From an uncultured Acidimicrobiaceae bacterium (lineage in GTDB: Bacteria > Actinomycetota > Acidimicrobiia > Spongiisociales > UBA5794), in assembly GCA_947259365.1 (NCBI GenBank), contig CAMYMC010000005.1, positions 3,651 to 67,650 of the forward strand: 64,000 bases of DNA. Direction: 5' to 3'. Positions within the stretch are counted from its first letter, which is position 1; each line of letters starts with the position of its first letter. The notes beneath the pieces were generated by a model. The model did not search any database. It was not told the origin of the DNA and saw nothing but the letters and a program-made list of their open reading frames with translations. Positions 1 to 64,000 of this stretch are shown here, piece by piece. The translations under genes were made by a program, and so were the position numbers.

Positions 1-353
1 AGGACGTTGTAGACGATGTCGCTCGCCGTCCGGCCCACGAGCACCGCGGACCGGGACATCGGCAGCGACCGGAACCGGTCGATGATCCCCTTCTGCATGT
101 CCTCGGCGAGCCCGGCGCCGGTGAACGTCGCGCCGAAGATGACGGTCTGGGCGAAGATCCCGGCGATGAGGAACTCCCGGTACGAGCCGCCGGGGACGTT
201 GATCGAGCTGCCGAACACGTACGCGAACAGCAGCACGAACATGATCGGCGAGAGCAACACGAAGACGAGCACCTCGGGGACCCGGACGATCTTGATGACG
301 TTGCGCTTGGCGATGACGGCGCCGTCGGCGAGGGCGTGGAGGACGTTGCTCAT
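1..353 (-). CDS. ABC-2 type exporter permease, DrrB-like (3' part outside window)
   Basis: The first ~117 residues of an integral-membrane permease that pairs with the ATPase just upstream to export a drug or lipid-like substrate. After a basic N-terminus (AKRNVIKIVRVPEV) comes a first membrane helix (LVFVLLSPIMFVLLFAYVFG). A loop with the DrrB-type element PGGSYREFLIAGIFAQT, a second helix and the cytoplasmic segment KGIIDRFRSLPMSRSAVLVGR follow, all typical of daunorubicin-resistance DrrB/ABC2 membrane proteins. The ATG (minus strand, 353) overlaps the ATPase stop as ATGA, so the two are translationally coupled. The C-terminal helices lie beyond the window. The substrate cannot be read from the sequence. 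Confidence 0.85.
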   Translation of the reverse strand, partial: MSNVLHALADGAVIAKRNVIKIVRVPEVLVFVLLSPIMFVLLFAYVFGSSINVPGGSYREFLIAGIFAQTVIFGATFTGAGLAEDMQKGIIDRFRSLPMSRSAVLVGRTASDIVYNV

Positions 354-1345
354 CGGTCGGCTTTCACCTCCGCCGGAGACCCGTCGTCACGCACGTCGTC
401 GGCGTGCTCGGCAACGTGGCCCGTGAGGCTCAGGAACACGTCATCGAGTGTCGGACGGCGAAGTCCGACGTCGCGGATCCCGATCCCTTCTGCGTCGAGA
501 TCGCGCAACGCCCTCGTCAAGACCGGAGCGCCTCCGCTGATCGGTGCCGTGACGGTCCGGCCGCGATCGTCGATGCGGACCTCGCCGACCGCGACCTCGA
601 CGAGCACCCTCCGGGCTGCTGGTGCGTCTGCCGGATCGCCGACCGTCACCTCGATGCGCTCGCCGCCCACCATTGTCTTCAGTTGATCCGAGGTGCCCCG
701 GGCGATCTCCCGGCCGTGGTCGATGACCATGATCCCGTCGGCCAGGTTGTCGGCCTCCTCGAGGTACTGCGTCGTCAGCAGCACCGTCGTCCCTCTCGCC
801 ACGAGCTCGCGGATGATGTCCCAGAGCTCGCTCCGGCTTCTCGGATCCAATCCGGCGGTCGGCTCGTCGAGGAAGAGGACCGGAGGCTCGGCGACCAGGG
901 CACCGGCGAGGTCGAGCCGGCGCCGCATTCCGCCCGAGTATGTCTTCACGGGACGGTCGGCGGCGTCGGTGAGGTCGAAGCGGTCGAGCAGCTCCCGGGC
1001 GCGGCGGCGCGACGGGTCACGCTTCATCCGGTAGAGCCGCCCGATCATGTCGAGGTTCTCGAAGCCGGTGAGATGCTCGTCGACCGCGGCGAACTGGCCG
1101 GAGAGGCCGATCCGCTTGCGCACCTCGCCGGGTTCGCGCATGACATCTGCGCCCGCAATGGTTGCGGTGCCCGCGTCCGGTTCGAGCAGGGTCGCGAGGA
1201 TCGACACTGCGGTCGTCTTGCCGGCGCCGTTGGGCCCCAGCAGCGCCAGGATGGTCGCCTCCTCGACTCCGAGGTCGAGACCGGCCAGCGCCGTCACGGC
1301 GCCGTACCGTTTGACGAGGCCCGCGGCATCGATGACGTGCGTCAC
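350..1345 (-). CDS. DrrA-family ABC transporter ATP-binding protein
   Basis: Nucleotide-binding subunit (331 aa) of a DrrAB-type exporter. It shows Walker A (LLGPNGAGKTT, ~residues 35-45), the Q-loop region, signature YSGGMRRRLDLAGAL, Walker B with VLFLDEPTAGLD, and the switch region TTQYLEEADNLADGI. The C-terminal ~90 residues form the DrrA-specific extension (VLTRALRDLDAEGIGI, RRPTLDDVFLSLTG). The start is GTG at 1345 behind a GAAGGGG stretch. The stop overlaps the permease ATG. A two-gene operon reading out of the window is likely. ATPase function is certain; the exported compound is unknown. Confidence 0.92.
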   Translation of the reverse strand: MTHVIDAAGLVKRYGAVTALAGLDLGVEEATILALLGPNGAGKTTAVSILATLLEPDAGTATIAGADVMREPGEVRKRIGLSGQFAAVDEHLTGFENLDMIGRLYRMKRDPSRRRARELLDRFDLTDAADRPVKTYSGGMRRRLDLAGALVAEPPVLFLDEPTAGLDPRSRSELWDIIRELVARGTTVLLTTQYLEEADNLADGIMVIDHGREIARGTSDQLKTMVGGERIEVTVGDPADAPAARRVLVEVAVGEVRIDDRGRTVTAPISGGAPVLTRALRDLDAEGIGIRDVGLRRPTLDDVFLSLTGHVAEHADDVRDDGSPAEVKADR

Positions 1346-1516
1346 GAGGTGCCCCCTTCGACATGAACCCGCCGGGTGACGGGAGACGTTACCAACGTGC
1401 GGCCGGACTCATCGACGCATCACCTGCGCCGAAGCTTCTGGCGCCGAGAACGGACCTGGGGTGCCGGGTCGAGCCGCCCGGACGCGCACGCAGAAGCGGT
1501 CGCCGCCGCCTGCCGC

Positions 1517-1933
1517 TCAGTTCCACATGGCGAGGATCACGCCCATGACGACGTAGCCGAGGATCGTGTAGGGCGCGTTGATCCTCATGAGGGCGGCGTT
1601 GCGGCCCTCGTACATGCCGGTGACGATGCGGTTCGTGCCGACGAAGCCGATGCTCGCCACGAGGCCCAGCACGAGTCCGTCGACGAACGTCTCAGCGCCG
1701 ATGCCGCGGGCGATCAGCGCGAGTGCGAGCGCGACGACGAACCACCCGATGAGGTTGACCACGATCGCGGCGGGCTCGGGCCGTCCGCCCTCGCCCATCT
1801 CGCGGCCGGTGGCGGCGCGCCATTGCTTGCCGAACAACGCGTCCGTGTACCACACCGACCCGAGCGCGAAGTATGCAAGGGTGGCGACGATGACGGCGAG
1901 CCAGTTGAGGTCGTCGAAGAATTCGAACAGCAC
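1517..1933 (-). CDS. DUF1761 family membrane protein
   Basis: A 138-aa protein with about four membrane helices. The N-terminal stretch LNWLAVIVATLAYFALGSVW followed by YTDALFGKQWRAATG matches the start of the DUF1761 family, small integral membrane proteins of unknown function. The rest (PAAIVVNLIGWFVVALALAL, GLVLGLVASIGFVGTNRIV, INAPYTILGYVVMGVILAMWN) keeps the family pattern. It stands alone, ~100 bp downstream of the ABC exporter operon and in the same orientation, so it may be read through from there. No function can be proposed. Confidence 0.8.
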   Translation of the reverse strand: MLFEFFDDLNWLAVIVATLAYFALGSVWYTDALFGKQWRAATGREMGEGGRPEPAAIVVNLIGWFVVALALALIARGIGAETFVDGLVLGLVASIGFVGTNRIVTGMYEGRNAALMRINAPYTILGYVVMGVILAMWN

Positions 1934-2029
1934 GGGGTCCTCCCTCCTCCGGTCCGGTCACGCTAGCCCGCGGCCCCGGTCCGTTCGGGGGCGAGCCATT
2001 GTGGCTGCTGCCGTGGGCACGGGCGTTCG

Positions 2030-2824
2030 CTACAGCTCGAGGCGGCGGAACACCCAGCTCGTGAAGAGGGCGAAGACGGCGATCAGGCCGAGGGCGCCCC
2101 ACACGGCTGTCAATGCGTCGAACGAGTCTCCGTGGATGAACGCCGTGAGCACCGACCACTCCCCCGGCTCGAGGTCGGTGCGGATGAGGCGTGCCGGCAA
2201 CGCGTCGTACCAACCGGGGTACGCCACCGGCACGCGGAGCATGAGCAGTGCCAACGCAGCGAGGAGGGCGGCGACGCTGCGCCGCCGAATGACGACGGAG
2301 AGGAACGCGGTGAGCGAAACGAAGAACAGCAGCACCATCGACAAGATGGCGAGGGCGAGGACGAAACGGCCCAGCGGAGGCGCCTCGGGCGTGACGAACC
2401 GGTAGGGCTCGACCCGCGGCAGCCAGACGTACGCCACAGCCGCCGGGACGACGATCGCGGTCACCGAGAGACCCAGCCATATCCCACTTACGACCGAGAG
2501 CAGGTAGCCGGGTCTCGGCACCGGCTTGCTCAGCACCCAGGCCGTCGTCCCGTCGTGGTAACCGCCGCACACCGCAGCCGCGGTGAGGACGATCCCCGCC
2601 AGCGGCGGGAACACGGCGAGCATGTTCATGAGCGACTCGAAGCCCAGTCCTCCGAAGGGCATGTGTTTCGTCGTGACCGTGACGGAGAGGATCCACCCGA
2701 TCACGGCCAGCCACAGCGCGAGGTGGATCAGCCCTCGCCAGCCGAGCCACCGCCCCACTTCTCCCCGCCACGCGCCTCGAGTGCCGGCCAGTGCGACCCG
2801 GGCGGGGTGGGTGTCAGCCGTCAT
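2030..2824 (-). CDS. ABC-2 type transporter permease
   Basis: A 264-aa polytopic protein with about six hydrophobic segments (for example LIHLALWLAVIGWILSVTVT, LVLALAILSMVLLFFVSLTA and AVWGALGLIAVFALFTSWVF). The conserved-looking loop GGYHDGTTAWVLSKPVPRPGYLLS resembles the GT-W-L-S/A-KP element of ABC-2 permeases that face an ATPase coupling helix. Its ATG overlaps the upstream ATPase gene by 11 bp, so it is the membrane half of that exporter. It ends the five-gene operon that begins with the lipoprotein at 7531. Substrate unknown. Confidence 0.82.
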   Translation of the reverse strand: MTADTHPARVALAGTRGAWRGEVGRWLGWRGLIHLALWLAVIGWILSVTVTTKHMPFGGLGFESLMNMLAVFPPLAGIVLTAAAVCGGYHDGTTAWVLSKPVPRPGYLLSVVSGIWLGLSVTAIVVPAAVAYVWLPRVEPYRFVTPEAPPLGRFVLALAILSMVLLFFVSLTAFLSVVIRRRSVAALLAALALLMLRVPVAYPGWYDALPARLIRTDLEPGEWSVLTAFIHGDSFDALTAVWGALGLIAVFALFTSWVFRRLEL

Positions 2825-3767
2825 TGCCGGACCCCACGAGGTCGAGGTACGCGTCCTCGAGCCGGCGGTCGGCGAGGTGGTACTCGGCGATGGCGTGGCG
2901 GCCGTTCTCGGTGAGCATGGAGACGAGCTGCCGGTCGGCGGCAGACCGGTCGCTCACCCGTATCCGCCACTCCTCCAGGGCGCCCCGTGCTCTCACGGTC
3001 ACGGTCTCGACCCACGGCTGCGCCTCGATCGTGGCGCGGAGGCCGTCGTTTGCCCCCCGCAACCCGACGACGTAGTCCTGCCCGGTCGCCTCGAGGATCG
3101 ACGTGAGCGGTCCCTGGGCGACGACCGCGCCGCGGTTGATCATCACCACCGAGTCGGAAACGCGCTCGACGTCGTCGAGGATGTGGGTCGAGTAGAACAC
3201 GGTGGTGTCGCCGGACAGCGAGGCGATGAGCTCGAGCATCGCCCGTCTCCCAGCCGGATCGAGACCCGCCGAGGGCTCGTCGAGGATGACGAGGTCGGGA
3301 TCGGCGATCAACGCCTGCGCCACGCCGAGGCGCTGACGTTCCCCACCGGAGAGCGCGGCGACGTGTCTGCGCGCCTTGTCGTCGAGGCCCACCCGTTCGA
3401 TGAGCCCGTCGACTCGGCGCCGCAGGGCGCGACCGCGGGGACAGCCCGGATAGAAGCGAGCCGAATAGGACACGAGCCCGCGAATCGTGTGGTGCGCGGG
3501 GAAGACGGGGTCCTGTGGGAGGTAACCGATCCGGGCCCGGGCGCTGGGTCCGGCGCGCTGGACCTCGTGGCCGAGCACGAACACATGGCCGGCCGTCGGA
3601 CGCACCAGACCCATGATGATCTTCATCGTGGTGGTCTTCCCGGCCCCGTTCGGTCCGAGGAAGCCGCACACGGCTCCGGTGGGCACGTCGAGGTCGAGCC
3701 CATCGAGGGCGCGAACGCCCCGGTACTGCTTGGACAGTCCCCGTGCCTCGATGGCGAACCGGGTCAT
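2814..3767 (-). CDS. ABC transporter ATP-binding protein (second exporter)
   Basis: A 317-aa ATPase with Walker A (FLGPNGAGKTTTMKI), the Q-loop segment IGYLPQDPVFPAHHT, signature LSGGERQRLGVAQALI, Walker B LVILDEPSAGLD and H-loop FYSTHILDD. The C-terminal domain (WRIRVSDRSAADRQLVSMLT, RRLEDAYLDLVG) is the usual accessory part of ABC-2 ATPases. The ATG at 3767 was chosen because it overlaps the preceding permease stop as ATGA and opens with the family start MTRFAIEARGLSKQYRGV. A longer open frame upstream is an out-of-phase extension through the permease. Close paralogue of the ATPase at 4596-5543. Confidence 0.9.
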   Translation of the reverse strand: MTRFAIEARGLSKQYRGVRALDGLDLDVPTGAVCGFLGPNGAGKTTTMKIIMGLVRPTAGHVFVLGHEVQRAGPSARARIGYLPQDPVFPAHHTIRGLVSYSARFYPGCPRGRALRRRVDGLIERVGLDDKARRHVAALSGGERQRLGVAQALIADPDLVILDEPSAGLDPAGRRAMLELIASLSGDTTVFYSTHILDDVERVSDSVVMINRGAVVAQGPLTSILEATGQDYVVGLRGANDGLRATIEAQPWVETVTVRARGALEEWRIRVSDRSAADRQLVSMLTENGRHAIAEYHLADRRLEDAYLDLVGSGNDG

Positions 3768-4615
3768 GCCAGGTCCCTCCGCTGGAACCGCCAGGACGCT
3801 GTGGCGACGAGGGCGACGGACATGAGCACCGTCGCCACAGCGGGTGCGCCGATGGAGACCTCCCGGTCCTGGATTCCCTCCGAGACGGCCCCGACGAGGC
3901 CGACCGGTGAGGCGACGAGGGTCTCGCCCGCCGCGAACCATCCGGCAACGAGGATTCCGAACGAGACGAGGCCCAGGCCGAAGACGATCGTCCGCGAGCG
4001 CGCCGCGGTGCCGAACAGGATCATCAGGGCAACGAGAAACGTCGCGCAGAGCGCGATCGCCGACAACATCGCGGTGAACGTCCAGGCATCGGGCAGTGAG
4101 ATGAAGACCCCCCATTTCCCGATCGGTGAGGCCGTCACCTCGATCAGTTCGTCGACACGGAACTGGGTGACGCCGGTCTTCGATGCGGAGCGCAGGACCG
4201 GGTACAACGCGGCCCCGGTGGCGAACACGGCGGTTGCCACTCCCGCAGAGGAGGCCGCGAACTTCGCGGTGATGACGGCGGGGCGACCGATCGGCATGGC
4301 GACCAGCCACGACGCCGTCCCCCGCTCGATGTCGCCGAGCACGGTGCCCTCCGAGAGCGAAACCGTCGCCAGGAGGACGACGATGAGCCATAGCGACATG
4401 GACCCCAGCACGAGCGGTCCGAGCTGGTTGACGCCCGAGAGTCGCCACGGCACGTAGACCAAGGCGAAGATCCCGAGCCCCGCCAGCACGAGCAGCGCGA
4501 CCCGCCACGGGAACCAGACCCGTAGCTCCACTCGGAGCACTCCGGTGAATCCGCGGAGCGGGTGTATTCCGCGGCCACGCGCCGGTGGAGCCGTATCAAC
4601 TCGCACGGTCGTCAT
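3764..4615 (-). CDS. ABC-2 type transporter permease (ABC2 family)
   Basis: A 283-aa membrane protein with six likely helices, including VALLVLAGLGIFALVYVPW, GPLVLGSMSLWLIVVLLATV and LSAIALCATFLVALMILFG. The cytoplasmic loop EGTVLGDIERGTASWLVAMP is the typical ABC-2 coupling region (E-x-GT-x-W-L). It overlaps the ATPase genes on both sides (20 bp with 4596-5543, 4 bp with 2814-3767), so the operon alternates ATPase-permease-ATPase-permease. This suggests either two homologous exporters or one heteromeric complex. Confidence 0.82.
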   Translation of the reverse strand: MTTVRVDTAPPARGRGIHPLRGFTGVLRVELRVWFPWRVALLVLAGLGIFALVYVPWRLSGVNQLGPLVLGSMSLWLIVVLLATVSLSEGTVLGDIERGTASWLVAMPIGRPAVITAKFAASSAGVATAVFATGAALYPVLRSASKTGVTQFRVDELIEVTASPIGKWGVFISLPDAWTFTAMLSAIALCATFLVALMILFGTAARSRTIVFGLGLVSFGILVAGWFAAGETLVASPVGLVGAVSEGIQDREVSIGAPAVATVLMSVALVATASWRFQRRDLA

Positions 4616-5543
4616 TCCGTCCTTCCAACACGCCCAGATAGACCTCCTCGAGGCTCCGCATCAGCGGCCGCAGTTCCCTCACCACCGCGCCCGACAGCCG
4701 GTGGACGGTCCGGAGCAGCTCTCGCTCGGCAGCCGACTGGTCTGTCACCGCCACCTCCCAGCCTCCGTTCCCGAGATGCGTCAGCTCCCGAACCCAGGGC
4801 AGTGCCCGCAACGGTGCCAGCCCCGCACCGCCCGTGTCTCCGTCGAGCACGACGCGATACGTCGCTCCCGTTCCGAGGAACCGCTCCATCGGCCCCTGGT
4901 CGACGATCTCGCCCCGGTCGAGCATCACGATGTGGTCTGCGATCCGCTGGACGTCGTCGAGGATGTGGCTCGAGTAGAAGATCGTCATCCGGCCTCGCAG
5001 GCCGTCGATGAGGCCGAGCACTTGGAAGCGGCCTTCGGGGTCGAGGCCCACGGACGGTTCGTCGAGGATGAGGAGGTCCGGACGGCCGATCACCGCCTGA
5101 CCGATGCCGAGGCGCTGCCGCTCTCCGCCGGAGAGTGCCTTGACGCGCCGGTCGGCGCGGTCGGTCAATCCGACGAGCTCGAGTGCTTCGTCGACGCTGG
5201 TCTCGATCTGGGCTCGGGACCCGGACAGGAACCGCCGGGCGACGAAGCGCAGCACGTCTCGCACCCGGAACCGCGGGTAGAAGGCCGGATCCTGGGACAG
5301 GTACCCGACACGGGCGCGGACGGCAACGTCGTCGCCGGTGACCGCGTTGCCGAGCACCCTCGCAGACCCCTGCGTGGGCCGCACGAGCCCCATGAGGATG
5401 CGCATCGTCGTCGTCTTACCGGCGCCGTTGGGGCCGAGGAAGCCGCACACCGTGCCCTCCGGGACGGTCAGGTCGACGCTCCGCAATGCGTCGACGCGCC
5501 GGTACCGCTTCGTCAGGCCGAACGTCTCCACGGCGGTGCTCAT
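4596..5543 (-). CDS. ABC transporter ATP-binding protein (first exporter)
   Basis: A 315-aa ATPase with Walker A (FLGPNGAGKTTTMRI), VGYLSQDPAFYPRFRVRDVL, signature LSGGERQRLGIGQAVI, Walker B LLILDEPSVGLD and H-loop FYSSHILDD. The C-terminal region (WEVAVTDQSAAERELLRTV, RSLEEVYLGVLEG) is shared with the downstream paralogue at 2814-3767. Of two ATGs, 5549 and 5543, the second overlaps the lipoprotein stop as ATGA and sits 8 nt from a GGGGG run, so it was preferred. The pair of ATPases looks like the product of an ATPase-permease module duplication. Confidence 0.9.
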   Translation of the reverse strand: MSTAVETFGLTKRYRRVDALRSVDLTVPEGTVCGFLGPNGAGKTTTMRILMGLVRPTQGSARVLGNAVTGDDVAVRARVGYLSQDPAFYPRFRVRDVLRFVARRFLSGSRAQIETSVDEALELVGLTDRADRRVKALSGGERQRLGIGQAVIGRPDLLILDEPSVGLDPEGRFQVLGLIDGLRGRMTIFYSSHILDDVQRIADHIVMLDRGEIVDQGPMERFLGTGATYRVVLDGDTGGAGLAPLRALPWVRELTHLGNGGWEVAVTDQSAAERELLRTVHRLSGAVVRELRPLMRSLEEVYLGVLEGRNDDRAS

Positions 5544-7531
5544 CGACATTCCCCCAGGTCGGGAAGGTCGATGACCGTGTCGCGAGTGACCTCGACCGAC
5601 ATCATCGCACACGTCACCGCGGCGTCCTCATGGTCGTCCGGCTGCTGCAAGCAGATCCGTTCGACGCGCAGGTCGTACCGGCCCGCGGCGAGCGGCACGG
5701 GCGCGGGGAGGTCGCCGTCCCACGCCCCGTCCGGGCGGTCCCCGGGACCGACGGCTCGCAGCCCTTCGGTCGTGGGGTATGCGAGGATCGGTACGACGCC
5801 CGGCTTGACCTCCCTCTCCGGGTCGAAGTCCTGCTCCGAGCGAAGATGGACCTCGACGCCGCCCGACGGCCAGATGTCCCCCCGTCCCACATCGTTGAGG
5901 GTCGCACCCGCCGGCAGCAGCACCATGCGGACGACGCACCCGAATCGGCCCTCGAACGGCGCCCGAAGACGAACCCCGAGGCTTCCGTCCCCGGTCACGG
6001 CGGGCGGCGATCGCCTCGCCACCTCCTGCGCGTTGCCGACCGGGAGCACGGCGCACGGACCCAGCGGCGGCAGATCGACGATGGTGTCGCCGGCGACCTC
6101 GACGGGGACCTGGGCACAGGCCTGTGGAGCGGCGACGAAGAAGCGCCAATCACCCGGTGACCCTGGGAAGATACCGACGAACAGCTCATAGCTTCCCGGC
6201 TCCAGAATGGCCCAGTCTCGGCCGGGTTCTCCCTGGAACTGGCACACGTCGTCGTTGTACTCGGTGTCCGGATCGATCGGCCGCGCGACCTGCATGGCCC
6301 AGTCGGGCGGTTCGGGGATGTTGAAGGCCCCCATCGGGTCGAAGCCGAATCCCTCGGCGGCTTCGTGGAGGTCCATTCCGGATTCGAGCTCCGCGGCGAG
6401 AGCTGCGGTGTCGATGCCGAAACGCTCGAGTTCCCATGCGGAGAGGAACTCCTCCAGTCCGAGCCCCAGGTCCGAGGCGATCGAGGCGACGTCCCGTCCC
6501 TCGCGGATCGCCGCGGCGGCTTCGTCCATCGGGAAGCCGGGCTGTGGACCGAACTCCTCGAACCCCCCGATCGGCGCGCACGTGCCGGCGACGTAGTCTC
6601 TGATCGATGTGACGGCTCCCCAGTCCTCGCCCGCCGGGAGCACGGCGAGGAGCAGCCACGAGTGCACGATCGCCGGGTCGGGCCGAAGCCGGACGGTGAG
6701 CCGCCCCGGCCCGCTGCCGGCGACAGAGATCGCCGTGGCCTCGCAGTTGGCGTCGACCCAGCCCCGCACCGTATCCAGCGCCTCGTCCGACCTCTCCCTG
6801 GCTTCATCGATTGTGAGACCGAACGACGTCGCGAACACCTCGGCCTGGGCTTCGTCCGAGGCGTCGAAGGTGAAGTCGTGGTCCCGGACCATCGCCAGGA
6901 AGCGGGTCTGGAGCGAGGCGGCCGACCGCCATTGCCCTTCGACCTCATCGGGAACCAGAGCGTCACCGGCTGCGATCGCGGTTTCCCAGCGTTCGATGTT
7001 GTCTCGGACGCGGCCCAACTCACCGGGATGCAGGTCGGGCTCGAGCCGCACCGCTTCCTCGAGCTGACGCCACCGCGAGCAGAACGTTCCGCATGCGCCG
7101 AGCGCCCAAGTGTCGATGGCGGCGATGGCGGCCTCGGCCTCGTCGACCGACGGCTCCGGTCCGGCCTCGCCGAAGACCATGCGCAGGTGCTCCGGGCGGA
7201 TCCTGGCGTCCTGGTAGCCGACGGTGAAGCGGAGATCGCTGATCGCGTCGAAGACGTCCCGAGCCCGGTCCCAATCTGAGCGCAGGCCGGCGGGGACGAT
7301 CCGGTCGTAGCGAGCGATCTTGGCTTCGATGCGCTGCTCCGAATCTGGGTCTCCGGGCCGCTCCTCGCCGCTCCAACTGCTCACGAGCGCGCGTCGGGCG
7401 TCGTCCCAGACACCGCAGAAGAGGTCGTCGCCGGCCGCGGGGGCTGATGGTCCACCCACCGGTGCCTCGACTCCCACCGCGCACGACGCGACGAGCAGGA
7501 CGAAGGCAAGCGCCGCGGCCGGTTTCCCCAT
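5540..7531 (-). CDS. Large predicted lipoprotein leading an ABC exporter operon
   Basis: A 663-aa secreted protein of unknown function. A signal peptide ends in the lipobox LLVASC (Cys ~17), so it should be lipid-anchored outside the cytoplasmic membrane. The N-terminal half is helical and charged. The C-terminal half carries two related modules, each ending in a similar strand pair (GDTIVDLPPLGPC near residue ~490 and RDTVIDLPDLGEC at the C-terminus), which look like duplicated beta domains with conserved Cys. It is the first gene of the operon and overlaps the ATPase by 4 bp, so it may be an extracytoplasmic partner of the two exporters. Not matched to a named family. Confidence 0.75.
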   Translation of the reverse strand: MGKPAAALAFVLLVASCAVGVEAPVGGPSAPAAGDDLFCGVWDDARRALVSSWSGEERPGDPDSEQRIEAKIARYDRIVPAGLRSDWDRARDVFDAISDLRFTVGYQDARIRPEHLRMVFGEAGPEPSVDEAEAAIAAIDTWALGACGTFCSRWRQLEEAVRLEPDLHPGELGRVRDNIERWETAIAAGDALVPDEVEGQWRSAASLQTRFLAMVRDHDFTFDASDEAQAEVFATSFGLTIDEARERSDEALDTVRGWVDANCEATAISVAGSGPGRLTVRLRPDPAIVHSWLLLAVLPAGEDWGAVTSIRDYVAGTCAPIGGFEEFGPQPGFPMDEAAAAIREGRDVASIASDLGLGLEEFLSAWELERFGIDTAALAAELESGMDLHEAAEGFGFDPMGAFNIPEPPDWAMQVARPIDPDTEYNDDVCQFQGEPGRDWAILEPGSYELFVGIFPGSPGDWRFFVAAPQACAQVPVEVAGDTIVDLPPLGPCAVLPVGNAQEVARRSPPAVTGDGSLGVRLRAPFEGRFGCVVRMVLLPAGATLNDVGRGDIWPSGGVEVHLRSEQDFDPEREVKPGVVPILAYPTTEGLRAVGPGDRPDGAWDGDLPAPVPLAAGRYDLRVERICLQQPDDHEDAAVTCAMMSVEVTRDTVIDLPDLGECR

Positions 7532-7682
7532 CGGACCTCCCGGCGCACCGTACCCGGGGGGCTTGTTGGCTGATTAGGGTCGATTGGCACGAGCAGCAGA
7601 GTCCGACGACTCAAATGTGCCGGGGATCGGGTGGGCAGGTGGCGCCGCCCACGGCGAGCTCGCGGCGGTGACTCTTCCGAAC

Positions 7683-8035
7683 ATGGAGACGAATCCAGAG
7701 GTCGATGCCTGGTTTGACCGCTGGAGCACCCCGCCAGGGACGCGATGCCACGAGGCCGCGAGATCTTCCTCTCCGACGACCGGGTCGAGGAGACGATCAA
7801 GCGGAAGAGCCCGGCGTTCATGTGCGGGGGGATCATGGCGAGGCTCAACCCGTGGGCGAAGGCGCACGTGCGCCTCATGTTCCACACCGGCGCCGCGATT
7901 CCCGGGGATCATCCGCGGCTGGAGGCCGGCGGCGACACGGCTCGGTACATGAGGTTCGCCGACCTCCCCGACGTCGAAGCGGCGGCAGACGCGCTCGCCG
8001 CCGTCGTCGCCGCCTGGTGCGATTCGGAGGGCTGA
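7683..8035 (+). pseudogene. DUF1801-type protein broken by a single-base frameshift
   Basis: Two overlapping frames together make one DUF1801 (YdhG-like) domain. The first starts at ATG 7683 and gives METNPEVDAWFDRWSTPP. The second continues from about 7735 as MPRGREIFLSDDRVEETIK, IMARLNPWAKAHVRLMFH and GDTARYMRFADLPDVEAA, ending at 8035. The family runs continuously through this junction (D-x-W-x-H-P-L-R-x-x-M), so one base appears to be missing at ~7725-7737. This is either a real frameshift or a sequencing error. If the gene is intact in the cell it encodes a ~117-aa protein of unknown function. The second frame alone could start at ATG 7745 (96 aa). Confidence 0.65.
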
Positions 8036-8222
8036 CGAGCCGGTCTCCGGCGAGTCCGGCATCCGGTCCTCAGATGGCGGTCGGGTGCCGCGGCTCGTAG
8101 ACGGAGACCTCGCCGATCGTCGCCTCGATGTCGCCGCCCACCTCCCAGAGCCGACGGGCCGTCTCTCTGATGGGTGGACGGCACGCGCGGCCGAGGGGCG
8201 AAGAAGCGCTTGCCAGCTGCGA

Positions 8223-8234
8223 TACCGTGTCGCC
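8223..8234 (+). promoter_or_regulatory. Putative leaderless promoter (-10 box) of the PhzF-like gene
   Basis: TACCGT at 8223-8228 ends 6 nt before the GTG start, and no Shine-Dalgarno lies between. The same spacing recurs at five other genes in this window. No convincing -35 hexamer was seen. Confidence 0.5.
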
Positions 8235-8990
8235 GTGGAACATCTCTCGGTTGCTGCGTTCGCCGACGGTCCGGGCACCGGTAACCCGGCCGTGGTCGTG
8301 TTCGTTCGCGGTGGACTCGAGGCCGCCGAGATGCAGCGGATCGCGTCACGGTTCGGCGCGCCGGCGACGGCCTTCGTCCACGACACGAGTGGCGCGGCGC
8401 CTGCGATCCGCTGGTTCTCGCCGACGACGGAGCTGTCTCTCTGCGGGCACGGCACCCTCGCCGCGGCGTACGCGGTGACGGCGAACCGCGGGTCGGCTTC
8501 GGTCATCTTCTCCAGCCCGGCGGGGCCGCTGCGGGTAGATCGCGAAGGGGACTGGTTCGTCCTCGACCTGCCGGCGGAGCCGGCCCACCCCGCCGCGCCG
8601 CCGGTTCGGCTCGTCGAGGGCCTGGGCGCCGACCCGGTGTCGGCGGGCGTGACCGAGCGCGGCGACATTCTCATCGAGGTCGATGCGCCGGACACGGTCG
8701 CGGCCATCGACCCGGATCTGCGCCTGGTCGCCGAATCGGCAGGGCACGCGGTGATCGTGACCGCTGCGGGCGGGGTCGACTGCGAGGTGACGTCGCGAGT
8801 CTTCGCTCCCGCGATCGGGATCGACGAGGACCATGCGACCGGCTCCGCCCACGCTGCCATCGGGCCGTGGTTCTTCCCGAGGCTCGGCGGCCAGATCACC
8901 GCGCGGCAGCATTCACCGCGAAGGGGGCTGCTGCGCATCGAAGATCGGGGCCAACGGGTCGGCGTCGCCGGGAAGGTGCTCGAGCGCTGA
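8235..8990 (+). CDS. PhzF family isomerase-like protein
   Basis: A 251-aa member of the PhzF (phenazine-biosynthesis-like) superfamily, cofactor-free isomerases with a diaminopimelate-epimerase fold. Family marks are the N-terminal substrate loop GPGTGNPAVVVF, the acidic region IRWFSPTTELSLCGHGTLAAA and the C-terminal EDHATGSAHAAIGPW. The GTG at 8235 was chosen because the homologous part begins there (EHLSVAAFADG) and a TACCGT box sits 6 nt before it. The open frame upstream is not family-like. Stand-alone gene; the true substrate is unknown for most family members. Confidence 0.85.
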   Translation: MEHLSVAAFADGPGTGNPAVVVFVRGGLEAAEMQRIASRFGAPATAFVHDTSGAAPAIRWFSPTTELSLCGHGTLAAAYAVTANRGSASVIFSSPAGPLRVDREGDWFVLDLPAEPAHPAAPPVRLVEGLGADPVSAGVTERGDILIEVDAPDTVAAIDPDLRLVAESAGHAVIVTAAGGVDCEVTSRVFAPAIGIDEDHATGSAHAAIGPWFFPRLGGQITARQHSPRRGLLRIEDRGQRVGVAGKVLER

Positions 8991-9052
8991 ACCACACCCC
9001 GCTGGGGCGCGGCCCCGCGCCGGGGCGTAGGGTTGTCGCGGAGGAGGGTGCA

Positions 9053-9265
9053 ATGTCACGCCGAACCCTGGGACGTGGGCTCGTCGTCGTCGGTGTCATC
9101 TTGGTGCTGGTCTCGTTGCTCGCCGATGTCATCGGCATCGGGGGGACGGACACATTCGGCTGGAAGCAGGTCGTCGGCGTCGTGGCTGGCGGCGTCGTAG
9201 CCATCGTTGGGTATTTCCTCGCGATGTGGAACCCGAAGCGCGACCAAACCGAGGCCGCGGAGTAG
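9053..9265 (+). CDS. Small two-helix membrane protein
   Basis: A 70-aa protein with two membrane helices (GLVVVGVILVLVSLLADVI and VVGVVAGGVVAIVGYFLAMW) and a charged C-terminal tail (NPKRDQTEAAE). The ATG at 9053 follows a good ribosome site (GGAGGAGGG, ~5 nt away). A longer open frame starting at 8867 overlaps the end of the PhzF-like gene and lacks such a site. Similar short proteins are common in actinobacteria and have no assigned function. Confidence 0.7.
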   Translation: MSRRTLGRGLVVVGVILVLVSLLADVIGIGGTDTFGWKQVVGVVAGGVVAIVGYFLAMWNPKRDQTEAAE

Positions 9266-9317
9266 GACGAGCCCGGCCGGCCGGTACAGTGACCCGGGAG
9301 CCCGGACCGGAGCCTGG

Positions 9318-10172
9318 ATGGCCGACGTCGCCACCATCGATTTCCACGTCACCTCGGCATGCAGCCAGGCGTGTTCCTACTGCTGGGGTCCGCGCGACGT
9401 CGCCGAGGTCGACACCGACACCGCCTGCGCCATCATCGCCAAGATCGCTTCCGACGGCGCGCGGCGGATCGTCTTCACGGGAGGTGACCCGCTGCAGCGT
9501 GCCGACACCGGGCTGCTCATCCGGTGTGCAAAGGAGGCGGGGCTGGAGGTCGCGCTCTCCACGACCGGCGACGAGCTCACTGAGTCGTTCCTCGATGCGT
9601 ACGCGGCCGATCTCGATCTCGTCTCGCTTCCCCTCGACGGCGCGTCGGAGGAGGTCTCGAGCCGTACCAAGGAGCCCGGGCACTTCACCGCGGTCATGAG
9701 GGCCCTCCGGGCGCTCGCCGCACATCCCCGTGTGGACGTCAAGGTGGCGACGCCGGTGACCCGGTCCAACATCGACGATGTCCCCAGTATCGTCGCGCTC
9801 CTCGACGACCACGCCTCCCGGCTGCCGAACCGGCTCTTCTACAACGTCTTCCACGCCTTCCCCCGCTCGATGTCGACGGAGGTCGATTGGGAAGGCATCG
9901 TCGTCAGCGATGAGGAGTTCGCCCGGCTCCGGAGCGTGATCGGCGCCGCGCCGCACGCATTCACCGTGAACTGGCTCGGCCACGAGACCCTCGACAGGCT
10001 CTACGTGATGGTGTTCCCGGACGGGACGCTGACGGTGCCCTCCGGATCCGAATACCGCAACTACGGGAGCTATCTCGACATCGATGATCTCGACGAGGTG
10101 CTGCGACGGTCAGAATTCGACGCCCCCAAGCACCTCAGACACGCCGCGGGCTGGCGGAGGGGCACCGCCTAG
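9318..10172 (+). CDS. Radical SAM protein
   Basis: A 284-aa radical S-adenosylmethionine enzyme. The cluster motif C-x3-C-x2-C is present as CSQACSYC near residue ~16, followed by the SAM-binding GGDP element (FTGGDPLQRAD) and the barrel segments LDLVSLPLDGAS and VDVKVATPVTRSN. No SPASM or twitch Cys-rich extension is visible at the C-terminus, so it is a minimal core-barrel member. The ATG at 9318 gives the family start MADVATIDFHVTSAC. A TACAGT box lies ~27 nt upstream. No peptide precursor or recognisable partner lies beside it, so the substrate is unknown. Confidence 0.87.
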   Translation: MADVATIDFHVTSACSQACSYCWGPRDVAEVDTDTACAIIAKIASDGARRIVFTGGDPLQRADTGLLIRCAKEAGLEVALSTTGDELTESFLDAYAADLDLVSLPLDGASEEVSSRTKEPGHFTAVMRALRALAAHPRVDVKVATPVTRSNIDDVPSIVALLDDHASRLPNRLFYNVFHAFPRSMSTEVDWEGIVVSDEEFARLRSVIGAAPHAFTVNWLGHETLDRLYVMVFPDGTLTVPSGSEYRNYGSYLDIDDLDEVLRRSEFDAPKHLRHAAGWRRGTA

Positions 10173-10756
10173 TCACGGTGTGATGCGGCGTCTTCTGAGC
10201 TTCGCCGGGCGGCGGCGTACTCACGGGCGGCGAGGAGGTGGAGTGTCCCTGCGATCAGCGAGAACGGAGCGGCGATGATGAAGAGCAGACTGATCGCGAA
10301 GAGACCGCCGATGATGAGAAGCCCCCAGGCGAAGAGCCGGTGGAGCCACCTCGCCGCTCGCCTCCCCGGGCTCGACGGATGCCCGTCGTCACCGATCGCG
10401 AAGCGGGCGGCGAGCGGGACTGGGCCGACCGGGGGCAGGATCAGCAGCGAGTCGGCGAGTTCGGACCCCGAAGTCTCACCGGAGACGGCGAGGGCCGCGT
10501 AGAAGACAGCGGTGTAGACGGCCGCGCCGTACTCCGTGATCGGAGCCGGTGCCGTGCGTGCCCGCCGTCGCCGGGCCCACAGCGCCAATGCGACGAGCAC
10601 GGCTGCGGCCACCGCCGAGGTTGCCGCGGCGCGAGCCATGTCGTCGTCGGCGAACCACCAGCCGAGCACCGCTCCGACGGCCACGAGGGCACCGGCCCCG
10701 CCGATCGTCACGCCACGGGCGAGAGGCTGCATCGCATCGTTCTCGTTGTGATCCAT
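10169..10756 (-). CDS. Membrane protein of unknown function
   Basis: A 195-aa protein with about five hydrophobic segments. They fall in two groups: two near the N-terminus (VTIGGAGALVAVGAVLGWWF, ATSAVAAAVLVALALWARR), then VYTAVFYAALAVSG, and a pair near the C-terminus (LFAWGLLIIGGLFAISLLFI, AAPFSLIAGTLHLLAA). The stop codon region overlaps the convergent radical SAM gene by 4 bp. No family was recognised and nothing in the context assigns a role. Confidence 0.65.
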   Translation of the reverse strand: MDHNENDAMQPLARGVTIGGAGALVAVGAVLGWWFADDDMARAAATSAVAAAVLVALALWARRRRARTAPAPITEYGAAVYTAVFYAALAVSGETSGSELADSLLILPPVGPVPLAARFAIGDDGHPSSPGRRAARWLHRLFAWGLLIIGGLFAISLLFIIAAPFSLIAGTLHLLAAREYAAARRSSEDAASHRD

Positions 10757-10903
10757 GAGCGTCGCGCCGGAGTGGTGTGGAGATGTTCGCCCGCCCCAGA
10801 CGCCGGGTCAACGTCGGCGTCCGGGAGCGGTGATGCGCCGACGGCTCGGGGAAGCCGGGGATCGCACCGGGTACGATGATCGACCGACGCGTGAGGGAGG
10901 CTG

Positions 10904-12103
10904 ATGGCGTCGATCGAGAGTTCGGGTCTGCCACTCGTCTTCCGGCTGGGAGACGAGGAGAGCGATCTTCCCGGCGGCCGGCGCGCCGCCGTTCCTTCCT
11001 CGGTCGTGCTACGCACCGCGGTTCGGGCGCTGGAGGGGATGCAAAAAGAAGCCGTCGTGTCCATCGAGCCGGACGGGAGCGTCTGGCGGGTCGTCTCCGA
11101 CGAGGGCCCGTACCTCAACGGCACCGATCTCGCTCCCTTCCCGCTCGCGTTCTTCGCCGCCGGGATGCAGTTCTCGTTCATCTCCGCTGTGCTGAGGTCG
11201 GCAGATCGGCGCGGGGTCGGCATCGATGCGCTCACCGTGCGCCTCGACAACCGGTATTCCATGGAGGGCTCGTTCCTGCGCGGCGACGCCCTCGGCGGCG
11301 CGGTGCCCTCCGAGCTCACCATCGCGGTGGAGTCGCGTGCCGCGCCGGGCGCCGTTGCCGGCGTCCTCGCGGAGGCGGCGGCTCGATGCCCCGCCCAGGC
11401 TGTGATGCGGCACGTCCTGACGAACACGTTCGCCCTGACGGTGAACGGCGCACCCGCCGCCCTCGAGGACCTCCCCGCTCCCGCCGGCCCGGCCGTGCGT
11501 TTCGACGGGTCCCGTTTCGACGCCCTCCGTCCCGCCAGGGTCCCCGACTCGGCAGCCATCGAGAGGCTCGAGTCGGCCGAGGCCGTCACCGGGGTCGAGG
11601 GCGGTGCCGGGAGCAGCCTCCGGGCCGAGCAGAAGCGCACCCTGCACGTCCACGGGGAGGCCCGATGGACCGGGGGGATGCGATCCGAGTGCGACATCAG
11701 GCTCTTCAAGCCCATCGGGAGCACGTTCCGCTTCCGCAGTGACGAGACGGCGGACAACGGTGGCGGGGGCGGCGCTCCTCCACCACTGGCGTACCTCTCC
11801 GCCGGCATCGGGTTCTGTTACATGACCCAGATCGGTCGCTACGCCCACATCATCAAACAACCCCTCGAGGGGTACGCCATCGTCCAGGACAACGTCTTCG
11901 GTGCCGCGGAGGACGGAACCGGGGCGGCAACCGCGCAGCCGACCGAGACCCACGTGTTCGTGGACGCAGAAGACCGGCCCGAGATCGGGCCGGACATCGT
12001 CTCCGTCGGCGAGCGGACGTGCTTCCTCCATGCCGCCATGCGCAACGAGCTCCCCGGCGTCGTGGCGGCGGAGCTCAACGGCGAGCCGCTGCCGCCCGCC
12101 TGA
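10904..12103 (+). CDS. Double OsmC-like domain protein
   Basis: A 399-aa protein that appears to carry two OsmC/Ohr-like halves. The first (to ~residue 185) has the long central helix region DLAPFPLAFFAAGMQFSFI followed by strands and ARCPAQAVMRHVLTNTFAL, the usual OsmC C-terminal layout. The second (~245-399) repeats it with APPPLAYLSAGIGFCYMTQI. Only one Cys is clear at each expected site, and the first half has neither reactive Cys in the usual helix, so peroxidase activity is doubtful. The ATG follows GAGGGAGG and a TACGAT box ~26 nt upstream. A tandem OsmC fold in one chain would mimic the normal dimer. Confidence 0.6.
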   Translation: MASIESSGLPLVFRLGDEESDLPGGRRAAVPSSVVLRTAVRALEGMQKEAVVSIEPDGSVWRVVSDEGPYLNGTDLAPFPLAFFAAGMQFSFISAVLRSADRRGVGIDALTVRLDNRYSMEGSFLRGDALGGAVPSELTIAVESRAAPGAVAGVLAEAAARCPAQAVMRHVLTNTFALTVNGAPAALEDLPAPAGPAVRFDGSRFDALRPARVPDSAAIERLESAEAVTGVEGGAGSSLRAEQKRTLHVHGEARWTGGMRSECDIRLFKPIGSTFRFRSDETADNGGGGGAPPPLAYLSAGIGFCYMTQIGRYAHIIKQPLEGYAIVQDNVFGAAEDGTGAATAQPTETHVFVDAEDRPEIGPDIVSVGERTCFLHAAMRNELPGVVAAELNGEPLPPA

Positions 12104-12107
12104 CACG

Positions 12108-12142
12108 ACAGGACGGGCGGTCGTTCGGACCGCCCGTCCTGT
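12108..12142. terminator. Bidirectional hairpin terminator
   Basis: A perfect 15-bp stem (ACAGGACGGGCGGTC paired with its complement) closes a 5-nt GTTCG loop between two convergent genes. No U-tract is needed for this to act on both strands in a GC-rich genome. Confidence 0.75.
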
Positions 12143-12167
12143 GTCGAGCTTCCGCCGGGTTCCGGTC

Positions 12168-12662
12168 TCAGCCCTTGCTCTGCTCGGTCTCGACCTGGAA
12201 CTCGAACCGGAGCCGATCTTCGGAGATCTCGACCTCGACGAGTGTGCTGTCGGGGTCTTCTTTCGCCGATGCTTCGAGCTCGGCGGCGAGCTCCTCGTTC
12301 CAGACCTCGACCATCTCCTCGGGGATCTCGACCCCGTTCCAGACGGCATCTGTCACTTCGGCGCCGAGATGGCCGTCGACGACGAAGAGGTCCATCCGGA
12401 ACGACACGGTGTCGGTGCCGGTGCCCCACTCCCTCTTGGCCTCCATCTCGATGAGGGCGTAGCCGTCCTTGAGATCGACGGTGACGGACTCGTTGTCCGG
12501 GTCGTCGAGCCCGAAGGCGATCTCCGTGGCGATGTCGTCTTCGTCGATGACGGCCTCGATCTGCAGCGAGCCGTCGCTGTTGCGCTCGACGTCGAGCTGG
12601 CACGCCGTCGCGACGAGACTGAACACGGCGACCAGGCCCACCAGGTACATGCGGTTCTTCAT
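12168..12662 (-). CDS. Small predicted lipoprotein
   Basis: A 164-aa lipoprotein. The signal peptide (NRMYLVGLVAVFSLVATAC) ends in a lipobox with Cys ~21. The mature part is acidic and strand-rich (SLQIEAVIDEDDIATEIAFG, DKVS-type alternating segments, LVEVEISEDRLRFEFQVE) and has no membrane helix. The ATG at 12662 has a strong ribosome site (GGAGGTGG, 4-6 nt away), so the longer frame upstream is rejected. It resembles small actinobacterial LppM-like surface lipoproteins in size and layout, but the family is not certain. Convergent with the double OsmC-like gene, and divergent from the kinase gene. Confidence 0.7.
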   Translation of the reverse strand: MKNRMYLVGLVAVFSLVATACQLDVERNSDGSLQIEAVIDEDDIATEIAFGLDDPDNESVTVDLKDGYALIEMEAKREWGTGTDTVSFRMDLFVVDGHLGAEVTDAVWNGVEIPEEMVEVWNEELAAELEASAKEDPDSTLVEVEISEDRLRFEFQVETEQSKG

Positions 12663-12824
12663 GGCCCACCTCCGTTGGTGTGTCGGCACCCGCCGGTCGG
12701 GTGCTCTGCGTCCATTGGACGACGCGCCCGCCCCCGGGCGATAGTCACCGCGACCACGACGGGTGGTGACGGCGCGCACATGGGAACGTGACGCGCATCA
12801 CTGGGGATGCACGGTGCGGGTGCC

Positions 12825-12836
12825 GATAATGGGGCC
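12825..12836 (+). promoter_or_regulatory. Putative leaderless promoter (-10 box) of the kinase gene
   Basis: GATAAT at 12825-12830 is followed by GGGGCC and then ATG at 12837, a 6-nt gap as at other leaderless candidates here. The run of G before the ATG is too close to serve as a ribosome site. Confidence 0.5.
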
Positions 12837-14060
12837 ATGGCGAGCGCCAGGATCGAACCCGGATTGCTGAAGGTCTTCACGTGGTACGTCGCGATCCGGC
12901 TGGGGATCGGTGTCATCGCGCTGTGGACGGTGAGCCAGGAGGGGGACCCCGCCAACCCCCGGTTCCCCGGGTCCGGGGTCGTGATCTTCGGAGTGCTGCT
13001 CGTGCTCCTCGCCTGGCCGGCGGTGCGGAGGAAGCTCGGCCGCTGGTTCCTTCCGATCACTCTCGCCCTCGCCACCCTCGGACCGATGATCGAGAGCGCC
13101 GTCAACATCGCGGGCCGGCTCGACGCCGGCCTCGGGCCGAATGAGGCGCTCGCCGACTACTGGCTCCCGTTCTTCCTCCTCTGGGTCCCGCTCCTCCTCA
13201 TCGCCTGGCAGTACCGCTACCGGGCGGTTCTCGGGTTCGCGCTCGTCACCACCATCCTCGGCTTCGGCCTCTCGCTGCCGCCGCTCGAGGAGGCGGGAGC
13301 CGATGTCGCGGTCGTCAGTGCCCTGATCGTCGCCCGGGGTCTGCTCTTTGCGTTCGTCGGCCTGTTCGTGGCCAAGCTCGTCGCCGCCCAGAAGGAGGCC
13401 CGGCGTGCCCTCGCCACCCACGCGTCGACACTCGAGGAGCTCGCCACCTCGCGAGAGCGAAACCGTCTCGCTCGCGAGCTCCACGACACGCTCGCCCACT
13501 CCCTCTCTGCGGTCGCCGTACAGCTCGAGGCGGTCAAGACGCTGTGGGACGAGGATCCCGACGCGGCGCGGGCGACGCTGCAACGGGCGCTCGACGGGGC
13601 GCGGGACGGGCTGGGCGAGGCGAGGCGTGCCATTCAGGCGCTGCGGGCCTCCCCACTCGAGGAGCGAGGACTCGCCGGCGCCCTCGACCAGCTCGGTGCG
13701 GCGGTCCAGGCGCGATCTCCGCTCGCCGTCGCTGTGGATGTCGACGTCGGGGGTGTCGACGGGCTCGATCCCGAGGTCGAACAGGCCGTCTATCGGATCG
13801 CAGACGAGGCGCTGACGAATGCTGCCCGTCACTCCGAGGGCACCCGAGTCGACGTGACGCTGGAGCGGCGGAACCGCGGCGTCCGTCTCGAGGTCAGGGA
13901 CGACGGCAGGGGGTTCGACCCCGATGTTGCGCTGCCCAACGGGCACGTCGGCATCCGAGGGATGCGGGAGCGAGCCGAAATGGTGGGAGGCGAACTCACC
14001 CTGGACAGCGCACCGGGGAGAGGCACGGTGGTCGGATTCGAGGTGGAGGCGCGACGGTGA
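12837..14060 (+). CDS. NarL-type sensor histidine kinase
   Basis: A 407-aa membrane kinase. About six hydrophobic segments form an N-terminal sensor (residues ~15-175, for example WYVAIRLGIGVIALWTV and LIVARGLLFAFVGLFVAKLV). A HisKA_3 dimerisation domain with the phospho-His follows in RNRLARELHDTLAHSLSAV. The HATPase domain holds the N box (DEALTNAARHSEGTRVDV), G1 (VRDDGRGFDPD) and G2 (GHVGIRGMRERAEMVGG). The end overlaps the response-regulator start by GTGA, so the pair is one operon. The signal is unknown. Confidence 0.9.
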   Translation: MASARIEPGLLKVFTWYVAIRLGIGVIALWTVSQEGDPANPRFPGSGVVIFGVLLVLLAWPAVRRKLGRWFLPITLALATLGPMIESAVNIAGRLDAGLGPNEALADYWLPFFLLWVPLLLIAWQYRYRAVLGFALVTTILGFGLSLPPLEEAGADVAVVSALIVARGLLFAFVGLFVAKLVAAQKEARRALATHASTLEELATSRERNRLARELHDTLAHSLSAVAVQLEAVKTLWDEDPDAARATLQRALDGARDGLGEARRAIQALRASPLEERGLAGALDQLGAAVQARSPLAVAVDVDVGGVDGLDPEVEQAVYRIADEALTNAARHSEGTRVDVTLERRNRGVRLEVRDDGRGFDPDVALPNGHVGIRGMRERAEMVGGELTLDSAPGRGTVVGFEVEARR

Positions 14061-14695
14061 CGAGGGTGATGATCGTCGACGACCAGGAGGTCGTGCGCGA
14101 GGGGCTGCGGGCCATCCTCTCGACGGCGCCGGGCATCGAGGTCGTCGGGGTCGCCGGCAACGGCGCCGAGGCGGTCGAGAGCGTCGGCGACGTCCAACCC
14201 GACGTCGTGCTCATGGACCTCAACATGCCGATCATGAACGGCGTGGCGGCGACGCGGGCGCTGGCTTCGGCGCACCCGGATGTCAAGGTGCTCGTCCTGA
14301 CCACCTACGACGCCGAGGAGTGGGTCCTCGACGCGATCCGGGCCGGGGCGTCGGGCTACCTGCTCAAGGACGCACCCCGCGACCGGCTCATCGACGCCAT
14401 CCGGGGCACGGCCGCGGGCAGGTCCCACGTCGATCCCGGGGTTGCCGGTGACCTCCTGGCGAGGATCGCCGTGGCCGAGACTCCTTCCGCGAGTCCCGTG
14501 GCGGACGCGCTGAGCGATCGCGAGCTCGACGTCCTCCGGCTTCTCGGCAAAGGCTTGCCGAACTCTGCCATCGCCGCGCAGCTCTACCTCTCGGAGGGCA
14601 CGGTCCGCAACTACGTCAGCGCCATCCTCACCAAGCTCCACGTCGACGACAGGACCCAGGCCGCGGTCCTCGCCGTCCGCCACGGCCTCGCCTGA
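14057..14695 (+). CDS. NarL/LuxR-type response regulator
   Basis: A 212-aa DNA-binding regulator and partner of the kinase just upstream. The receiver domain has the acidic pair (MIVDDQEVVREGL), the phospho-acceptor Asp in DVVLMDLNMPIMNG, Thr in VLVLTTYDAEEWVLDAI and Lys in GYLLKDAPRD. The C-terminal LuxR helix-turn-helix reads ALSDRELDVLRLLGKGL then SAIAAQLYLSEGTVRNYVS. The GTG start at 14057 overlaps the kinase stop. The target genes cannot be inferred; the next gene is convergent. Confidence 0.92.
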   Translation: MTRVMIVDDQEVVREGLRAILSTAPGIEVVGVAGNGAEAVESVGDVQPDVVLMDLNMPIMNGVAATRALASAHPDVKVLVLTTYDAEEWVLDAIRAGASGYLLKDAPRDRLIDAIRGTAAGRSHVDPGVAGDLLARIAVAETPSASPVADALSDRELDVLRLLGKGLPNSAIAAQLYLSEGTVRNYVSAILTKLHVDDRTQAAVLAVRHGLA

Positions 14696-14734
14696 CGCGC
14701 GGCCCGGCTGCGTCGCCGCCACATCGAGATTCCC

Positions 14735-15913
14735 TCACCCCGCCGCGGGCTCGGCCGCTTCCAGGATCGGCCTGAGGTCAGGAGAGTCACCACCGAGGAT
14801 CTCGGTCATGACTTCGGCCGTGTGCTCGCCGACGTTCGGGGCGGGCCGTGGGGGCAAGCCGGAGCGGAGCGGCCCCTGGACGACACGGTACGTGCCCCAG
14901 GGTGCCGGGACGTCGGCCACCATGCCGGTGGCGCGAACGTAGGGGGTCGCGACGGCTTCGAGCAGGGTGTTGATCGGCGCATGGGGGACGCCGGCGGACC
15001 GGAGCCGGTCCAGGGCCTCGGCCGTCGTCAGTGCGCCGATGGCCACAGCAACGGCCTCGTCGACCTCGGGTTGGGCGGCGGTGCGGCCCGGGTTCGTGGC
15101 GAGGTCGGCGCGGCCGGCGAGCTCGTCGAGCCCGAGCGCATCGCAGAGACCCCGCCAGAACTTGTCCCCGACGGCCGCGATCACGACCCACCCGTCTCGA
15201 GCCGCAAACGCCCGGTACGGGACGATGTTGGGATGCCCCGACCCGACCGGGTCGGGTTCGACCCCGGTGCCCATCGCCGTGGTCGCCATGTACGTGAGCA
15301 GCGACATCGAGGCATCGAGGAGCGGCACCTCGACATGGCGCGGCTCCTGCCCCCGGAGCACGGCGGCGTGGGCGGCGCACGCGCCGAGCGCCCCCCACAG
15401 TCCTGCGGCCAGGTCGCTGATCGCCACCCCCGCCCGCATCGGGGTGCCGCCGGGCTCGCCGGTGAGGGCCATGATCCCGCTCTCCGCCTGAGCGACGAGA
15501 TCGAAACCACCGTCGTCTTCGCGATCGGACCCGCGGGCGTAGGCGGAGATCGTGACGACGACGAGGCCCGGATGCCTCGCCATGAGCTCGTCCGCGGTGA
15601 GACCGAGCTTGCCGGCAGCCGCCGGCCGGTAGTTCTCGACGACGATGTCGCTTGCGGCGAGCAGGGCGTCGAGGCCGCGGAAGCCCTCGCCGGTGGTGAG
15701 GTCGAGCACCACGCTCCGCTTGTCGGTGTTGAGGGACGAGAAGTAGAGCGACCGGCCGTCGACGTAGGGGCCGATGGCGCGGGCGACGTCGCCTCCGGGC
15801 GGCTCGACCTTGACGACGTCTGCTCCCATCTCGGCGAGGATCTGGGCGCAGTAGGGGCCGGCGAGGACCCGGGAGAGATCCACGACCCGCATCCCTTCGA
15901 GCAGCCCGCTCAT
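14735..15913 (-). CDS. CaiB/BaiF (family III) CoA transferase
   Basis: A 392-aa CoA transferase that moves CoA between carboxylic acids. The N-terminus MSGLLEGMRVVDLSRVLAGP, then AEMGADVVKVEPPGGD and SLNTDKRSVVLDL, are family marks. The catalytic Asp is expected in AGVAISDLAAGLWGA. The C-terminal domain has AGVPHAPINTLLEA and APNVGEHTAEVMTEILG. It lies 109 bp downstream of the methylsuccinyl-CoA-dehydrogenase-like gene on the same strand and opposite the mct-like/meh-like pair. A dicarboxylate such as mesaconate, methylsuccinate or citramalate is therefore the natural guess for its acceptor. That substrate is inference only. Confidence 0.85.
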   Translation of the reverse strand: MSGLLEGMRVVDLSRVLAGPYCAQILAEMGADVVKVEPPGGDVARAIGPYVDGRSLYFSSLNTDKRSVVLDLTTGEGFRGLDALLAASDIVVENYRPAAAGKLGLTADELMARHPGLVVVTISAYARGSDREDDGGFDLVAQAESGIMALTGEPGGTPMRAGVAISDLAAGLWGALGACAAHAAVLRGQEPRHVEVPLLDASMSLLTYMATTAMGTGVEPDPVGSGHPNIVPYRAFAARDGWVVIAAVGDKFWRGLCDALGLDELAGRADLATNPGRTAAQPEVDEAVAVAIGALTTAEALDRLRSAGVPHAPINTLLEAVATPYVRATGMVADVPAPWGTYRVVQGPLRSGLPPRPAPNVGEHTAEVMTEILGGDSPDLRPILEAAEPAAG

Positions 15914-16022
15914 CTCCCCGCACCCCGCGCGGCCGGCAACATCGGGCTCGATCGTCGGGGCTGGCGGTGGGGGATCGCGATGGGCACGGCGTCCGTCGAG
16001 TGTACCGGTGGCGCCTGCCGTC

Positions 16023-17627
16023 TCAGCGGGCAGCGGCGGCGGCGCCGACGAGCGCCCGGGCGATCACGCGCAGGGCGAGGATCTCCTCGGTCCCCTCGAA
16101 GATCGACAGCACCCGGGCATCGACGAACAGCCGGCTCACCGGGTACTCCTCGGCGTAGCCGTAGCCACCGTGGAGCTGCATCGCGTCCCTCGTGATCTGC
16201 TCGGCGGCCCGCGCCGTGAGTGCCTTGGCCATCGCCGCTTCCATCGCACCTGCGCTCTGGGCGCCGGCCGCCCGGTACGTGAGAGCGCGGCACGCCTGGA
16301 TCCGCGCCGCCATCCGGGCGAGCACCGTGCGGGTGAGCTGGAAATCGTGGAGGGAGCGGCCGAACACGACCCTCTCCCGGGTGTAGCCGGCGGCCTCGGA
16401 GAACGCCGCCTCCATCACTCCCAGTGCCCGGGCCGCTGTCTGGAGACGGCCGGCGCCAAACCCTCTCATCTGGAGGGCGAATCCCCTCCCCAGCCCGGAC
16501 GCGTCGCCGATGAGCGCATCTGCCGGCACCGCCCAGTCCTCGAACGTGACCTCGAACGAGTGGAGCCCGCGGTAGCCGATCGTGTCGATCGCTCGGCCGG
16601 TGAGCCTGCCGCCACCCGGCTGGTCGAGGGCGAAGCTGTGGCCGGCGAGGGCCGGCTTCTCGACGACGAAGAGGGAGAGACCGCCGGCGCCCAGGGACCG
16701 CTCGGGGTCGGTGCGGGCGAGGAGCATGAGGAGTTCGGCGCGACCGGCGAACGTGGCCCACATCTTCGACCCGTTGATGACGAACCCGTCGCCGCGACGC
16801 TCCGCGGCAGTCGTGAGCCCGGCGACGTCGGAGCCGAAGTCGGGCTCGGTGACGGCGACGGCCACCATCCGCTCCCCGGATGCGATGGCGGGGAGCCAGC
16901 GCTGCTTCTGGTCCTCGGTTCCTCCTTCGAGCAGCGACGTGACGAGGATCTCGGGCCGGGTGAGCAGCGACCCCGCCATCAATGAGCGCTTCGACAATTC
17001 CTCGGTGGCGACCACCATCGGGAGCGAAGCCGCCGCCCCCGGCTCGAGGAATCCGCCGTACTGCGGAGGGATCGACATCCCGAATGCGCCCAGCGCAGCC
17101 ATGGCAGAGATGAGTTCTTCGGGAACGTCCCGGTCCTCGCGATGGACCGCTTCTGCGTGCGGCGTCACCTGCTCGTCGGCGAAGCGGCCGAACGTCGCCG
17201 CCAACAACGCAACATCGTCGGGGAGATGACGTGGGCCGCTGCCGTCGCCCAGGCGTCCGCCGAGATCCTCGAGCAGCTCCGGGTCCGAGCCGTCACGGAT
17301 CACATCGGCAACGACTTCGTCCTCGAGCGGGCCCCGGGTGTCGCGACCGTCGAGGCGCATCCGTGCCGACCTGAGCAGCTCGGCGACGGCGACGCGGGCG
17401 AGGAGATGCTCCATCTCCCCCAGGGCGCCGTAGTCGGCGACCGCGGAGGCGGCGGCAGCTTCGGCGGCGAGGAAGGCGAGGACGTAGGCGGCCTCTTGGT
17501 GACGGTCGAGGAGCTCCCGTGCCGGCCGGCCGTCGCGTGTGGTTCGATCGGCGAGGACGGAGGCGGTAGCAGCGACGGCGCGCTCGAGGCACTCGACGGC
17601 GAATCGTCCCTCGCTCCAGGGTGTCAC
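16023..17627 (-). CDS. mcd: Acyl-CoA dehydrogenase with long N-terminal extension, methylsuccinyl-CoA dehydrogenase-like
   Basis: A 534-aa flavin acyl-CoA dehydrogenase with ~165 extra N-terminal residues, the layout of (2S)-methylsuccinyl-CoA dehydrogenase of the ethylmalonyl-CoA pathway. That enzyme forms mesaconyl-C1-CoA. Remembered Mcd-like stretches are LTRPEILVTSLLEGGTEDQK, VAVTEPDFGSDVAGL, MWATFAGRAELLMLLARTDP and AIDTIGYRGLHSFEV. The FAD/acyl segment MQLHGGYGYAEEYPVSRLFV and the catalytic Glu in LSIFEGTEE are present. The start is GTG 17627 with GGGAGGA 2-3 nt upstream; the open frame continues upstream without family sequence. Divergent from the mct-like gene, sharing a ~130-bp control region. 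The exact substrate is inferred. Confidence 0.72.
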   Translation of the reverse strand: MTPWSEGRFAVECLERAVAATASVLADRTTRDGRPARELLDRHQEAAYVLAFLAAEAAAASAVADYGALGEMEHLLARVAVAELLRSARMRLDGRDTRGPLEDEVVADVIRDGSDPELLEDLGGRLGDGSGPRHLPDDVALLAATFGRFADEQVTPHAEAVHREDRDVPEELISAMAALGAFGMSIPPQYGGFLEPGAAASLPMVVATEELSKRSLMAGSLLTRPEILVTSLLEGGTEDQKQRWLPAIASGERMVAVAVTEPDFGSDVAGLTTAAERRGDGFVINGSKMWATFAGRAELLMLLARTDPERSLGAGGLSLFVVEKPALAGHSFALDQPGGGRLTGRAIDTIGYRGLHSFEVTFEDWAVPADALIGDASGLGRGFALQMRGFGAGRLQTAARALGVMEAAFSEAAGYTRERVVFGRSLHDFQLTRTVLARMAARIQACRALTYRAAGAQSAGAMEAAMAKALTARAAEQITRDAMQLHGGYGYAEEYPVSRLFVDARVLSIFEGTEEILALRVIARALVGAAAAAR

Positions 17628-17729
17628 GGTCCTCCCCGATCCTGCCGGGCCGGGACCTCTGCGGCGCGGGCCGTCATGGCGATTCCCAACGGGTGACTCT
17701 GGCATCTTTCTAGCACGGGACCCCGCCGG

Positions 17730-17751
17730 TACACTCGGGCGGTCGGGGAGG
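17730..17751 (+). promoter_or_regulatory. -10 box and ribosome site upstream of the mct-like gene
   Basis: TACACT at 17730-17735 would place transcription start near 17742, followed at once by GGGGAGG at 17745-17751. The first downstream in-frame codon at good spacing is CTG 17760; ATG 17781 is 29 nt away from the ribosome site. Confidence 0.45.
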
Positions 17752-17759
17752 TTCGGACG

Positions 17760-18971
17760 CTGGCGGGGCTGCTGGCCGGGATGCGTGTGGTGGAGGGCTC
17801 GGCGTTCGTCGCGGCTCCCCTCGGCGGGATGACCCTGGCTCAGCTCGGGGCGGACGTCATCCGGTTCGACCCGATCGGCGGCGGGCTCGACCACGGTCGC
17901 TGGCCGGTGACGACCGACGGCCACAGCCTCTACTGGGCGGGGCTCAACAAGGGCAAGCGCTCGATTGCCCTCGACATGCGCAGCGAGGAGGGTCGCGACC
18001 TCGCCATCGCCCTCATCACCGCACCCGGGGACGATGCCGGCATTTTCCTCACCAACTACCCGGAGGACGGCTGGACCACCTACGAGTCGCTGCGCGTCCG
18101 TCGCGACGACCTCATCGTGTGCCGCATCGTCGGCAACCCGGACGGCACGGCTGCGCTCGATTACACCGTGAACGCTGCGGTGGGGTATCCGCTCATCACC
18201 GGTCCCGAGGACCACCCCGGCGTGGTGAACTCGGTGCTTCCGACGTGGGATCTCATGGCCGGGCTCACCGCGTCAACCGGAATCCTCGCCGCCGACCGGC
18301 ACCGGTCTCGGACCGGCGAGGGCCGGAGCATCAGGATCCCCCTCGCCGACGTCGCCCTGGCGACGCTGGGTGCGCTCGGCCAGATCGGGGAGGTGCAGGT
18401 CAACGACGTCGACCGGCCTCGCTACGGCAACTACCTCTACGGGGCGTTCGGGCGCGACTTCGTGACCGCCGACGGCAGGCGTGTGATGGTGACCGCCATC
18501 ACCGCCGGGCAGTTCCGCCGTCTGGTGGGAGCGACCGGCATCGAGAGCGAGGTCGCAGCGCTCGAGCACCGACTCGGCGCCACGCTGCGCCGCGACGGGG
18601 ACCTCTTCGAGGCGCGTGAAGAGATCGCCGGGATCCTCGACCGCTGGTTCGATGCGACCACCTATGCCGAGGTCGCCCGCCGTTTCGACGAGCACAGGGT
18701 GCTGTGGGGCCCGTACCAGACGGTGCGGACCCTCCTCGAAGGCGATGTGCGCGCGAGCACCGCCAGCCGGCTCTTCGAGGAGGTGGACCAGCCCGGCATC
18801 GGGACGATGCTCACTCCGGGATCGCCGCTCGACGTCGGAGCGGACCGGGTGTCGCCCCACCCGGCACCGCGCCTCGGCGAGCACACCGAGGAGGTGCTCT
18901 CCGGGGTCCTCGGGCTCGCGTCTGCCGAGATCGGCCGGCTCATCGATCGCGGGGTGGCGGCCGGTGCCTGA
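17760..18971 (+). CDS. mct: Mesaconyl-CoA C1-C4 CoA transferase-like protein (2-methylfumaryl-CoA isomerase)
   Basis: A 403-aa family III CoA transferase that closely recalls Chloroflexus Mct. Mct moves CoA intramolecularly from C1 to C4 of mesaconyl-CoA in the second cycle of the 3-hydroxypropionate bi-cycle. Remembered shared stretches include RVVEGSAFVAAPLGGMTL, ADVIRFDPIGGGLD, WAGLNKGKRSIALDMR, NDVDRPRYGNYLYGAFGRDF and EEVDQPGIGTMLTPGSPLD. Start: Chloroflexus Mct has ~7 residues before GLRVVEGS, matching CTG 17760 (LAGLLAGMRVV), which lies 8 nt from GGGGAGG. ATG 17781 is the conservative alternative. It overlaps the meh-like gene by 8 bp. Confidence 0.82.
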   Translation: MAGLLAGMRVVEGSAFVAAPLGGMTLAQLGADVIRFDPIGGGLDHGRWPVTTDGHSLYWAGLNKGKRSIALDMRSEEGRDLAIALITAPGDDAGIFLTNYPEDGWTTYESLRVRRDDLIVCRIVGNPDGTAALDYTVNAAVGYPLITGPEDHPGVVNSVLPTWDLMAGLTASTGILAADRHRSRTGEGRSIRIPLADVALATLGALGQIGEVQVNDVDRPRYGNYLYGAFGRDFVTADGRRVMVTAITAGQFRRLVGATGIESEVAALEHRLGATLRRDGDLFEAREEIAGILDRWFDATTYAEVARRFDEHRVLWGPYQTVRTLLEGDVRASTASRLFEEVDQPGIGTMLTPGSPLDVGADRVSPHPAPRLGEHTEEVLSGVLGLASAEIGRLIDRGVAAGA

Positions 18972-19818
18972 CGACCTGCGGGACTGGATCGGGAACACCG
19001 AAGAGGTGGTGGACGCCGTCGCCGCCCGCCCAGTGGCCGCGCTCGAAGCAACGCTCGGCCGTGAACCCCGCGTGTTGGCGGCGGGTGATCAGATCCCTCC
19101 GCTGCGGCACTGGCTGTGTTTCTTCCCCGTCGTCGCCCCCTCCGGGCTCGGGACGGACGGCCACCCGCAGCGGGGCGGCTTCCTCCCTCCGGTCCCGCTG
19201 CCACGCAGGATGTTCGCCGGCGGCCGCATGGAGTTCCGCCGTCCGCTGCGCATCGGGGACCGGGCAACCCGGACCGGGACGGTCGTCGACGTCGCGGAGA
19301 AGCAGGGAAGATCGGGCCCGCTCGTCATCGTCACGGTGCGCTATGAGATCGCCACCGCCGATGGTCTCGCCATCGTGGAGGAGCAGGATCTCGTGTACCG
19401 GGATGCGGCGGGAGGCGGCGGGAGCACGGCACCCGCGGACGGTGCCGTTCCCGATGCGCCCTGGGCGAGCACCGTCGCCCCGGACGAGGTCATGCTGTTC
19501 CGCTTCTCGGCGCTCACCTTCAATGCGCACCGCATCCATTACGACCATCCCTACGCCACGGAGGTCGAGGGCTACCCCGGCCTCATCGTGCACGGTCCTC
19601 TCACCGCGGTCCTCCTTGCGGACCTGGCGGGCCGTCATGACGCCAGGCCGATGCGGCGGTTCGAGTTTCGCGGGCTGGCGCCGTTGTTCGCCGGGTCCAC
19701 CGTCGAGCTGCGGGGTGCTCCGACCGGTGCGGGCGGTGCGGAGCTGTCGGCGTGGTCGGGCGGAGGGCGCCGCGCGATGAGGGCCGAGGCCGAGTTTGGG
19801 GAGCGTCCGGGCAGCTGA
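18964..19818 (+). CDS. meh: Mesaconyl-C4-CoA hydratase-like MaoC/HTD2 protein
   Basis: A 284-aa double hot-dog hydratase. The N-terminal half (DLRDWIGNTEEVVDAVAARP, HWLCFFPVV, GGFLPPVPLPRRMFAGGRM, EFRRPLRIGD) and the C-terminal half with the catalytic-type segment FSALTFNAHRIHYDHPYA then GYPGLIVHGPLTAVLLADL fit the FAS1/HTD2 type that includes Meh, which hydrates mesaconyl-C4-CoA to citramalyl-CoA. Start GTG 18964 overlaps the mct-like stop by 8 bp, so both are translated from one message, the same pairing as in Chloroflexus. A citramalyl-CoA lyase is not in the window. Fungal-type 3-hydroxyacyl-ACP dehydratase is the fallback name. Confidence 0.75.
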   Translation: MPDDLRDWIGNTEEVVDAVAARPVAALEATLGREPRVLAAGDQIPPLRHWLCFFPVVAPSGLGTDGHPQRGGFLPPVPLPRRMFAGGRMEFRRPLRIGDRATRTGTVVDVAEKQGRSGPLVIVTVRYEIATADGLAIVEEQDLVYRDAAGGGGSTAPADGAVPDAPWASTVAPDEVMLFRFSALTFNAHRIHYDHPYATEVEGYPGLIVHGPLTAVLLADLAGRHDARPMRRFEFRGLAPLFAGSTVELRGAPTGAGGAELSAWSGGGRRAMRAEAEFGERPGS

Positions 19819-19985
19819 GGACCGCTGTGGGGTGGCGCCGGCCCTGCGGCGGCGCCCGCCCGGCCGCTACGCTCGCGCTCAGCCGGGCGGCAGCTGCGGC
19901 GGCACCATCGCACGACGAACGGCCCGCCTCGGCCCGGCGGCCCGACACAGGCGCCCGATGACCGGCGAGCGGAGGAGCGGGGCCG

Positions 19986-20765
19986 ATGACGGATCAAGCC
20001 TTTCTCGTAGATGTCGACGTGCTGCGGACTGAGGTGCAGAAGCACTACGCGGAGGTCGCCGAAACTCCCGATGGCGAGTTCCACTTCCACACCGGGCGCC
20101 GCGCCGCCGAGCAGGTCGGATACGACCCGGCGTTGTTCGAGGGGCTGGCGGACGCGGCCGTCGAGGCGTTCGCCGGGGTCGCGAACCCATTTGCCTGGGG
20201 CGTTCCCCGCGCGGGGGAACGCGTCGTCGACATCGGCTCCGGCTCAGGGGTCGACTCGGTGATCGCGGCGCGGGCGGTGGGATCGGCCGGCAGTGTGGTC
20301 GGCGTGGACATGACGGCACCGATGCTGGAGCGCGCCCGCAACCTCGCCGCGTCGCTCGGCCTCGACAACGTCGAGTTCCGCGAAGGTCTCGCCGAGAAGC
20401 TTCCTGTTCCCGATGGCTGGGCCGACCTCGTCATTTCGAACGGTGTCCTCAACCTCGTCCCCGACAAGGTTGGCGCCTACCGCGAGGTCTTCCGCGTCCT
20501 GCGACCCGGAGGGCGCATCCAGATCGCCGATGTGTGCGTCGACCGCGACGTCCCGGAGTCGGCGAAACGCGACATCGATCTCTGGACCGGCTGAATCGCT
20601 GGTGCCCTGCCGTGCGCAGGGTGGACGGCGATCATCGAAGGCGTCGGCTTCGCGGGTCTCGAGTTCGGCTCACCGGTCGACACCTACGAGGGCGCCTCTG
20701 GGGAGAAGAACGCTCGCACGTTCGGTGTGCTCGGTCATGCGTTCACGGCGGCGAAACCGGTGTGA
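19986..20765 (+). CDS. SAM-dependent methyltransferase, candidate selenoprotein (Sec at residue 203)
   Basis: A class I methyltransferase of the ArsM-like group with motif I VDIGSGSGVD (81-90), acidic motif VVGVDMTAPMLERAR and post-motif LRPGGRIQIADVCVD. The frame reaches TGA at 20592-20594 and then runs 56 more codons to TGA 20763-20765. The continuation is family-like: LWTG-U-IAGALPCAGW, IIEGVGFAGLEFG, ending FTAAKP. Homologues, from memory, have Cys at this site (LW-x-G-C-x-x-GAL), equal to an As-binding Cys of ArsM. A hairpin right after the TGA fits a bacterial SECIS. The ribosome site GGAGCGG precedes ATG 19986. Read as an ordinary stop, the protein would be 202 aa and lack its C-terminal domain. 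Substrate unknown; the other ArsM cysteines are not evident. Confidence 0.75.
20592..20632 (+). promoter_or_regulatory. Candidate bacterial SECIS element with its UGA codon
   Basis: Directly after TGA 20592-20594, GCCCTGC (20604-20610) pairs with GCAGGGT (20616-20622) around loop CGTGC. ATCGC (20595-20599) pairs with GCGAT (20628-20632) as an outer helix. The loop begins 16 nt after the TGA and contains the G-U expected for SelB binding. The distance agrees with known bacterial SECIS spacing. Confidence 0.65.
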
Positions 20766-20888
20766 ACGCCGGCAGGGGGCCCGGGTCACCGCCCAACCCA
20801 TGCCGAATCGGCTGCCCGGCAACCTCGAGCGCGCCGCGCTAGGTTCGCGTCTGGGCGGTGTGGGTCCGCCCGAGAGGAGGACGGGAAC

Positions 20889-21377
20889 ATGAGCCGTGGT
20901 TCTGGCACGCGCATGAACAGGCGGAGGTTTCTGAGGAGAGGTGCAGCGGGGGCGGGTCTCACCGCCGCCGCACTCGCCTCACCCGGGATGGTCGGTGCGG
21001 CTGCGGCGCATCGCGGCGTTCTGCACCTGCGGGTCGTCGCCGACGTCGCAGCGCTCGACGTGATACCGAGCCCGACCTTTGCCGGTCAAGGGCCCTTCTA
21101 CGTCCCGGGGACGATCTACACCCCGGACATGAGTCAGCAGCTCGGGGTCTTCCACTGCTGGGGGTTCTTCTTCACCGCTCAGGGAGATGCGGTCGTCGCC
21201 CAGGAGTTCGACCTCGATGGCAGAGGCAAGATCCAGGTGCAGGGGGTCGAGGACGAGGGCCCGCGGGCGGTCACCGGCGGTACCGGGGAGTTCCGCAACG
21301 TGCGGGGCGAGATGACCGGCGCCGACCTGTCGGCCTTCCCCGACTTCACGGTGAGCTTCAAGCTCATCGGCGGCTGA
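20889..21377 (+). CDS. Secreted allene-oxide-cyclase-like barrel protein
   Basis: A 162-aa exported protein. The N-terminus holds a twin-arginine signal (NRRRFLRRGAAGAGLTAAAL), so it is probably folded before export by Tat. The mature domain has the dirigent/allene-oxide-cyclase-like pattern: VLHLRVVADVAALDVIPSP, GVFHCWGFFFTAQGD, VVAQEFDLDGRGKIQVQG and the family signature TGGTGEFRNVRGEMTG. The ATG at 20889 follows GAGGAGG; a second ATG at 20913 also precedes the Arg pair. Bacterial members have no known reaction. It lies behind a hairpin-free gap downstream of the candidate selenoprotein. Confidence 0.75.
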   Translation: MSRGSGTRMNRRRFLRRGAAGAGLTAAALASPGMVGAAAAHRGVLHLRVVADVAALDVIPSPTFAGQGPFYVPGTIYTPDMSQQLGVFHCWGFFFTAQGDAVVAQEFDLDGRGKIQVQGVEDEGPRAVTGGTGEFRNVRGEMTGADLSAFPDFTVSFKLIGG

Positions 21378-21396
21378 AGCCGGCTCCTGCGACGCA

Positions 21397-21427
21397 TCGA
21401 GGCCCCGGCTCACCGCCGGGGCCTCGA
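21397..21427. terminator. Bidirectional hairpin terminator
   Basis: A perfect 13-bp stem (TCGAGGCCCCGGC and its complement) with a 5-nt loop TCACC, between convergent genes ending at 21377 and 21449. Confidence 0.75.
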
Positions 21428-21448
21428 ACCGTTCGGATCGCCCGTCCG

Positions 21449-22711
21449 CTAGTCGACGAGCGCCGGCATCTCCGTCGCTTCGCGGAGCCCGGCGACGTAG
21501 AGCCAGATCCCGGTGAGCAGTGCGACGCCGAGGATCGGGGTGCCGATGCGCTTCAACACCGCGACGTCGATGAGGAGGCCGAGCACGAAGAATGCAAGCC
21601 CGACGTTGATCCCGGTGAGCACCCACCACCCCTGCCGACCGGGCAAGACGATGGCAGCGGCGATGAGCCCGAACGTCACCATCGCGATCGAGCCGACGAA
21701 GTTCATGTGGTCGAGGGCGAGGATGAGGCCGCGGGGGATGTCCTCGAAGTCGAGCCACGTCTCGGTGACGATGCCGATGATGAGCACGGCGAGGGCGACG
21801 AGGCCGCCGATGAGCCAGATCGTCGCCAGCCTTGCATAGAGCGTGTGGAGCGACTCCAGCCATCGTCTCGGGGCGAGCTCGCGCCGCATTCGCACGATGA
21901 AGATGACGATGCCGATGACCTCGAGCGGCACGTTGAGAGCGGCGATGTCGAAGTTGTCGGCGAGGATGCCGACGAGGACTGCGATCCCGGCGAGGAACAC
22001 GAGCACCACCTGGATCACCCCGGCCCGGTCCGAGCGCACCATCCGGGGCTCGTCGCTGATGAGCCACTCGATGAGGGCGAGGCCCCCGAGGACGAGATAG
22101 CCGATGATCATCGTGGCCGGATGGGACTCCCCGATTCTGGACCCGACCTCATCCGACACCCCGGGCAGCGACCCCTCGGAGACGAAGATGCCGAGGAGGA
22201 TCCCGAACACCGCGCCGAGGACGAGACTCACCAGGGCGAGGAACATCCCCAGCTGGGCAACCGTGATGCTGCGGCTGCGCATCCGGGCCACGACCCAACT
22301 GAACAGCCAGGCGACGGCGACGAACACGAGCGTGCCGGCGATCGGCCGCAAGATCCCCTGGGTGAACGCGAAGGCAACGATGTAGAGGCCGATGGCGACG
22401 GCCATGGCGATGCCGACCCGTCGCGCCTGCTCACCGACGGCGGCGTCGACCTCCTTCCCCCCGGTGAACATCCGGAACACACCGGCGACGATCGACAGAG
22501 TGATGAACCCGAGCGTCCCCGCATGGAGATGGGTGAGCAGGGTCTGTCTCCCTGCGTCCCCGACGACGTCGATCGCGCCGTCGCTCTCCTCGGAGAACGC
22601 GATGAGGTCGATCCCGTTGGCGATCCCGATGAGGATCGTGATGACGAAGATGCTCAGCGCCGTCGTATAGAGGACGCGTGACACACGCCAGATGGCAGCC
22701 CGGCCGTCCAT
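21449..22711 (-). CDS. Polytopic membrane protein, heme-copper-oxidase-subunit-I-like
   Basis: A 420-aa protein with about twelve membrane helices. Conserved-looking histidines lie inside helices: LLTHLHAGTLGFITLSIVAG (helix ~2), GESHPATMIIGYLVLGGLAL (middle) and LALDHMNFVGSIAMVTFGLI (late). This spacing recalls the heme-ligand helices of NorB/cbb3-type subunit I and NnrS-like proteins. It is followed 94 bp upstream by a cytochrome c gene on the same strand, which supports an electron-transfer role. No classic six-His heme-copper set could be confirmed, so this is a family suggestion only. A ribosome site AAGGAG precedes the ATG at 22711. Confidence 0.55.
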   Translation of the reverse strand: MDGRAAIWRVSRVLYTTALSIFVITILIGIANGIDLIAFSEESDGAIDVVGDAGRQTLLTHLHAGTLGFITLSIVAGVFRMFTGGKEVDAAVGEQARRVGIAMAVAIGLYIVAFAFTQGILRPIAGTLVFVAVAWLFSWVVARMRSRSITVAQLGMFLALVSLVLGAVFGILLGIFVSEGSLPGVSDEVGSRIGESHPATMIIGYLVLGGLALIEWLISDEPRMVRSDRAGVIQVVLVFLAGIAVLVGILADNFDIAALNVPLEVIGIVIFIVRMRRELAPRRWLESLHTLYARLATIWLIGGLVALAVLIIGIVTETWLDFEDIPRGLILALDHMNFVGSIAMVTFGLIAAAIVLPGRQGWWVLTGINVGLAFFVLGLLIDVAVLKRIGTPILGVALLTGIWLYVAGLREATEMPALVD

Positions 22712-22805
22712 GGGCTACTCCTTCCCGCGGCCCGCACGCCTGCGGGCACGACTCCCACGTACGAGCGAATCTACCGAGCGACGCGCCGTGATGCCCGGCC
22801 GGCGG

Positions 22806-23249
22806 TCAAAGGCCGCAATCGCGCTGCGCCGCCGCCTCCTCGACACCGCCGAACTCGGCCCGCTCGTACGCCACCACCGTGGCCAGCTCGGTGTCGCTGA
22901 GCTGGCCGCCGAAGCCGGGCATGCCACCGGAGATGCTCTTTGCCGTCGACCCGTACGTGTCGCCCCGCTGTTGGAGCCACCCCTCCGATCCGAGGCGCAC
23001 CCACTCGATCTGAGCCGAGCAGGAGGGGAACGTCTCGGTCACCGAAGCCAGCGACGGGCCGACTCCTCCCTGACCCCGGCCGCCGTGACACGTCGAGCAC
23101 GCATTCGCGGTGTACAGATCCCGGCCCTCCGCGGCGAACTCGCTCCGGGGCGATCCGCACCCGGCGGCGACGAGGGCCACGACGGCGACCACGGCGGCGA
23201 GGCGCGTGTCCAACCGTCCCCGGTGGTTCCGATCGATCGCATCGTCCAT
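22806..23249 (-). CDS. Lipid-anchored c-type cytochrome
   Basis: A 147-aa monoheme cytochrome c. A hydrophobic segment (LAAVVAVVALVAAGC) ends in a lipobox Cys. The heme motif CSTCH follows in TANACSTCHGGRGQGGVGP, and the axial Met is in GGMPGFGGQLSD, with the usual C-terminal helix LATVVAYERAEFG. It should sit outside the membrane and pass electrons to a membrane partner, probably the polytopic protein encoded 94 bp downstream. The ATG follows the cysteine-hydrolase gene by only 4 bp, so the three form a minus-strand operon. Confidence 0.85.
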   Translation of the reverse strand: MDDAIDRNHRGRLDTRLAAVVAVVALVAAGCGSPRSEFAAEGRDLYTANACSTCHGGRGQGGVGPSLASVTETFPSCSAQIEWVRLGSEGWLQQRGDTYGSTAKSISGGMPGFGGQLSDTELATVVAYERAEFGGVEEAAAQRDCGL

Positions 23250-23253
23250 GGCC

Positions 23254-23961
23254 TCACCCGCTGATGCGCTCGATCGCCTCGCCGGCGCTGAGGACCCAGG
23301 CGATGCTGCGGGACATGAGCTGGAGTGCCATCTCGTGGCTGTCGACGCCGCGCATGCTCGCTACGCAGTCGGAGACGACGACCGGCCAGAACCCCCGGTT
23401 CGCGGCGCTGAAGGTCGTCGAGTACACGCACGTGTCGGTGTTGACGCCGGTGATGAGCAGGTACTTCGCATCGAGGATCCGATCGAGCAGGAAACCCAGC
23501 TCGGTCTCCGCGAAGCCGTCCAGGCTCTTCTTCGTCGTGACGTGCAGATCCTGCGGCTCGACGAGGGACGCGGGGACTTCCGACTCGGCTGAGCCGAGGA
23601 GGCGGTCGGGCCGGGTGCTGACCGGCCGGTGGGGGAGTTGGGACTCGTTGATGCGGTTGCCGGCGATGAGATACGCGAGCCCGCCGTATTCGAAGCCGGA
23701 ATCGACCTCCTCGGGGCGGCGGACCGCGTAGACGTGGACGACGGGGATGTCGCGCTCGCGGCAGGCGGCGAGGAATTCAGCGGCGGAGGTCAGCACCCGC
23801 TCCGCCTCCGCCGGTTCGACGACCGAGTGGCCGACGGCTTCGTCGAGGTACTCCCGCTGCATGTCGACCGTCAACGCAACGGTCCGGGAGGGATCGATGG
23901 TGAGCACCGAGTTCATCCGCCGCATGAACTGGGAGCGGTCTGTGAGGTCGATGGTTGCCAC
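23254..23961 (-). CDS. Isochorismatase-like cysteine hydrolase
   Basis: A 235-aa member of the isochorismatase-like family, which includes nicotinamidase, N-carbamoylsarcosine amidase and biuret hydrolase. The catalytic triad is readable: Asp in VALTVDMQREYLD, Lys in LHVTTKKSLDGF and Cys in LITGVNTDTCVYSTTFSA, with the conserved cis-peptide GVNT. The GTG start at 23961 lies 5 nt from GGGAGG. It heads a short operon with the cytochrome and the polytopic membrane protein. Substrate unknown; the long insert around RRPEEVDSGFEYGGLAY resembles amidase-type members. Confidence 0.85.
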   Translation of the reverse strand: MATIDLTDRSQFMRRMNSVLTIDPSRTVALTVDMQREYLDEAVGHSVVEPAEAERVLTSAAEFLAACRERDIPVVHVYAVRRPEEVDSGFEYGGLAYLIAGNRINESQLPHRPVSTRPDRLLGSAESEVPASLVEPQDLHVTTKKSLDGFAETELGFLLDRILDAKYLLITGVNTDTCVYSTTFSAANRGFWPVVVSDCVASMRGVDSHEMALQLMSRSIAWVLSAGEAIERISG

Positions 23962-24030
23962 GGTTCCTCCCGCTTGCGAACGGTGTCACCGGGGCGGAGG
24001 GTACCCGGCGGCCGCCGGCGACGGCAGGCC

Positions 24031-24492
24031 TCAACCGATCGGCGGTGTCACGCCCAGCTGGCGGAGCATCCCGAGCTCGTCGCCGAAGTACCAGGCCTCC
24101 TTGATGAGGCCATCTTCGACCCTCCACAGCGCCGCCTCGACGACGTCGATGGGGCGCCCCGTCGGAGGGATCCCGTAGACGGTGCCGGCATGAGTGCCGA
24201 CGACGCGGAAGATGCCCCACACCTTGTCGTCTTTCGCGGTCAGCTCCAGCAGGATGTTGCGGCGGTCGGGGATCGACTCGTCGGTCATGCCTGCGGTCCC
24301 CTCCATCGCGAAGAGCTCGCCGATGTGGCTGAACCCGGCCCGGTGGCGAACGAAGTCGGGGGCGAGGAACGGAGCTCGCTCCGACACCCTTGCCGCCCGG
24401 TACCGGGTGACGAGATCGAGGTTTGCCGCCTCCTCGTCGGTGCACGTGCACGTGACGGGGCCGAACAGCGACACGTGGTCGTGATCGATCAT
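24031..24492 (-). CDS. SnoaL-like (NTF2 fold) protein
   Basis: A 153-aa cone-shaped NTF2-fold protein. Family-like parts are the N-terminal helices (NLDLVTRYRAA), the loop FVRHRAGFSHIGELF, and the strands KVWGIFRVVGTHAG, DVVEAALWRVEDGLIKEAWY and FGDELGMLRQLG. Such proteins are cyclases, isomerases or dehydratases, or simply bind small ligands. The Cys-rich N-terminus (TCTCTDEE) is unusual. It is followed on the same strand by the MBL hydrolase with 39 bp between, probably one transcript. Confidence 0.7.
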   Translation of the reverse strand: MIDHDHVSLFGPVTCTCTDEEAANLDLVTRYRAARVSERAPFLAPDFVRHRAGFSHIGELFAMEGTAGMTDESIPDRRNILLELTAKDDKVWGIFRVVGTHAGTVYGIPPTGRPIDVVEAALWRVEDGLIKEAWYFGDELGMLRQLGVTPPIG

Positions 24493-24531
24493 CGCCCTAT
24501 CCTCGCGGATCGGCGGGCACCGCAGGTGCGT

Positions 24532-25455
24532 TCAGGCGTGGGAGCGGATCGGGCCCCCGTTGTAGGCCACCATGTCGGCCACGACTCCCATCAGGTCGAC
24601 GGGGCCGCCGCGGGGCTGCCCCGACGCTTCGGCGTACGCCCGGTGGAGGTTGCCGACGAGCCTCTCGGTGTCGGTGAGGTGAGTGAAGCCGCCGAGGTCG
24701 GTGCTCCTGGCCGCCTCGAGCGGAGACATCCCGGCCTCGAGCCCCCGCCTGCCGGCTTCCTCGACGAAGCGGAGGTAGGAGCGGACCTCCTCGATCGCGG
24801 AGACGTCCGTCACCATGCCGTGCCCGGGGACGACGACCTCCGGCTCGAGCGCCTCGAGCAGGTCGCACGTCTCCAGCCACCCGGCGATTGAGCCCTCGAC
24901 GGCGAACGGCGTCCCGCCGTCGAAGACGAGATCACCGGAGAACAGGACCCGCCCGGCAGGGAGCCACACCACGACGTCGTTCGTCGTGTGGGCGGGCGTA
25001 CCGAAGTGGATGAGCTGCATCTCGGTGTCGCCGGCCCATACCGTGAGCCGGTCATCGAAGGTGATCATCGGCGGGCGAATCACGATGTCTCCCCACTCGG
25101 GCCCCTCGACGAGGCCTGTCGTCATCGTCCCCGTCGCCAGCACCGCTTCGCGGGTGTGGTGATGGCCGATGACCGCGGTCTCAGGTGGCACGACGAAGTT
25201 CCCGAACGTGTGATCGCCGTGGTGATGGGTGTTGATGAGCGCCCGTAGCGGGAGCCCGGTTGCGGTCTCCACGGCTCCGAGCAAGGTCCTCGCTCGGTCC
25301 TCGGTCGCGCACTGGTCGACGAGGACGGCGGCGGTTGACCCCTTGACGAACCCGGCGTTGTTGAGGAACCAGCTCCCGTCGGGCTGGATGTAGGCGAAGA
25401 CCCCGGCGGCGACCTCGAGGAGATAGGGATCATCGACCTTGCCCATACTGCTCAT
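24532..25455 (-). CDS. Metallo-beta-lactamase fold hydrolase
   Basis: A 307-aa MBL-fold enzyme. The metal motif HxHxDH appears as THHHGDHTFGN. Further ligands lie in GTPAHTTNDVVVWLPAGRVLFSGDLVFDG (His/Asp; quoted as two joined strands of the family) and in PGHGMVTDV. The ATG at 25455 has AGGAGG 6 nt upstream; MGKV at 25446 is an alternative. The C-terminal ~100 residues are helical. Members of this type hydrolyse lactones, thioesters or phosphonates. The SnoaL-like gene lies just downstream on the same strand. Confidence 0.88.
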   Translation of the reverse strand: MSSMGKVDDPYLLEVAAGVFAYIQPDGSWFLNNAGFVKGSTAAVLVDQCATEDRARTLLGAVETATGLPLRALINTHHHGDHTFGNFVVPPETAVIGHHHTREAVLATGTMTTGLVEGPEWGDIVIRPPMITFDDRLTVWAGDTEMQLIHFGTPAHTTNDVVVWLPAGRVLFSGDLVFDGGTPFAVEGSIAGWLETCDLLEALEPEVVVPGHGMVTDVSAIEEVRSYLRFVEEAGRRGLEAGMSPLEAARSTDLGGFTHLTDTERLVGNLHRAYAEASGQPRGGPVDLMGVVADMVAYNGGPIRSHA

Positions 25456-25563
25456 AGCGCTCCTCCTGCCGCGACGCGGGACCGGCATTCGACGCTACCC
25501 GAACGCGCCACCCGCCGTCGATGGTGGGGCACCCAATACGTCATCCCGTCGACGGGGGCGGGC

Positions 25564-25575
25564 TAGAAAGGTGCC
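25564..25575 (+). promoter_or_regulatory. Putative leaderless promoter (-10 box) of the patatin gene
   Basis: TAGAAA at 25564-25569 lies 6 nt (GGTGCC) before the ATG at 25576. No ribosome site is present. Confidence 0.45.
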
Positions 25576-26454
25576 ATGGATGCATCGCGAACGGCGCTCG
25601 TCCTCGGCGGCGGGGGCGCTCTCGGCTGGGTCTATCACGCCGGTGTCGTCGAAGCCATCGAGGACATGGGGGCGGACGTGTCGACGCTCGGTCTGATCAT
25701 CGGGACGTCGGCCGGAGCGGCCGTGGCTGCGTCGGTCAAGGCGGGTGCGGATCCGGGCGACATCGTCGACGTCATGTCGCAGGGCCCAAGCCCGGAGCAA
25801 CGGGAGCGGGTCATGGACGGGGTGCGCGATGCGCCGAAGCGGCTGACGCCGCTGTCGCCGGCGCTGACGCGGAGGGCGCTGCGGGCGAGGGCGAACCCCG
25901 TGCTCGCGCTCGCCGGGCTGCTGCCTCGCGGTTGGTTCCCGACTGCGTTCACGGAGCAGTTCCCGGGCATCCCCGAGCTGTTCGGGTGGCCCGGGGGTCT
26001 GTGGATCCCGGCGGTGCGTGCCGGTGATGGGGGCGTGGTCGTGTTCGGCCGCGATCGGGTCGACGTCGACGTCGCCGATGCCGTGGAGGCGTCGTCCGCC
26101 GTGCCCGGCATGTTCCAGCCGAAGCGGATCGACGGGCACGATTACATCGACGGCGGCGTGGTGTCCCCCACCCACGCCGACCTCGCGCTCACCGACGGCG
26201 TGAGAACGGTCGTCGTGTCGTCACCGATGACCCGTCCCTCGAGGCGGTTTCTCGCTCGTCACGCCCGGGCGCGGCTCGATGAAGAGACGGCGCGGCTCGA
26301 GCGAGCCGGTCTCTCCGTCGCCGTCGTCGAGCCCTCGGCCGAGCTCATGGACGTTGCCGACGGGTTCCCCCGCCGCAACCCCGCTGCCGCCCCTGCCATC
26401 GCGGCGCGGGCCCGCGACGACGTTGCGGCGGCGTGCCGCCGGGCGGGGCTCTGA
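25576..26454 (+). CDS. Patatin-like phospholipase
   Basis: A 292-aa acyl hydrolase with the full patatin set: the oxyanion loop LVLGGGGALGWVYHAG, the nucleophile Ser in LIIGTSAGAAVAA (G-x-S-x-G), and the catalytic Asp in HDYIDGGVVSPTHADL (D-G-G). It is close to bacterial RssA-like proteins that cleave lipid esters at the membrane. No signal peptide is present. Stand-alone plus-strand gene between two minus-strand genes. Confidence 0.9.
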   Translation: MDASRTALVLGGGGALGWVYHAGVVEAIEDMGADVSTLGLIIGTSAGAAVAASVKAGADPGDIVDVMSQGPSPEQRERVMDGVRDAPKRLTPLSPALTRRALRARANPVLALAGLLPRGWFPTAFTEQFPGIPELFGWPGGLWIPAVRAGDGGVVVFGRDRVDVDVADAVEASSAVPGMFQPKRIDGHDYIDGGVVSPTHADLALTDGVRTVVVSSPMTRPSRRFLARHARARLDEETARLERAGLSVAVVEPSAELMDVADGFPRRNPAAAPAIAARARDDVAAACRRAGL

Positions 26455-26523
26455 GCCGATTCCCCGGCACGCCGTGCATCCCGCAACCGCGGCCGCAGCG
26501 CCCGGCCGCCGTTGATAGCCGTT

Positions 26524-27768
26524 TCAGCCGCCGGTCGCCGCCAGTTGCACCAGGCGGGTCGAGGCGGCCGGCAGCCGGAGGCGGAAGATCGCTTCGGTGC
26601 CGTCGTGGTCGTACTCGACGTCGCCGCCCATGAGTCGTGCCAGACGTTGTGAGACCGTGAGCCCGAGACCCACCGATCCGGGTCTCCCCGGCGCCGTGGG
26701 CGTCCGGTGATATGCCTCGAAGACGAGCGCTCGCTCTTCGGCCCGCAGCGGTGGGCCGTCGTCGCGGACCTCCACGGTCACCTCGGCCCCGCCGGCGGCG
26801 ACGACGACGCGAACGCCCGGCCCGCCGTAGCGAACGGCGTTCGCAACGAGGTTCCGCAGGATCTGCCGTAGCCGGAGCGCGTCCGCCCGAACGGTGATCC
26901 CCCGTCCTGCTCCGCGCGGCCACACCACTGTGACAGTCGGTGCATCTGCGGCGATGGCATCGACGGCATCGCCGACGTCCACGTCCTCGATGCTCATCGC
27001 CAGGCTGCCCAGGTCGGTCCTGGCCGCGACGAGGAGATCCTCGACGATGTCGGCGACGTCGGCGCTCTCGGCGACGAGCAGCCGTACGAACTCGTCGACC
27101 TCCGGCCTGGTGAAGTCGTCGAACCGCTCCTGGAGCTCCTCGGCGAGCCCAACGACGGCGGTCAGAGGCGTCCTCAGCTCGTGACTCACCGCTGCGATGA
27201 ACTCGTCTTTGGAGGCGACGAGGTTCTCCAGCCGTGAACGGTCCCGCATCGACTGCCTCTTGAGGAAGACGAGCAGCCAGGTGGTGAACCCGAAGGCGAC
27301 GACGAAGACGAACGCGGATACGAGCCGGTCGGCCGGTGACGTACCCTCCGGCATCCAGGAATACGCCGCAACTCCGAGCACGATGGCCGCGCCGGCGGCG
27401 AAGACGAGCACCCAGCGCTTGGCGAGGGCGACCCCGGCGATGGAGAGTACGAGCAACCCGACGACGGGGTCGACCGTGGGAGCGACGTCGGAAACGGCAA
27501 CGTAGAACACGATGCCGAGACCGCCGATGACGAGATGCGTCAAGGGAAGCGGCTTGCCGACGGCGAGCATCACGATGCCGGTTGTAGCCAGGACGGCGGG
27601 TGTGATGGATTGGAGGAGAAAGCTCGTGTCGCCCATCGCGACCCAGTTGCCGAAGAGCACCGCGAAGAAGACGATCGCGCCGCCCGTCGCCAATTGAACG
27701 ACCGTGCGGTCGATCCGCCCGGCGAGTCCGATGGGTGCGGCGAGGTCCTTCACGGCCGCGTCGGTCAC
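26524..27768 (-). CDS. Membrane sensor histidine kinase (HisKA type), orphan
   Basis: A 414-aa kinase. Six or so hydrophobic segments (residues ~20-165, for example GAIVFFAVLFGNWVAMG and WVLVFAAGAAIVLGVAAYSW) form a membrane sensor without a periplasmic domain. The HisKA helix carries the phospho-His in AAVSHELRTPLTAVVGLAE. The ATPase domain shows the N box LRNLVANAVRYG, G1 VRDDGPPL and G2 GSVGLGLTVSQRLARLMGGD. GTG start behind GAGGAG. No response regulator is adjacent, so its partner is elsewhere. Confidence 0.9.
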   Translation of the reverse strand: MTDAAVKDLAAPIGLAGRIDRTVVQLATGGAIVFFAVLFGNWVAMGDTSFLLQSITPAVLATTGIVMLAVGKPLPLTHLVIGGLGIVFYVAVSDVAPTVDPVVGLLVLSIAGVALAKRWVLVFAAGAAIVLGVAAYSWMPEGTSPADRLVSAFVFVVAFGFTTWLLVFLKRQSMRDRSRLENLVASKDEFIAAVSHELRTPLTAVVGLAEELQERFDDFTRPEVDEFVRLLVAESADVADIVEDLLVAARTDLGSLAMSIEDVDVGDAVDAIAADAPTVTVVWPRGAGRGITVRADALRLRQILRNLVANAVRYGGPGVRVVVAAGGAEVTVEVRDDGPPLRAEERALVFEAYHRTPTAPGRPGSVGLGLTVSQRLARLMGGDVEYDHDGTEAIFRLRLPAASTRLVQLAATGG

Positions 27769-27869
27769 GTGTGCTCCTCAGTCAACGGATCTGACCCTGT
27801 CACCATCGGCAAGGGAGGCCTGAAGACTGAGCGGGACATCGCGGTGTGGCCCCGTTCGGTCGGGGGGAG

Positions 27870-28328
27870 TCAGCCGTCCCCAGGCCGAAGCGTGGTATGC
27901 AGCGACAACGCTGCGAGGAGATCGTCAGGCTCGTCGCTGCCGATGCGAAACACCTTCCCCGAGCCGAACTCCAGCTCCACGGCGTCGAGGCCCCACACGT
28001 TGAACATCCACCCTCGCGGGATCTTGCGAATCCCCCACCCATACCACCACCGGTTCCGCACCCGCCGTATGGCTACGACATCGCGCAGTTCGACGCTTCG
28101 TCGCGGCCAGCCCCAGGCGAACGCCGCCTCGACCCGTCCCTCGGCGACGGTCACCGTCAGCCGGTTGAACGCGAGCACGACGGCGCCGACGACCACCGCC
28201 ACGAGCCCGGCGACGACGGCGACGGCTCCTGGCCCTTCGATGGCTCCGATCGCGACGATCCCCGCAGCGGTGAGGATGAACATGGGCATCAGCCAGGAAG
28301 CCGCCCACTGGGTGTGTCGATACTCCAT
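27870..28328 (-). CDS. Membrane protein with PH-like cytoplasmic part
   Basis: A 152-aa protein with two N-terminal membrane helices (ASWLMPMFILTAAGIVAIGA, AVVAGLVAVVVGAVVLAF) and a strand-rich C-terminal part (LTVTVAEGRVEAAFAWGWP, VELRDVVAIRRVRNRWW, AVELEFGSGKVFRIGSDEPD) that looks like a bacterial PH-type domain. The ATG at 28328 is 7 nt downstream of TATCGT on the minus strand, while the GTG 9 nt further up overlaps that box, so the ATG is preferred. Function unknown. Confidence 0.65.
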   Translation of the reverse strand: MEYRHTQWAASWLMPMFILTAAGIVAIGAIEGPGAVAVVAGLVAVVVGAVVLAFNRLTVTVAEGRVEAAFAWGWPRRSVELRDVVAIRRVRNRWWYGWGIRKIPRGWMFNVWGLDAVELEFGSGKVFRIGSDEPDDLLAALSLHTTLRPGDG

Positions 28329-28408
28329 CGTTCCCACGATATCCGGGCGGGAGCGGTGAGGATGATCCCGTCGCCGTAACCTGGTCGCATCCCGGACCAG
28401 GAGGGGTT

Positions 28409-28798
28409 GTGACGACAGAGGTCCCGACGGTCATCCCGGCGTTCCACTACGCCGACGCCGGAGCGGCGCTCGAGTTCCTCGTCGAGGCGTTCGGGTTCCG
28501 GATCCATGCCGTCCACGAGGGCAGCGATGGCCGCATCGCCCACGCGCAGCTGACCCACGGCAACGGGATGATGATGCTCGGCGCCGCCCACGGCGACGAC
28601 GACCCCTTCCACTTGCCCGCCGCCGCCTCTGTCTACGTCATCGTCGACGACGCCGACGCCCATCACACCCGCGCGGTCGCCGCCGGGGCCGAGGTCGTGG
28701 CTCCGCTCAAGGACGAGGACTACGGAGGACGCGCCTACACGGCGAAGGACCCGGAGGGGAATCTGTGGACGTTCGGCACGTACCGACCGGAGATGTGA
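28409..28798 (+). CDS. Glyoxalase/VOC family protein (PhnB-like)
   Basis: A 129-aa VOC-fold protein. The two beta-alpha-beta-beta-beta units start with TVIPAFHYADAGAALEFLVE and SVYVIVDDADAHHTRAVAAG, and end with the family tail YTAKDPEGNLWTFGTYRPE. A metal Glu is expected in the tail. It resembles single-domain PhnB-like proteins and dioxygenase-type VOC members. GTG start with GGAGGGG upstream and TAACCT ~30 nt before it. Stand-alone. Confidence 0.85.
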   Translation: MTTEVPTVIPAFHYADAGAALEFLVEAFGFRIHAVHEGSDGRIAHAQLTHGNGMMMLGAAHGDDDPFHLPAAASVYVIVDDADAHHTRAVAAGAEVVAPLKDEDYGGRAYTAKDPEGNLWTFGTYRPEM

Positions 28799-28849
28799 CG
28801 TGGAGGCGGTGATCGGTCGCAACGACCGGCAAGACGATTGGGACGACCG

Positions 28850-29539
28850 ATGAGCCGGGTCGCGCTGGTCACGGGGGCGACGCGCGGCATCGGCCTGGAA
28901 ACGGTCCGCCAACTCATCGCCGCCGGGTTCCGCGTCGTCGGGTCGGCCAGGTCGATACCCGGAGCGATGGACGTCACCGGGGCCGTGTGGAAGGCGTCCG
29001 ATGCGGGCGTCGCCGACCAGGTCGAAGAGCTGGTGGCGTTCGTCGACGCCGAATACGGTCGGCTCGACGTCGTCGTCCACGCCGCAGGCATCGCCCCGGC
29101 TGCGCCCATCAGGGAGATGAGCCCCGGGACGTGGGATGCGGCGCTGGCGACGAACCTCTCCGGAGCGTTCTATCTCGCCCATTTCGCCTGGCCACTGCTG
29201 GCGCGCGCCGACGACGGCGTCATCGTCATGCTGGGCTCCCTCGCCGGGCGCACACCGTGGCCCGGCTTCGGCGCGTACGGCCCCGCCAAGGCCGGCCTCG
29301 AGCTGTTCGGGGTGGTGGCGGGTCGGGAGGGCCACCCCGACGGCATCAGGGCTCACACCCTCGTCCTCGGCGCGGTCGAGACCGATCTGCTGCGCGCCGT
29401 CCAGAGCCCGGAGGCACTGCCGCCGGAAAGGGTCCTGAGCCCGGGAGACGTGGCCGCGACGGTCATGGCGATCATCGACGGCCCGCTGCGCTACACGTCG
29501 GGGGAGGCGATCACCCTCCGGCACTCACCGGGCGGCTGA
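28850..29539 (+). CDS. Short-chain dehydrogenase/reductase
   Basis: A 229-aa SDR oxidoreductase. The cofactor loop is VALVTGATRGIGLETV, with an Arg after the first strand that leaves NADP as an option. NAG is replaced by HAAGIAPAAPIREM, the Ser region is VIVMLGSLAGRTPWPGFGAY, and the catalytic Tyr-Lys is in GAYGPAKAGLELF. The ATG at 28850 is taken because it opens the Rossmann strand; TTG 28838 is possible. Substrate unknown. It precedes the oxidoreductase pair by ~96 bp. Confidence 0.88.
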   Translation: MSRVALVTGATRGIGLETVRQLIAAGFRVVGSARSIPGAMDVTGAVWKASDAGVADQVEELVAFVDAEYGRLDVVVHAAGIAPAAPIREMSPGTWDAALATNLSGAFYLAHFAWPLLARADDGVIVMLGSLAGRTPWPGFGAYGPAKAGLELFGVVAGREGHPDGIRAHTLVLGAVETDLLRAVQSPEALPPERVLSPGDVAATVMAIIDGPLRYTSGEAITLRHSPGG

Positions 29540-29635
29540 TCGGCGAACCCGGCGTCGCGTGGGGGCGAACGGCCCTAGGCCGCTCGACGGCGGGCGGCGA
29601 CACTCGCGACAGGCGACCCGGCGCGGGACGGCGAG

Positions 29636-30748
29636 ATGACGGCACGTGTGTTCACCGACGGTTCGAGGGCGATCGTGCGCGGCGCCCTCGATGCCGGCTG
29701 CACCTTCTTCGCCGGTTACCCGATCACTCCCGCATCTCCGATCCTCATGATGATGATGAGAGAGCTCCCCGCCCGGGGCGGCGTCGCCGTCCAGGGCGAG
29801 GACGAGATCGCGTCGATCGGGATGTGCATCGGCGCCACGATGGCCGGTGCCCGCGCCATGACCGCGACGAGCGGGCCCGGGATCAGCCTCTATAGCGAGA
29901 ACATCGGGCTCGCCGTCATGGGTGAGGTGCCTCTCGTGATCGTGGACGTGCAGCGGCTTGGACCGGCGACGGGCGGTGCCACCACGGTCGGGCAGGGCGA
30001 TGTGCAGTTCGTCCGGTGGGGGACGGGAGGCGGCTTCCCGATCATCGCCCTCGCACCCTCGACCGTCCCGGAGTGTTACTCGCTCACGATGAGGGCCTTC
30101 GATCTCGCCGAACGGTTCCGGGTTCCGGTCTTCGTCGTCACCGACAAGGAGCTGAACCTGACGCTGCGCAGCGTCGACGCAGCCGCGCTGGAACCGCAGC
30201 CGGTGCGAGCACGGGCGACGAGAACCGGATTGGAGGGCCCGCCCTACCGCTACGAGCCTCCCGGGGACGTCCCCCCGCTCGGTCGCTTCGGCGACGAGGT
30301 GGTGCGGTTCACCGGTTCCACCCACGACGAGGAGGCGCTCATCACCAAGGCCCCGGCCACCGTCGGCGCCCTCAACCGCCATCTGGCCGCCAAGATCGAT
30401 GACCATCGCGACGAGATCGAGCTCTGCACCGGCGACCGCCAGGGAGGAGCGAGGACGCTGGTCATCTCCTACGGCATCACCGCCGGCGCCGTCCGCGACG
30501 CGGTCCGTGACCTGAGATCCGACGGCATCGCCGTGTCTTCGCTCGTCGTGCACAGCCTGTGGCCGGTCCCGGAGACCGCGATCGCGGGCGCGCTCGACGG
30601 CGTCGAGCGGGTCGTCGTGCCCGAGCTCAACCTCGGCCAGTACCGCAGGGAGATCGAGCGGCTGGCCGGCGGTTGCGAGGTCGTCGGCGTCAACCGTGTC
30701 GACGGTGAGCTCATCTCCCCGGCGCTCGTCAGAGAGGCCGTCGCGTGA
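29636..30748 (+). CDS. 2-oxoacid:ferredoxin oxidoreductase, alpha subunit
   Basis: A 370-aa alpha chain of the KorA/VorA type, binding the 2-oxoacid and pairing with the thiamine-diphosphate beta chain. It starts with FTDGSRAIVRGALDAGCTFF and AGYPITPASPILMMMMRE, followed by GEDEIASIGMCIGATMAGAR, TSGPGISLYSEN and VVDVQRLGPATGGATTVGQGD (a conserved stretch, split here for length). No gamma domain precedes it, unlike two-subunit KorA of ~600 aa; that domain is on the beta gene. The end overlaps the beta start (GTGA). The 2-oxoacid is probably 2-oxoglutarate or a branched-chain acid, not proven. Confidence 0.88.
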   Translation: MTARVFTDGSRAIVRGALDAGCTFFAGYPITPASPILMMMMRELPARGGVAVQGEDEIASIGMCIGATMAGARAMTATSGPGISLYSENIGLAVMGEVPLVIVDVQRLGPATGGATTVGQGDVQFVRWGTGGGFPIIALAPSTVPECYSLTMRAFDLAERFRVPVFVVTDKELNLTLRSVDAAALEPQPVRARATRTGLEGPPYRYEPPGDVPPLGRFGDEVVRFTGSTHDEEALITKAPATVGALNRHLAAKIDDHRDEIELCTGDRQGGARTLVISYGITAGAVRDAVRDLRSDGIAVSSLVVHSLWPVPETAIAGALDGVERVVVPELNLGQYRREIERLAGGCEVVGVNRVDGELISPALVREAVA

Positions 30749-32067
30749 CCTCGACGATCGTCCCCCTCGGCACCTACCGCAACGAGACGCCGTACCCGTT
30801 CTGCCCGGGATGCGGGCACGGGACGATCCTCGACCACCTCAACGGCGCCCTCGTCGACCTCTGCCTCGACCCGGCACAGGTCGTCATCGTCACCGACATC
30901 GGCTGCGCCGGGCTCTCTGACCAGTACTTCGCCACCAGCGCCTTCCACGGACTCCATGGACGCAGCCTCACGTACGCCACCGGGATCAAGCTGGCCCGCC
31001 CCGAGCTCCACGTGATCGTCGTGATGGGCGACGGCGGCACCGGCATCGGCGGCGCCCACTTCCTCACCGCGGCGCGGCGCAACATCGGCCTGACGCTGCT
31101 CGTGTTCAACAACTTCAACTTCGGGATGACGGGAGGCCAGCACTCGACGACCACGCCCACCGGGTCGGTCACCTCGACGACACCGGGCGGCAACCCGGAA
31201 CGGCCGCTCGACATCTGCGCCACCGCGGCGGTGAACGGGGCGGCGTACGTGTACCGGGGCACGAGCTTCGACGACGACCTCTCGGTGCGGATCGCCGAGG
31301 CCATCGTCACCCCAGGCTTCGCTGTGCTCGACATATGGGAGCTGTGCACCGCGTACTTCGTGCCGTCCAACAAGTTCGGCAAGCGCTCGCTGGAGGCGAC
31401 ACAGCGGGACATGGGTCTTGCCACCGGCGTCATCGAGCGGCGGTCCGTCGCCGACTACGCCGCTGCAGTGCGTGAGGGGGCAGCGAGCGTGGGGTCAGGG
31501 GAGCTCGAGCAGCAGGTCGAACCGATGTTCGCTCCGGGTGTGGACCGGCCGGTGCGCATCGTCGTGGCGGGATCGGCCGGTGGAAAGGTCCAGTCGGCGG
31601 TCCGTCTCGCCGGGGAGGCCGCCATCGCGTGCGGCCTCCACGCGACCCAGCGAAACGACTACCCGGTGACGGTGAAGACCGGCCACAGCGTGGCGGAGCT
31701 CATCATCGGCCCCGATCCGATCGACTACACAGGGATCGACCGACCCGATGCGCTCGTGATCCTCAGCACGGACGGGCTCCGCAAGGCCGCCGCCTATCTC
31801 CCCCGCATGGATCCAGCCGACCGCGTGTTTCTCGCCCCCCAGGTCCCCGCGGTCGCGACGGCGGCAACCGTGGAAGTGATCGACCCGGCGACGCTCGGAT
31901 TGCGGGTCGCCCGGACCGATCTCGCCCTGACGCTCCTCGTCGTCGCCCTGGAGCGGCTCGCTGCGATACCGGCGGCCGCTCTCGAGGAGGCGGCTCGGGC
32001 CGGCCCCTCCCACACGGTGACGAACCTCAACGCGATCGAGCAGGGGAGGCGGCTCGCCGGCGTGTGA
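30745..32067 (+). CDS. 2-oxoacid:ferredoxin oxidoreductase, beta subunit fused to gamma domain
   Basis: A 440-aa chain. Residues 1-~255 are the thiamine-binding beta part: PFCPGCGHGTILDHLNGALV with the Cys pair, TDIGCAGLSDQYFAT, the TPP motif VMGDGGTGIGGAHFLTAARR and VFNNFNFGMTGGQ. Residues ~265-440 form a POR gamma domain (IVVAGSAGGKVQSAVRLAGE, YPVTVKTGHSVAELIIGPDP, RPDALVILSTDGL). Gamma is normally a separate subunit or the N-terminus of alpha, so a beta-gamma order is rare. A ferredoxin-like delta subunit is not seen. GTG start overlaps alpha. Confidence 0.87.
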   Translation: MTSTIVPLGTYRNETPYPFCPGCGHGTILDHLNGALVDLCLDPAQVVIVTDIGCAGLSDQYFATSAFHGLHGRSLTYATGIKLARPELHVIVVMGDGGTGIGGAHFLTAARRNIGLTLLVFNNFNFGMTGGQHSTTTPTGSVTSTTPGGNPERPLDICATAAVNGAAYVYRGTSFDDDLSVRIAEAIVTPGFAVLDIWELCTAYFVPSNKFGKRSLEATQRDMGLATGVIERRSVADYAAAVREGAASVGSGELEQQVEPMFAPGVDRPVRIVVAGSAGGKVQSAVRLAGEAAIACGLHATQRNDYPVTVKTGHSVAELIIGPDPIDYTGIDRPDALVILSTDGLRKAAAYLPRMDPADRVFLAPQVPAVATAATVEVIDPATLGLRVARTDLALTLLVVALERLAAIPAAALEEAARAGPSHTVTNLNAIEQGRRLAGV

Positions 32068-32073
32068 CGTGCT

Positions 32074-34326
32074 TCAGCCGAGCACGTCGACGCGGGCCGG
32101 CACGTGCTTGTGCCACGGCGTGCCGGCGAAGTCATCGCGCAGCTCGGGCCAGGTGAGCTCGTTGGGGGCGGCCCCGGCGACCGCGCTCGATCCGTCGTCG
32201 GATGGGTAGTCGACCCCGAGGCCGTTCGGCAGGGTGATGTGGCCGGGTTGCAGCGTGTCGCTGACGTCGACGATCGCGTCGATGGAGCCGCGCCGTGTCG
32301 AGACCCGCACCCGGCCGCCGCTATGGATACCGAGCCGCTCGGCGTCTGCCGGGCTCATCCGCAGCGCTCCCTCGGGATCGCGCTTGCGCCAGCCGGGATC
32401 GCGGAAGATCGTGTTCGCGGTGAACGAGCGCCGCTCGCCGGCGGCGAGCACGAACGGGTATTCGTCGGTGGTGTGCGCATCCGGCGCGTCGGGGAGTGCT
32501 CGCAAGCGGTCGAGCATCTCGGGGACGTCGACGTTGAGCTTGCCGTTGGGCGTCGTCACCTCCCTCCAGGAGTCCTCGTAGTTGTGGACGGTGAAGACGG
32601 TGCCGCGACGGTCCCGAACCAGTGCGTCGAAGAGCGCCTCGCCGAGCTCGAGCCCTTCGCCCTCGTGCCCCGCCCGGCGCACCGCATCCGGATACGCCAT
32701 GGCGGCGCGGTGCGCCGCCGCCCACAGCACGGCGGCGGAGGCGGCGCCGTCGGGAAGGGTCGGGCCCAGCGCCGCGTACAGCAGCACCGGCGCCATCCGG
32801 CCCAGCAGCGGGTCGGACGAGGTCGTCACGAAGAAGGCTTCGGCGAACTCGGCACGGCTTCGACCCGCAGCGGCCCGCAGCGAGGCGACCATCTCGTCGT
32901 CGATCGCACCGAGCGCTCGGCACAGCCGGTAGTGGATCTCGGGTTCGGGGAGTGTCCCCGGTAGCGGGTCGAGGATCGGTGCTCTCAAGCTGAACACGTT
33001 GGTGGGGAACTCGAAGGTGAAGAAGGTCGCTTCCCACTTCTCGTACTGCGACGACGCCGGGAGGACGTAACTGGCTTCCCGGGCCGTCTCGGTCATGGCG
33101 ACGTCGATGACGACGCTGAACTGCAGCGCTCGCATCGCCTCGCGGAACCGCGACGAGTCGGCGAGCGAGTGCGCCGGGTTGGCGGACTCGACGATCATCG
33201 CCCGGTAGCGGTCGGGATGGTCCGTGAGGATCTCGTCGGCGATGACGTTGCACGGCACCATGCCACCGATGATGCGCTCTCCGGCGACGGGTGATCGCTT
33301 CAGGCTGCCGGCCTTCGCCGTGGCGAGAGGGATGAGGGCGGAGGGGGCATTCATTGCACCGGGCTTGGCGAAGTTGCCGGTGAGGACCCACAGCAGCTTG
33401 TCGAGGTAGGAGTTGAGCGTGCTGTGCGGCGCCATCTGGATGCCGAGGTCCTCGAAGAACGACACGCTCGACGCGGTGGCGATCCGGCGGACGGTGTCGC
33501 GCAGCAGCGTCTCGTCGATACCGCAGCGGCCGGCGAACTCTCCGACCGGCACCTCCCGAGCCGCGGCGAGGACGGCATCGACACCGCTCACGTTGTCGGA
33601 GACGAACCGTGTGTCGACGAGGTCCTCCTCGACGAGGATCGCGACCATGGCGGCGAGGCAGAACGCGTCGGTTCCCGGTCGTACCTGGAGGTAGTAGTCG
33701 GCGAGATCGGCCGTCTCGGTGCGCCTCGGGTCGATGACGACCATCGACCGGTCGGGGTCGTTGGAGATCTCCTTCAGCGTCTTGCGGGTGTGGGGGATGC
33801 CGTGGGACTGCCACGGGTTCTTTCCGATGAAGACGGCGACCTCGGCATTGGCGAAATCACCCCGCGTGTTGGCGCCGGCAACCGACGCGTTCACCCAGAA
33901 CTCGCCGGTCTTCTCCTGGGCGAGGGCGTTCGACCGAAACCTCGAGCCGAGGGCGGCCCGCAGCGCCGGCGAGTGGGCTCCGCCGAGGTGGTTCCCCTGG
34001 CCACCGCCGCCGTAGTAGAAGATCGTGTGGCCGCCGTGCTCGTCGCGCACGGCGGCAAGGCCGGCGGCGACCTCGGCGATTGCGGTGTCCCAGTCGACCT
34101 CCTCGTAGGCGCCGTCGGGACGCCGCCGCATCGGACTTGTGAGGCGGTGGCGGCCGTTCTGGTAGTGGTCGAGGCGGAGTGCCTTTTCGCAGGTGTAGCC
34201 CTTCGACGCAGCATGCTGCTTGTCACCCCGGATGCGGGCGAAGCGTCTGCCGTCGAGCCGGACCTCGACACCGCAGTTGCATTCACACAGGATGCAGACC
34301 GTCGGGTTCCAGTCGGGCTGGTCCAT
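32074..34326 (-). CDS. Molybdopterin (bis-MGD) oxidoreductase lacking the usual Mo-ligand Cys
   Basis: A 750-aa catalytic subunit of the DMSO-reductase family with an N-terminal 4Fe-4S site (CILCECNC ... YTCEKALRLDHYQ). Cofactor regions are YYGGGGQGNHLGGAHSPAL, VAVFIGKNPWQSHG, VVIDPRRTETADLADYYLQV, TGNFAKPGAMNAPSAL and the C-terminal GHITLPNGLGVDYPS and PNELTWPELRDDFAGTPWHK. In close relatives, from memory, a QTCH motif supplies the metal Cys before HADVA; here the same place reads ASVAGANTRGDF, with no Cys, Ser or Sec. Single subunit, no Tat signal, so cytoplasmic. Substrate unknown. Confidence 0.88.
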   Translation of the reverse strand: MDQPDWNPTVCILCECNCGVEVRLDGRRFARIRGDKQHAASKGYTCEKALRLDHYQNGRHRLTSPMRRRPDGAYEEVDWDTAIAEVAAGLAAVRDEHGGHTIFYYGGGGQGNHLGGAHSPALRAALGSRFRSNALAQEKTGEFWVNASVAGANTRGDFANAEVAVFIGKNPWQSHGIPHTRKTLKEISNDPDRSMVVIDPRRTETADLADYYLQVRPGTDAFCLAAMVAILVEEDLVDTRFVSDNVSGVDAVLAAAREVPVGEFAGRCGIDETLLRDTVRRIATASSVSFFEDLGIQMAPHSTLNSYLDKLLWVLTGNFAKPGAMNAPSALIPLATAKAGSLKRSPVAGERIIGGMVPCNVIADEILTDHPDRYRAMIVESANPAHSLADSSRFREAMRALQFSVVIDVAMTETAREASYVLPASSQYEKWEATFFTFEFPTNVFSLRAPILDPLPGTLPEPEIHYRLCRALGAIDDEMVASLRAAAGRSRAEFAEAFFVTTSSDPLLGRMAPVLLYAALGPTLPDGAASAAVLWAAAHRAAMAYPDAVRRAGHEGEGLELGEALFDALVRDRRGTVFTVHNYEDSWREVTTPNGKLNVDVPEMLDRLRALPDAPDAHTTDEYPFVLAAGERRSFTANTIFRDPGWRKRDPEGALRMSPADAERLGIHSGGRVRVSTRRGSIDAIVDVSDTLQPGHITLPNGLGVDYPSDDGSSAVAGAAPNELTWPELRDDFAGTPWHKHVPARVDVLG

Positions 34327-34351
34327 TGCCTCCGCCTCCTCGATGCTGGTA

Positions 34352-34374
34352 GCGTAACGAAACCGACCTTACGC
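34352..34374. promoter_or_regulatory. Palindrome between HxlR gene and molybdoenzyme gene, candidate operator
   Basis: GCGTAA (34352-34357) and TTACGC (34369-34374) form an inverted repeat with an 11-nt spacer in the 74-bp divergent gap. On the minus strand it overlaps TACGCT, a plausible -10 box for the molybdoenzyme. HxlR-type regulators bind short GTA/TAC palindromes. Confidence 0.5.
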
Positions 34375-34400
34375 ATCGGCCGAACCCGCCGTCAATCGAG

Positions 34401-34892
34401 ATGACCAAGCGCACATCGTTCGCAGCCATGAACTGCTCCCTGGCCCGGGCCCTCGACGTCGTCGGTGAATGGTGGACCCTTCTCGTCGTCCGCGAGGTCT
34501 ACTTCGGACGCCGCAGCTTCACCGAGATGCGCGACACGCTCGGCATCGCCCGCAACATCCTCTCCGACCGGCTTGCGTCTCTCGTCGCCGGCGGCGTCCT
34601 CGAACGCCGGACGGGGGGCTCGGACCTGCGGAGGAACGAGTATCACCTCACCGCCAAAGGCCGAGACCTCATCCCCGTTCTCGTCGTGCTCATGCGGTGG
34701 GGGGATCGGTGGGAGGACGACGGCACGGGTCCTCCTATCGTCCTCACCGACCGGGACACGGGAGCGGAACTCGAACCGGCCGTCGTCGACGCCGCCACCG
34801 GCAGGGAGATCGACGCCGGCACCATCGGAGTCCGACCGGGACCTGGGTTCCGCCCCGAGGCGTGGCCGGCGCCGGCCGCCGGACCGCGCTGA
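34401..34892 (+). CDS. HxlR-type winged-helix regulator
   Basis: A 163-aa transcription factor. The HxlR domain starts with NCSLARALDVVGEWWTLLVV (with the redox-type Cys near residue 13), then EVYFGRRSFTEMRDTLGIA, NILSDRLASLVAGGVLERR and YHLTAKGRDLIPVLVVLMRW. The ~50-residue C-terminal tail beyond this is extra. Many HxlR proteins use the N-terminal Cys to sense quinones, aldehydes or thiol stress. It is divergent from the molybdoenzyme gene with a palindrome between, so control of that gene and itself is likely. Confidence 0.9.
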   Translation: MTKRTSFAAMNCSLARALDVVGEWWTLLVVREVYFGRRSFTEMRDTLGIARNILSDRLASLVAGGVLERRTGGSDLRRNEYHLTAKGRDLIPVLVVLMRWGDRWEDDGTGPPIVLTDRDTGAELEPAVVDAATGREIDAGTIGVRPGPGFRPEAWPAPAAGPR

Positions 34893-34928
34893 CCCAGGCC
34901 CGGGCGTCTTCTCCGGTCCGTGCCGGGC

Positions 34929-35273
34929 TCAGGTGCGGGGGTGCGTCTCGGGAGCCGGCGCTCCGCAGAACTGGCAGGTGCTCCGGCCCCTGTCGATCAC
35001 CGCGTCGCACGCCGTGCAATGCGCCGCTCTCGTGACCGGGCTGTCGACCCGCTCGCTGAGCAACTGGATCCGGGCCCAGAGGTCATCGCTGGAGAAGCCG
35101 GCCTCTTCGAGCAGCTCCCAGATCGCCCCGATGACGATGTCGAGCCGGGAGACCCTGCCCTGGAGATCCTCGATGGAGCCCCGCCGGGTCTCCGAGTTGA
35201 TCGCAGCCGCCGTCCCCAGCCGGGACTCGTATGAGATCGACCGCTGGCCCGTGATGAAGCCACCGATGTCCAT
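34929..35273 (-). CDS. Zinc-ribbon protein of unknown function
   Basis: A 114-aa protein. The N-terminal part is polar (MDIGGFITGQRSISYESRLG), the middle is a predicted helical pair (IEDLQGRVSRLDIVIGAIWE, DDLWARIQLLSERVD), and the C-terminus holds a ribbon with two CxxC pairs (HCTACDAVIDRGRSTCQFCG). The ATG at 35273 is chosen; GTG at 35333 would add VLVGNTTRFKWPAGGTD and is also coding-like, so the start is open. Not recognised as a named family. A DNA- or ligand-binding adaptor is possible. Divergent from the alpha/beta hydrolase. Confidence 0.55.
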   Translation of the reverse strand: MDIGGFITGQRSISYESRLGTAAAINSETRRGSIEDLQGRVSRLDIVIGAIWELLEEAGFSSDDLWARIQLLSERVDSPVTRAAHCTACDAVIDRGRSTCQFCGAPAPETHPRT

Positions 35274-35390
35274 GAACCTTGCATCGGTGCCGCCAGCCGG
35301 CCACTTGAACCGGGTCGTGTTCCCGACGAGCACAGCCCACCGCCGCGGGCCTATCGTCGCGGAGAGGTGAATGCAGACGAGGGAGCAGCC

Positions 35391-36314
35391 GTGACCGCCC
35401 GCACCGACATCGACCCGGAGCACGTCGTTCTCATCGAGCCCGTCCCCGGCTCCGGGATCCCGGTCCATCTCATGTACGTCGAGACGATGGATGGGCTCTA
35501 TGCCCCGATCGGGCTCAGGAAGCCGCAGGGCGACGGGCCGTTCCCCATCGTCCTCCTCACCTCCGGCAACGGTGGAGGGGGAATGGCCTGGATACGCGAC
35601 GCCGTCGCCAACCGCGGCCTCGTCATGGAACGACTCCTCGATGCCGGTTACGCATGTGCCTGGCTGCGATACCGGACCGAAGTCGAGCTCGGTTACCACA
35701 ACGGCGGACGGCTCGTCCGGGACATCCGGCAGGGGCGGGGGCTGTTCAACCGTTCCCCTCTGGAGTACGAGGACGAGATCTCGATCATCGAGGACGTCAA
35801 GACGCTGCCGTTCGTCGACGGCGACCGGGTCGGGCTCGTCGGGATGAGCCACGGCGGCGAGATGGTGCTGAAGATCACCTCGGAGTATCACGGAGCCGCC
35901 GTCGGGGTCGCCAGCGAGCCCGCCGCCCACGAGTTCCTCGCCTTGACGCCGGACGAGACGGCGACCGTCAACGAGGAGACCCGACTGCGGAACATCGAGA
36001 ACATGCAGATGTTGGAGGTCGACAAGGTGCGGGGCCGGATCGACACCGCAATGGCCTCCGAGCGCATCGCGACCATCGAGACCCCGATCCTCGTCATGGG
36101 CCGCGAGACGGACCACCTCCAGGGGATCTTCCGGACCTCCTACGAGCTGCTCGCCGAGGCGGGAAAGGACGTGGAGTGGGTGTCCTACGACCACCCCCTC
36201 CACGGCTACATCTACCCGATGCGCGGCGATGACGGCGAGTACGAGGTCGACGCCGTCCAGGAGACGGCGATCGCAGGTGTCATCGCCTATCTCGACCGTT
36301 ACCTGAAGCCCTGA
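35391..36314 (+). CDS. Alpha/beta hydrolase (prolyl-oligopeptidase-like)
   Basis: A 307-aa hydrolase. After an N-terminal strand set (PEHVVLIEPVPGSGIPVHLM) come PFPIVLLTSGNGGGGMAWIR (oxyanion-hole side), the nucleophile in GLVGMSHGGEMVLKI (G-x-S-x-G) and the His in SYDHPLHGYIYPMRG. The catalytic Asp is likely in MGRETDHLQGIF. It fits the S9/dienelactone-hydrolase superfamily, acting on an ester or peptide. GTG 35391 lies 5 nt from GGGAG; GTG 35367 has no spacing to its GGAGAG, so it is less likely. It sits upstream of the Fe-S operon. Confidence 0.82.
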   Translation: MTARTDIDPEHVVLIEPVPGSGIPVHLMYVETMDGLYAPIGLRKPQGDGPFPIVLLTSGNGGGGMAWIRDAVANRGLVMERLLDAGYACAWLRYRTEVELGYHNGGRLVRDIRQGRGLFNRSPLEYEDEISIIEDVKTLPFVDGDRVGLVGMSHGGEMVLKITSEYHGAAVGVASEPAAHEFLALTPDETATVNEETRLRNIENMQMLEVDKVRGRIDTAMASERIATIETPILVMGRETDHLQGIFRTSYELLAEAGKDVEWVSYDHPLHGYIYPMRGDDGEYEVDAVQETAIAGVIAYLDRYLKP

Positions 36315-36337
36315 CCTACTGGTCGGGGGCAAGACGC

Positions 36338-36374
36338 TTCGACAAGGCGCAGCGCGTTCACCTACCGTGCCCGG
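36338..36374 (+). promoter_or_regulatory. Putative leaderless promoter of the QueG-like operon
   Basis: TTCGAC (36338-36343) and TACCGT (36363-36368) are separated by 19 nt. The ATG follows the second box by 6 nt without a ribosome site. Confidence 0.55.
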
Positions 36375-37271
36375 ATGGAAGCCAGCTCCCCGGCCGGCCT
36401 CGACGTGACGGACGTGGCGGCCCGAGCGCGAGCCACCGACGAGATCAAGCACGTCGGCCTCTCCGGCGGCGCATTGGTCGTCGGGGTCACCGCCGCTTCG
36501 GCCTTCAACGAGTTCGTGCCGCCGGGGCACCGGCCCACCGACTTCCTCCCCGGGGCGGAGAGCGTGGTCGTCGCCGGCTCCCCCGGGCCTGCAAACGCGG
36601 CGTGGCGGAGCCCCAACCGGCGGGTCATGGAGATCGCCGGCTACGACTTCCGTGAGAACGTGGCCTCGATCGTCATGGCCGAGCACATCGAGGCGACGTA
36701 CGGCTACCGGGCGATCCAGGGGCCGACCCTGCCGACGTCGGGTCAGCACCCCCCGCTGAGCATGATGCTCGCCGCGGTGCTCGCCGGGCTCGGCACCCGT
36801 TCCATCGCCGCCAACATCGTCCTCAACCCGACCTACGGCCTCCTCTACTACGCCGCCGCGGTCACCACGATGCCGCTGGAGCCCGACCATGTGCTCGAGG
36901 AGAACGTGTGCCCGGCCCGGTCGTGTGTGCGGCTCTACGAGCAGGAGGGGAGGACCCCGTGCATGGCGGTCTGCCCCGCAGACGAGGGCGGCTGCATCGA
37001 TGCGACGATCGAGGACGGGCGCATCGTGCACTCGTACTTCAACCGGGAGCGGTGCTCGACGAGGGCGATGAACTTCGGAATCAGGGGCCACATCAAGCAG
37101 CTCGAGATCCTCATGGACACCGATGACGCCGACGAGCGCCACGACCTCGTCTACTCCGACGACTTCCGCCGCAACCTCGCCGCCATCGGGAGGTACAAGG
37201 AGAGCGTCGCCCAGTGCTTCGAGTGCATGCGGGTCTGCCCGGTCGGGAGGTACAGGAGGAAGCTGAAGTGA
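36375..37271 (+). CDS. QueG/reductive-dehalogenase-like Fe-S protein (first of a pair)
   Basis: A 298-aa Fe-S protein. The N-terminal part resembles the epoxyqueuosine-reductase (COG1600) group: GALVVGVTAASAFNEFVPPG, HRPTDFLPGAESVVVAGSPG, AEHIEATYGYRAIQGPTLP. The C-terminus has two Cys sets, CPARSC with GRTPCMAVCPADEGGC, and CFECMRVCPVG, fitting two 4Fe-4S clusters though the spacing is not the classic ferredoxin one. The cobalamin-binding segments of QueG are not clear. It overlaps the second gene (GTGA), so both are co-translated. Role unknown, probably reductive. Confidence 0.7.
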   Translation: MEASSPAGLDVTDVAARARATDEIKHVGLSGGALVVGVTAASAFNEFVPPGHRPTDFLPGAESVVVAGSPGPANAAWRSPNRRVMEIAGYDFRENVASIVMAEHIEATYGYRAIQGPTLPTSGQHPPLSMMLAAVLAGLGTRSIAANIVLNPTYGLLYYAAAVTTMPLEPDHVLEENVCPARSCVRLYEQEGRTPCMAVCPADEGGCIDATIEDGRIVHSYFNRERCSTRAMNFGIRGHIKQLEILMDTDDADERHDLVYSDDFRRNLAAIGRYKESVAQCFECMRVCPVGRYRRKLK

Positions 37272-38131
37272 GCGGGGACGAGTTCGACACGGTCGCCGTC
37301 AAGGCTGCGATCCTCGATCTCGCCCTGAAACGGGGAGCGCTGGCGGCGGGTGTCGGTGATCCGGCCCTCCTCGAGGACGCAGCGCCCGGTCAGCGACCTA
37401 CCGACGTGCTACCCGGGACGAAGGCGCTCATCGTCCTGGGAGGCTCGGCTCCGAGGGCGGGCGAATGGCACAGCCCGCGCCCCGAGCTCATGGAGACGGT
37501 GGGGACGGCCGACCGGATGAACACGCTCGGCAACTCCATCGCCCGCCACATCGAGACGACGTACGGGTACTACGCGCTCAACGTGCCGACCGCGACCGAC
37601 CACGCCGACAAGGCGTTCCTCGATTTCACCGAGGCGGCCGTGGCCGCCGGAGTGGGGGCGAGAAGCCTCGCCGGCCCGGCGCTACACCCGGTCCACGGCT
37701 TCATGTACCTCGCAGTGATCCTCACCTCGCTTCCGCTTCCCCCGGACACCCCGATCGCGGACCCGGTGTGCCCGGCGCCTTCGTGCGTGGAGATGTGGGA
37801 CTCGGTCGGCACGACGCCGTGTCTGTCGACCTGTCCCATCGACGCCGGTGGCTGCCTCGGCGGCGAGCTCTCCGGGGGCCGCGTCGTCTCACGGAGATAC
37901 GACAGAGACCGGTGCGAGCGCAGGGTGTACCACTACTGGGTGCCCGGATACCAGGCGGCGCTGGAGCGGGCTCTCAACGAGGACGACCCGGACCGGCGCA
38001 AGATGGTGCTCTACGGCAGCTTCTTCACGCGGACGATGTGGTCGATCACGTACTCGAACGTCTCCCAGGGCCAGTGCTTCGAATGCATGCGGGTGTGCCC
38101 GGTGGGGTCCGAGGAGAGGGCACTGCTTTGA
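37268..38131 (+). CDS. QueG/reductive-dehalogenase-like Fe-S protein (second of a pair)
   Basis: A 287-aa paralogue of the preceding gene with the same landmarks: GALAAGVGDPALLEDAAPG, QRPTDVLPGTKALIVLGGSA, IARHIETTYGYYALNVPTA, CPAPSCVEMWDSVGTTPC then STCPIDAGGC, and CFECMRVCPVGSEERALL. The GTG at 37268 overlaps the first gene; the stop overlaps the next gene's TTG. The pair suggests a heterodimer. Its divergence from the first copy is large, so the duplication is old. Confidence 0.7.
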   Translation: MSGDEFDTVAVKAAILDLALKRGALAAGVGDPALLEDAAPGQRPTDVLPGTKALIVLGGSAPRAGEWHSPRPELMETVGTADRMNTLGNSIARHIETTYGYYALNVPTATDHADKAFLDFTEAAVAAGVGARSLAGPALHPVHGFMYLAVILTSLPLPPDTPIADPVCPAPSCVEMWDSVGTTPCLSTCPIDAGGCLGGELSGGRVVSRRYDRDRCERRVYHYWVPGYQAALERALNEDDPDRRKMVLYGSFFTRTMWSITYSNVSQGQCFECMRVCPVGSEERALL

Positions 38132-38490
38132 CCGAGCCATCCGGGCCTGCCGATCGCGGCGAGTTCGCCGGCTTCCACGTCGTCGACCCCGAGCTGTACG
38201 CCCGGCACCGCGACGAGGTGGTGCGGATGTCGACCTCCCACCAGGTCGACATCAACGAGTTCCTCCCCGGCGACGTTCGCAAGCGCGGACTGTCGGACGC
38301 CGAGATCGCCGAGCGCCTCGGTCTCGACGTTCGCGACGTCACCGAGATACGCGTCGTCGCCGAGCACGACGAGTACGGCATCGAGGAGTACGAGGCCTCC
38401 GCGAGGTTCAAAGACGCCGCAGCAGCGTCCTATGTCGAGCGCGGAGTCAGGAACCTCTATGAGGGCCGCCCCCCGCCGACGAGACGCTGA
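38128..38490 (+). CDS. Small unknown protein ending the Fe-S operon
   Basis: A 120-aa soluble protein starting at TTG 38128 (overlap TTGA with the previous stop). GAGGAGAGGG lies 7 nt upstream. The middle has a helix-turn-helix-like run (LSDAEIAERLGLDVRDVTEI) between FHVVDPELYARHRDEVVRMS and EYEASARFKDAAAASYVERG. No family recognised. Its strict coupling to the two Fe-S genes suggests a subunit, regulator or maturation partner. The gap after it holds only decayed sequence. Confidence 0.65.
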   Translation: MTEPSGPADRGEFAGFHVVDPELYARHRDEVVRMSTSHQVDINEFLPGDVRKRGLSDAEIAERLGLDVRDVTEIRVVAEHDEYGIEEYEASARFKDAAAASYVERGVRNLYEGRPPPTRR

Positions 38491-38610
38491 GGGGACACGC
38501 GCCAGAGCGTCCACGTGTTGGGCATCGGCAGCGCGGTGCGCTCGTCGATTGCCTGGGCGGCGGGTGAACCGGGATCGGGCCACAGGAGGAAGCGCGATCT
38601 GCCGCCCCGG

Positions 38611-38890
38611 TCACCTCGACGAGGCGACGGGTCGGGCGAAGAGCTCGGGCTCGCTGACGCCGAGACTGTCCCCGACGCGCCCGATCATCACGAATGTCGT
38701 GATGAGGGCGGCGAGCTCGAGGAGCTGCCCGTCGTCCCAGTTCGCCTTGAGCGGGTCCAGATGTCGTCGCCGACGCGCTGTCCCGGGCGGCCGGGGCGGG
38801 CGAGGTCGCCGACGAGGCGCTCGACGCCCGAGCCGACCTCCTCATCGGTCTCGTCCTCGGCCTCAACATCGCGGCGAGAGGGGGCGCATC
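38611..38890 (-). pseudogene. Decayed carboxymuconolactone-decarboxylase-like remnant
   Basis: Within the 474-bp gap between 38490 and 38965, the minus strand reads ERLVGDLARPGRPGQRVGDD then IWT, and after a one-base shift near 38757 continues as LKANWDDGQLLELAALITTF, VMIGRVGDSLGVSEPELFA, stop at 38611. That is the C-terminal pattern of the CMD/AhpD fold (W-D-x-x-Q-L-L-E-L). The N-terminal part and start are missing and no single frame covers it. The rest of the gap shows nothing recognisable. Confidence 0.45.
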
Positions 38891-38964
38891 CCGGGGGGAG
38901 GTCGACCGGCCTGCTGGCCGCGGCTCGTCACCAGCTACAGGCCTGGCGGATCGAACCCTGAGCC

Positions 38965-39468
38965 TCAATCGGCCACGGCGGGGAGATGAGGCGAGCCGCG
39001 GTGGGCGTCGCGGACGCGTTCTGCGGTCTTCGCCGCGAACCGGCTGATCCGCTCCGGAGAGAACCCGAGTTGGCGCAACGCCGCGCCCGCGTCGAACACC
39101 TCCGTGTACTCGGCGATGAGCCCACCGTCGAGGACGAACCGGCTCATGCCCTCGAACACCACCCTGCGGCCTCTCGCGTCGGGCAGCGTCGATTCGTAGC
39201 TGAACGTGTACCGGGCGTAGCCGACGGAACCGTCTGTGACCGGGTCCCGCATGTCCCAGACGAAGTCGACGGCGGCGCCGTGGAAGTGCTCGACGACCAT
39301 CCGGGCGATGGCGGGACGTCCCCGGAAGGGCCCGTAGAACCCATCGTGGTAGACACCGTCCGCGGTGAACAATGAGGCGAGCAGCTCACCGTCACCGGTC
39401 TCAACCGCGGTGGCGAACTCGCCGGCGAGCGCCGCGAACCACCCCGGCCCATTTCCATCGCCGCCCAT
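38965..39468 (-). CDS. SnoaL-like (NTF2 fold) protein
   Basis: A 167-aa NTF2-fold protein: PGWFAALAGEFATAVETGDG then LLASLFTADGVYHDGFYGPF, RGRPAIARMVVEHFHGAAVD, GYARYTFSYES and RVVFEGMSRFVLDGGLIAEY. The pattern resembles limonene-epoxide-hydrolase/SnoaL proteins and steroid-isomerase-like enzymes. ATG 39468 has GAGGGG 4-5 nt upstream; TTG 39480 overlaps the ligase stop and could be used instead. It follows the acyl-CoA ligase directly, so they form an operon; it might act on that pathway's substrate. Confidence 0.72.
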   Translation of the reverse strand: MGGDGNGPGWFAALAGEFATAVETGDGELLASLFTADGVYHDGFYGPFRGRPAIARMVVEHFHGAAVDFVWDMRDPVTDGSVGYARYTFSYESTLPDARGRRVVFEGMSRFVLDGGLIAEYTEVFDAGAALRQLGFSPERISRFAAKTAERVRDAHRGSPHLPAVAD

Positions 39469-39476
39469 GTGACCCC

Positions 39477-41096
39477 TCAATCTTCGAGCACCATCTCCGC
39501 GTACCGGTCCCGCAGGACCTTCTTGTCGAACTTGCCCGTTCCCGTCTTGGGGATCTCGTCGATGAAGACGATCTCATCGGGCAGCCACCACTTGACGACC
39601 CGGTGGCCGAGGTGCTCGAGAAGCTCCTCCTTCGTCGTCTCCACGCCGGGCCGGAGAACGACGGCGGCGAGCGGACGTTCTTGCCACTTGACGTGTTTGA
39701 CGGCGACGACGGCCGCCTCCGCTACTGCCGGGTGGGCGGCGAGCTCACGCTCGAGGTCGAGCGACGAGATCCACTCTCCGCCGGACTTGATGACGTCCTT
39801 CGCCCTGTCGGTGATCCGGATGAATCCATCCGGATCGATGGTGCAGACGTCACCGGTTCGCATCCAGCCCTCGCTGAACGTCTGCGGGGTGCGGGGGTCG
39901 TCGAGGTATTCGGCGGCGATCCACGGGCCGCGGATCAGCAGCTCACCGAACGCCTCCCCGTCGTGGGGCAACTCCTCGCCGGCCTCGTCGACGATCTTCA
40001 CCTCGAGTCCCGGGATCGTCCGCCCCGCCGTCTCGAGGTAATCGAGCTGTCGCTCGAATTCCCAGTCCTCCATGTGCGGCGCGAGGAGCGCCATGGAGGC
40101 GACCGGGTTCGTCTCGGTCATTCCCCATCCCTGCACGACGCGGATCCCGACGTTGCGCCCGTACCAGTCGATCATCGCCCGTGGCACCGCCGAACCGCCG
40201 CAGAGGAAGGCCCGGATCGAGGAGATGTCGAGGTCGGGGTGGTCCATGAGATGCTGCTGGATGCCGCCCCACACGGTGGGGACCCCGGCCGAGAACGTCA
40301 CCTGCTCGGCGGCGAACAGGTCGATGAGACCCTGCGCGGAGAGGTCCGGGCCCGGATAGGTGAGCTTGGCGCCCCTCGTCACCGCCATGAACGGGAAGCC
40401 CCAGGCCGCGGCGTGGAACATCGGCACGACGGGGAGGACGTTGTCGATGGCCGCGATCGGGAAGTTGGCGAGGTTGGAGAGGGTGTGGAGGTAGGTCGAG
40501 CGCTGGGTGTAGGCGACACCCTTGGGGTTGCCGGTCGTCCCCGAGGTGTAGCAGTACATCATCGGCGATCGCTCGTCGAGGAGGGGCCACGACCCCCAAG
40601 GCTCGGCGTCGGCGATGAGGTCCTCGTAGGCGATCGTGTTGGGGAGCGACGTGTCGCCGGCGTCTGCGCCCATGACGACGAAGCGCGTCACCGTGTCGAG
40701 TCCGTCGGCGAACCGCTCGACGAGGGGGACGAGGTCGGGATCGATGAAGATCACCTGGTCTCGGGCATGGTTGACGATGTAGGCCAGCTGGTCAGGGAAC
40801 AGCCGGATGTTGAGGGTGTGGCACACCACGCCGGTATTGGCCGTCGCCCAGTAGAGCTCGTGGTGGCGCAGGTTGTTCCACGCGAACGTCCCGATGACGT
40901 CGCCGGGTGAGAGCCCGAGCTTCGTCTTCATCGCCGTGGCCAGACGACGGATCCTGGCATCGGTCTCTGCGTAGGTGGCCCTCACGATGGACCGGTCGAA
41001 CTCGACCGACACGACTTCCTGGCCCGGGTGATGGCTCACGGCGTGCTGGTAGAGGGTCGACAGCAGCAGGGGGAAGTCGTCCATCATGTGCGGCAT
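39477..41096 (-). CDS. Acyl-CoA synthetase (AMP-forming, long/medium-chain type)
   Basis: A 539-aa ANL-superfamily ligase that activates a carboxylic acid with ATP and CoA. Motifs: P-loop-like [21 protein letters not shown]5 [14 protein letters not shown]7 [21 protein letters not shown], then [20 protein letters not shown] and the C-terminal Lys in [15 protein letters not shown]. The length and GEWISS core fit fatty-acyl-CoA synthetases (FadD-like). ATG 41096 has GAGAGGAGG ~8 nt upstream; a TACCTT box lies ~30 nt before it. Co-transcribed with the SnoaL-like gene. Confidence 0.9.
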
Positions 41097-41188
41097 CGGT
41101 GTCCTCCTCTCGCACGGCCTCAAGGTAACGGGACTCGCGGTGCTCTGCAGGTGGTTCTTCCCGGGGGCGGGGCTGCGGTCGCCGCTCG

Positions 41189-41200
41189 TAGACTCGCGCC
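41189..41200 (+). promoter_or_regulatory. Putative leaderless promoter (-10 box) of the TIGR03792-like gene
   Basis: TAGACT at 41189-41194 precedes the GTG at 41201 by 6 nt; no ribosome site. Confidence 0.5.
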
Positions 41201-41491
41201 GTGGTCATCGAGTTCCTGACCTTCGCCGTCGATCTCGCCGACCAGGAGGATTGGCTCGCCGTCGAGGAAGGCGAGTGGAGCCGCTTCCTCGAGACGCGGC
41301 CCGGCTTCGTCCGCAAGGAGATGTGGCGCAGTCGCGACGACCCTGACACCGTCCATGCGGTGATCTGGTGGGACAGCGTCGAGTCGTGGAAGGCCATCAC
41401 GCCCGACGAGGTGCGGGCGGTCGACGAGCGCATGGGTCGCTGGCTCAGGGAGCCAACGTGCCGCAGCTACGACGTCGTCCGCGAGACCTGA
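41201..41491 (+). CDS. Small ferredoxin-fold protein, TIGR03792-like
   Basis: A 96-aa protein. MVIEFLTFAVDLADQEDWLA then FLETRPGFVRKEMWRSRDDP and HAVIWWDSVESWKAITPDEV match the TIGR03792 group, one-domain alpha/beta-barrel (monooxygenase-like) proteins of unknown function. The GTG start sits 6 nt after a -10-like box. No partner gene. Confidence 0.72.
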   Translation: MVIEFLTFAVDLADQEDWLAVEEGEWSRFLETRPGFVRKEMWRSRDDPDTVHAVIWWDSVESWKAITPDEVRAVDERMGRWLREPTCRSYDVVRET

Positions 41492-41506
41492 GACGACCCC
41501 AGGCCC

Positions 41507-41632
41507 TCAATCCTGGCCGTGCTCGAACAGGGTGAGCTGCATCCCGTCCGGGGCGCGCACCCGGGCGCTGCGGCTCCCCCACGGCGTGGCGAGAGGGCCA
41601 CCGAGGTGCTGGGCGCCGGTTTCGGTCACCAA
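41507..41632 (-). pseudogene. C-terminal VOC-domain remnant
   Basis: The minus strand ends with GGPLATPWGSRSARVRAPDG then MQLTLFEHGQD, stop at 41507, the closing strands of a glyoxalase/VOC protein. Upstream of about 41632 the frame no longer fits the family. Only the last ~40 residues remain. Confidence 0.45.
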
Positions 41633-41644
41633 CGATGAGCCCGA

Positions 41645-41740
41645 GGCCGTCCGTGGGCGCCACGGAACTTCACGACGATGGACCCCGACGGGAACGGTGT
41701 CGCGGTCTGCGAGTTCGTCGGGGCCGGAATGCCGACACGC
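41645..41740 (+). pseudogene. Second VOC-like remnant, opposite strand
   Basis: One plus-strand frame reads GRPWAPRNFTTMDPDGNGVA then VCEFVGAGMP, again a VOC C-terminal strand (D-P-D-G-N). It has no start and no N-terminal domain. It converges with the fragment at 41507-41632; together they fill the gap before the transporter. Confidence 0.35.
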
Positions 41741-41766
41741 CGGGTGCCCCACAGGCGGGGTCCCGG

Positions 41767-41778
41767 TACAGTGACCCG
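41767..41778 (+). promoter_or_regulatory. Putative leaderless promoter (-10 box) of the MFS gene
   Basis: TACAGT at 41767-41772 precedes GTG 41779 by 6 nt. The 15-nt string GGTACAGTGACCCGG also occurs before the radical SAM gene (from 9283). Confidence 0.5.
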
Positions 41779-43251
41779 GTGGCGGCCGCCGATCCATCGA
41801 TCCTCTCGAGACGGTGGCTGCCGCTGACGAGCTCCGTCGTAGCCACGATCTCTCTCACCGCGTTCAACATCCTCGCCGTCGTAGCTGCGCTGCCCCAGAT
41901 CACCGCCGAGCTCGGCGACGTTTCGCTGCTGAGCTGGGTGATCACCGGCTTTCTCGTCACCTCGACGCTGGCGACGATGGTCGCGGGCCCGGCGATGGAT
42001 GCGTTCGGCGTGAGCGCGACGTTCCGGGCGACGATGGTGTTCTTCCTCATCGGCAGCGCCGCTTGCGCTGCCGCTCCCTCCATGCTCGCCCTGGTTGTGT
42101 TCCGTGGGGTCCAGGGGGTCGGCGCCGGTCTCGCTTTCGCCGTGGCCACGGCCGCGATCGGGATCGCGTATCCGGAGCGTCTCCGTCCCCGCGCCCTCGC
42201 AGCGATCTCGGTCGCGTGGGGGGTCATGGCGCTTGGGGGACCGACGCTGGCGGCGCTGTTCGTTGCCACCACGGGTTGGCGCGGCATCTTCCTCATCAAC
42301 ATCCCGATCGCGATCGGAGCCGGCGCGCTGGGATGGTCGCGCATGCCGCCGCGAGCCACGGATGCGGGGCGAGGCTTCGAGGTCGGCGCCTGGGGGGTGG
42401 CGATCCTCGGCGCGTTCACCGTCGTGAGCCTCGTCGGGTTCTCCGACGCCTCGGTCGTGTCAGGCGTTGCGGTCGTCGTCGCCGCACTGCTCGGCGCCGG
42501 GTACTGGGTGTACACGCGGCGGGCACCGTCCCCCGTGATCGAACGGCGGTATTTCGCCCGGCACCCGATTGGGACGACGAACCTCGCCTTCGGGTTGGCC
42601 TTCGGAGCGGCGCTCGGCATCGACGCGTATCTGCCCATCTACGTCAAGGCGGGCCTGGGGTACTCCGTCGTGATTGCCGCGTTCTCGGTGGCGTTCCTCA
42701 CGCTGGGGTGGACGACGGCGTCGCTGGCGATGAGCCGTCTCCTCGACCGCTACTCGGAGACCCCGACCGCGCTCGTCGGGTTCGGGCTCCTCATTCCGGC
42801 GATCGGCGTCGGTCTCGCCGTCTACGACGCGAACACACCGATCGCCGTTGTACTCGCCGTCGCCTTCGTCCTCGGCCTGGGCGTCGGGACGCTTGCGATG
42901 TCGCTGCTGAACCTGCTGTACGTCGTGGCCGAGCCGACCGAGGTCGGCCGGGCCACCGCCGCCCACCAGTACCTACGAGGACTCTTCCAGACCTATGCCG
43001 CGGCCATGGTCGGGACGATCATGCTGCTCGTCGTCTCCGACCGGCTCGGTGACGTGGAGGCGGTACGGGAACTGCTCACCGGCGAGGTCACCTCCGGCGA
43101 CGCTGCGACCCGAGACGCGGTCGCCGCAGGATTCAGGCTGGGCCACGCCGTTCCACTCGTGCTCAGTGTGATCGGGCTGGTCGCCGGGCTGCGGCTGTGG
43201 CGGCGCATGGGCCAGCCGTGGCGGCGCAAGGAGGAGAGCGTCGCGCCCTGA
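41779..43251 (+). CDS. MFS transporter (DHA2-like exporter)
   Basis: A 490-aa proton-driven transporter with 12-14 helices. Family marks are the first helix pair SVVATISLTAFNILAVVAAL and PQITAELGDVSLLSWVITGF, the TM2-3 loop AGPAMDAFGV (unusual for the G-x-x-x-D-R-x-G-R/K loop), motif C-like RGVQGVGAGLAFAVATAAIG, and WRGIFLINIPIAIGAGAL. Substrate may be a drug or organic ion. The GTG at 41779 is 6 nt after TACAGT and opens VAAADPSILSRRWLPLTSSV; the longer open frame upstream holds only VOC remnants. Confidence 0.85.
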   Translation: MAAADPSILSRRWLPLTSSVVATISLTAFNILAVVAALPQITAELGDVSLLSWVITGFLVTSTLATMVAGPAMDAFGVSATFRATMVFFLIGSAACAAAPSMLALVVFRGVQGVGAGLAFAVATAAIGIAYPERLRPRALAAISVAWGVMALGGPTLAALFVATTGWRGIFLINIPIAIGAGALGWSRMPPRATDAGRGFEVGAWGVAILGAFTVVSLVGFSDASVVSGVAVVVAALLGAGYWVYTRRAPSPVIERRYFARHPIGTTNLAFGLAFGAALGIDAYLPIYVKAGLGYSVVIAAFSVAFLTLGWTTASLAMSRLLDRYSETPTALVGFGLLIPAIGVGLAVYDANTPIAVVLAVAFVLGLGVGTLAMSLLNLLYVVAEPTEVGRATAAHQYLRGLFQTYAAAMVGTIMLLVVSDRLGDVEAVRELLTGEVTSGDAATRDAVAAGFRLGHAVPLVLSVIGLVAGLRLWRRMGQPWRRKEESVAP

Positions 43252-43261
43252 AGCGGGTGCG

Positions 43262-43552
43262 TCAGCCGACGACGCCAGGGCGGACCTCGCGGGCCAGGGT
43301 CTCGATCGCAGCGGTCGAGTCGGGCCCGAACGTGTACCGGGCGAGCGCCACGTCGAGGCCGGCGTCGGCGAACGCACCGGGACCGCCGCGGTAGAGACAG
43401 GAGGCGAGCACCGTCCGGACGGCGTCGCGGGCCGCCCTTCGATCCGGGCCGACCGAGGTGAGGAGGTCGGCGGCGACGAGCAGACCGCGCGGGTCCCGTC
43501 CCGCCCGGCCGGCGCCAATGTGCTCGTGGGCCTATCACACGCACCTCGGGCT
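43262..43552 (-). pseudogene. C-terminal luciferase-like monooxygenase remnant
   Basis: Minus-strand reading after a TAG near 43553 gives AHEHIGAGRAGRDPRGLLVA, ADLLTSVGPDRRAARDAVRT, VLASCLYRGGPGAFADAGLD and ALARYTFGPDSTAAIETLAR, stop at 43262. This is the C-terminal ~95 residues of an LLM-class flavin/F420 oxidoreductase. The catalytic N-terminal barrel and a start are absent. The remaining ~130 bp up to 43683 hold nothing recognisable. Confidence 0.5.
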
Positions 43553-43683
43553 CGTGAACGCCCCCAGCTGGACCCGCCAGCCACCTCTTCCGCCGCCTCG
43601 TCATGCGGGTGCTGACCGCGCCGACGTCGAGGGCATCAAGCGGCCACGCGTAGCTCGGCTCGCCTCCTGAGCGGGCCGTCCGG

Positions 43684-44985
43684 CTAGGCGTCGATGCCGG
43701 CGCGCCGCAGATACGCGGCGGCAACCTCGCCGACCTCGTTGGTGAGGTCCCGCTCGTCGACGCTGCTCAGCTTGCCGTTGCGGACGACGATCCGACCGTC
43801 GACGACGACGTGGGCGACGTCGTCGCCGTGGGCCCGGTTGACGATGGTCCACACCGGGTCGAGGACCGGCTGGAGATGCGGAGTCGCCACGTCGACGCAG
43901 ACGATGTCGGCGAGCTTGCCGGGTTCGATGGATCCGAGGTCGTCGCCGAGCCCGAGCGCGTCCGCTCCCCCTCGCGTTGCCATCTCGAGCGCCGTCGCCG
44001 GGGTGACCGCGCCCGGGTCCATGGTGCCGAGGCTCTGCAGGAGCACCTCCTGGCGCATCTCGGCGAAGAGGTCGTCCATCGTGTCGACGCCGAGCCCGAC
44101 GTTGATCCCCGCTTCGAGGAGCCTGGGGACCTCCGTCACGCCCTTGGCGAGGCGCATGTGGTTCGTGGGGCAATGGACCACGTGGGTGCCGCTGCGGGCC
44201 AGCTGGGCGATCTCGCGGCCCGACAGGTACACGCAGTGGACGAGGATCGTGTCCGGACCGGCGAAGCCGAGGCGGTGAAGCAGCTGGACGGGACGGGCTC
44301 CGTGACGGTCCCGCGTCGTCCTCACTTCGGCTTCGGTCTCGGCGACGTGGGTGTAGAGCCCCAGCCCGTGACGGTCGGCGAACCGCCGGGCCCTGGCGAA
44401 CACGGACGGCGGCGCCTGGCGTGACGACACCGGGGCGACGAAGAGCCTCCCCGGCGGTACGACGTCGATGAGCCGTTCGATGGCCCTGAAGGCGTCGGCG
44501 GCGGGCTCGCAGATCGGGCGGTACGGCCTCGTCATGATGCCCCTGGCCATGAACCACCGGATGCCGGTGGCCTCGTAGCCGGCGATGGCGGCCTCGGCGA
44601 GGCCGGGTCGGTGGAAGGGGTAGATGTGATCGACGACCGACGTCACGCCGGACCTCAGGAGCTTTGCCGTCCCGACGAGGGCGCCCACCCGGTACTCGTC
44701 GGGACCCATGTGCTCGTTGAGCCGCCAGTGCGCCCGGAGGAAGGCATCGATCTTGAGACCTTCGCCGACGCGCACGCCGGGGGTGAGATCGCGGAGGTGG
44801 TCGTGGAGGTCGATGAGGCCGGGGATGACGATCATGCCGGATGCGTCGAGCGTTCTCCTCGTCCGGCGCTGCGCACCACCGACGGCGACGACCCGGGCCC
44901 CGTCGACATAGACATCGGCGTCGAGGACGCGCCGTTCCCCGTCCATGGTGACGACGGTTCCACCGCGAATCCGGAGATCGATCAC
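43684..44985 (-). CDS. Amidohydrolase (chlorohydrolase/deaminase-like)
   Basis: A 433-aa metal hydrolase of the amidohydrolase superfamily, subtype III (AtzA/TrzA/SsnA-like). Ligands: GLIDLHDHLRDLTPG (H-x-H), His in LYTHVAETEAEV, His in LVHCVYLSGREIAQL, the HCPTNHMRLAKGVTEVPRLL stretch and the metal Asp in NVGLGVDTMDDLFAEMR. It hydrolyses C-N or C-Cl bonds on ring or guanidine-like substrates. It is the last gene of the operon led by the molybdenum hydroxylase, overlapping the monooxygenase by ATGA, so its substrate is probably a hydroxylated N-heterocycle. Cytoplasmic. Confidence 0.87.
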   Translation of the reverse strand: MIDLRIRGGTVVTMDGERRVLDADVYVDGARVVAVGGAQRRTRRTLDASGMIVIPGLIDLHDHLRDLTPGVRVGEGLKIDAFLRAHWRLNEHMGPDEYRVGALVGTAKLLRSGVTSVVDHIYPFHRPGLAEAAIAGYEATGIRWFMARGIMTRPYRPICEPAADAFRAIERLIDVVPPGRLFVAPVSSRQAPPSVFARARRFADRHGLGLYTHVAETEAEVRTTRDRHGARPVQLLHRLGFAGPDTILVHCVYLSGREIAQLARSGTHVVHCPTNHMRLAKGVTEVPRLLEAGINVGLGVDTMDDLFAEMRQEVLLQSLGTMDPGAVTPATALEMATRGGADALGLGDDLGSIEPGKLADIVCVDVATPHLQPVLDPVWTIVNRAHGDDVAHVVVDGRIVVRNGKLSSVDERDLTNEVGEVAAAYLRRAGIDA

Positions 44986-45968
44986 TGCATCCGGGCGATG
45001 ACGGGCGCCACCCGCTCGATGCGCTCCACCGACTCGGCGACGGTGTTTCCGCCGAGGCTGAGGATGACCCCTCCGACACCGAGGCCCTCCAACTCGCGTA
45101 GCCGGTCGAGGAGGACGCCTTCGGGCCCGCCGACTTCGAACGCGTCCACCATCTCGGGCGTGATCATCCCCACCGCCCTCTCCAGGTCGCCCGAGGTGAC
45201 GACCTCACGGATCGGCAGCACTTCCTCGGGAGCGAGCCCGTAGATAGGGATGAGGCTCTCGGAGTAGCTCCCCGCCACCATGTACGTGCACCGGGAGCGC
45301 AGCCGGTCGACGGCGGCGTCCCGGTCCTCGTCGTACTCGTAGTCGAACATGAGGATGATCTCGCACGCCCCCTTCCTACCGGCGTCCTCCTCCCCGGTGG
45401 AGACACGCTCGGTGACGAACGAGATGTGGCTGGGGGCGAGACCGTGCGTGATGACCCCGTCGGCGATCCGGCCGGAGAGCTCGAGCATCTTCGGGCCCCG
45501 GGCGGCGAGGTATACCGGCATCGGGCCGGGCTTCCATCCCAGCTCGGCGCCGGAGATGTCGAAGTGATTGCCGCTGAGGCTCACCCGGCCCGTCGAGAGC
45601 GTCTCGACGATCTCGACCGTCTCGGCGACGAGGCTCAGCGACCGCTTGATGGGAAGGCCGAGCTGGAGGGGGAACTCGGCTCCGCCGGTGCCCACGCCGA
45701 CGATCGCCCGGCCCCCGGAGAGCTCGTGGAGCGTGGCGAACGAGCTCGCCAGCAGCGTCGGGTGGCGAAGCAGCGGGCTGACGACCGAGGTCCCGAGCTT
45801 GATCCGCGACGTCGACGTCGCGGCGAGGGCGAGGGCGACGAACGAGTCCCGAAGGAAGTAGTGGTCGGGGACCCACAGCGAGTCGAACCCCGCCTTCTCG
45901 GCGGCGACTGCGATCGCCGCAGTCTCCTCGGCCGGCCGATCCAACCAGACAGATGTGCCGAACTTCAC
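44982..45968 (-). CDS. LLM-class flavin/F420-dependent oxidoreductase
   Basis: A 328-aa luciferase-like TIM barrel enzyme. Landmarks are KFGTSVWLDRPAEETAAIAV, AGFDSLWVPDHYFLRDSFVA, RIKLGTSVVSPLLRHPTLLA and ELSGGRAIVGVGTGGAEFPL. The segment PMPVYLAARGPKMLELSG is the typical F420-type phosphate/cofactor loop. The C-terminal region has a helical PEEVLPIREVVTSGDLE. GTG 45968 follows AAGGGAAGGA at 5 nt. It lies 19 bp after coxM-like and overlaps the amidohydrolase, in one operon. Probably oxygenates or reduces the product of the hydroxylase. Confidence 0.88.
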   Translation of the reverse strand: MKFGTSVWLDRPAEETAAIAVAAEKAGFDSLWVPDHYFLRDSFVALALAATSTSRIKLGTSVVSPLLRHPTLLASSFATLHELSGGRAIVGVGTGGAEFPLQLGLPIKRSLSLVAETVEIVETLSTGRVSLSGNHFDISGAELGWKPGPMPVYLAARGPKMLELSGRIADGVITHGLAPSHISFVTERVSTGEEDAGRKGACEIILMFDYEYDEDRDAAVDRLRSRCTYMVAGSYSESLIPIYGLAPEEVLPIREVVTSGDLERAVGMITPEMVDAFEVGGPEGVLLDRLRELEGLGVGGVILSLGGNTVAESVERIERVAPVIARMQ

Positions 45969-45987
45969 GTGTCCTTCCCTTCGCCCG

Positions 45988-46809
45988 TCATGTCTCGAGT
46001 GCCTCCCGGAGCAGGTCACCGGCGACCTCTCGCCGGTACCACGCGCTCGCCCTCACATCGTCGATCGGTGCGATGTCGCCCCGCAGCGCCTCGACGGCGG
46101 CGACGACGACGTCGTCGCTCGGTGCCCGGCCCTCGAGCGCCGCCTCGGCCCCGGGAGCGCGAACCACAGTCGGCGCCACCGCTCCGAGGGCGAGCCTCAC
46201 GCCACGCAGCGCCCCGTCCTCGTCCCGGGACCATCGCCAGGCCAGGCTCACGATCGAGATCGCCATGGCGGAGCGCCCACCGAGCTTGAGGAACCCGTCT
46301 TCGCCCTCCGGCAGCGGAACCCGGATGAGCGAAATCCACTCGTCGGGCCCCAGTGCGGTGCGTCCCGGCCCGGTGGCGAGCTCCGCCACCGGCACCTGGC
46401 GACTGCCCCCGGGTCCTTCGACGACCACGTGCGCCGCAGCGGCGACGAGGGGTGGGACCATGTCCGCGGCGGGGGAGGCATTGGCGAGGTTGCCGCCGAA
46501 CGTGGCGCGGTTGCGGATCTGCAGCGACCCGAAGAGCCGGGCGGAGGCGGCGACCGCGGGGAGCCGACCGGCGAGCCCGGAGACGATGGCGCTGATCGGC
46601 GCCATGGCCGAGAGCTCCGCGACGCCTGCGGTGATGACGACCGCCGGCGCGCCGTCCGCGATGTTGGAGACGTCGATGAGGCTGGGCTCGTCGCGGCCGT
46701 CGCGCATCTGGACCAGGATGTCGGTGCCGCCGGCGATCAACCGGCCTGACCCGGCGAGCGCCCTGAGTTCCTCGATCGTGGTGGGGGTGGCGAGCTCGAC
46801 CACGATCAC
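45988..46809 (-). CDS. Molybdenum hydroxylase FAD-binding subunit (CoxM/XdhB-like)
   Basis: A 273-aa FAD subunit of a xanthine-dehydrogenase-family enzyme. Flavin motifs: LIAGGTDILVQMRDG, QIRNRATFGGNLANASPAAD, MVPPLVAAAAHVVVEG and EWISLIRVPLPEGEDGFLKL. The C-terminal domain includes GVRLALGAVAPTVVRAPGAE. GTG 46809 overlaps the Fe-S subunit stop (GTGA). It carries electrons from the 2Fe-2S subunit to NAD or another acceptor. Confidence 0.9.
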   Translation of the reverse strand: MIVVELATPTTIEELRALAGSGRLIAGGTDILVQMRDGRDEPSLIDVSNIADGAPAVVITAGVAELSAMAPISAIVSGLAGRLPAVAASARLFGSLQIRNRATFGGNLANASPAADMVPPLVAAAAHVVVEGPGGSRQVPVAELATGPGRTALGPDEWISLIRVPLPEGEDGFLKLGGRSAMAISIVSLAWRWSRDEDGALRGVRLALGAVAPTVVRAPGAEAALEGRAPSDDVVVAAVEALRGDIAPIDDVRASAWYRREVAGDLLREALET

Positions 46810-47243
46810 TCCGCCACTGAGGCGACGGCGCGGAAGATCGCCTGGTACCCGGTGCAGCGACAGAGGTTGCCCTCGAGCGCCTCCCTCACGTCGGCCTCGG
46901 CGGGTCGAGGGTTCTTGGCGAGGAGCCCGGCGACGGACACGACGACACCCGGCGTGCAGAACCCGCACTGGCTGGCGTAGTGGTCGACGAAGGCTTCCTG
47001 AACGGGATGGAGGCGATGGTCGTCGCCGATGCCCTCGACCGTGACCACGTCGGTGGCGGCGACCTGGCCGACGAGCACGAGACATGAGCAGACCGGATCG
47101 CCGTCGACGAGCACGGTGCAGGCGCCGCACTCGCCCATCCCGCAACCTTCCTTCGCTCCGATGAGGCCGAGGTCGTCGCGGAGGAAGTCGAGGAGGCGGC
47201 GGGCCGGGTCCGGGGTCGTGACGGCGGTGCCGTTGACCCTCAC
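46806..47243 (-). CDS. Molybdenum hydroxylase 2Fe-2S subunit (CoxS-like)
   Basis: A 145-aa iron-sulphur subunit. The N-terminal plant-type cluster is AKEGCGMGECGACTVLVDG followed by CSCLVLVGQ, and the C-terminal cluster is SQCGFCTPGVVVSVAGLL with LEGNLCRCTGYQAIFRAV. The GTG start overlaps the stop of the large subunit (GTGA). Small, cytoplasmic, second gene of the operon. Confidence 0.93.
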   Translation of the reverse strand: MRVNGTAVTTPDPARRLLDFLRDDLGLIGAKEGCGMGECGACTVLVDGDPVCSCLVLVGQVAATDVVTVEGIGDDHRLHPVQEAFVDHYASQCGFCTPGVVVSVAGLLAKNPRPAEADVREALEGNLCRCTGYQAIFRAVASVAE

Positions 47244-49477
47244 GCCGCCGACTCCCGCATCAAGCGGTAGACGGCTTCGGGGGACGCCGGGAGCCGATCG
47301 ACGGTGACCCCGGTCGCATCGTGGATCGCGGCGACGATCGCCGGCGCCGTCGGCACGAGTACGACCTCGGCGATGCCCTTGGCGCCGAAGGGCCCGCTCT
47401 CCTCCTCGCTCTCGACGAGGATCGTGTCGAGCTCGGGGATATCCCCCGCAGTCGGGATGAGATACGTCTCGAGGGACTTCGTCTGCGGCACCCCGTCCTC
47501 GTACTTGAAGTCCTCCATGAGGGCCCAGCCCAGGCCCTGGATGATGCCCCCCTCGGTCTGGCCGATCACACCTGCCGGGTTCACCGCGACCCCGCAGTCG
47601 ACCGCGCAGGCAACGCCGCGCACCGCGATCTCTCCGGTGTACCGGTTGATCTCGATGCGGGCGACCTGGACGGCGCTGCCGTAGACCCGGTGGGGTGAGT
47701 AGCGCTCCACGTCCGCCGCGCTCAACGGGCCCAGGTCCTCGACGTCGGGGGCGACGAACGTGGCTTCAACGAGCGCCCTGCCGGCCTCGGCGAGGCGTCT
47801 GCCCGCTTCCGCCCAGTCGATCGGCGCTTCGAGCCCGAGCTCGTCGATGCGTGCCATGAGCTCCCGGCACGCCGTCATCACCGCCGATCCGCCGACGTAC
47901 AGGCTGCGGGACGCGGCCGAGCTGCCGGATTCGGGGACGAGCTCGGTGTCGCCGACCCTGATGTCGATGTCCTCGTAGGGCCGGCCGAGGGTGTCCGCGG
48001 CGACCTGGGCGTAGGCAGCGTCGACCCCGGTGCCGGAGTGGTTGGGCCCGGCCCAGATCGTGATCGAGCCGTCGGTGCCGATGGCGAGCCTGGCTCCGGC
48101 GTGGTCCCCCCGACCGCTGCCGTACCCGCACCCCTTGAGGGCGGCGCCGATCCCTGTGCCGCGCAGCCACGGCCCCGAAGCCTGCTGCTTCCACTCCTCC
48201 CGGTCACGCCACCACGGATGGCCGACGATGGCGTCGAGGGCCTCGGTGGCACGGAAGCTGGGACCGACGATGTGGCCGTACAGGCCGTGGGGATCACCCG
48301 GCCTCAGCATGTTGCGCCGCTTGACCTCGACCGCGTCGAGCCCCAGGCGTCGGGCTCCTTCGAGGATCGCGGTCTCGATGGCGAACGCCACCTGGGGGAC
48401 GCCGTAGCCGCGGAACCCGCCGCCGTTGCCGTTGTTCGTGTAGACCGCCCGCCCCCGGAAGCTGGCCGTCTCCGTCCGGTACGGCCCGGTTGACGTCTCC
48501 CCCGAGACCTTGAGCACCGCCGGGCTGAACGAGGCATACGGCCCGGCATCGACGAGCGCGTCGGTGGCGACGGCGACGATGCCACCCTCGGCGTCGAGGC
48601 CGAGCCGGGTGTGGACGCGGAACGGGTGCCGCTTCGTGCCGGTGTTCATCACCTCCTCCCGGGTGAGAACGATGCGCACCGGCCGTTCGGTCGCCTTCGC
48701 CAGCAGCGCGAGGAAGATGGCGACGGGCCCATCGACCTTGGCCCCGAATGCGCCGCCCATCGGCGTCGAGATGATCCTGACGTCATCGGGCTCGACGCCC
48801 AGAGCCCAGCTCACGTCCTGCTGGGTCCCGCCCGGGTACTGGGTGCCGATCCAGATCGTGAACAGGCCGTTGGTGTAGACCCCGACCCCGCCGCCCGGCT
48901 CGAGGCAGACGTGCTCCTGCGCCTGGGTGTGGAACACTTCGTCGACGACGACTGCGGCGTTCGCGAGCGCGGTCTCGACGTCGCCACGCTCGTGGTGCAA
49001 CTCCATCAGCAGGTTGCCGCCCTGGTGGAGGCGGGGCGACTCCGGGTCGAGCGCGAGCTGCGGATCCGAGACCGCCGGAAGCGGCTCGAGCTCGACCGAG
49101 ACGGCGGCGGCTGCGGCTTCGGCCTCGGCCAGGGTCTCGGCGGCGACGAGGGCGACCGGGTCTCCGAGCTGGCGGATGCGTCCGTCGATGAGCACCGGGC
49201 GGTCGGGAACGACGACACCCTGGATGTTGCGGGGCACGTCCGAGGCGGTGAGGACGGCGACGACGCCGGGCATGGCGCGCGCCGCGGTCGTGTCGAGTCC
49301 GACGAGGCGGCCGTGGGGGATGTCGACGCGCACGATCTTGCCGTGCACCATGTCTGGCAGGGTCTTGTCGGTGAGGAACTCGAGGGCCCCGGTCGCCACG
49401 TCGACAGCGTCGCGTGCCGGCATCGCCCGCCCCACCGAGCGGGTCAGCGTCGGTGCGTCCACGTCTCCGATCACCAT
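47240..49477 (-). CDS. Molybdenum hydroxylase catalytic subunit (CoxL/XdhA-like)
   Basis: A 745-aa molybdopterin-cytosine-dinucleotide subunit that inserts hydroxyl from water into a C-H bond, typically beside a ring nitrogen. Motifs: PMGGAFGAKVDGPVAIFLA, GNGGGFRGYGVPQVAFAIET, GCGYGSGRGDHAGARLAIG, CAVDCGVAVNPAGVIGQTEGG (split) and the active-site Glu in ESGPFGAKGIAEVVLVPTAP. No CO-dehydrogenase AYRCSFR loop is present, so CO is unlikely. ATG 49477 follows GAGGTGG. First gene of the five-gene operon. Longer upstream frame overlaps the SDR gene and is not real. Confidence 0.92.
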   Translation of the reverse strand: MVIGDVDAPTLTRSVGRAMPARDAVDVATGALEFLTDKTLPDMVHGKIVRVDIPHGRLVGLDTTAARAMPGVVAVLTASDVPRNIQGVVVPDRPVLIDGRIRQLGDPVALVAAETLAEAEAAAAAVSVELEPLPAVSDPQLALDPESPRLHQGGNLLMELHHERGDVETALANAAVVVDEVFHTQAQEHVCLEPGGGVGVYTNGLFTIWIGTQYPGGTQQDVSWALGVEPDDVRIISTPMGGAFGAKVDGPVAIFLALLAKATERPVRIVLTREEVMNTGTKRHPFRVHTRLGLDAEGGIVAVATDALVDAGPYASFSPAVLKVSGETSTGPYRTETASFRGRAVYTNNGNGGGFRGYGVPQVAFAIETAILEGARRLGLDAVEVKRRNMLRPGDPHGLYGHIVGPSFRATEALDAIVGHPWWRDREEWKQQASGPWLRGTGIGAALKGCGYGSGRGDHAGARLAIGTDGSITIWAGPNHSGTGVDAAYAQVAADTLGRPYEDIDIRVGDTELVPESGSSAASRSLYVGGSAVMTACRELMARIDELGLEAPIDWAEAGRRLAEAGRALVEATFVAPDVEDLGPLSAADVERYSPHRVYGSAVQVARIEINRYTGEIAVRGVACAVDCGVAVNPAGVIGQTEGGIIQGLGWALMEDFKYEDGVPQTKSLETYLIPTAGDIPELDTILVESEEESGPFGAKGIAEVVLVPTAPAIVAAIHDATGVTVDRLPASPEAVYRLMRESAA

Positions 49478-49522
49478 GGGGTTGTGTCCACCTCGAAGGC
49501 AGCCGACTCTAGTGGTCCGCGG

Positions 49523-49541
49523 TACCGTGGAATGGGGAGGG
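49523..49541 (+). promoter_or_regulatory. -10 box and ribosome site of the SDR gene
   Basis: TACCGT at 49523-49528 covers the GTG at 49527, which would make that GTG part of the promoter. GGGGAGG follows at 49535-49541, 6 nt before CTG 49548. Confidence 0.4.
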
Positions 49542-49547
49542 ACGGCT

Positions 49548-50276
49548 CTGAAGCTCAGCGGGCGCAACATCGTCGTGACCGGCGGGACCAGCGGGATCGG
49601 ACGCGCTCTCGTCGACGAGCTCGCGGACAGGGGCAACGCCCTCCTCACCTGCGGGCGCGATCGGGACCGCCTCGCCGAACTCTCGGCCGATCGACCCGAT
49701 GTCACCGTCGTCGACGCCGACCTCGCCACGCCGGAGGGTGTGACCCGTCTCGTCTCGACGATCCGTGAACGCTTCGAGAGGCTCGATGTGCTCGTCAACA
49801 ACGCCGGAGTGAGCACCGGGTTCGACCTCGATGACCTCGCCGGCACCGCCGAGCGTTCCGCCCACCTCATCGCCACCAACGTCACTGCGCTCGTACGGCT
49901 TTCCATCGAGTGCATCCCGCTGCTACACCGCTCCGACGACGCCGCCATCGTGAACGTCACGTCCATCGTCGCTCACGTCCCCAAAGGACGGGCACCGGTG
50001 TACTCCGCGTCCAAGGCCGCCGTGCGCGCCTTCACCGTCGCGCTCCGCTCAGCCCTCGACGGAAGCAGCATTGCCGTCGTCGACGTTCTCCCGCCCCTCG
50101 TGGAGAGCCGGATGCCGGGGCCGGTTGGCATGCAGCGGATGGATGCCGCCAGGTTCGCCGGCATCGTCGTCACCGCGATGGGGCGCGACGCCCGCGACAT
50201 CCGCGTCGGGCGCAACCGGTGGATCGCGTTGCTGAGTCGCGTCTCCCCTCGCCTCGCCGACCGTCTCATCGGCTGA
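49548..50276 (+). CDS. Short-chain dehydrogenase/reductase
   Basis: A 242-aa SDR. KLSGRNIVVTGGTSGIGRAL is the cofactor site, LVNNAGVSTGFDLDDL holds NNAG, and the catalytic set is VNVTSIVAHVPKGRAPVYSA then SKAAVRAFTVALRSAL (Ser, Tyr, Lys). It resembles DltE/acyl-type SDR members that modify cell-wall or lipid groups. Start: CTG 49548 lies 6 nt after GGGGAGG and opens the family N-terminus; GTG 49527 sits within a -10-like box. Not coupled to the neighbouring operons. Confidence 0.85.
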   Translation: MKLSGRNIVVTGGTSGIGRALVDELADRGNALLTCGRDRDRLAELSADRPDVTVVDADLATPEGVTRLVSTIRERFERLDVLVNNAGVSTGFDLDDLAGTAERSAHLIATNVTALVRLSIECIPLLHRSDDAAIVNVTSIVAHVPKGRAPVYSASKAAVRAFTVALRSALDGSSIAVVDVLPPLVESRMPGPVGMQRMDAARFAGIVVTAMGRDARDIRVGRNRWIALLSRVSPRLADRLIG

Positions 50277-50345
50277 ACGCCGTCCGAGCGATGGGGCCTG
50301 GGGAGGCGCTATCGTCCTTGGACCTTGACCGACGGGCGGACCGGG

Positions 50346-51092
50346 ATGAGCGAGGCCAACGGCACAGCTCTGGATTTCGACCGGGTTGGCATGACCTATC
50401 CGGACGGCACTGAGTCGCTGCACGTCATCAGCTTCGGTCTCGACACCGGCGAGTTCGTCACCGTCGTCGGTCCCTCAGGGTGCGGCAAGTCGACGTTGCT
50501 GCGGCTGGCGTCCGGGCTGCTCAAGGAGACGGCGGGGGCCGTCAGGGTCGACCGCGACCGGCTCGGCTACGTCTTCCAGGACGCCACCTTGTTGCCGTGG
50601 CGAACCGTGCAGAAGAACGTCGAGCTCCTGGCCGAGCTCCACGGCCAGGACAGGGACGCGAGACGCCGCACCGCTGAGGAGGCGATCGAACTCGTCGGGC
50701 TGACCGGGTTCGAGAGGCACCACCCGAAGCGGCTCTCCGGGGGTATGAGGATGCGGGTCAGCCTCGCCCGGTCGCTCACCCTCGACCCGTCGGTGTTCCT
50801 CTTCGACGAGCCCTTCGGCGCGCTCGATGAGATCACGAGGAACCGGCTCAACGACGAGGTGCTGAGCCTCTTCGCCACGCGTGGGTTCGCCGGTCTCTTC
50901 ATCACGCACAACATCTTCGAGGCCATCTACATGTCGACCCGCGTTCTCGTGATGTCGGCGCGGCCGGGCCGGATCATCGCCGACTTCGACATCCCGTTCG
51001 GGTATCCGAGAGCCGACGACCTCCGGTTCCAGCCCGAGTTCGCCCAGATCGGCGCACGGGTGTCCGAGGCGCTGAGGCAGGCCTACGAATGA
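50346..51092 (+). CDS. ABC importer ATP-binding protein (SsuB/TauB-like)
   Basis: A 248-aa ATPase of the nitrate/sulfonate/taurine group. Walker A VVGPSGCGKSTLLRLASGLL, Q-loop YVFQDATLLPWRTVQKNVEL, signature LSGGMRMRVSLARSLTLDP, Walker B VFLFDEPFGALDEITRNRLN and H-loop LFITHNIFEAIYMS. The Gln-Asp-Ala-Thr-Leu-Leu-Pro-Trp segment is typical of this subgroup. ATG 50346 chosen; TTG 50325 nearer a TATCGT box is an alternative. It overlaps the permease by ATGA. Confidence 0.92.
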   Translation: MSEANGTALDFDRVGMTYPDGTESLHVISFGLDTGEFVTVVGPSGCGKSTLLRLASGLLKETAGAVRVDRDRLGYVFQDATLLPWRTVQKNVELLAELHGQDRDARRRTAEEAIELVGLTGFERHHPKRLSGGMRMRVSLARSLTLDPSVFLFDEPFGALDEITRNRLNDEVLSLFATRGFAGLFITHNIFEAIYMSTRVLVMSARPGRIIADFDIPFGYPRADDLRFQPEFAQIGARVSEALRQAYE

Positions 51093-52015
51093 GCACCGAG
51101 CCCATCGAAGCCCTCGAAGCCGTTCCGCTGATCACCGAGGACCCGGACCCGGTCGTTGCAGTCCACGTCGAGTCCCGATCGACGGCGTCGAAGGTGTTCG
51201 CCCGGCTTCGCCTGCTCTCAGCGCCGGCGGTCGTGTTCGCCGGGTTCATGGGGATCTGGTATCTGCTCTCGTGGCGGTACCTCCCGACGGTTCTCGGTCG
51301 CGCCTCGCCGCCCGAGTTCCTCCGCTCCATCATCCTCCCCTACCCCCACGACGTGGTGAACGTTGCGTTCCTCGACGCGACGAACCTCGGCGATCTCCTC
51401 TCTGGCCTGTGGCTCGACACGAGGCTGTCCACGTTCGGTTTGGGGATTTCGATCACCATCGGCCTGATCACGGCGATCGCGATGAGCCAGGCACGATGGA
51501 TCGAGCGGTCGTTCTATCCGTACGCGGTGTTTCTCCAGACCGTGCCGATCCTCGCCCTCGTGCCGCTCATCGGGCTCTTCTTGGGGTTCGGGTTCTCGGC
51601 ACGGCTCATCGTCGTTGTGATCATCTCCCTGTTCCCGATCATCACGAACACGCTCTTCGGGCTGAAATCTGCGGACCAGGGCCTCCACGACCTGTTCACT
51701 CTCCACACGAAATCGCGCTGGGTGCGGCTGCGCAAACTGCAGCTCCCGAATTCCATGCCGGCGATGTTCACCGGGTTCCAGATCTCGGCGGGCCTCTCCG
51801 TCATCGGCGCCATCGTCGGCGACTTCTTCTTCGGCCGGGGGGAGAAGGGGCTCGGCAACCTCATCGACCTCTACGCGAACCGGCTCCGCCCGGAAGAGCT
51901 GTGGGCGGCGGTGTTCTTCTCCACCGCGCTCGGCCTCACGGTCTTCATGATGTTCGGGTGGCTTCGCACCCGCCTCACCGCCCATTGGCACGAGTCCGGC
52001 GAGCCTGGGTCGTGA
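51089..52015 (+). CDS. ABC importer permease (SsuC/TauC-like)
   Basis: A 308-aa permease with five or six helices after a ~45-residue polar N-terminus. The first is LSAPAVVFAGFMGIWYLLSW. LSTFGLGISITIGLITAIAM and FLQTVPILALVPLIGLFLGF follow, and the EAA coupling loop lies around LHDLFTLHTKSRWVRLRKLQ with P-N-S-M-P. FTGFQISAGLSVIGAIVGDF is family-typical. The start overlaps the ATPase stop; the binding protein follows after 55 bp. Confidence 0.9.
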   Translation: MSTEPIEALEAVPLITEDPDPVVAVHVESRSTASKVFARLRLLSAPAVVFAGFMGIWYLLSWRYLPTVLGRASPPEFLRSIILPYPHDVVNVAFLDATNLGDLLSGLWLDTRLSTFGLGISITIGLITAIAMSQARWIERSFYPYAVFLQTVPILALVPLIGLFLGFGFSARLIVVVIISLFPIITNTLFGLKSADQGLHDLFTLHTKSRWVRLRKLQLPNSMPAMFTGFQISAGLSVIGAIVGDFFFGRGEKGLGNLIDLYANRLRPEELWAAVFFSTALGLTVFMMFGWLRTRLTAHWHESGEPGS

Positions 52016-52070
52016 GCCGACGTATCGAGATCTCGTCCACCAGGACGTGACCAGAAGGGAGACACCAACC

Positions 52071-53309
52071 ATGAGAGCAACGCACAGGGGTCTGCGGATC
52101 GCGGCGGTTCTTGCCGCGTTCACCTTGATCGCGGCAGCGTGCGGCGACGACGATGACACCGCGGCCACCACCGCGGCGACGACGGCGGCACCGGCGACGA
52201 CAGCGGCCCCCGCTACCACTGCGGCACCGGGCACGACCGCGGCCCCTGCCACCACTGCGGCACCGGGCACGACGGCGGCGCCGATGACCGGCGACCTGGC
52301 CATGTGCCCGAACCCGATCGTCTTCCAAACCGACTGGTTCCCCGAGTCGGAGCACGGAACGCTCTATCAGCTCACGGCAGGTGAAGGATCGATCGACCCC
52401 GACAGCGGCCGGTTCCAGGGCCCGCTGGCGGCGGATCCGAGCATCACGGTCGAGATCAGGGCGGGCGGCCCGTACATCGGCTTCCAGCCGACGACGCAGC
52501 TCATCTACTCCGACGACAGCATCTTCCTCGGGTACGTGTCGACGGACGAGCAGATCGCTCTCTTCGAGACCTCGCCGACGATCGGTGTGGTGACTCCGCT
52601 GGAGAAGAACCCGCAGATCCTCATGTGGGATCCCGCGACCTACCAGTTCGACTCGTTCTCGGACATCGGAGACTCGGGTGCGGTGGTCAATGTGTTCCCC
52701 GGCGGGTTCTACATCGACTACCTCGCCGAGACGGGTCAGATCAGCCGCGAGCAGTTCGACGGATCGTACGACGGATCCCCCACCCGGTTCATCGCCGAGG
52801 AGGGCGCGATCGTCCAGCAGGGCTTCGGAACCCAGGAGCCGTGGAACTACGAGAACATCTTCGAGGACTGGGGGAAGCCGGTCGACTTCCTGTTCATCCA
52901 CGACTCGGGGTGGGAGATCTACAGCCAGAACTTGGGGATCCGGCCCGACAAGCTCGACGACGCCGCCAAGGAATGCCTGCGGGCGCTCGTTCCGCTCGTC
53001 CAGCAGGCCGGGATCGACTTCATGGACGATCCGGGCCCGGTCAACGCGGCGATCTTGCAGGCCGTCGAGGACTTGGCGAGCTTCTGGGAGCTCTCTCCCG
53101 AGAGCGTTCTCAACACGGTCAAGGTGATGGACGATGAGGGCATCATCGCCAACGGACCCGACGGCATCATCGGCAACTACGACCTGGACCGCGTCCAGGA
53201 CCTGATCGACCAGGCGCTGGCGATCGGCCCTCCGGTCTTCGACGCCGAGGGCGTGACGCCAGAAGATCTCGTGACGAACGAGTTCATCGACCCGACGATC
53301 GGACGCTGA
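52071..53309 (+). CDS. ABC importer substrate-binding lipoprotein (NMT1/THI5-like)
   Basis: A 412-aa extracytoplasmic lipoprotein. The signal peptide ends AAFTLIAAAC (Cys 24), then an acidic patch GDDDD and a flexible linker of six (A/G)TTAAP-type repeats (residues ~30-71). The binding domain starts CPNPIVFQTDWFPESEHGTL and contains GGPYIGFQPTTQLIYSDDS, the usual N-terminal lobe of NMT1/THI5-like proteins that take up thiamine-, riboflavin- or pyrimidine-like and sulfonate/urea-type ligands. The ribosome site AAGGGAGA precedes the ATG at 52071. It completes the importer; the CodA-like amidohydrolase follows. Confidence 0.88.
   Translation: MRATHRGLRIAAVLAAFTLIAAACGDDDDTAATTAATTAAPATTAAPATTAAPGTTAAPATTAAPGTTAAPMTGDLAMCPNPIVFQTDWFPESEHGTLYQLTAGEGSIDPDSGRFQGPLAADPSITVEIRAGGPYIGFQPTTQLIYSDDSIFLGYVSTDEQIALFETSPTIGVVTPLEKNPQILMWDPATYQFDSFSDIGDSGAVVNVFPGGFYIDYLAETGQISREQFDGSYDGSPTRFIAEEGAIVQQGFGTQEPWNYENIFEDWGKPVDFLFIHDSGWEIYSQNLGIRPDKLDDAAKECLRALVPLVQQAGIDFMDDPGPVNAAILQAVEDLASFWELSPESVLNTVKVMDDEGIIANGPDGIIGNYDLDRVQDLIDQALAIGPPVFDAEGVTPEDLVTNEFIDPTIGR
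52158..52283 (+). repeat. In-frame 18-bp tandem repeat in the lipoprotein linker
   Basis: Six imperfect copies of an 18-bp unit encoding (A/G)TTAAP lie directly after the acidic patch. Such a linker probably holds the binding domain away from the membrane. Confidence 0.85.
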
Positions 53310-53333
53310 TCGCGTAGACGGCGAGACCGAGCG

Positions 53334-53361
53334 GACGCCCCGGGCTTCGGCCCGGGGCGTC
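53334..53361 (+). terminator. Rho-independent-type hairpin
   Basis: GACGCCCCGGGC pairs perfectly with GCCCGGGGCGTC around a TTCG tetraloop, 24 bp after the importer operon stop. Confidence 0.85.
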
Positions 53362-53464
53362 TCGCGTGATCGCGGCGTCGCGACGGCCGGCCGGCACGAC
53401 CGATCGGCGGCGCCGACTGCACCCGGGGTAGCCTGGCGGCGCCCCTTCGAGGAGAGGAGACGAG

Positions 53465-54688
53465 ATGGGTGACCTCCTGCTGCGCGACGGCATCCTGGCC
53501 GACGGCAGCCGCGTCGACATCGCCATTGCGGACTCGGTGATTTCCAGCGTTGACCCGACCGGGACCGCGGGCGGCGACACCGCTGAGGTCGTCGACCTCG
53601 AGGGCCGCCTCGTCCTCGGCGCGTTCGGGGAGCCTCACGCCCACCTCGACAAGGCCTTCCTCGCCGACGTCCTCCTGAACCCTGCCGGTGACCTCGACGG
53701 GGCGGTTCACGTCATGCGGTCGAATTGGCACCGGGTCCCCATCGACGACGTCGTCGAGCGGGCCGAGCGCGCCGTCCGCAAGCTCGTCGCTTCGGGGACG
53801 ACGGCGATCCGCACCCACGCCGACACCACCCCCGAGGGCGGCCTGAAATCCGTAGAAGCGCTCGTCGAGGTGCGCCGCAGAGTGGCCGGTCTGGCCGACA
53901 TGCAGGTCGTGACGATGGCCTACCCGGTGTCGGGGCCCGACGGTGACGTGTCGCGCAACCAGCTCGAACAGGGCATCGCCCTGGGCACCGACCTCGTCGG
54001 CGGAGCTCCCCACCTCGAGGACGATCCCTCGATGGCGATGGCCGTTGCCCTCGAGACCGCCGCGGCGGGCGGGGTGGCGGTGGATCTCCACATGGACGAG
54101 GTTCTCGATGCGGGTGTCCAGTACCTCGAGGAACTGGCCCGGCTCACCGAGGCCGCGGGGCTCGGCGGCAGGGTCACCGCGTCGCACTGCGTCAGTCACG
54201 GCCTGCTGCCGCCTGAGGAGCAGCGGGAGGTGGGTCGGGCGCTGGCCGATGCGGGGGTGGGCCTGGTGACGCTGCCCCGGACGAACTTGTACCTCCAGGC
54301 CCGGGGCATCCAGACCGCGCCTCCCCGGGGGCTTGCCGGGGTGAGGGCGCTGCTCGACACCGGGGTCACGGTCGCCGCCGGAGCCGACAACGTGCAGGAT
54401 CCGTTCTACGTCATCGGCAAGTGCGACGCGCTGGAGACGGCGTCGCTGCTCATCTCCACCGCCCATCTCGGCGTGGACGAGGCGGCGGAGCTCATCGGCC
54501 CGGGGACGAGGCGCGTGCTCGGGCTCCCCGCTGCCGAGGTCGCTCCGGGGTCGCCGGCCGAACTCGTCGCGATCGCCGCCGCATCTGTTCGCGAAGCCAT
54601 CGCAGAGCAGCCGGAAGACCGGATCGTCGTCCACGCCGGGCGGGTCGTCGCCCGCACGACCGTCGACTCCTGGGTTGCGACGGCCTGA
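53465..54688 (+). CDS. Amidohydrolase (cytosine-deaminase CodA-like)
   Basis: A 407-aa metal hydrolase. Metal motifs are GEPHAHLDKAFLADVLL, VDLHMDEVLDAGVQYLEE, VTASHCVSHGLLPPEEQ and TVAAGADNVQDPFYVIGKCD, the same places as in CodA (PH-x-HLD, H-x-DE, SH, D-x-DPWY). It hydrolyses the amino or amide bond of a pyrimidine-, creatinine- or melamine-like ring. TAGCCT lies ~30 nt upstream and GAGGAGAGGAG precedes the ATG. Its place after the importer suggests it acts on the imported compound. Confidence 0.85.
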   Translation: MGDLLLRDGILADGSRVDIAIADSVISSVDPTGTAGGDTAEVVDLEGRLVLGAFGEPHAHLDKAFLADVLLNPAGDLDGAVHVMRSNWHRVPIDDVVERAERAVRKLVASGTTAIRTHADTTPEGGLKSVEALVEVRRRVAGLADMQVVTMAYPVSGPDGDVSRNQLEQGIALGTDLVGGAPHLEDDPSMAMAVALETAAAGGVAVDLHMDEVLDAGVQYLEELARLTEAAGLGGRVTASHCVSHGLLPPEEQREVGRALADAGVGLVTLPRTNLYLQARGIQTAPPRGLAGVRALLDTGVTVAAGADNVQDPFYVIGKCDALETASLLISTAHLGVDEAAELIGPGTRRVLGLPAAEVAPGSPAELVAIAAASVREAIAEQPEDRIVVHAGRVVARTTVDSWVATA

Positions 54689-54739
54689 GGCTCGGCCCGG
54701 ATCGGCGCCCGGTGCGGGAGGGCTACCGTCGCCGGGGCA

Positions 54740-55870
54740 TCACCACCAGCCGTCGGTGACGGCGGCCAGCAGCCCGTCCCTACCGGCGCCAGCGAGGCCC
54801 CACGCCGCGACGGTGCGCCCCTCGGCGCGATAGTCGCGGCCAGCCGCGGCCGACGCGATCGCGATGAGGCCGTCGATGACCGGTACCTCGACGTCGAGCT
54901 CGCCGGCGATCGAGGACCCGAGGTTCAGCGAGTAGGGGACGTCTTCGGCGATGAAGCGGTGCTCGAGCGCGTCCGGTCCGCACTGGAACTCGGTGGCGAC
55001 GAGCGTGCTGGCGTGGATCGTGGCGTGGATCGTCTCCCGTCTCCGGTCGACGAGGCCCTGCTCGACGAGGAAGTCCTCGTACGTCTTGTCGACGGGCAGG
55101 TCGAGGGCGGCTCGCATCGCGGTGTACTCGTGGTCGACGGCTCCGATGACGTTGGCGACGGCGGGTGAGGCACCCTCACCCCAGAGCAGCATCGTCCCGG
55201 TGGTGCCCTGGGCGCGCCCGAGGTTCGTCACCATCGTTGCGACGTGGTCGATGGCGTTGAAGTTCAACAGCACGGTCTCCCAAGCGTTGTGCGCCGGAGC
55301 CACCCAGGGCCAGATCTGCGCCGCCACGCCGGCGACCTCGTCGGTCGCGGAAGTGGGTAGTCCGGCGACGTACGTCCCACCCGTCTTGCGCATCGTCGAC
55401 ACGCTGCCCGGACCCGCGACGAACGCGCCGCCGTAGGGGAGCGAGTTCGTCTCCCCCGACAGCACCGCCGGCCGCCGACCGACATCGCGCAGCGCAGAGA
55501 TCATCGTGAATGCGCCGCCGCCTTCGCCGACCCACAGGACCATCTGGCCGTCCTCGAGCACCGGAGCGAGCAGGTCGGCGAAAGGCCGGTGGCCGAACGA
55601 CGGGACGGAGACGATCACGACGGAGGCTCCGGTGACGGCGGCAGCCGGGTCGGTGGATGTCCCGGCCACGGGAGCGAAGCGAACGCCGAGTTCGGGCTGC
55701 TCCCGCACGGTGATGTTGATCCCGCCCGCCTCCTCGACGGGGGCGAGGTTCGCGGCGAACCGCGGCAAGTCGGCGACCGTGACGTCGACGCCGGCCAGGC
55801 CGAGTTCGGCGGCGGTGGTGAGGGCACCACCTCCGGTTCCCAGCACCACGACCCGATCCAGCTCAGTCAT
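54740..55870 (-). CDS. NAD(P)-dependent opine dehydrogenase-like protein, copy 3
   Basis: A 376-aa octopine/nopaline-dehydrogenase-family oxidoreductase. The N-terminal Rossmann start is RVVVLGTGGGALTTAAELGL, with the Asp of VTVADLPRF for NAD. The family C-terminal domain has the His in LLNFNAIDHVATMVTNLGRA and LLWGEGASPAVANVIGAVDH. ATG 55870 opens MTELDRVVV and overlaps the previous gene by 8 bp. These enzymes reductively condense an amino acid with a 2-oxoacid, or run the reverse. It is last of three. Confidence 0.85.
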   Translation of the reverse strand: MTELDRVVVLGTGGGALTTAAELGLAGVDVTVADLPRFAANLAPVEEAGGINITVREQPELGVRFAPVAGTSTDPAAAVTGASVVIVSVPSFGHRPFADLLAPVLEDGQMVLWVGEGGGAFTMISALRDVGRRPAVLSGETNSLPYGGAFVAGPGSVSTMRKTGGTYVAGLPTSATDEVAGVAAQIWPWVAPAHNAWETVLLNFNAIDHVATMVTNLGRAQGTTGTMLLWGEGASPAVANVIGAVDHEYTAMRAALDLPVDKTYEDFLVEQGLVDRRRETIHATIHASTLVATEFQCGPDALEHRFIAEDVPYSLNLGSSIAGELDVEVPVIDGLIAIASAAAGRDYRAEGRTVAAWGLAGAGRDGLLAAVTDGWW

Positions 55871-56999
55871 CTCCAGCGTCCTTCCCTTCGAGTTCTCCCG
55901 TCCGTACATACCGCACGAGCCCGTCCCGATCGGCTCCGGCGAGCCCGACGTCCGCGACCGTTCGGCCTCCGGCCCGGAACGGCTCGGCGCACATCGCTTC
56001 GGCGAGGTCGACGGTTCCGTCGATCACCGGCGTCTCGACACCGAGGGCCCGACCCAGCGACGAGGCGAGGACGAGACAGTACGCCACCTCGAGGGCGACC
56101 CGGTCCCGAAGCGCGGCGGCATCCCCGGAGGGCCGGTAGCTGCGGGTGATGCCGCCGGCGCGCATGACCTCGTACAGGCCCCCGGCGTCGGGGGCGAGGC
56201 CCTGGGCGATGAGGAAGTCGCGGTAGCGGCGCTGGTCGCGGTGGCCCAGCGCCCGGCGCAGCTCGAGGAGCTCTCCGTCGAGGCTCTCGATCAGACGGAC
56301 GACGCCCGGCGTCGCTCCCTCTCCCCAGAAGAGGACGCCGCCGGGCCTGGCTTCCAGCTTCGCCGCGCTCGTGAGCGCGACCGGGACCGTGTCGATGGCG
56401 TCGTAGTTGATGAGCACCGTCTCCCACACCGTCTCGGCCGGCTCGGCGTAGGGCCATAGCGCGGCGACGATCTCCATCAGCCCGGCAGTCCGGGTCGCAG
56501 GCAGCGCTGCGGCGAGGACGCCTCCCGTCTTGTGTGACGCGAGCACCGAGCCGGGTCCGGCGGGGCGGGCCATGTAGGGGAGGCAGTTGGTCTCACCAAC
56601 GACGAGGTCGGTTCGCCCCGCCGCCCTGGCGGCGTCCCATGCCACGAGCGCACCGCCGCCTTCGCCGACGAAGAGCAGGGTGGCACCCGGCTCGAGATGG
56701 GGGAGCACCTCGTCGACGAAGCGTCGATGCGCGTGGGTCGGGACGCTGATCGCCACGAGCCCGGCGCCTGCCACCGCATCCTCGACCCCTGCCGCCGCTC
56801 GCACCGGCACGGTCTCTTCGCCGGCCCAGCTCGAGACGAGGGTCACGCCTCCGCGGCGGCGCACCGCGTCGACCTGGTCGACGAACTCGGCGAGATCGCC
56901 CAGCCGCACCACCCAGCCGCTGCCGGCGAGCTCGGCGGCCACGGCAAGGCCGCCAGGGCCGGTGCCGAGAACGGCGGCGGTGGTGGTGGGCACGGTCAT
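55863..56999 (-). CDS. NAD(P)-dependent opine dehydrogenase-like protein, copy 2
   Basis: A 378-aa paralogue of its two neighbours: AAVLGTGPGGLAVAAELAGS, GEGGGALVAWDAARAAGRTD, VGETNCLPYMARPAGPGSVL, TVWETVLINYDAIDTVPVAL, then FWGEGATPGVVRLIESLDGE. The His of the catalytic dyad in the other copies (NAIDHVA) reads DAIDTVP here, so Thr replaces His. It may be catalytically altered. It overlaps both neighbours (4 and 8 bp). Confidence 0.85.
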   Translation of the reverse strand: MTVPTTTAAVLGTGPGGLAVAAELAGSGWVVRLGDLAEFVDQVDAVRRRGGVTLVSSWAGEETVPVRAAAGVEDAVAGAGLVAISVPTHAHRRFVDEVLPHLEPGATLLFVGEGGGALVAWDAARAAGRTDLVVGETNCLPYMARPAGPGSVLASHKTGGVLAAALPATRTAGLMEIVAALWPYAEPAETVWETVLINYDAIDTVPVALTSAAKLEARPGGVLFWGEGATPGVVRLIESLDGELLELRRALGHRDQRRYRDFLIAQGLAPDAGGLYEVMRAGGITRSYRPSGDAAALRDRVALEVAYCLVLASSLGRALGVETPVIDGTVDLAEAMCAEPFRAGGRTVADVGLAGADRDGLVRYVRTGELEGKDAGDD

Positions 57000-58105
57000 A
57001 GCGGGAACTCGCCGGTCGACGAGAACCGGGAGAGCCCGGCGGCGTCGAGGCCACCGAGGCCGAGGCGGTCGAGGGTCCGTCCCTCGGTGCGGAAGTCGCG
57101 CCCCGCCATCGCCGACGTGAGGGCGATGAGCGCGTCGATGACTGGTGTCGGGGTGGCGGTCGCCCGGCCGAGTGAGGAGGCGAGGACGAGCGCGTACGGC
57201 ACGTCTTCTGTGATGTAGCGGGTGTCGAGGCCACCGTCGGATGCCGTCGGTGCGTAGCCGGTGACGAGGCGGCTGGCCATCATCGTCTCGTAGAGGTCGG
57301 GGCCGACGTCGGGGGCGAAGCCCTGGGCGACGAGGAAGTCGCGATAACGCCTCCGGTCGGACATGCCGAGGGCCACGCGAATCGCGAGCAACTCGCCGTC
57401 GACCGCCTCGATCGCCCGGACGATTGCGGGTGTGGCACCTTCACCCCACAACAGCATGCCCCCGGCTCGGTTCTCGAGGGTCGAGGCGTTCCCGACCATC
57501 GTCGCTACGTGATCGATGGCGTTGTAGTTGACGAGCACGGTCTCCCACACCGATGCCGCCGCTGAGATGTACTCCCACACGTCGCCGACCAGCGTGAGGA
57601 GCGGGGCCGTGCTCGATGCTGGCAGCCCGGCGACCATCACTCCCCCCGATTTGCGAAAGACCGTCACCTTCCCCGGTCCCGCCGGGCGCGCCAAGTACGG
57701 CAGGGTGTTGGCCTCGCCGACGATCACCCCCGGCTTGGTGGCGGCGAGGAGCGCTCTCCGGGCGACGATCGAGCCGCTGCCCTCCCCGAGGAACAGCACC
57801 GCCTGGCCGTCGTCGAGCAGGGCGGCCAGGGCGTCGGAGAACGGCTCGTGACCGAAGCACGGCACGACGACGACGACGAGCGTCGCGTCGGCGACGGCGG
57901 CGGCAAGGTCCTCGGCAACCCCGACCGGCTCGAGCGACACGCCGTGCCAGTCCGACGTCACCGCCACGGCTCCGGCTTCCCGGACCGGGTTCAGGTTCTG
58001 ACGGAACTGGGGGAGGTCGGCGAGCATGGTGTCGCGGCCGGAGCGAGACAGCTCGGCGGCAACAGCGAGGGCACCCGCCCCCGAGCCGAGCACCGCGACC
58101 TTCAT
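56996..58105 (-). CDS. NAD(P)-dependent opine dehydrogenase-like protein, copy 1
   Basis: A 369-aa paralogue starting the tandem trio: KVAVLGSGAGALAVAAELSR, TMLADLPQFRQNLNPVREAG, VGEANTLPYLARPAGPGKVT, SVWETVLVNYNAIDHVATMV, LLWGEGATPAIVRAIEAVDG and a C-terminal EDVPYALVLASSLGRA. ATG preceded by GAGGGG, and TAGAGT at ~25-30 nt on the minus strand. Keeps the His of the dyad, unlike copy 2. Confidence 0.87.
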   Translation of the reverse strand: MKVAVLGSGAGALAVAAELSRSGRDTMLADLPQFRQNLNPVREAGAVAVTSDWHGVSLEPVGVAEDLAAAVADATLVVVVVPCFGHEPFSDALAALLDDGQAVLFLGEGSGSIVARRALLAATKPGVIVGEANTLPYLARPAGPGKVTVFRKSGGVMVAGLPASSTAPLLTLVGDVWEYISAAASVWETVLVNYNAIDHVATMVGNASTLENRAGGMLLWGEGATPAIVRAIEAVDGELLAIRVALGMSDRRRYRDFLVAQGFAPDVGPDLYETMMASRLVTGYAPTASDGGLDTRYITEDVPYALVLASSLGRATATPTPVIDALIALTSAMAGRDFRTEGRTLDRLGLGGLDAAGLSRFSSTGEFPL

Positions 58106-58242
58106 GGACCCCTCATCGTCTGCGAGCGACTCACTCTACGCGACGGGCGGGCCGGTCCGTCATGGCGCGGTGGCCGGAGCGAGGCCCCGGCCCGGCGTCT
58201 ACATTCGTGGCAGCGTCGACGAGAGGCTGGGAGGTAGACGCT

Positions 58243-59694
58243 ATGGACATCATCTCCGTGTTTCGCCGGTCGGCGCGCCGGCATGCCGACCGGCCGTTCC
58301 TCAGCGATGCGGCGGAGTCGGTCACATACGGCGAGGCGAATCGCCGCACGGACACCATCGCCGCGGAGCTCGTGCGACGCGGGATCACCGACGGCGCGAC
58401 GCTCGGGCTCTCGTCGCCGGATTGCGTGGGGCTGTGGCTCGCCATCATCGGGTGCTGGAAGGCGGGTGCACTCCCCGGTCTCATCGACGCCCGCACCGGC
58501 GCCGACGATCTCCCCTACTTCGTCGGCGACGTCGGGGCGTCCCTCGTCGTGGCCCAGCCCGAGCTGCACGCCGGGCTGCGCGGCGCAGGGGCCGGAGACG
58601 TCGTCGGCTTCGAGGCGCTCGAGGACGGTGGCGACGCGGCGCCGCCGGACCGGCACGGGCCGGAGGCCCCCCTCTACCTCTCCTACACGTCCGGCACCAC
58701 GGGCGCTCCGAAAGGGGCAGTGCTCCCTTCCGAGCCCGTGACGCTCGGGACCGCGGTCATCGCCGAGCGCCTCGGGCTGGGGCGTGACGATTCACTGCTC
58801 GCGACGACGCCGATCTCGAGCAGCTTCCAGCTCGTCGCCGCGCTCATGCCCGCCCTCCACGTCGGAGCCTCGATCGGGCTCGTCGCCGGGCGCTCCATCG
58901 ACGAGATGTGGGATACCGCCCTTGCGGCGCGGTCCACCGTCCTCGTCGCCTACCCACTGACGCTCGCCGACATCGTCAACCACGAGAAGGCGACCCGGGA
59001 GGCGTCGCCGTTCCGGCTCGCCCTCTCCGGGGGGTCGCCCCTCGCCCCTCGCATCAAGCGCGACTACCGGGAGCGGCTCGGGATCCACCTCCTCGAGAGC
59101 TACGGGCAGAGCGAGCTCGGCGGCTTCATGGCGATGGGAAGCGAGGCCGACGGCGATCGAGCCCTCGCCGGGTTCGTCGGTCGATCGCTGCCCGATCGCC
59201 TCGCCTACGTCGGCGGTCCTGATGCCGCCGAGTTACCGGTGGGCGAGATCGGCGAGGTCCTCGTGACGCACGGCTTCTTCACCGAGTACCGCAACAAGCC
59301 GGAGAAGACAGCCGAGACGAAGGCCCAGGGGGTCCTCCACACCGGCGACCTGGCGTACTCCGACGACGACGGGTATCTCAAGGTCATGGGCCGCACCGCC
59401 GAGGGGGACCGGGCGAAGCGGAGAGGGGGCTTCCTGCGCGAAATCGAGGACGCCTTCTACGAGCACCCCGCCGTGTTGCACGCCACGGTCGTCGAAGGCG
59501 CAAGCGGCGACATCGAGGCCTTCGTCGAGTTCCTCGGGGGCCACGACACCCCCGTCACCGCACTCCAGGACTTCGCCGTCCAGGACCTCCCCGACGGGCT
59601 CGTCCCTCAGAGGACCACGCGCCTCGACAAGATGCCGCGCTCGTTCAGCGGCAAGGCGGACCGGCTCACTCTCTCGGCCCGGGTCGGCGCCTGA
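58243..59694 (+). CDS. Acyl-CoA ligase (AMP-forming, ANL superfamily)
   Basis: A 483-aa short ANL ligase. YLSYTSGTTGAPKGAVLPSE is the phosphate loop, LLESYGQSELGGFMAMGSEA is A5, LHTGDLAYSDDDGYLKVMGR is A7, and the C-terminal Lys lies in PRSFSGKADRLTLS. It is shorter than fatty-acid ligases and could act on a small or aromatic acid. The ATG at 58243 has GGGAGG ~8 nt upstream; longer open frame is rejected. It is divergent from the opine-dehydrogenase trio and precedes the monooxygenase. Confidence 0.88.
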   Translation: MDIISVFRRSARRHADRPFLSDAAESVTYGEANRRTDTIAAELVRRGITDGATLGLSSPDCVGLWLAIIGCWKAGALPGLIDARTGADDLPYFVGDVGASLVVAQPELHAGLRGAGAGDVVGFEALEDGGDAAPPDRHGPEAPLYLSYTSGTTGAPKGAVLPSEPVTLGTAVIAERLGLGRDDSLLATTPISSSFQLVAALMPALHVGASIGLVAGRSIDEMWDTALAARSTVLVAYPLTLADIVNHEKATREASPFRLALSGGSPLAPRIKRDYRERLGIHLLESYGQSELGGFMAMGSEADGDRALAGFVGRSLPDRLAYVGGPDAAELPVGEIGEVLVTHGFFTEYRNKPEKTAETKAQGVLHTGDLAYSDDDGYLKVMGRTAEGDRAKRRGGFLREIEDAFYEHPAVLHATVVEGASGDIEAFVEFLGGHDTPVTALQDFAVQDLPDGLVPQRTTRLDKMPRSFSGKADRLTLSARVGA

Positions 59695-59760
59695 CGACGT
59701 CCGGGAGGCCGCCGGGCTCTAGGCTCGGCCGGCGGCACAACACGCGACCGGGAGGCCAAC

Positions 59761-60705
59761 GTGCGAGCGTCGGTATGGCTCTTCCCCGACCATCCGGTCG
59801 GCGAGCTCGTGGCGGCGGCCGTGGCCGCCGAGCACGCCGGCATGGACACGTTCTGGCTCGGTGACGAGGGTGTCGCCCGTGAGCCGTTCGCCGCGCTCAC
59901 CGCAGCGGGGCTCGCCACGCGCAGCATCCGCCTCGGGGTCGCCATCGCCAATCCGTACCTGAGGCATCCGGCGCTCACCGCCTCGACGGCGGCCACCGTT
60001 GCCGAGGCCACCGACCGCCGCCTCCATCTCGGGTTCGGCCCCGGCGGGGCGGCGTCGTTGAACCCCGTCGGGCTGCGGGCGGAACGACCGGTCGCGACCC
60101 TGCGGCAGGCGTTGCGTGTCTCGAGGGCCGTGCTCGCCGCCGAGCCGACGGCGGGCTTCGAACCGGGGCCGTTCGCCCGACCCGAGTCCCGTGTGGATCT
60201 GTGGATCGGCGCCCGGGGGCTCGGTATCGCCGCGCTCGCCGGTGAGGAGGCAGACGGGTTCTTCGCCAGCCTCACCAAGCCGCTGCTCGGCGAGACGCTG
60301 GCGCGGGTTCGATCGTCCCGGCGAGTCCCGATTGCGCTCGTATTCCCGCTCATCCTCGACGAAGAGGCCATGGAAGGGATCCGGCCATACCTCGTGCTCG
60401 CCCTCCTCGACGCCCCGGAGGGCACCCCCGAAGCGGCGGGGATGACGCGAGCCGACGCCGAGGCGGCAGCGGCGGCCCTCGCCGCCGGGGAGATCGAGAC
60501 GGCCGCCGCCTACGTCTCGGACGAGGTCGTCGGCAACGTGGCCGTCGTCGGAGATCCGACCGCTGCGGCCGAAGAGCTCGCCCGCCTCGCCGTCGAACAC
60601 GAGGTCGACGAGATCTGCGCGGCGGTGTGGGGCGAGGACCTCACCGAAGCCGTCGAGCGGGCGTCGGCGGTGCTGGCCGGGGCACGCGACGAGACGACGC
60701 CCTGA
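59761..60705 (+). CDS. LLM-class flavin/F420-dependent oxidoreductase
   Basis: A 314-aa luciferase-like enzyme: ASVWLFPDHPVGELVAAAVA, GMDTFWLGDEGVAREPFAAL, RLGVAIANPYLRHPALTAST, LHLGFGPGGAASLNPVGLRA and DLWIGARGLGIAALAGEEAD. The start is GTG 59761 with GGGAGG ~5-6 nt before it and TAGGCT ~35 nt upstream. It follows the ligase by 66 bp and is convergent with the RraA operon. Confidence 0.85.
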   Translation: MRASVWLFPDHPVGELVAAAVAAEHAGMDTFWLGDEGVAREPFAALTAAGLATRSIRLGVAIANPYLRHPALTASTAATVAEATDRRLHLGFGPGGAASLNPVGLRAERPVATLRQALRVSRAVLAAEPTAGFEPGPFARPESRVDLWIGARGLGIAALAGEEADGFFASLTKPLLGETLARVRSSRRVPIALVFPLILDEEAMEGIRPYLVLALLDAPEGTPEAAGMTRADAEAAAAALAAGEIETAAAYVSDEVVGNVAVVGDPTAAAEELARLAVEHEVDEICAAVWGEDLTEAVERASAVLAGARDETTP

Positions 60706-60720
60706 ACGGGGCCAGCCGTC

Positions 60721-61368
60721 TCAGAAGGTGCCGTGGCGAGCGAAGACCTCGGTGATCGGCGAACCGCGCTGCAGCTCGGCCCGCATCGCCTTTTCGCGGG
60801 CGACCTGGGCCTCGGCGGCGGCGAGGACGTCGTCGACGAGGTCGCGGGGCACGACGACGACGCCGTCGACGTCGGCGAAGATCCAATCGCCGGGGTGGAT
60901 GAGGGTCTCGCCGATCCGAATGTCGCGGTTCCAGTCGATGATGTTCCACCGGCCGATCGACGACGCCGGGGAGCGGAAGCGGCTGAAGACGGGGAACCCG
61001 AGCTCGAGGATGAACGAGGTGTCCCGCACTCCGCCGTCGACGACGGCACCGACGCATCCGCGGCTGCGGGCTGCGATGGTCATGATCTCGCCCCAGTGCG
61101 CCGAGGCGTCATGGCCGCCACAATCCCAGACCGTCACCGAGCCCGCCGGCACCTCCTCGAGCATGGCGAGGCGACGGGCCGAGTCGTCGTCGGTGATGTC
61201 GTCGGTCACGACACCGCGGCCGGGAAACGCCGGTCCCGCCATGCGCATGTCGAGCGTCACGGGGGCGAGGGCCGACGGCAGCACCTGGCGGCGGTGGCCG
61301 GCGGCGTCGAGAACGTCGGCGACGGCACCGGTGTAGAGACCGAGGAAACGGGTTGCGAGATCGGTCAC
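60721..61368 (-). CDS. RraA-like aldolase/decarboxylase family protein
   Basis: A 215-aa member of the RraA-like fold that includes 4-hydroxy-4-methyl-2-oxoglutarate aldolase and oxaloacetate decarboxylase. Landmarks: FLGLYTGAVADVLDAAGHRR, WGEIMTIAARSRGCVGAVVD with the pyruvate/metal site GGVRDTSFILELGF, then GDWIFADVDGVVVVPRDLVD. The G-x-R-D after DGG fits the Mg-binding HMG-aldolase motif rather than the inhibitor RraA. GTG 61368 follows GAGGAG at 6 nt. Final gene of the operon, so retro-aldol cleavage to pyruvate is a plausible end step. Confidence 0.85.
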   Translation of the reverse strand: MTDLATRFLGLYTGAVADVLDAAGHRRQVLPSALAPVTLDMRMAGPAFPGRGVVTDDITDDDSARRLAMLEEVPAGSVTVWDCGGHDASAHWGEIMTIAARSRGCVGAVVDGGVRDTSFILELGFPVFSRFRSPASSIGRWNIIDWNRDIRIGETLIHPGDWIFADVDGVVVVPRDLVDDVLAAAEAQVAREKAMRAELQRGSPITEVFARHGTF

Positions 61369-61378
61369 GTCGTGCTCC

Positions 61379-61918
61379 TCAGGTCGGCTCGTACGGCTCT
61401 CGCAGTCCCAGCCCGAGGCACACCCGGGCGAGGTAGGCGTAGTAGGCGGCGAGGCTGTTGGCATCGAGGATGTCGAGGTCGCTTGCACCGGCGTCACGGC
61501 ACGCTGCGACGTCCGTCTCCTCGGCGTCAGCCGGGTGGGTGGCGACGAGCCTGGCATAGCGAGCGAGCGCGGCGGCGCCTGGCGACAGTGCGGATACCCG
61601 GCCTGCGATCAGATCGGCGGCAGTCGAGTTGTCCCCTCCCTCAGCGATGAACTTGGCCTTGACCCCCGAGGTGAGGAACTCGGAGCCGAGGGCGCCCGTG
61701 GCGGCGAGTGCCACCCCTTGCCGTTCCAGGGGGGACAGCGAGGACGGACACGCCTCGACGACGCGGTACAGCTCGGAGCGGATCTTGGTGAGATCGGGGT
61801 ACAGGCTCCCCAGCATCGTCAGCTCGGTTGGCCGGCCCAGTACCGCCGCCTGCTGCTCGTACAGCATCGCCAGCACACCGTCGGCTTCCTCGAACGGCAC
61901 GGTGTCGATCCAGGCCAT
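61379..61918 (-). CDS. Carboxymuconolactone-decarboxylase/AhpD-like protein lacking redox Cys
   Basis: A 179-aa helical protein of the CMD/AhpD fold: VPFEEADGVLAMLYEQQAAV, LGSLYPDLTKIRSELYRVVE, LSPLERQGVALAATGALGSE and DLDILDANSLAAYYAYLARV. Where peroxidase-type AhpD has CxxC followed by a His, this chain reads GSEFLTSGVKA with no Cys, so it cannot use a disulfide mechanism. It lies between the LLM and RraA-like genes with 3- and 10-bp gaps. A decarboxylase or isomerase role is possible. Confidence 0.8.
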   Translation of the reverse strand: MAWIDTVPFEEADGVLAMLYEQQAAVLGRPTELTMLGSLYPDLTKIRSELYRVVEACPSSLSPLERQGVALAATGALGSEFLTSGVKAKFIAEGGDNSTAADLIAGRVSALSPGAAALARYARLVATHPADAEETDVAACRDAGASDLDILDANSLAAYYAYLARVCLGLGLREPYEPT

Positions 61919-61921
61919 CGC

Positions 61922-62863
61922 TCACCCACTCCCCGACGGGAGTGCCGCGGCAACCTCCCGGGCCCACGCAACCCGGGAGGGAACGTCCTCGATGGTGAAC
62001 GCGAGGACGACGACGTGGCGGGCCTCCAGCCGGCCGGCGATGGCGGTCGCCTCCGCGATGTCGTCGCCGACGACGAACTCGCCCACCGCGGAGTCGGGGA
62101 TGAGCGCCGCGGCGCGGTCCATGCCGCCCTCCATGAGCTGGTCGCGGATCTTGCCTTCGAGGCCCTCGTCGATCCCGAGCTCTCGTCGTGTGGCCACCGG
62201 GCTGTTGAGGACGCCGTAGACGAGAGCGTCCTTGATGTACGCCTCGTCGGCGGTCCGTAGCGGGGCCCACGCCACCGCAGCCCCCCTCGAGCGCACGGTG
62301 GCGGCGGCCTTCTCCAGGATGTCGTGGGTCTGGGCCCAGACGTAGGCGACGTCGCAACAGTCGCCGACTGCCGCGAGCATGCGGGGCCCCCGTCCGCCGC
62401 CGACCACGGGGACGTCCGGGATCGGCAGTGCGAACGGAACCGGGGAGTCGCCGCGTGCGGCGCGACGCAGGAGGTCGACGATGGCGCGCACCTGCTCCGG
62501 AGAGTCCGATCGGTCGATGCCGGCGAGCGCGGTGAGCTCGGAGCCTCCCGCGGCGATGCCGAAGAGCGAACGGCCCCCCGACATCTCATGGAAGGTGGCG
62601 AGGGCGGCGAGTGTGATGAACGGATGCCTCGTGTACGGGTTGGTGAGCCCAGGGCCGATGACGATCCGCTCGGTCGCGGCGGCTGCGGGACCGAGGATCA
62701 GCCACGCGTCGCGCCAGCCGAGGGCATCGGGGAAGGTGCAGAAGCCGGCGCCGGCGTCTTCGGCGGCGGCGGCGAGGTCGGCGCACTCCTCGAGGGTGGG
62801 GCGCATGACGTGGCAGATCACCCCGATCGACCCGAGCTGCCTCCTCGTCGTGTTCACGCTCAC
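61922..62863 (-). CDS. LLM-class flavin/F420-dependent oxidoreductase
   Basis: A 313-aa luciferase-like enzyme: GSIGVICHVMRPTLEECADL, GAGFCTFPDALGWRDAWLIL, RIVIGPGLTNPYTRHPFITL, EMSGGRSLFGIAAGGSELTA and DVPVVGGGRGPRMLAAVGD. The GGRGP loop is the typical cofactor/phosphate site. It overlaps the DapA-like gene by ATGA and is 3 bp from the CMD-like gene. The third such complete enzyme in the island. Confidence 0.87.
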   Translation of the reverse strand: MSVNTTRRQLGSIGVICHVMRPTLEECADLAAAAEDAGAGFCTFPDALGWRDAWLILGPAAAATERIVIGPGLTNPYTRHPFITLAALATFHEMSGGRSLFGIAAGGSELTALAGIDRSDSPEQVRAIVDLLRRAARGDSPVPFALPIPDVPVVGGGRGPRMLAAVGDCCDVAYVWAQTHDILEKAAATVRSRGAAVAWAPLRTADEAYIKDALVYGVLNSPVATRRELGIDEGLEGKIRDQLMEGGMDRAAALIPDSAVGEFVVGDDIAEATAIAGRLEARHVVVLAFTIEDVPSRVAWAREVAAALPSGSG

Positions 62864-63759
62864 AGCTCGACTCCGGCGTGCGCCATGGCGGCCAGGCTCT
62901 CTTCCACCCTCACCGGCTCGAGGGGCTGGAGCGGCCGACGAACCCGGTCGGACGCGATGACCCCCATGCGGGCGAGCCCCAACTTGAACACCTGAACGAA
63001 TTGTGGGGTGGCGCAGAGCGCGATCGACGCCACCGGGAGGACCCGCTCGTAGAACCGGGCTCGCGCTTCGTCGTGGCTGCCGGCACGGTACCCGTGGACG
63101 ACCTCGGTGACGTCGCCGGGCACGACGTTGCCGACTCCGATGGCGACGCCGTCGACGCCGAGGGCCAGCTCGTAGAGGGTGAGGGCATCGTTGCCGCAGA
63201 AGACCCGCACCGTGGCTCCGGTGGCGTCCCGGATCGCGCCGACCTTCTGGGGCTGCGGCACGGTGAGTTTCACCATCGTGACGTTGGGGTGCGCCTCCGC
63301 GAGTCGCCCCGTCACGTCGACGGGTATCTCGATGCCACCGCCGCCGTCGTACAGCATGACCTCGGCGTCACCGGCGGCGTTGGCGACGGCGGCGAGGTGG
63401 GCCTCGATCCCGACCGCCGTGGAGAAGAACGACGGTGCGTAGAACGGGGGCGGCACCATCACCGCGGCCGCCCCTGCCGCCACCGCCGACGTCGTGAGCG
63501 ACACGGCTTCGTCGGTGCCGGTCGCCCCCACACCTGCGATGACCGGCACGTCTCCGCACGCATCGATCGCGGTTGCGACGACCGCGGTGCGCTCGGCGGC
63601 GTCGAGACTGAAGAACTCCCCGGTCGAACCCAACACGATGACCCCGTCGACGCCTCCGGCGACGAGGTGCCCGCTCAGCGATGCGAGGGACTCCCGGTCG
63701 AGGGCGCCGTCGGCAGTGAACGGTGTGACGCTGAGGCAGAGGTGTCCGTCGATCGCCAT
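62860..63759 (-). CDS. Dihydrodipicolinate-synthase-like lyase/aldolase
   Basis: A 299-aa class I aldolase-fold protein: LCLSVTPFTADGALDRESLA, VDGVIVLGSTGEFFSLDAAE, VMVPPPFYAPSFFSTAVGIE, Tyr in VMLYDGGGGIEIPVDVTGRL (in place of YNxPxxxG) and the Schiff-base Lys in NVTMVKLTVPQPQKVGAIRD. Both key residues are present but their surroundings differ from lysine-pathway DapA, so a catabolic role (2-keto-3-deoxy acid, hydroxyproline- or aromatic-acid-derived) is likelier. ATG 63759 chosen from MAIDGHLCLSV. Second gene of the operon. Confidence 0.85.
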   Translation of the reverse strand: MAIDGHLCLSVTPFTADGALDRESLASLSGHLVAGGVDGVIVLGSTGEFFSLDAAERTAVVATAIDACGDVPVIAGVGATGTDEAVSLTTSAVAAGAAAVMVPPPFYAPSFFSTAVGIEAHLAAVANAAGDAEVMLYDGGGGIEIPVDVTGRLAEAHPNVTMVKLTVPQPQKVGAIRDATGATVRVFCGNDALTLYELALGVDGVAIGVGNVVPGDVTEVVHGYRAGSHDEARARFYERVLPVASIALCATPQFVQVFKLGLARMGVIASDRVRRPLQPLEPVRVEESLAAMAHAGVEL

Positions 63760-63769
63760 CTCGGACGGC

Positions 63770-64000
63770 TCAGACGTCGCTCGGCTCGAGCGGTGCCGTC
63801 TCCGCAGCTCCCTCCGGCACGACGACGACCGAGAACTCCGGGATGTCCGGCGACGGGCACATGAGTGTCTTGAGGCCGAGGCCGTTGGTGACGCGGTTGA
63901 TGTAGCAGTAGTACGACGAGATGTTGTTGGCGTCGAGGATGTCGAGATCGCTCCAGCCATGGCCTCGCAACGTCTCGATGTCGTCTTCGGTCACCTCCCA
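63770..64000 (-). CDS. CMD/AhpD-like protein, C-terminal part (start beyond window)
   Basis: The last 76 residues of a second CMD-like protein. DLDILDANNISSYYCYINRV then TNGLGLK closely matches the tail of the gene at 61379-61918, so the two are paralogues in one operon. A ~30-residue extra tail follows (SVVVVPEGAAETAPLEPSDV). The active-site part is outside the window. Confidence 0.75.
   Translation of the reverse strand, partial: WEVTEDDIETLRGHGWSDLDILDANNISSYYCYINRVTNGLGLKTLMCPSPDIPEFSVVVVPEGAAETAPLEPSDV

Follow-up and report, generated by a model that had tools for sequence, protein, structure and literature searches.

The window (the whole stretch of DNA analysed here, 64,000 nucleotides) carries on its forward strand what is very probably a genuine bacterial selenoprotein gene, as genome content, codon conservation and RNA covariation together suggest. 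SelB and Sec-tRNA would decode its UGA codon at 20592 as selenocysteine 203 (Sec203), directed by a hairpin just downstream. The product would be a stand-alone SAM methyltransferase with the ArsM fold, in which Sec replaces the last of the three metalloid-binding cysteines of ArsM and the other two are absent. Most likely one soft selenolate is presented beside the methyl group of SAM. A soft atom held on the Sec203 selenolate would then be methylated, in place of the chelation of As(III) by three thiolates.

Gene-calling software for which TGA is only ever a stop would report a 202-residue methyltransferase here. Reading UGA as selenocysteine changes that call for the whole family.

Probable reading of UGA as selenocysteine

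The frame starts with ATG at 19986, meets a TGA at residue 203 and reopens for 56 codons until a second TGA (Table 1), so the coordinates bear out the interrupted frame that had been described from the letters. GC3 is 0.84 upstream and 0.79 downstream of the first TGA. The open stretch alone is not evidence, because 1485 of 5000 mononucleotide shuffles of the 600 nt after this TGA stay open for at least 56 codons. Hence we rejected a case built on the open frame. The signal above chance is the comparison with relatives: their alignments cross the TGA without a break, the column holds either TGA or a cysteine codon, and Ile-Ala-Gly follows the TGA. The case for selenocysteine rests on genome content, this comparison and the RNA.

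Table 1. Features of the candidate selenoprotein gene, in window positions
Feature	Position	Strand	Basis
GGAGGA, putative ribosome-binding site	19971..19976	+	9 nt 5' of ATG; read from the sequence
Predicted Sec-methyltransferase CDS, 259 residues + stop, codon 203 UGA as Sec	19986..20765	+	family match, alignments
Val65 codon = CmArsM Cys72 / human AS3MT Cys61 column	20178..20180	+	PDB alignment
DIGSGSGVD, residues 82-90, which we take to be the SAM-binding motif	20229..20255	+	D82, G86, D90 invariant (set A2)
Gly153 codon = CmArsM Cys174 / AS3MT Cys156 column	20442..20444	+	PDB alignment
UGA, predicted selenocysteine codon 203 = CmArsM Cys224 / AS3MT Cys206 column	20592..20594	+	alignments, codon counts
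Predicted extended stem-loop from UGA: lower stem + apical hairpin	20592..20634	+	predicted fold
Predicted SECIS apical hairpin, 7 bp, loop CGUGC, G second in loop	20604..20622	+	fold, covariation, recodings
TGA as probable true stop	20763..20765	+	alignments of close relatives end at ~258-260; their frames stop within a few codons

We collected 52 related loci and further ones from 60 genomes (the window's own included) and aligned 82 loci. Thirteen, whose alignment fell short of column 203, were left out and 69 kept; one locus (L069) is a copy of the window and was counted once, as the window. Codon 203 is TGA in 38 of these 69 loci (window copy included) and TGC or TGT in 31. In all 38 TGA genes the codon is followed by I204-A205-G206. 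A larger set of 121 distinct loci, the window and fetched neighbourhoods included, in which identical 120-nt contexts were merged and near-identical ones kept separate, has TGA 61 times, TGC 48 times, TGT 12 times and nothing else. Column 203 thus holds Cys or Sec only (TGA 61 versus TGC/TGT 60), as the homologue alignment suggested by the sequence-only reading was meant to establish, and the in-frame UGA has family sequence on both sides. In a phylum sample of 396 genomes (own included), 35 matches are listed with scores of at least 253 bits; 26 of them have a single in-frame TGA, and the other 9 have no such codon. By their record labels, the TGA members belong to Actinomycetota, Chloroflexota, Acidobacteriota, Nitrospirota, Nitrospinota, Gemmatimonadota, KSB1 and Proteobacteria.

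The genome that contains the window (3.34 Mb, 94% complete) encodes tRNA-Sec, SelA, SelB and SelD, all four components that the earlier reading had proposed to look for. tRNA-Sec scores 72.9 bits against a cut-off of 47, and ARAGORN calls it tRNA-SeC with anticodon tca. It appears with equal scores at two contig ends (L001 and L002, on C37 and C41 of G000), perhaps as one gene at an assembly break. selB (321.3 bits, cut-off 242.25) adjoins selA (343.3 bits). selD (390.9 bits; L016, G000:C37:25583-26506) carries an in-frame TGA of its own; SelD proteins that contain selenocysteine are known. Since SelA occurs in 53 of the 60 genomes (own included), the lineage commonly decodes selenocysteine. 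Therefore co-occurrence with the gene carries no information and the mere presence of the machinery counts for little, and we dropped co-occurrence as an argument. In one relative (L137) the Sec-methyltransferase lies beside genes that, in our reading of their translations, are selB, selA and selD, at +213 to +4639 from the TGA.

A hairpin with its loop 16 nt after the TGA and with a G-U pair had been described, and it is present. Its 7-bp stem pairs 20604-20610 with 20616-20622, encloses the loop at 20611-20615 and has one closing G-U. The segment 20592-20640 folds at an MFE of -23.6, compared to -15.7 +/- 2.7 for shuffles, of which 3 of 200 fold as well. The lower stem of the extended stem-loop varies among relatives. 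In a gapless alignment of 48 columns from the 38 TGA genes, 98.8% of 252 cells are paired in the 20604-20622 structure. Covariation, measured on related and thus not independent sequences, scores 0.383, compared to 0.192 for shuffles, none of which (0 of 500) gets as high, and to 0.013-0.080 for slid positions of the structure. Changes on both sides are seen in three pairs, a number that 31 of 500 shuffles attain as well, and a measure of further pair types is reached by 71 of 500.

Because the encoded peptide constrains the RNA, we used synonymous recodings as a comparison. At the 5% level the hairpin beats its recodings in 32 of 38 TGA genes and in none of the 31 Cys genes; for the pooled set the figures are 45 of 61 versus 3 of 60. 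The hairpin of the window itself is borderline (29/500; 51/1000) and is counted with the 16 of 61 TGA genes that are not significant. Three others of these 16 (L028, L054 and L056) have LPRAGW in place of LPCAGW; L028 and L056 come from Pseudonocardia strains. A shift of the apical stem in these three was considered and dropped, since L028 when folded still has its loop in register. A G in the small loop is a feature of bacterial SECIS elements in the accessible part of PMC1088965, and the predicted element has it. The SECIS claim is therefore upheld by covariation and by the contrast between TGA and Cys genes, with the window's own hairpin borderline.

An account without selenocysteine would have the frame broken by an assembly error or by decay into a pseudogene, or would have a natural protein of 202 residues end at the TGA. 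It could point to the frequency with which 56 codons stay open by chance in GC-rich DNA, and to two relatives (G003:C155 and G020:C81) that match in two split frames, with one TGA in the longer piece, and are either decaying copies or frame errors. The TGA, however, is common to 60 other distinct loci, for which reason we reject a sequencing error or a pseudogene, and the column is otherwise always Cys. With the complete Sec machinery and the covariation of the hairpin also against it, we regard this account as highly improbable. Selenocysteine as the probable residue 203, the central proposal of the sequence-only reading, is strongly supported by machinery, column counts and SECIS.

An ArsM fold without two of its cysteines

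Both domain and fold place the protein among the class I SAM methyltransferases. It matches PF13847 with 114.2 bits (cut-off 27), and its AlphaFold model has a pLDDT of 93.8 and a pTM of 0.92. The 13 best Foldseek matches are all ArsM/AS3MT chains, which are the nearest solved structures by sequence as well as by fold.

In the PDB alignment Sec203 corresponds to Cys224 of CmArsM (Cys206 of AS3MT), confirming that residue 203 falls on a metalloid-binding cysteine site of ArsM. Gly153 corresponds to Cys174 and Val65 to Cys72. All 38 TGA genes and all 6 Cys orthologues have Gly at column 153, where each of the 25 canonical sequences has Cys. A fetched set, which overlaps the first, gives Gly in 38 of 38 subfamily members and Cys in 20 of 20 canonical ones. 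At column 65 the 38 TGA genes have V (13), I (2), T (18), M (2), D (1) or a gap (2) and no Cys. Cys occupies this column in 0 of 6 Cys orthologues versus 25 of 25 canonical sequences. Residues H33-F-H35 form a further conserved segment. The impression that the other ArsM cysteines are missing was correct, with Gly153 and mostly V/T65 in their places. In CmArsM, neither methylation step proceeds without C174 or without C224, and the first step also requires C72 (PMC3877260, in the portion available). The loss of two of the three As ligands therefore argues against ordinary As(III) methylation. The sequence-only reading also suggested that a Sec here might bind As, Se or Hg more strongly.

The name ArsM does not fit the protein, which scores 204.6 on the ArsM model NF008823 (cut-off 263) and has one of the three As-binding cysteines, as Sec. 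Six relatives score 202.5-233.0, so that 7 of 7 proteins scored are below the cut-off. With two of three As ligands gone, caution is due in naming such proteins ArsM. A quick tree of 131 rows needs 2 changes for the split between Gly and Cys at column 153 and 6 for Sec/Cys; its Gly label comes from a motif search, rows of a second paralogue (see below) were set to Gly outright, and its support is SH-aLRT only. Judged by sequence, the subfamily is separate from canonical ArsM.

The same genome also has an all-Cys ArsM (L190, on G000:C15) that passes NF008823 with 309.5 bits. The two proteins share the superfamily, and the GCIAGAL motif of the all-Cys ArsM is likewise in common. Unlike the window protein, the all-Cys ArsM has SCCG, LGCGNP, SNCV and GC motifs. 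Similarly, CmArsM, CrArsM and human AS3MT (4fr0, 6cx6, 5evj, 8xt7) share with the window protein the fold and the alignment at the Cys224/Cys206 column. The window protein differs from these chains in having no Cys at the Cys72/61 and Cys174/156 columns and in its length, 259 residues versus 321-387.

The gene had been put forward as a candidate new selenoprotein. The selenoprotein stands, but its kind is already known, because selenocysteine-containing arsenite methyltransferases are catalogued. One is in the table of a 2008 GOS survey (PMC2398784, an excerpt). The table of a 2026 review (PMC13188914, partial text) lists an arsenite methyltransferase as "UxxG, 1 Sec" together with further fused families, and the same partial text identifies WP_011987699.1, filed under NF008823, as a Sec-containing arsenite methyltransferase with UxxG. 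That entry, like the window protein with its U203-I-A-G, is of ArsM type with one Sec; compared by the partial description only, the window protein differs in falling below the NF008823 cut-off and in having neither of the other two As-ligand cysteines. An extract of PMC2375036 lists a Sec methyltransferase in algae.

In NCBIfam the fused relatives are NF041537 (ArsM_AhpD_UU), NF041536 (ArsM_DUF2284_UU) and NF047649 (MTase_UXPK_star), which the available text of PMC13188914 lists with two or three Sec. Together with NF008823 they are the best-scoring NCBIfam models for the methyltransferase part, NF041537 ranking top in 7 of 7 subfamily proteins. The window protein scores 230.2, 215.4 and 196.1 bits on the three fusion models, far below their cut-offs of 510, 575 and 460, and has no second domain. 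At 345, 459 and 283 positions the three models exceed the window protein in length, and the matches stop at residue 223-228 of 259 (226 for NF041537). The stand-alone Gly153 protein passes no NCBIfam cut-off among the 25 of 42 matching families listed. A search of the 396 genomes for NF041537 fusions (E 1e-85), meant to show whether Gly153 also occurs in their methyltransferase part, gave no matches; its control matched nowhere either, so the empty result is no sign of their absence. In the literature searched, partly available as excerpts, we found no description of the Gly153 Sec subfamily, which the Haft papers may describe. The accessible part of PMC1242214 has nothing on a Sec-methyltransferase family, and in PMC12013277 neither methyltransferase nor arsenite occurs. 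Thus the kind is known, but the stand-alone Gly153 protein is, on alignment and family scores, a subfamily of its own.

Neighbouring genes and possible substrates

Neighbouring genes were counted up to about 5 kb where contigs allowed, around 38 subfamily and 20 canonical ArsM loci (mean span 8.7-9.7 kb). Near subfamily versus canonical loci we found DsrE-like (8/0), OsmC (8/0), rhodanese-ArsR (8/1), MBL (6/0), MFS (9/0), ECF-sigma-like (12/0), anti-sigma-like (11/0), antibiotic-monooxygenase-like (4/0) and Sulf_transp (1/0) genes. These contrasts are inflated because the seeds were taken from the subfamily loci and the locus that supplied a seed is itself scored as a hit; the Fisher values (0.02-0.14) are modest and carry no correction. 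The sigma and anti-sigma names come from reading translations, not from a family search.

Pfam finds rhodanese with an ArsR HTH in L023 and L030, DsrE in L032, OsmC in L042 and Sulf_transp in L049. Neither Pfam nor NCBIfam has a match for the DsrE-like protein of L030, and NCBIfam has none for its counterpart in L042. For the MBL proteins (L023, L053), hydroxyacylglutathione hydrolase is a better fit than bifunctional sulfur transferase/dioxygenase, and neither score reaches its cut-off. Three Cys orthologues (L042, L044, L051) have a common C-terminal extension, the likeness in L044 and L051 being judged by eye. In L042 the extension matches TusA (PF01206) with 28.6 bits, exactly at the cut-off, and the NCBIfam TusA model with 26.4 bits of the 78 required. 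Since the PF01206 match is limited to profile positions 13-65, it leaves the start of the profile uncovered, where we take the characteristic TusA motif to lie. DsrE-like and OsmC genes lie just downstream of the L042 gene.

At least 10 of the 38 subfamily loci contain a second methyltransferase that has diverged and carries AWAG(U/C)(V/I/L)(A/S)GA as its motif, often with ECF-sigma-like and anti-sigma-like genes, possibly as a two-selenoprotein cassette. Seven have TGA at the U/C position (L133, L135, L136, L139, L142, L143, L156) and three TGC (L144, L145, L150). A query with residues 1-100 of the second L136 paralogue against the window's own genome retrieved nothing beyond the canonical ArsM, the gene in the window and one weak match. 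The window gene is surrounded by mostly metabolic genes: CoA-transferases, a FAS1_DH-type dehydratase, cytochrome c, isochorismatase, SnoaL-like, MBL and patatin genes. Among them is no clearly sulfane-sulfur gene and no ECF-sigma cassette with a second Sec-methyltransferase; as a clue to function they have no clear link.

With a single soft ligand left, three-thiolate capture of As(III) is unlikely. The enzyme might instead be a chalcogen methyltransferase, in which Sec203 would take sulfane sulfur or selenium as Se-S(-) from carriers of the rhodanese, DsrE or TusA type and SAM would methylate it, yielding the thiol or selenol in methylated form as a means of detoxification or export. The missing As ligands are consistent with this tentative reading, and so are the DsrE-like, OsmC, rhodanese-ArsR, MBL and MFS genes that are commoner near subfamily than near canonical loci, the Pfam-confirmed rhodanese, DsrE, OsmC and Sulf_transp near L023, L030, L032, L042 and L049, and the TusA-like extension of L042, with L044 and L051 alike. 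However, the same counts are seed-biased and uncorrected, two of the DsrE-like proteins lack family matches (L030 in Pfam and NCBIfam, L042 in NCBIfam), the MBL proteins are closer to hydroxyacylglutathione hydrolase, the TusA match is partial, and no neighbour in the window clearly handles sulfane sulfur. We consider it about as likely as the chalcogen reading that the substrate is still arsenic (or Hg, Te, Sb) and that Sec improves the binding of a trivalent metalloid carried by glutathione or a similar thiol. Against it stand the Gly that all 38 TGA genes have at the C174 column and the lack of any Cys at the C72 column, as CmArsM needs both cysteines (PMC3877260, in part), and also the 7 of 7 scores below NF008823 and the separate all-Cys ArsM in the genome. 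It gains from ArsM being the best match in fold and sequence, from the Sec-containing arsenite methyltransferase in the partial text of PMC13188914, and from ArsR/SmtB-type regulators near some relatives. A further reading, which we consider unlikely, is that the enzyme belongs to a response to redox stress under the control of an ECF sigma factor and methylates a thiol or selenol that is either organic or bound to protein. Here the ECF-sigma-like (12 of 38) and anti-sigma-like genes (11 of 38), both absent from the 20 canonical loci, and the second Sec- or Cys-methyltransferase would fit, but seed bias and names read from translations weaken the counts, and none of these genes was seen in the window.

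Sulfane sulfur or another soft chalcogen as the substrate is a bold guess. In its fullest form, to which we give a low probability, the subfamily would have left arsenic chemistry: an ArsM-fold selenolate would methylate sulfane sulfur or selenium from DsrE-, TusA- or rhodanese-type carriers, in some actinobacteria beside a second Sec-methyltransferase under an ECF sigma/anti-sigma pair. If sulfane sulfur were the substrate, selenocysteine would have a role in methyl transfer to sulfur.

Two other genes of the window encode a 420-residue protein that looks membrane-bound and for which no Pfam family exceeds the cut-off (21449-22711, reverse strand) and a secreted-looking protein with a weak Dirigent match only (20889-21377, forward strand).
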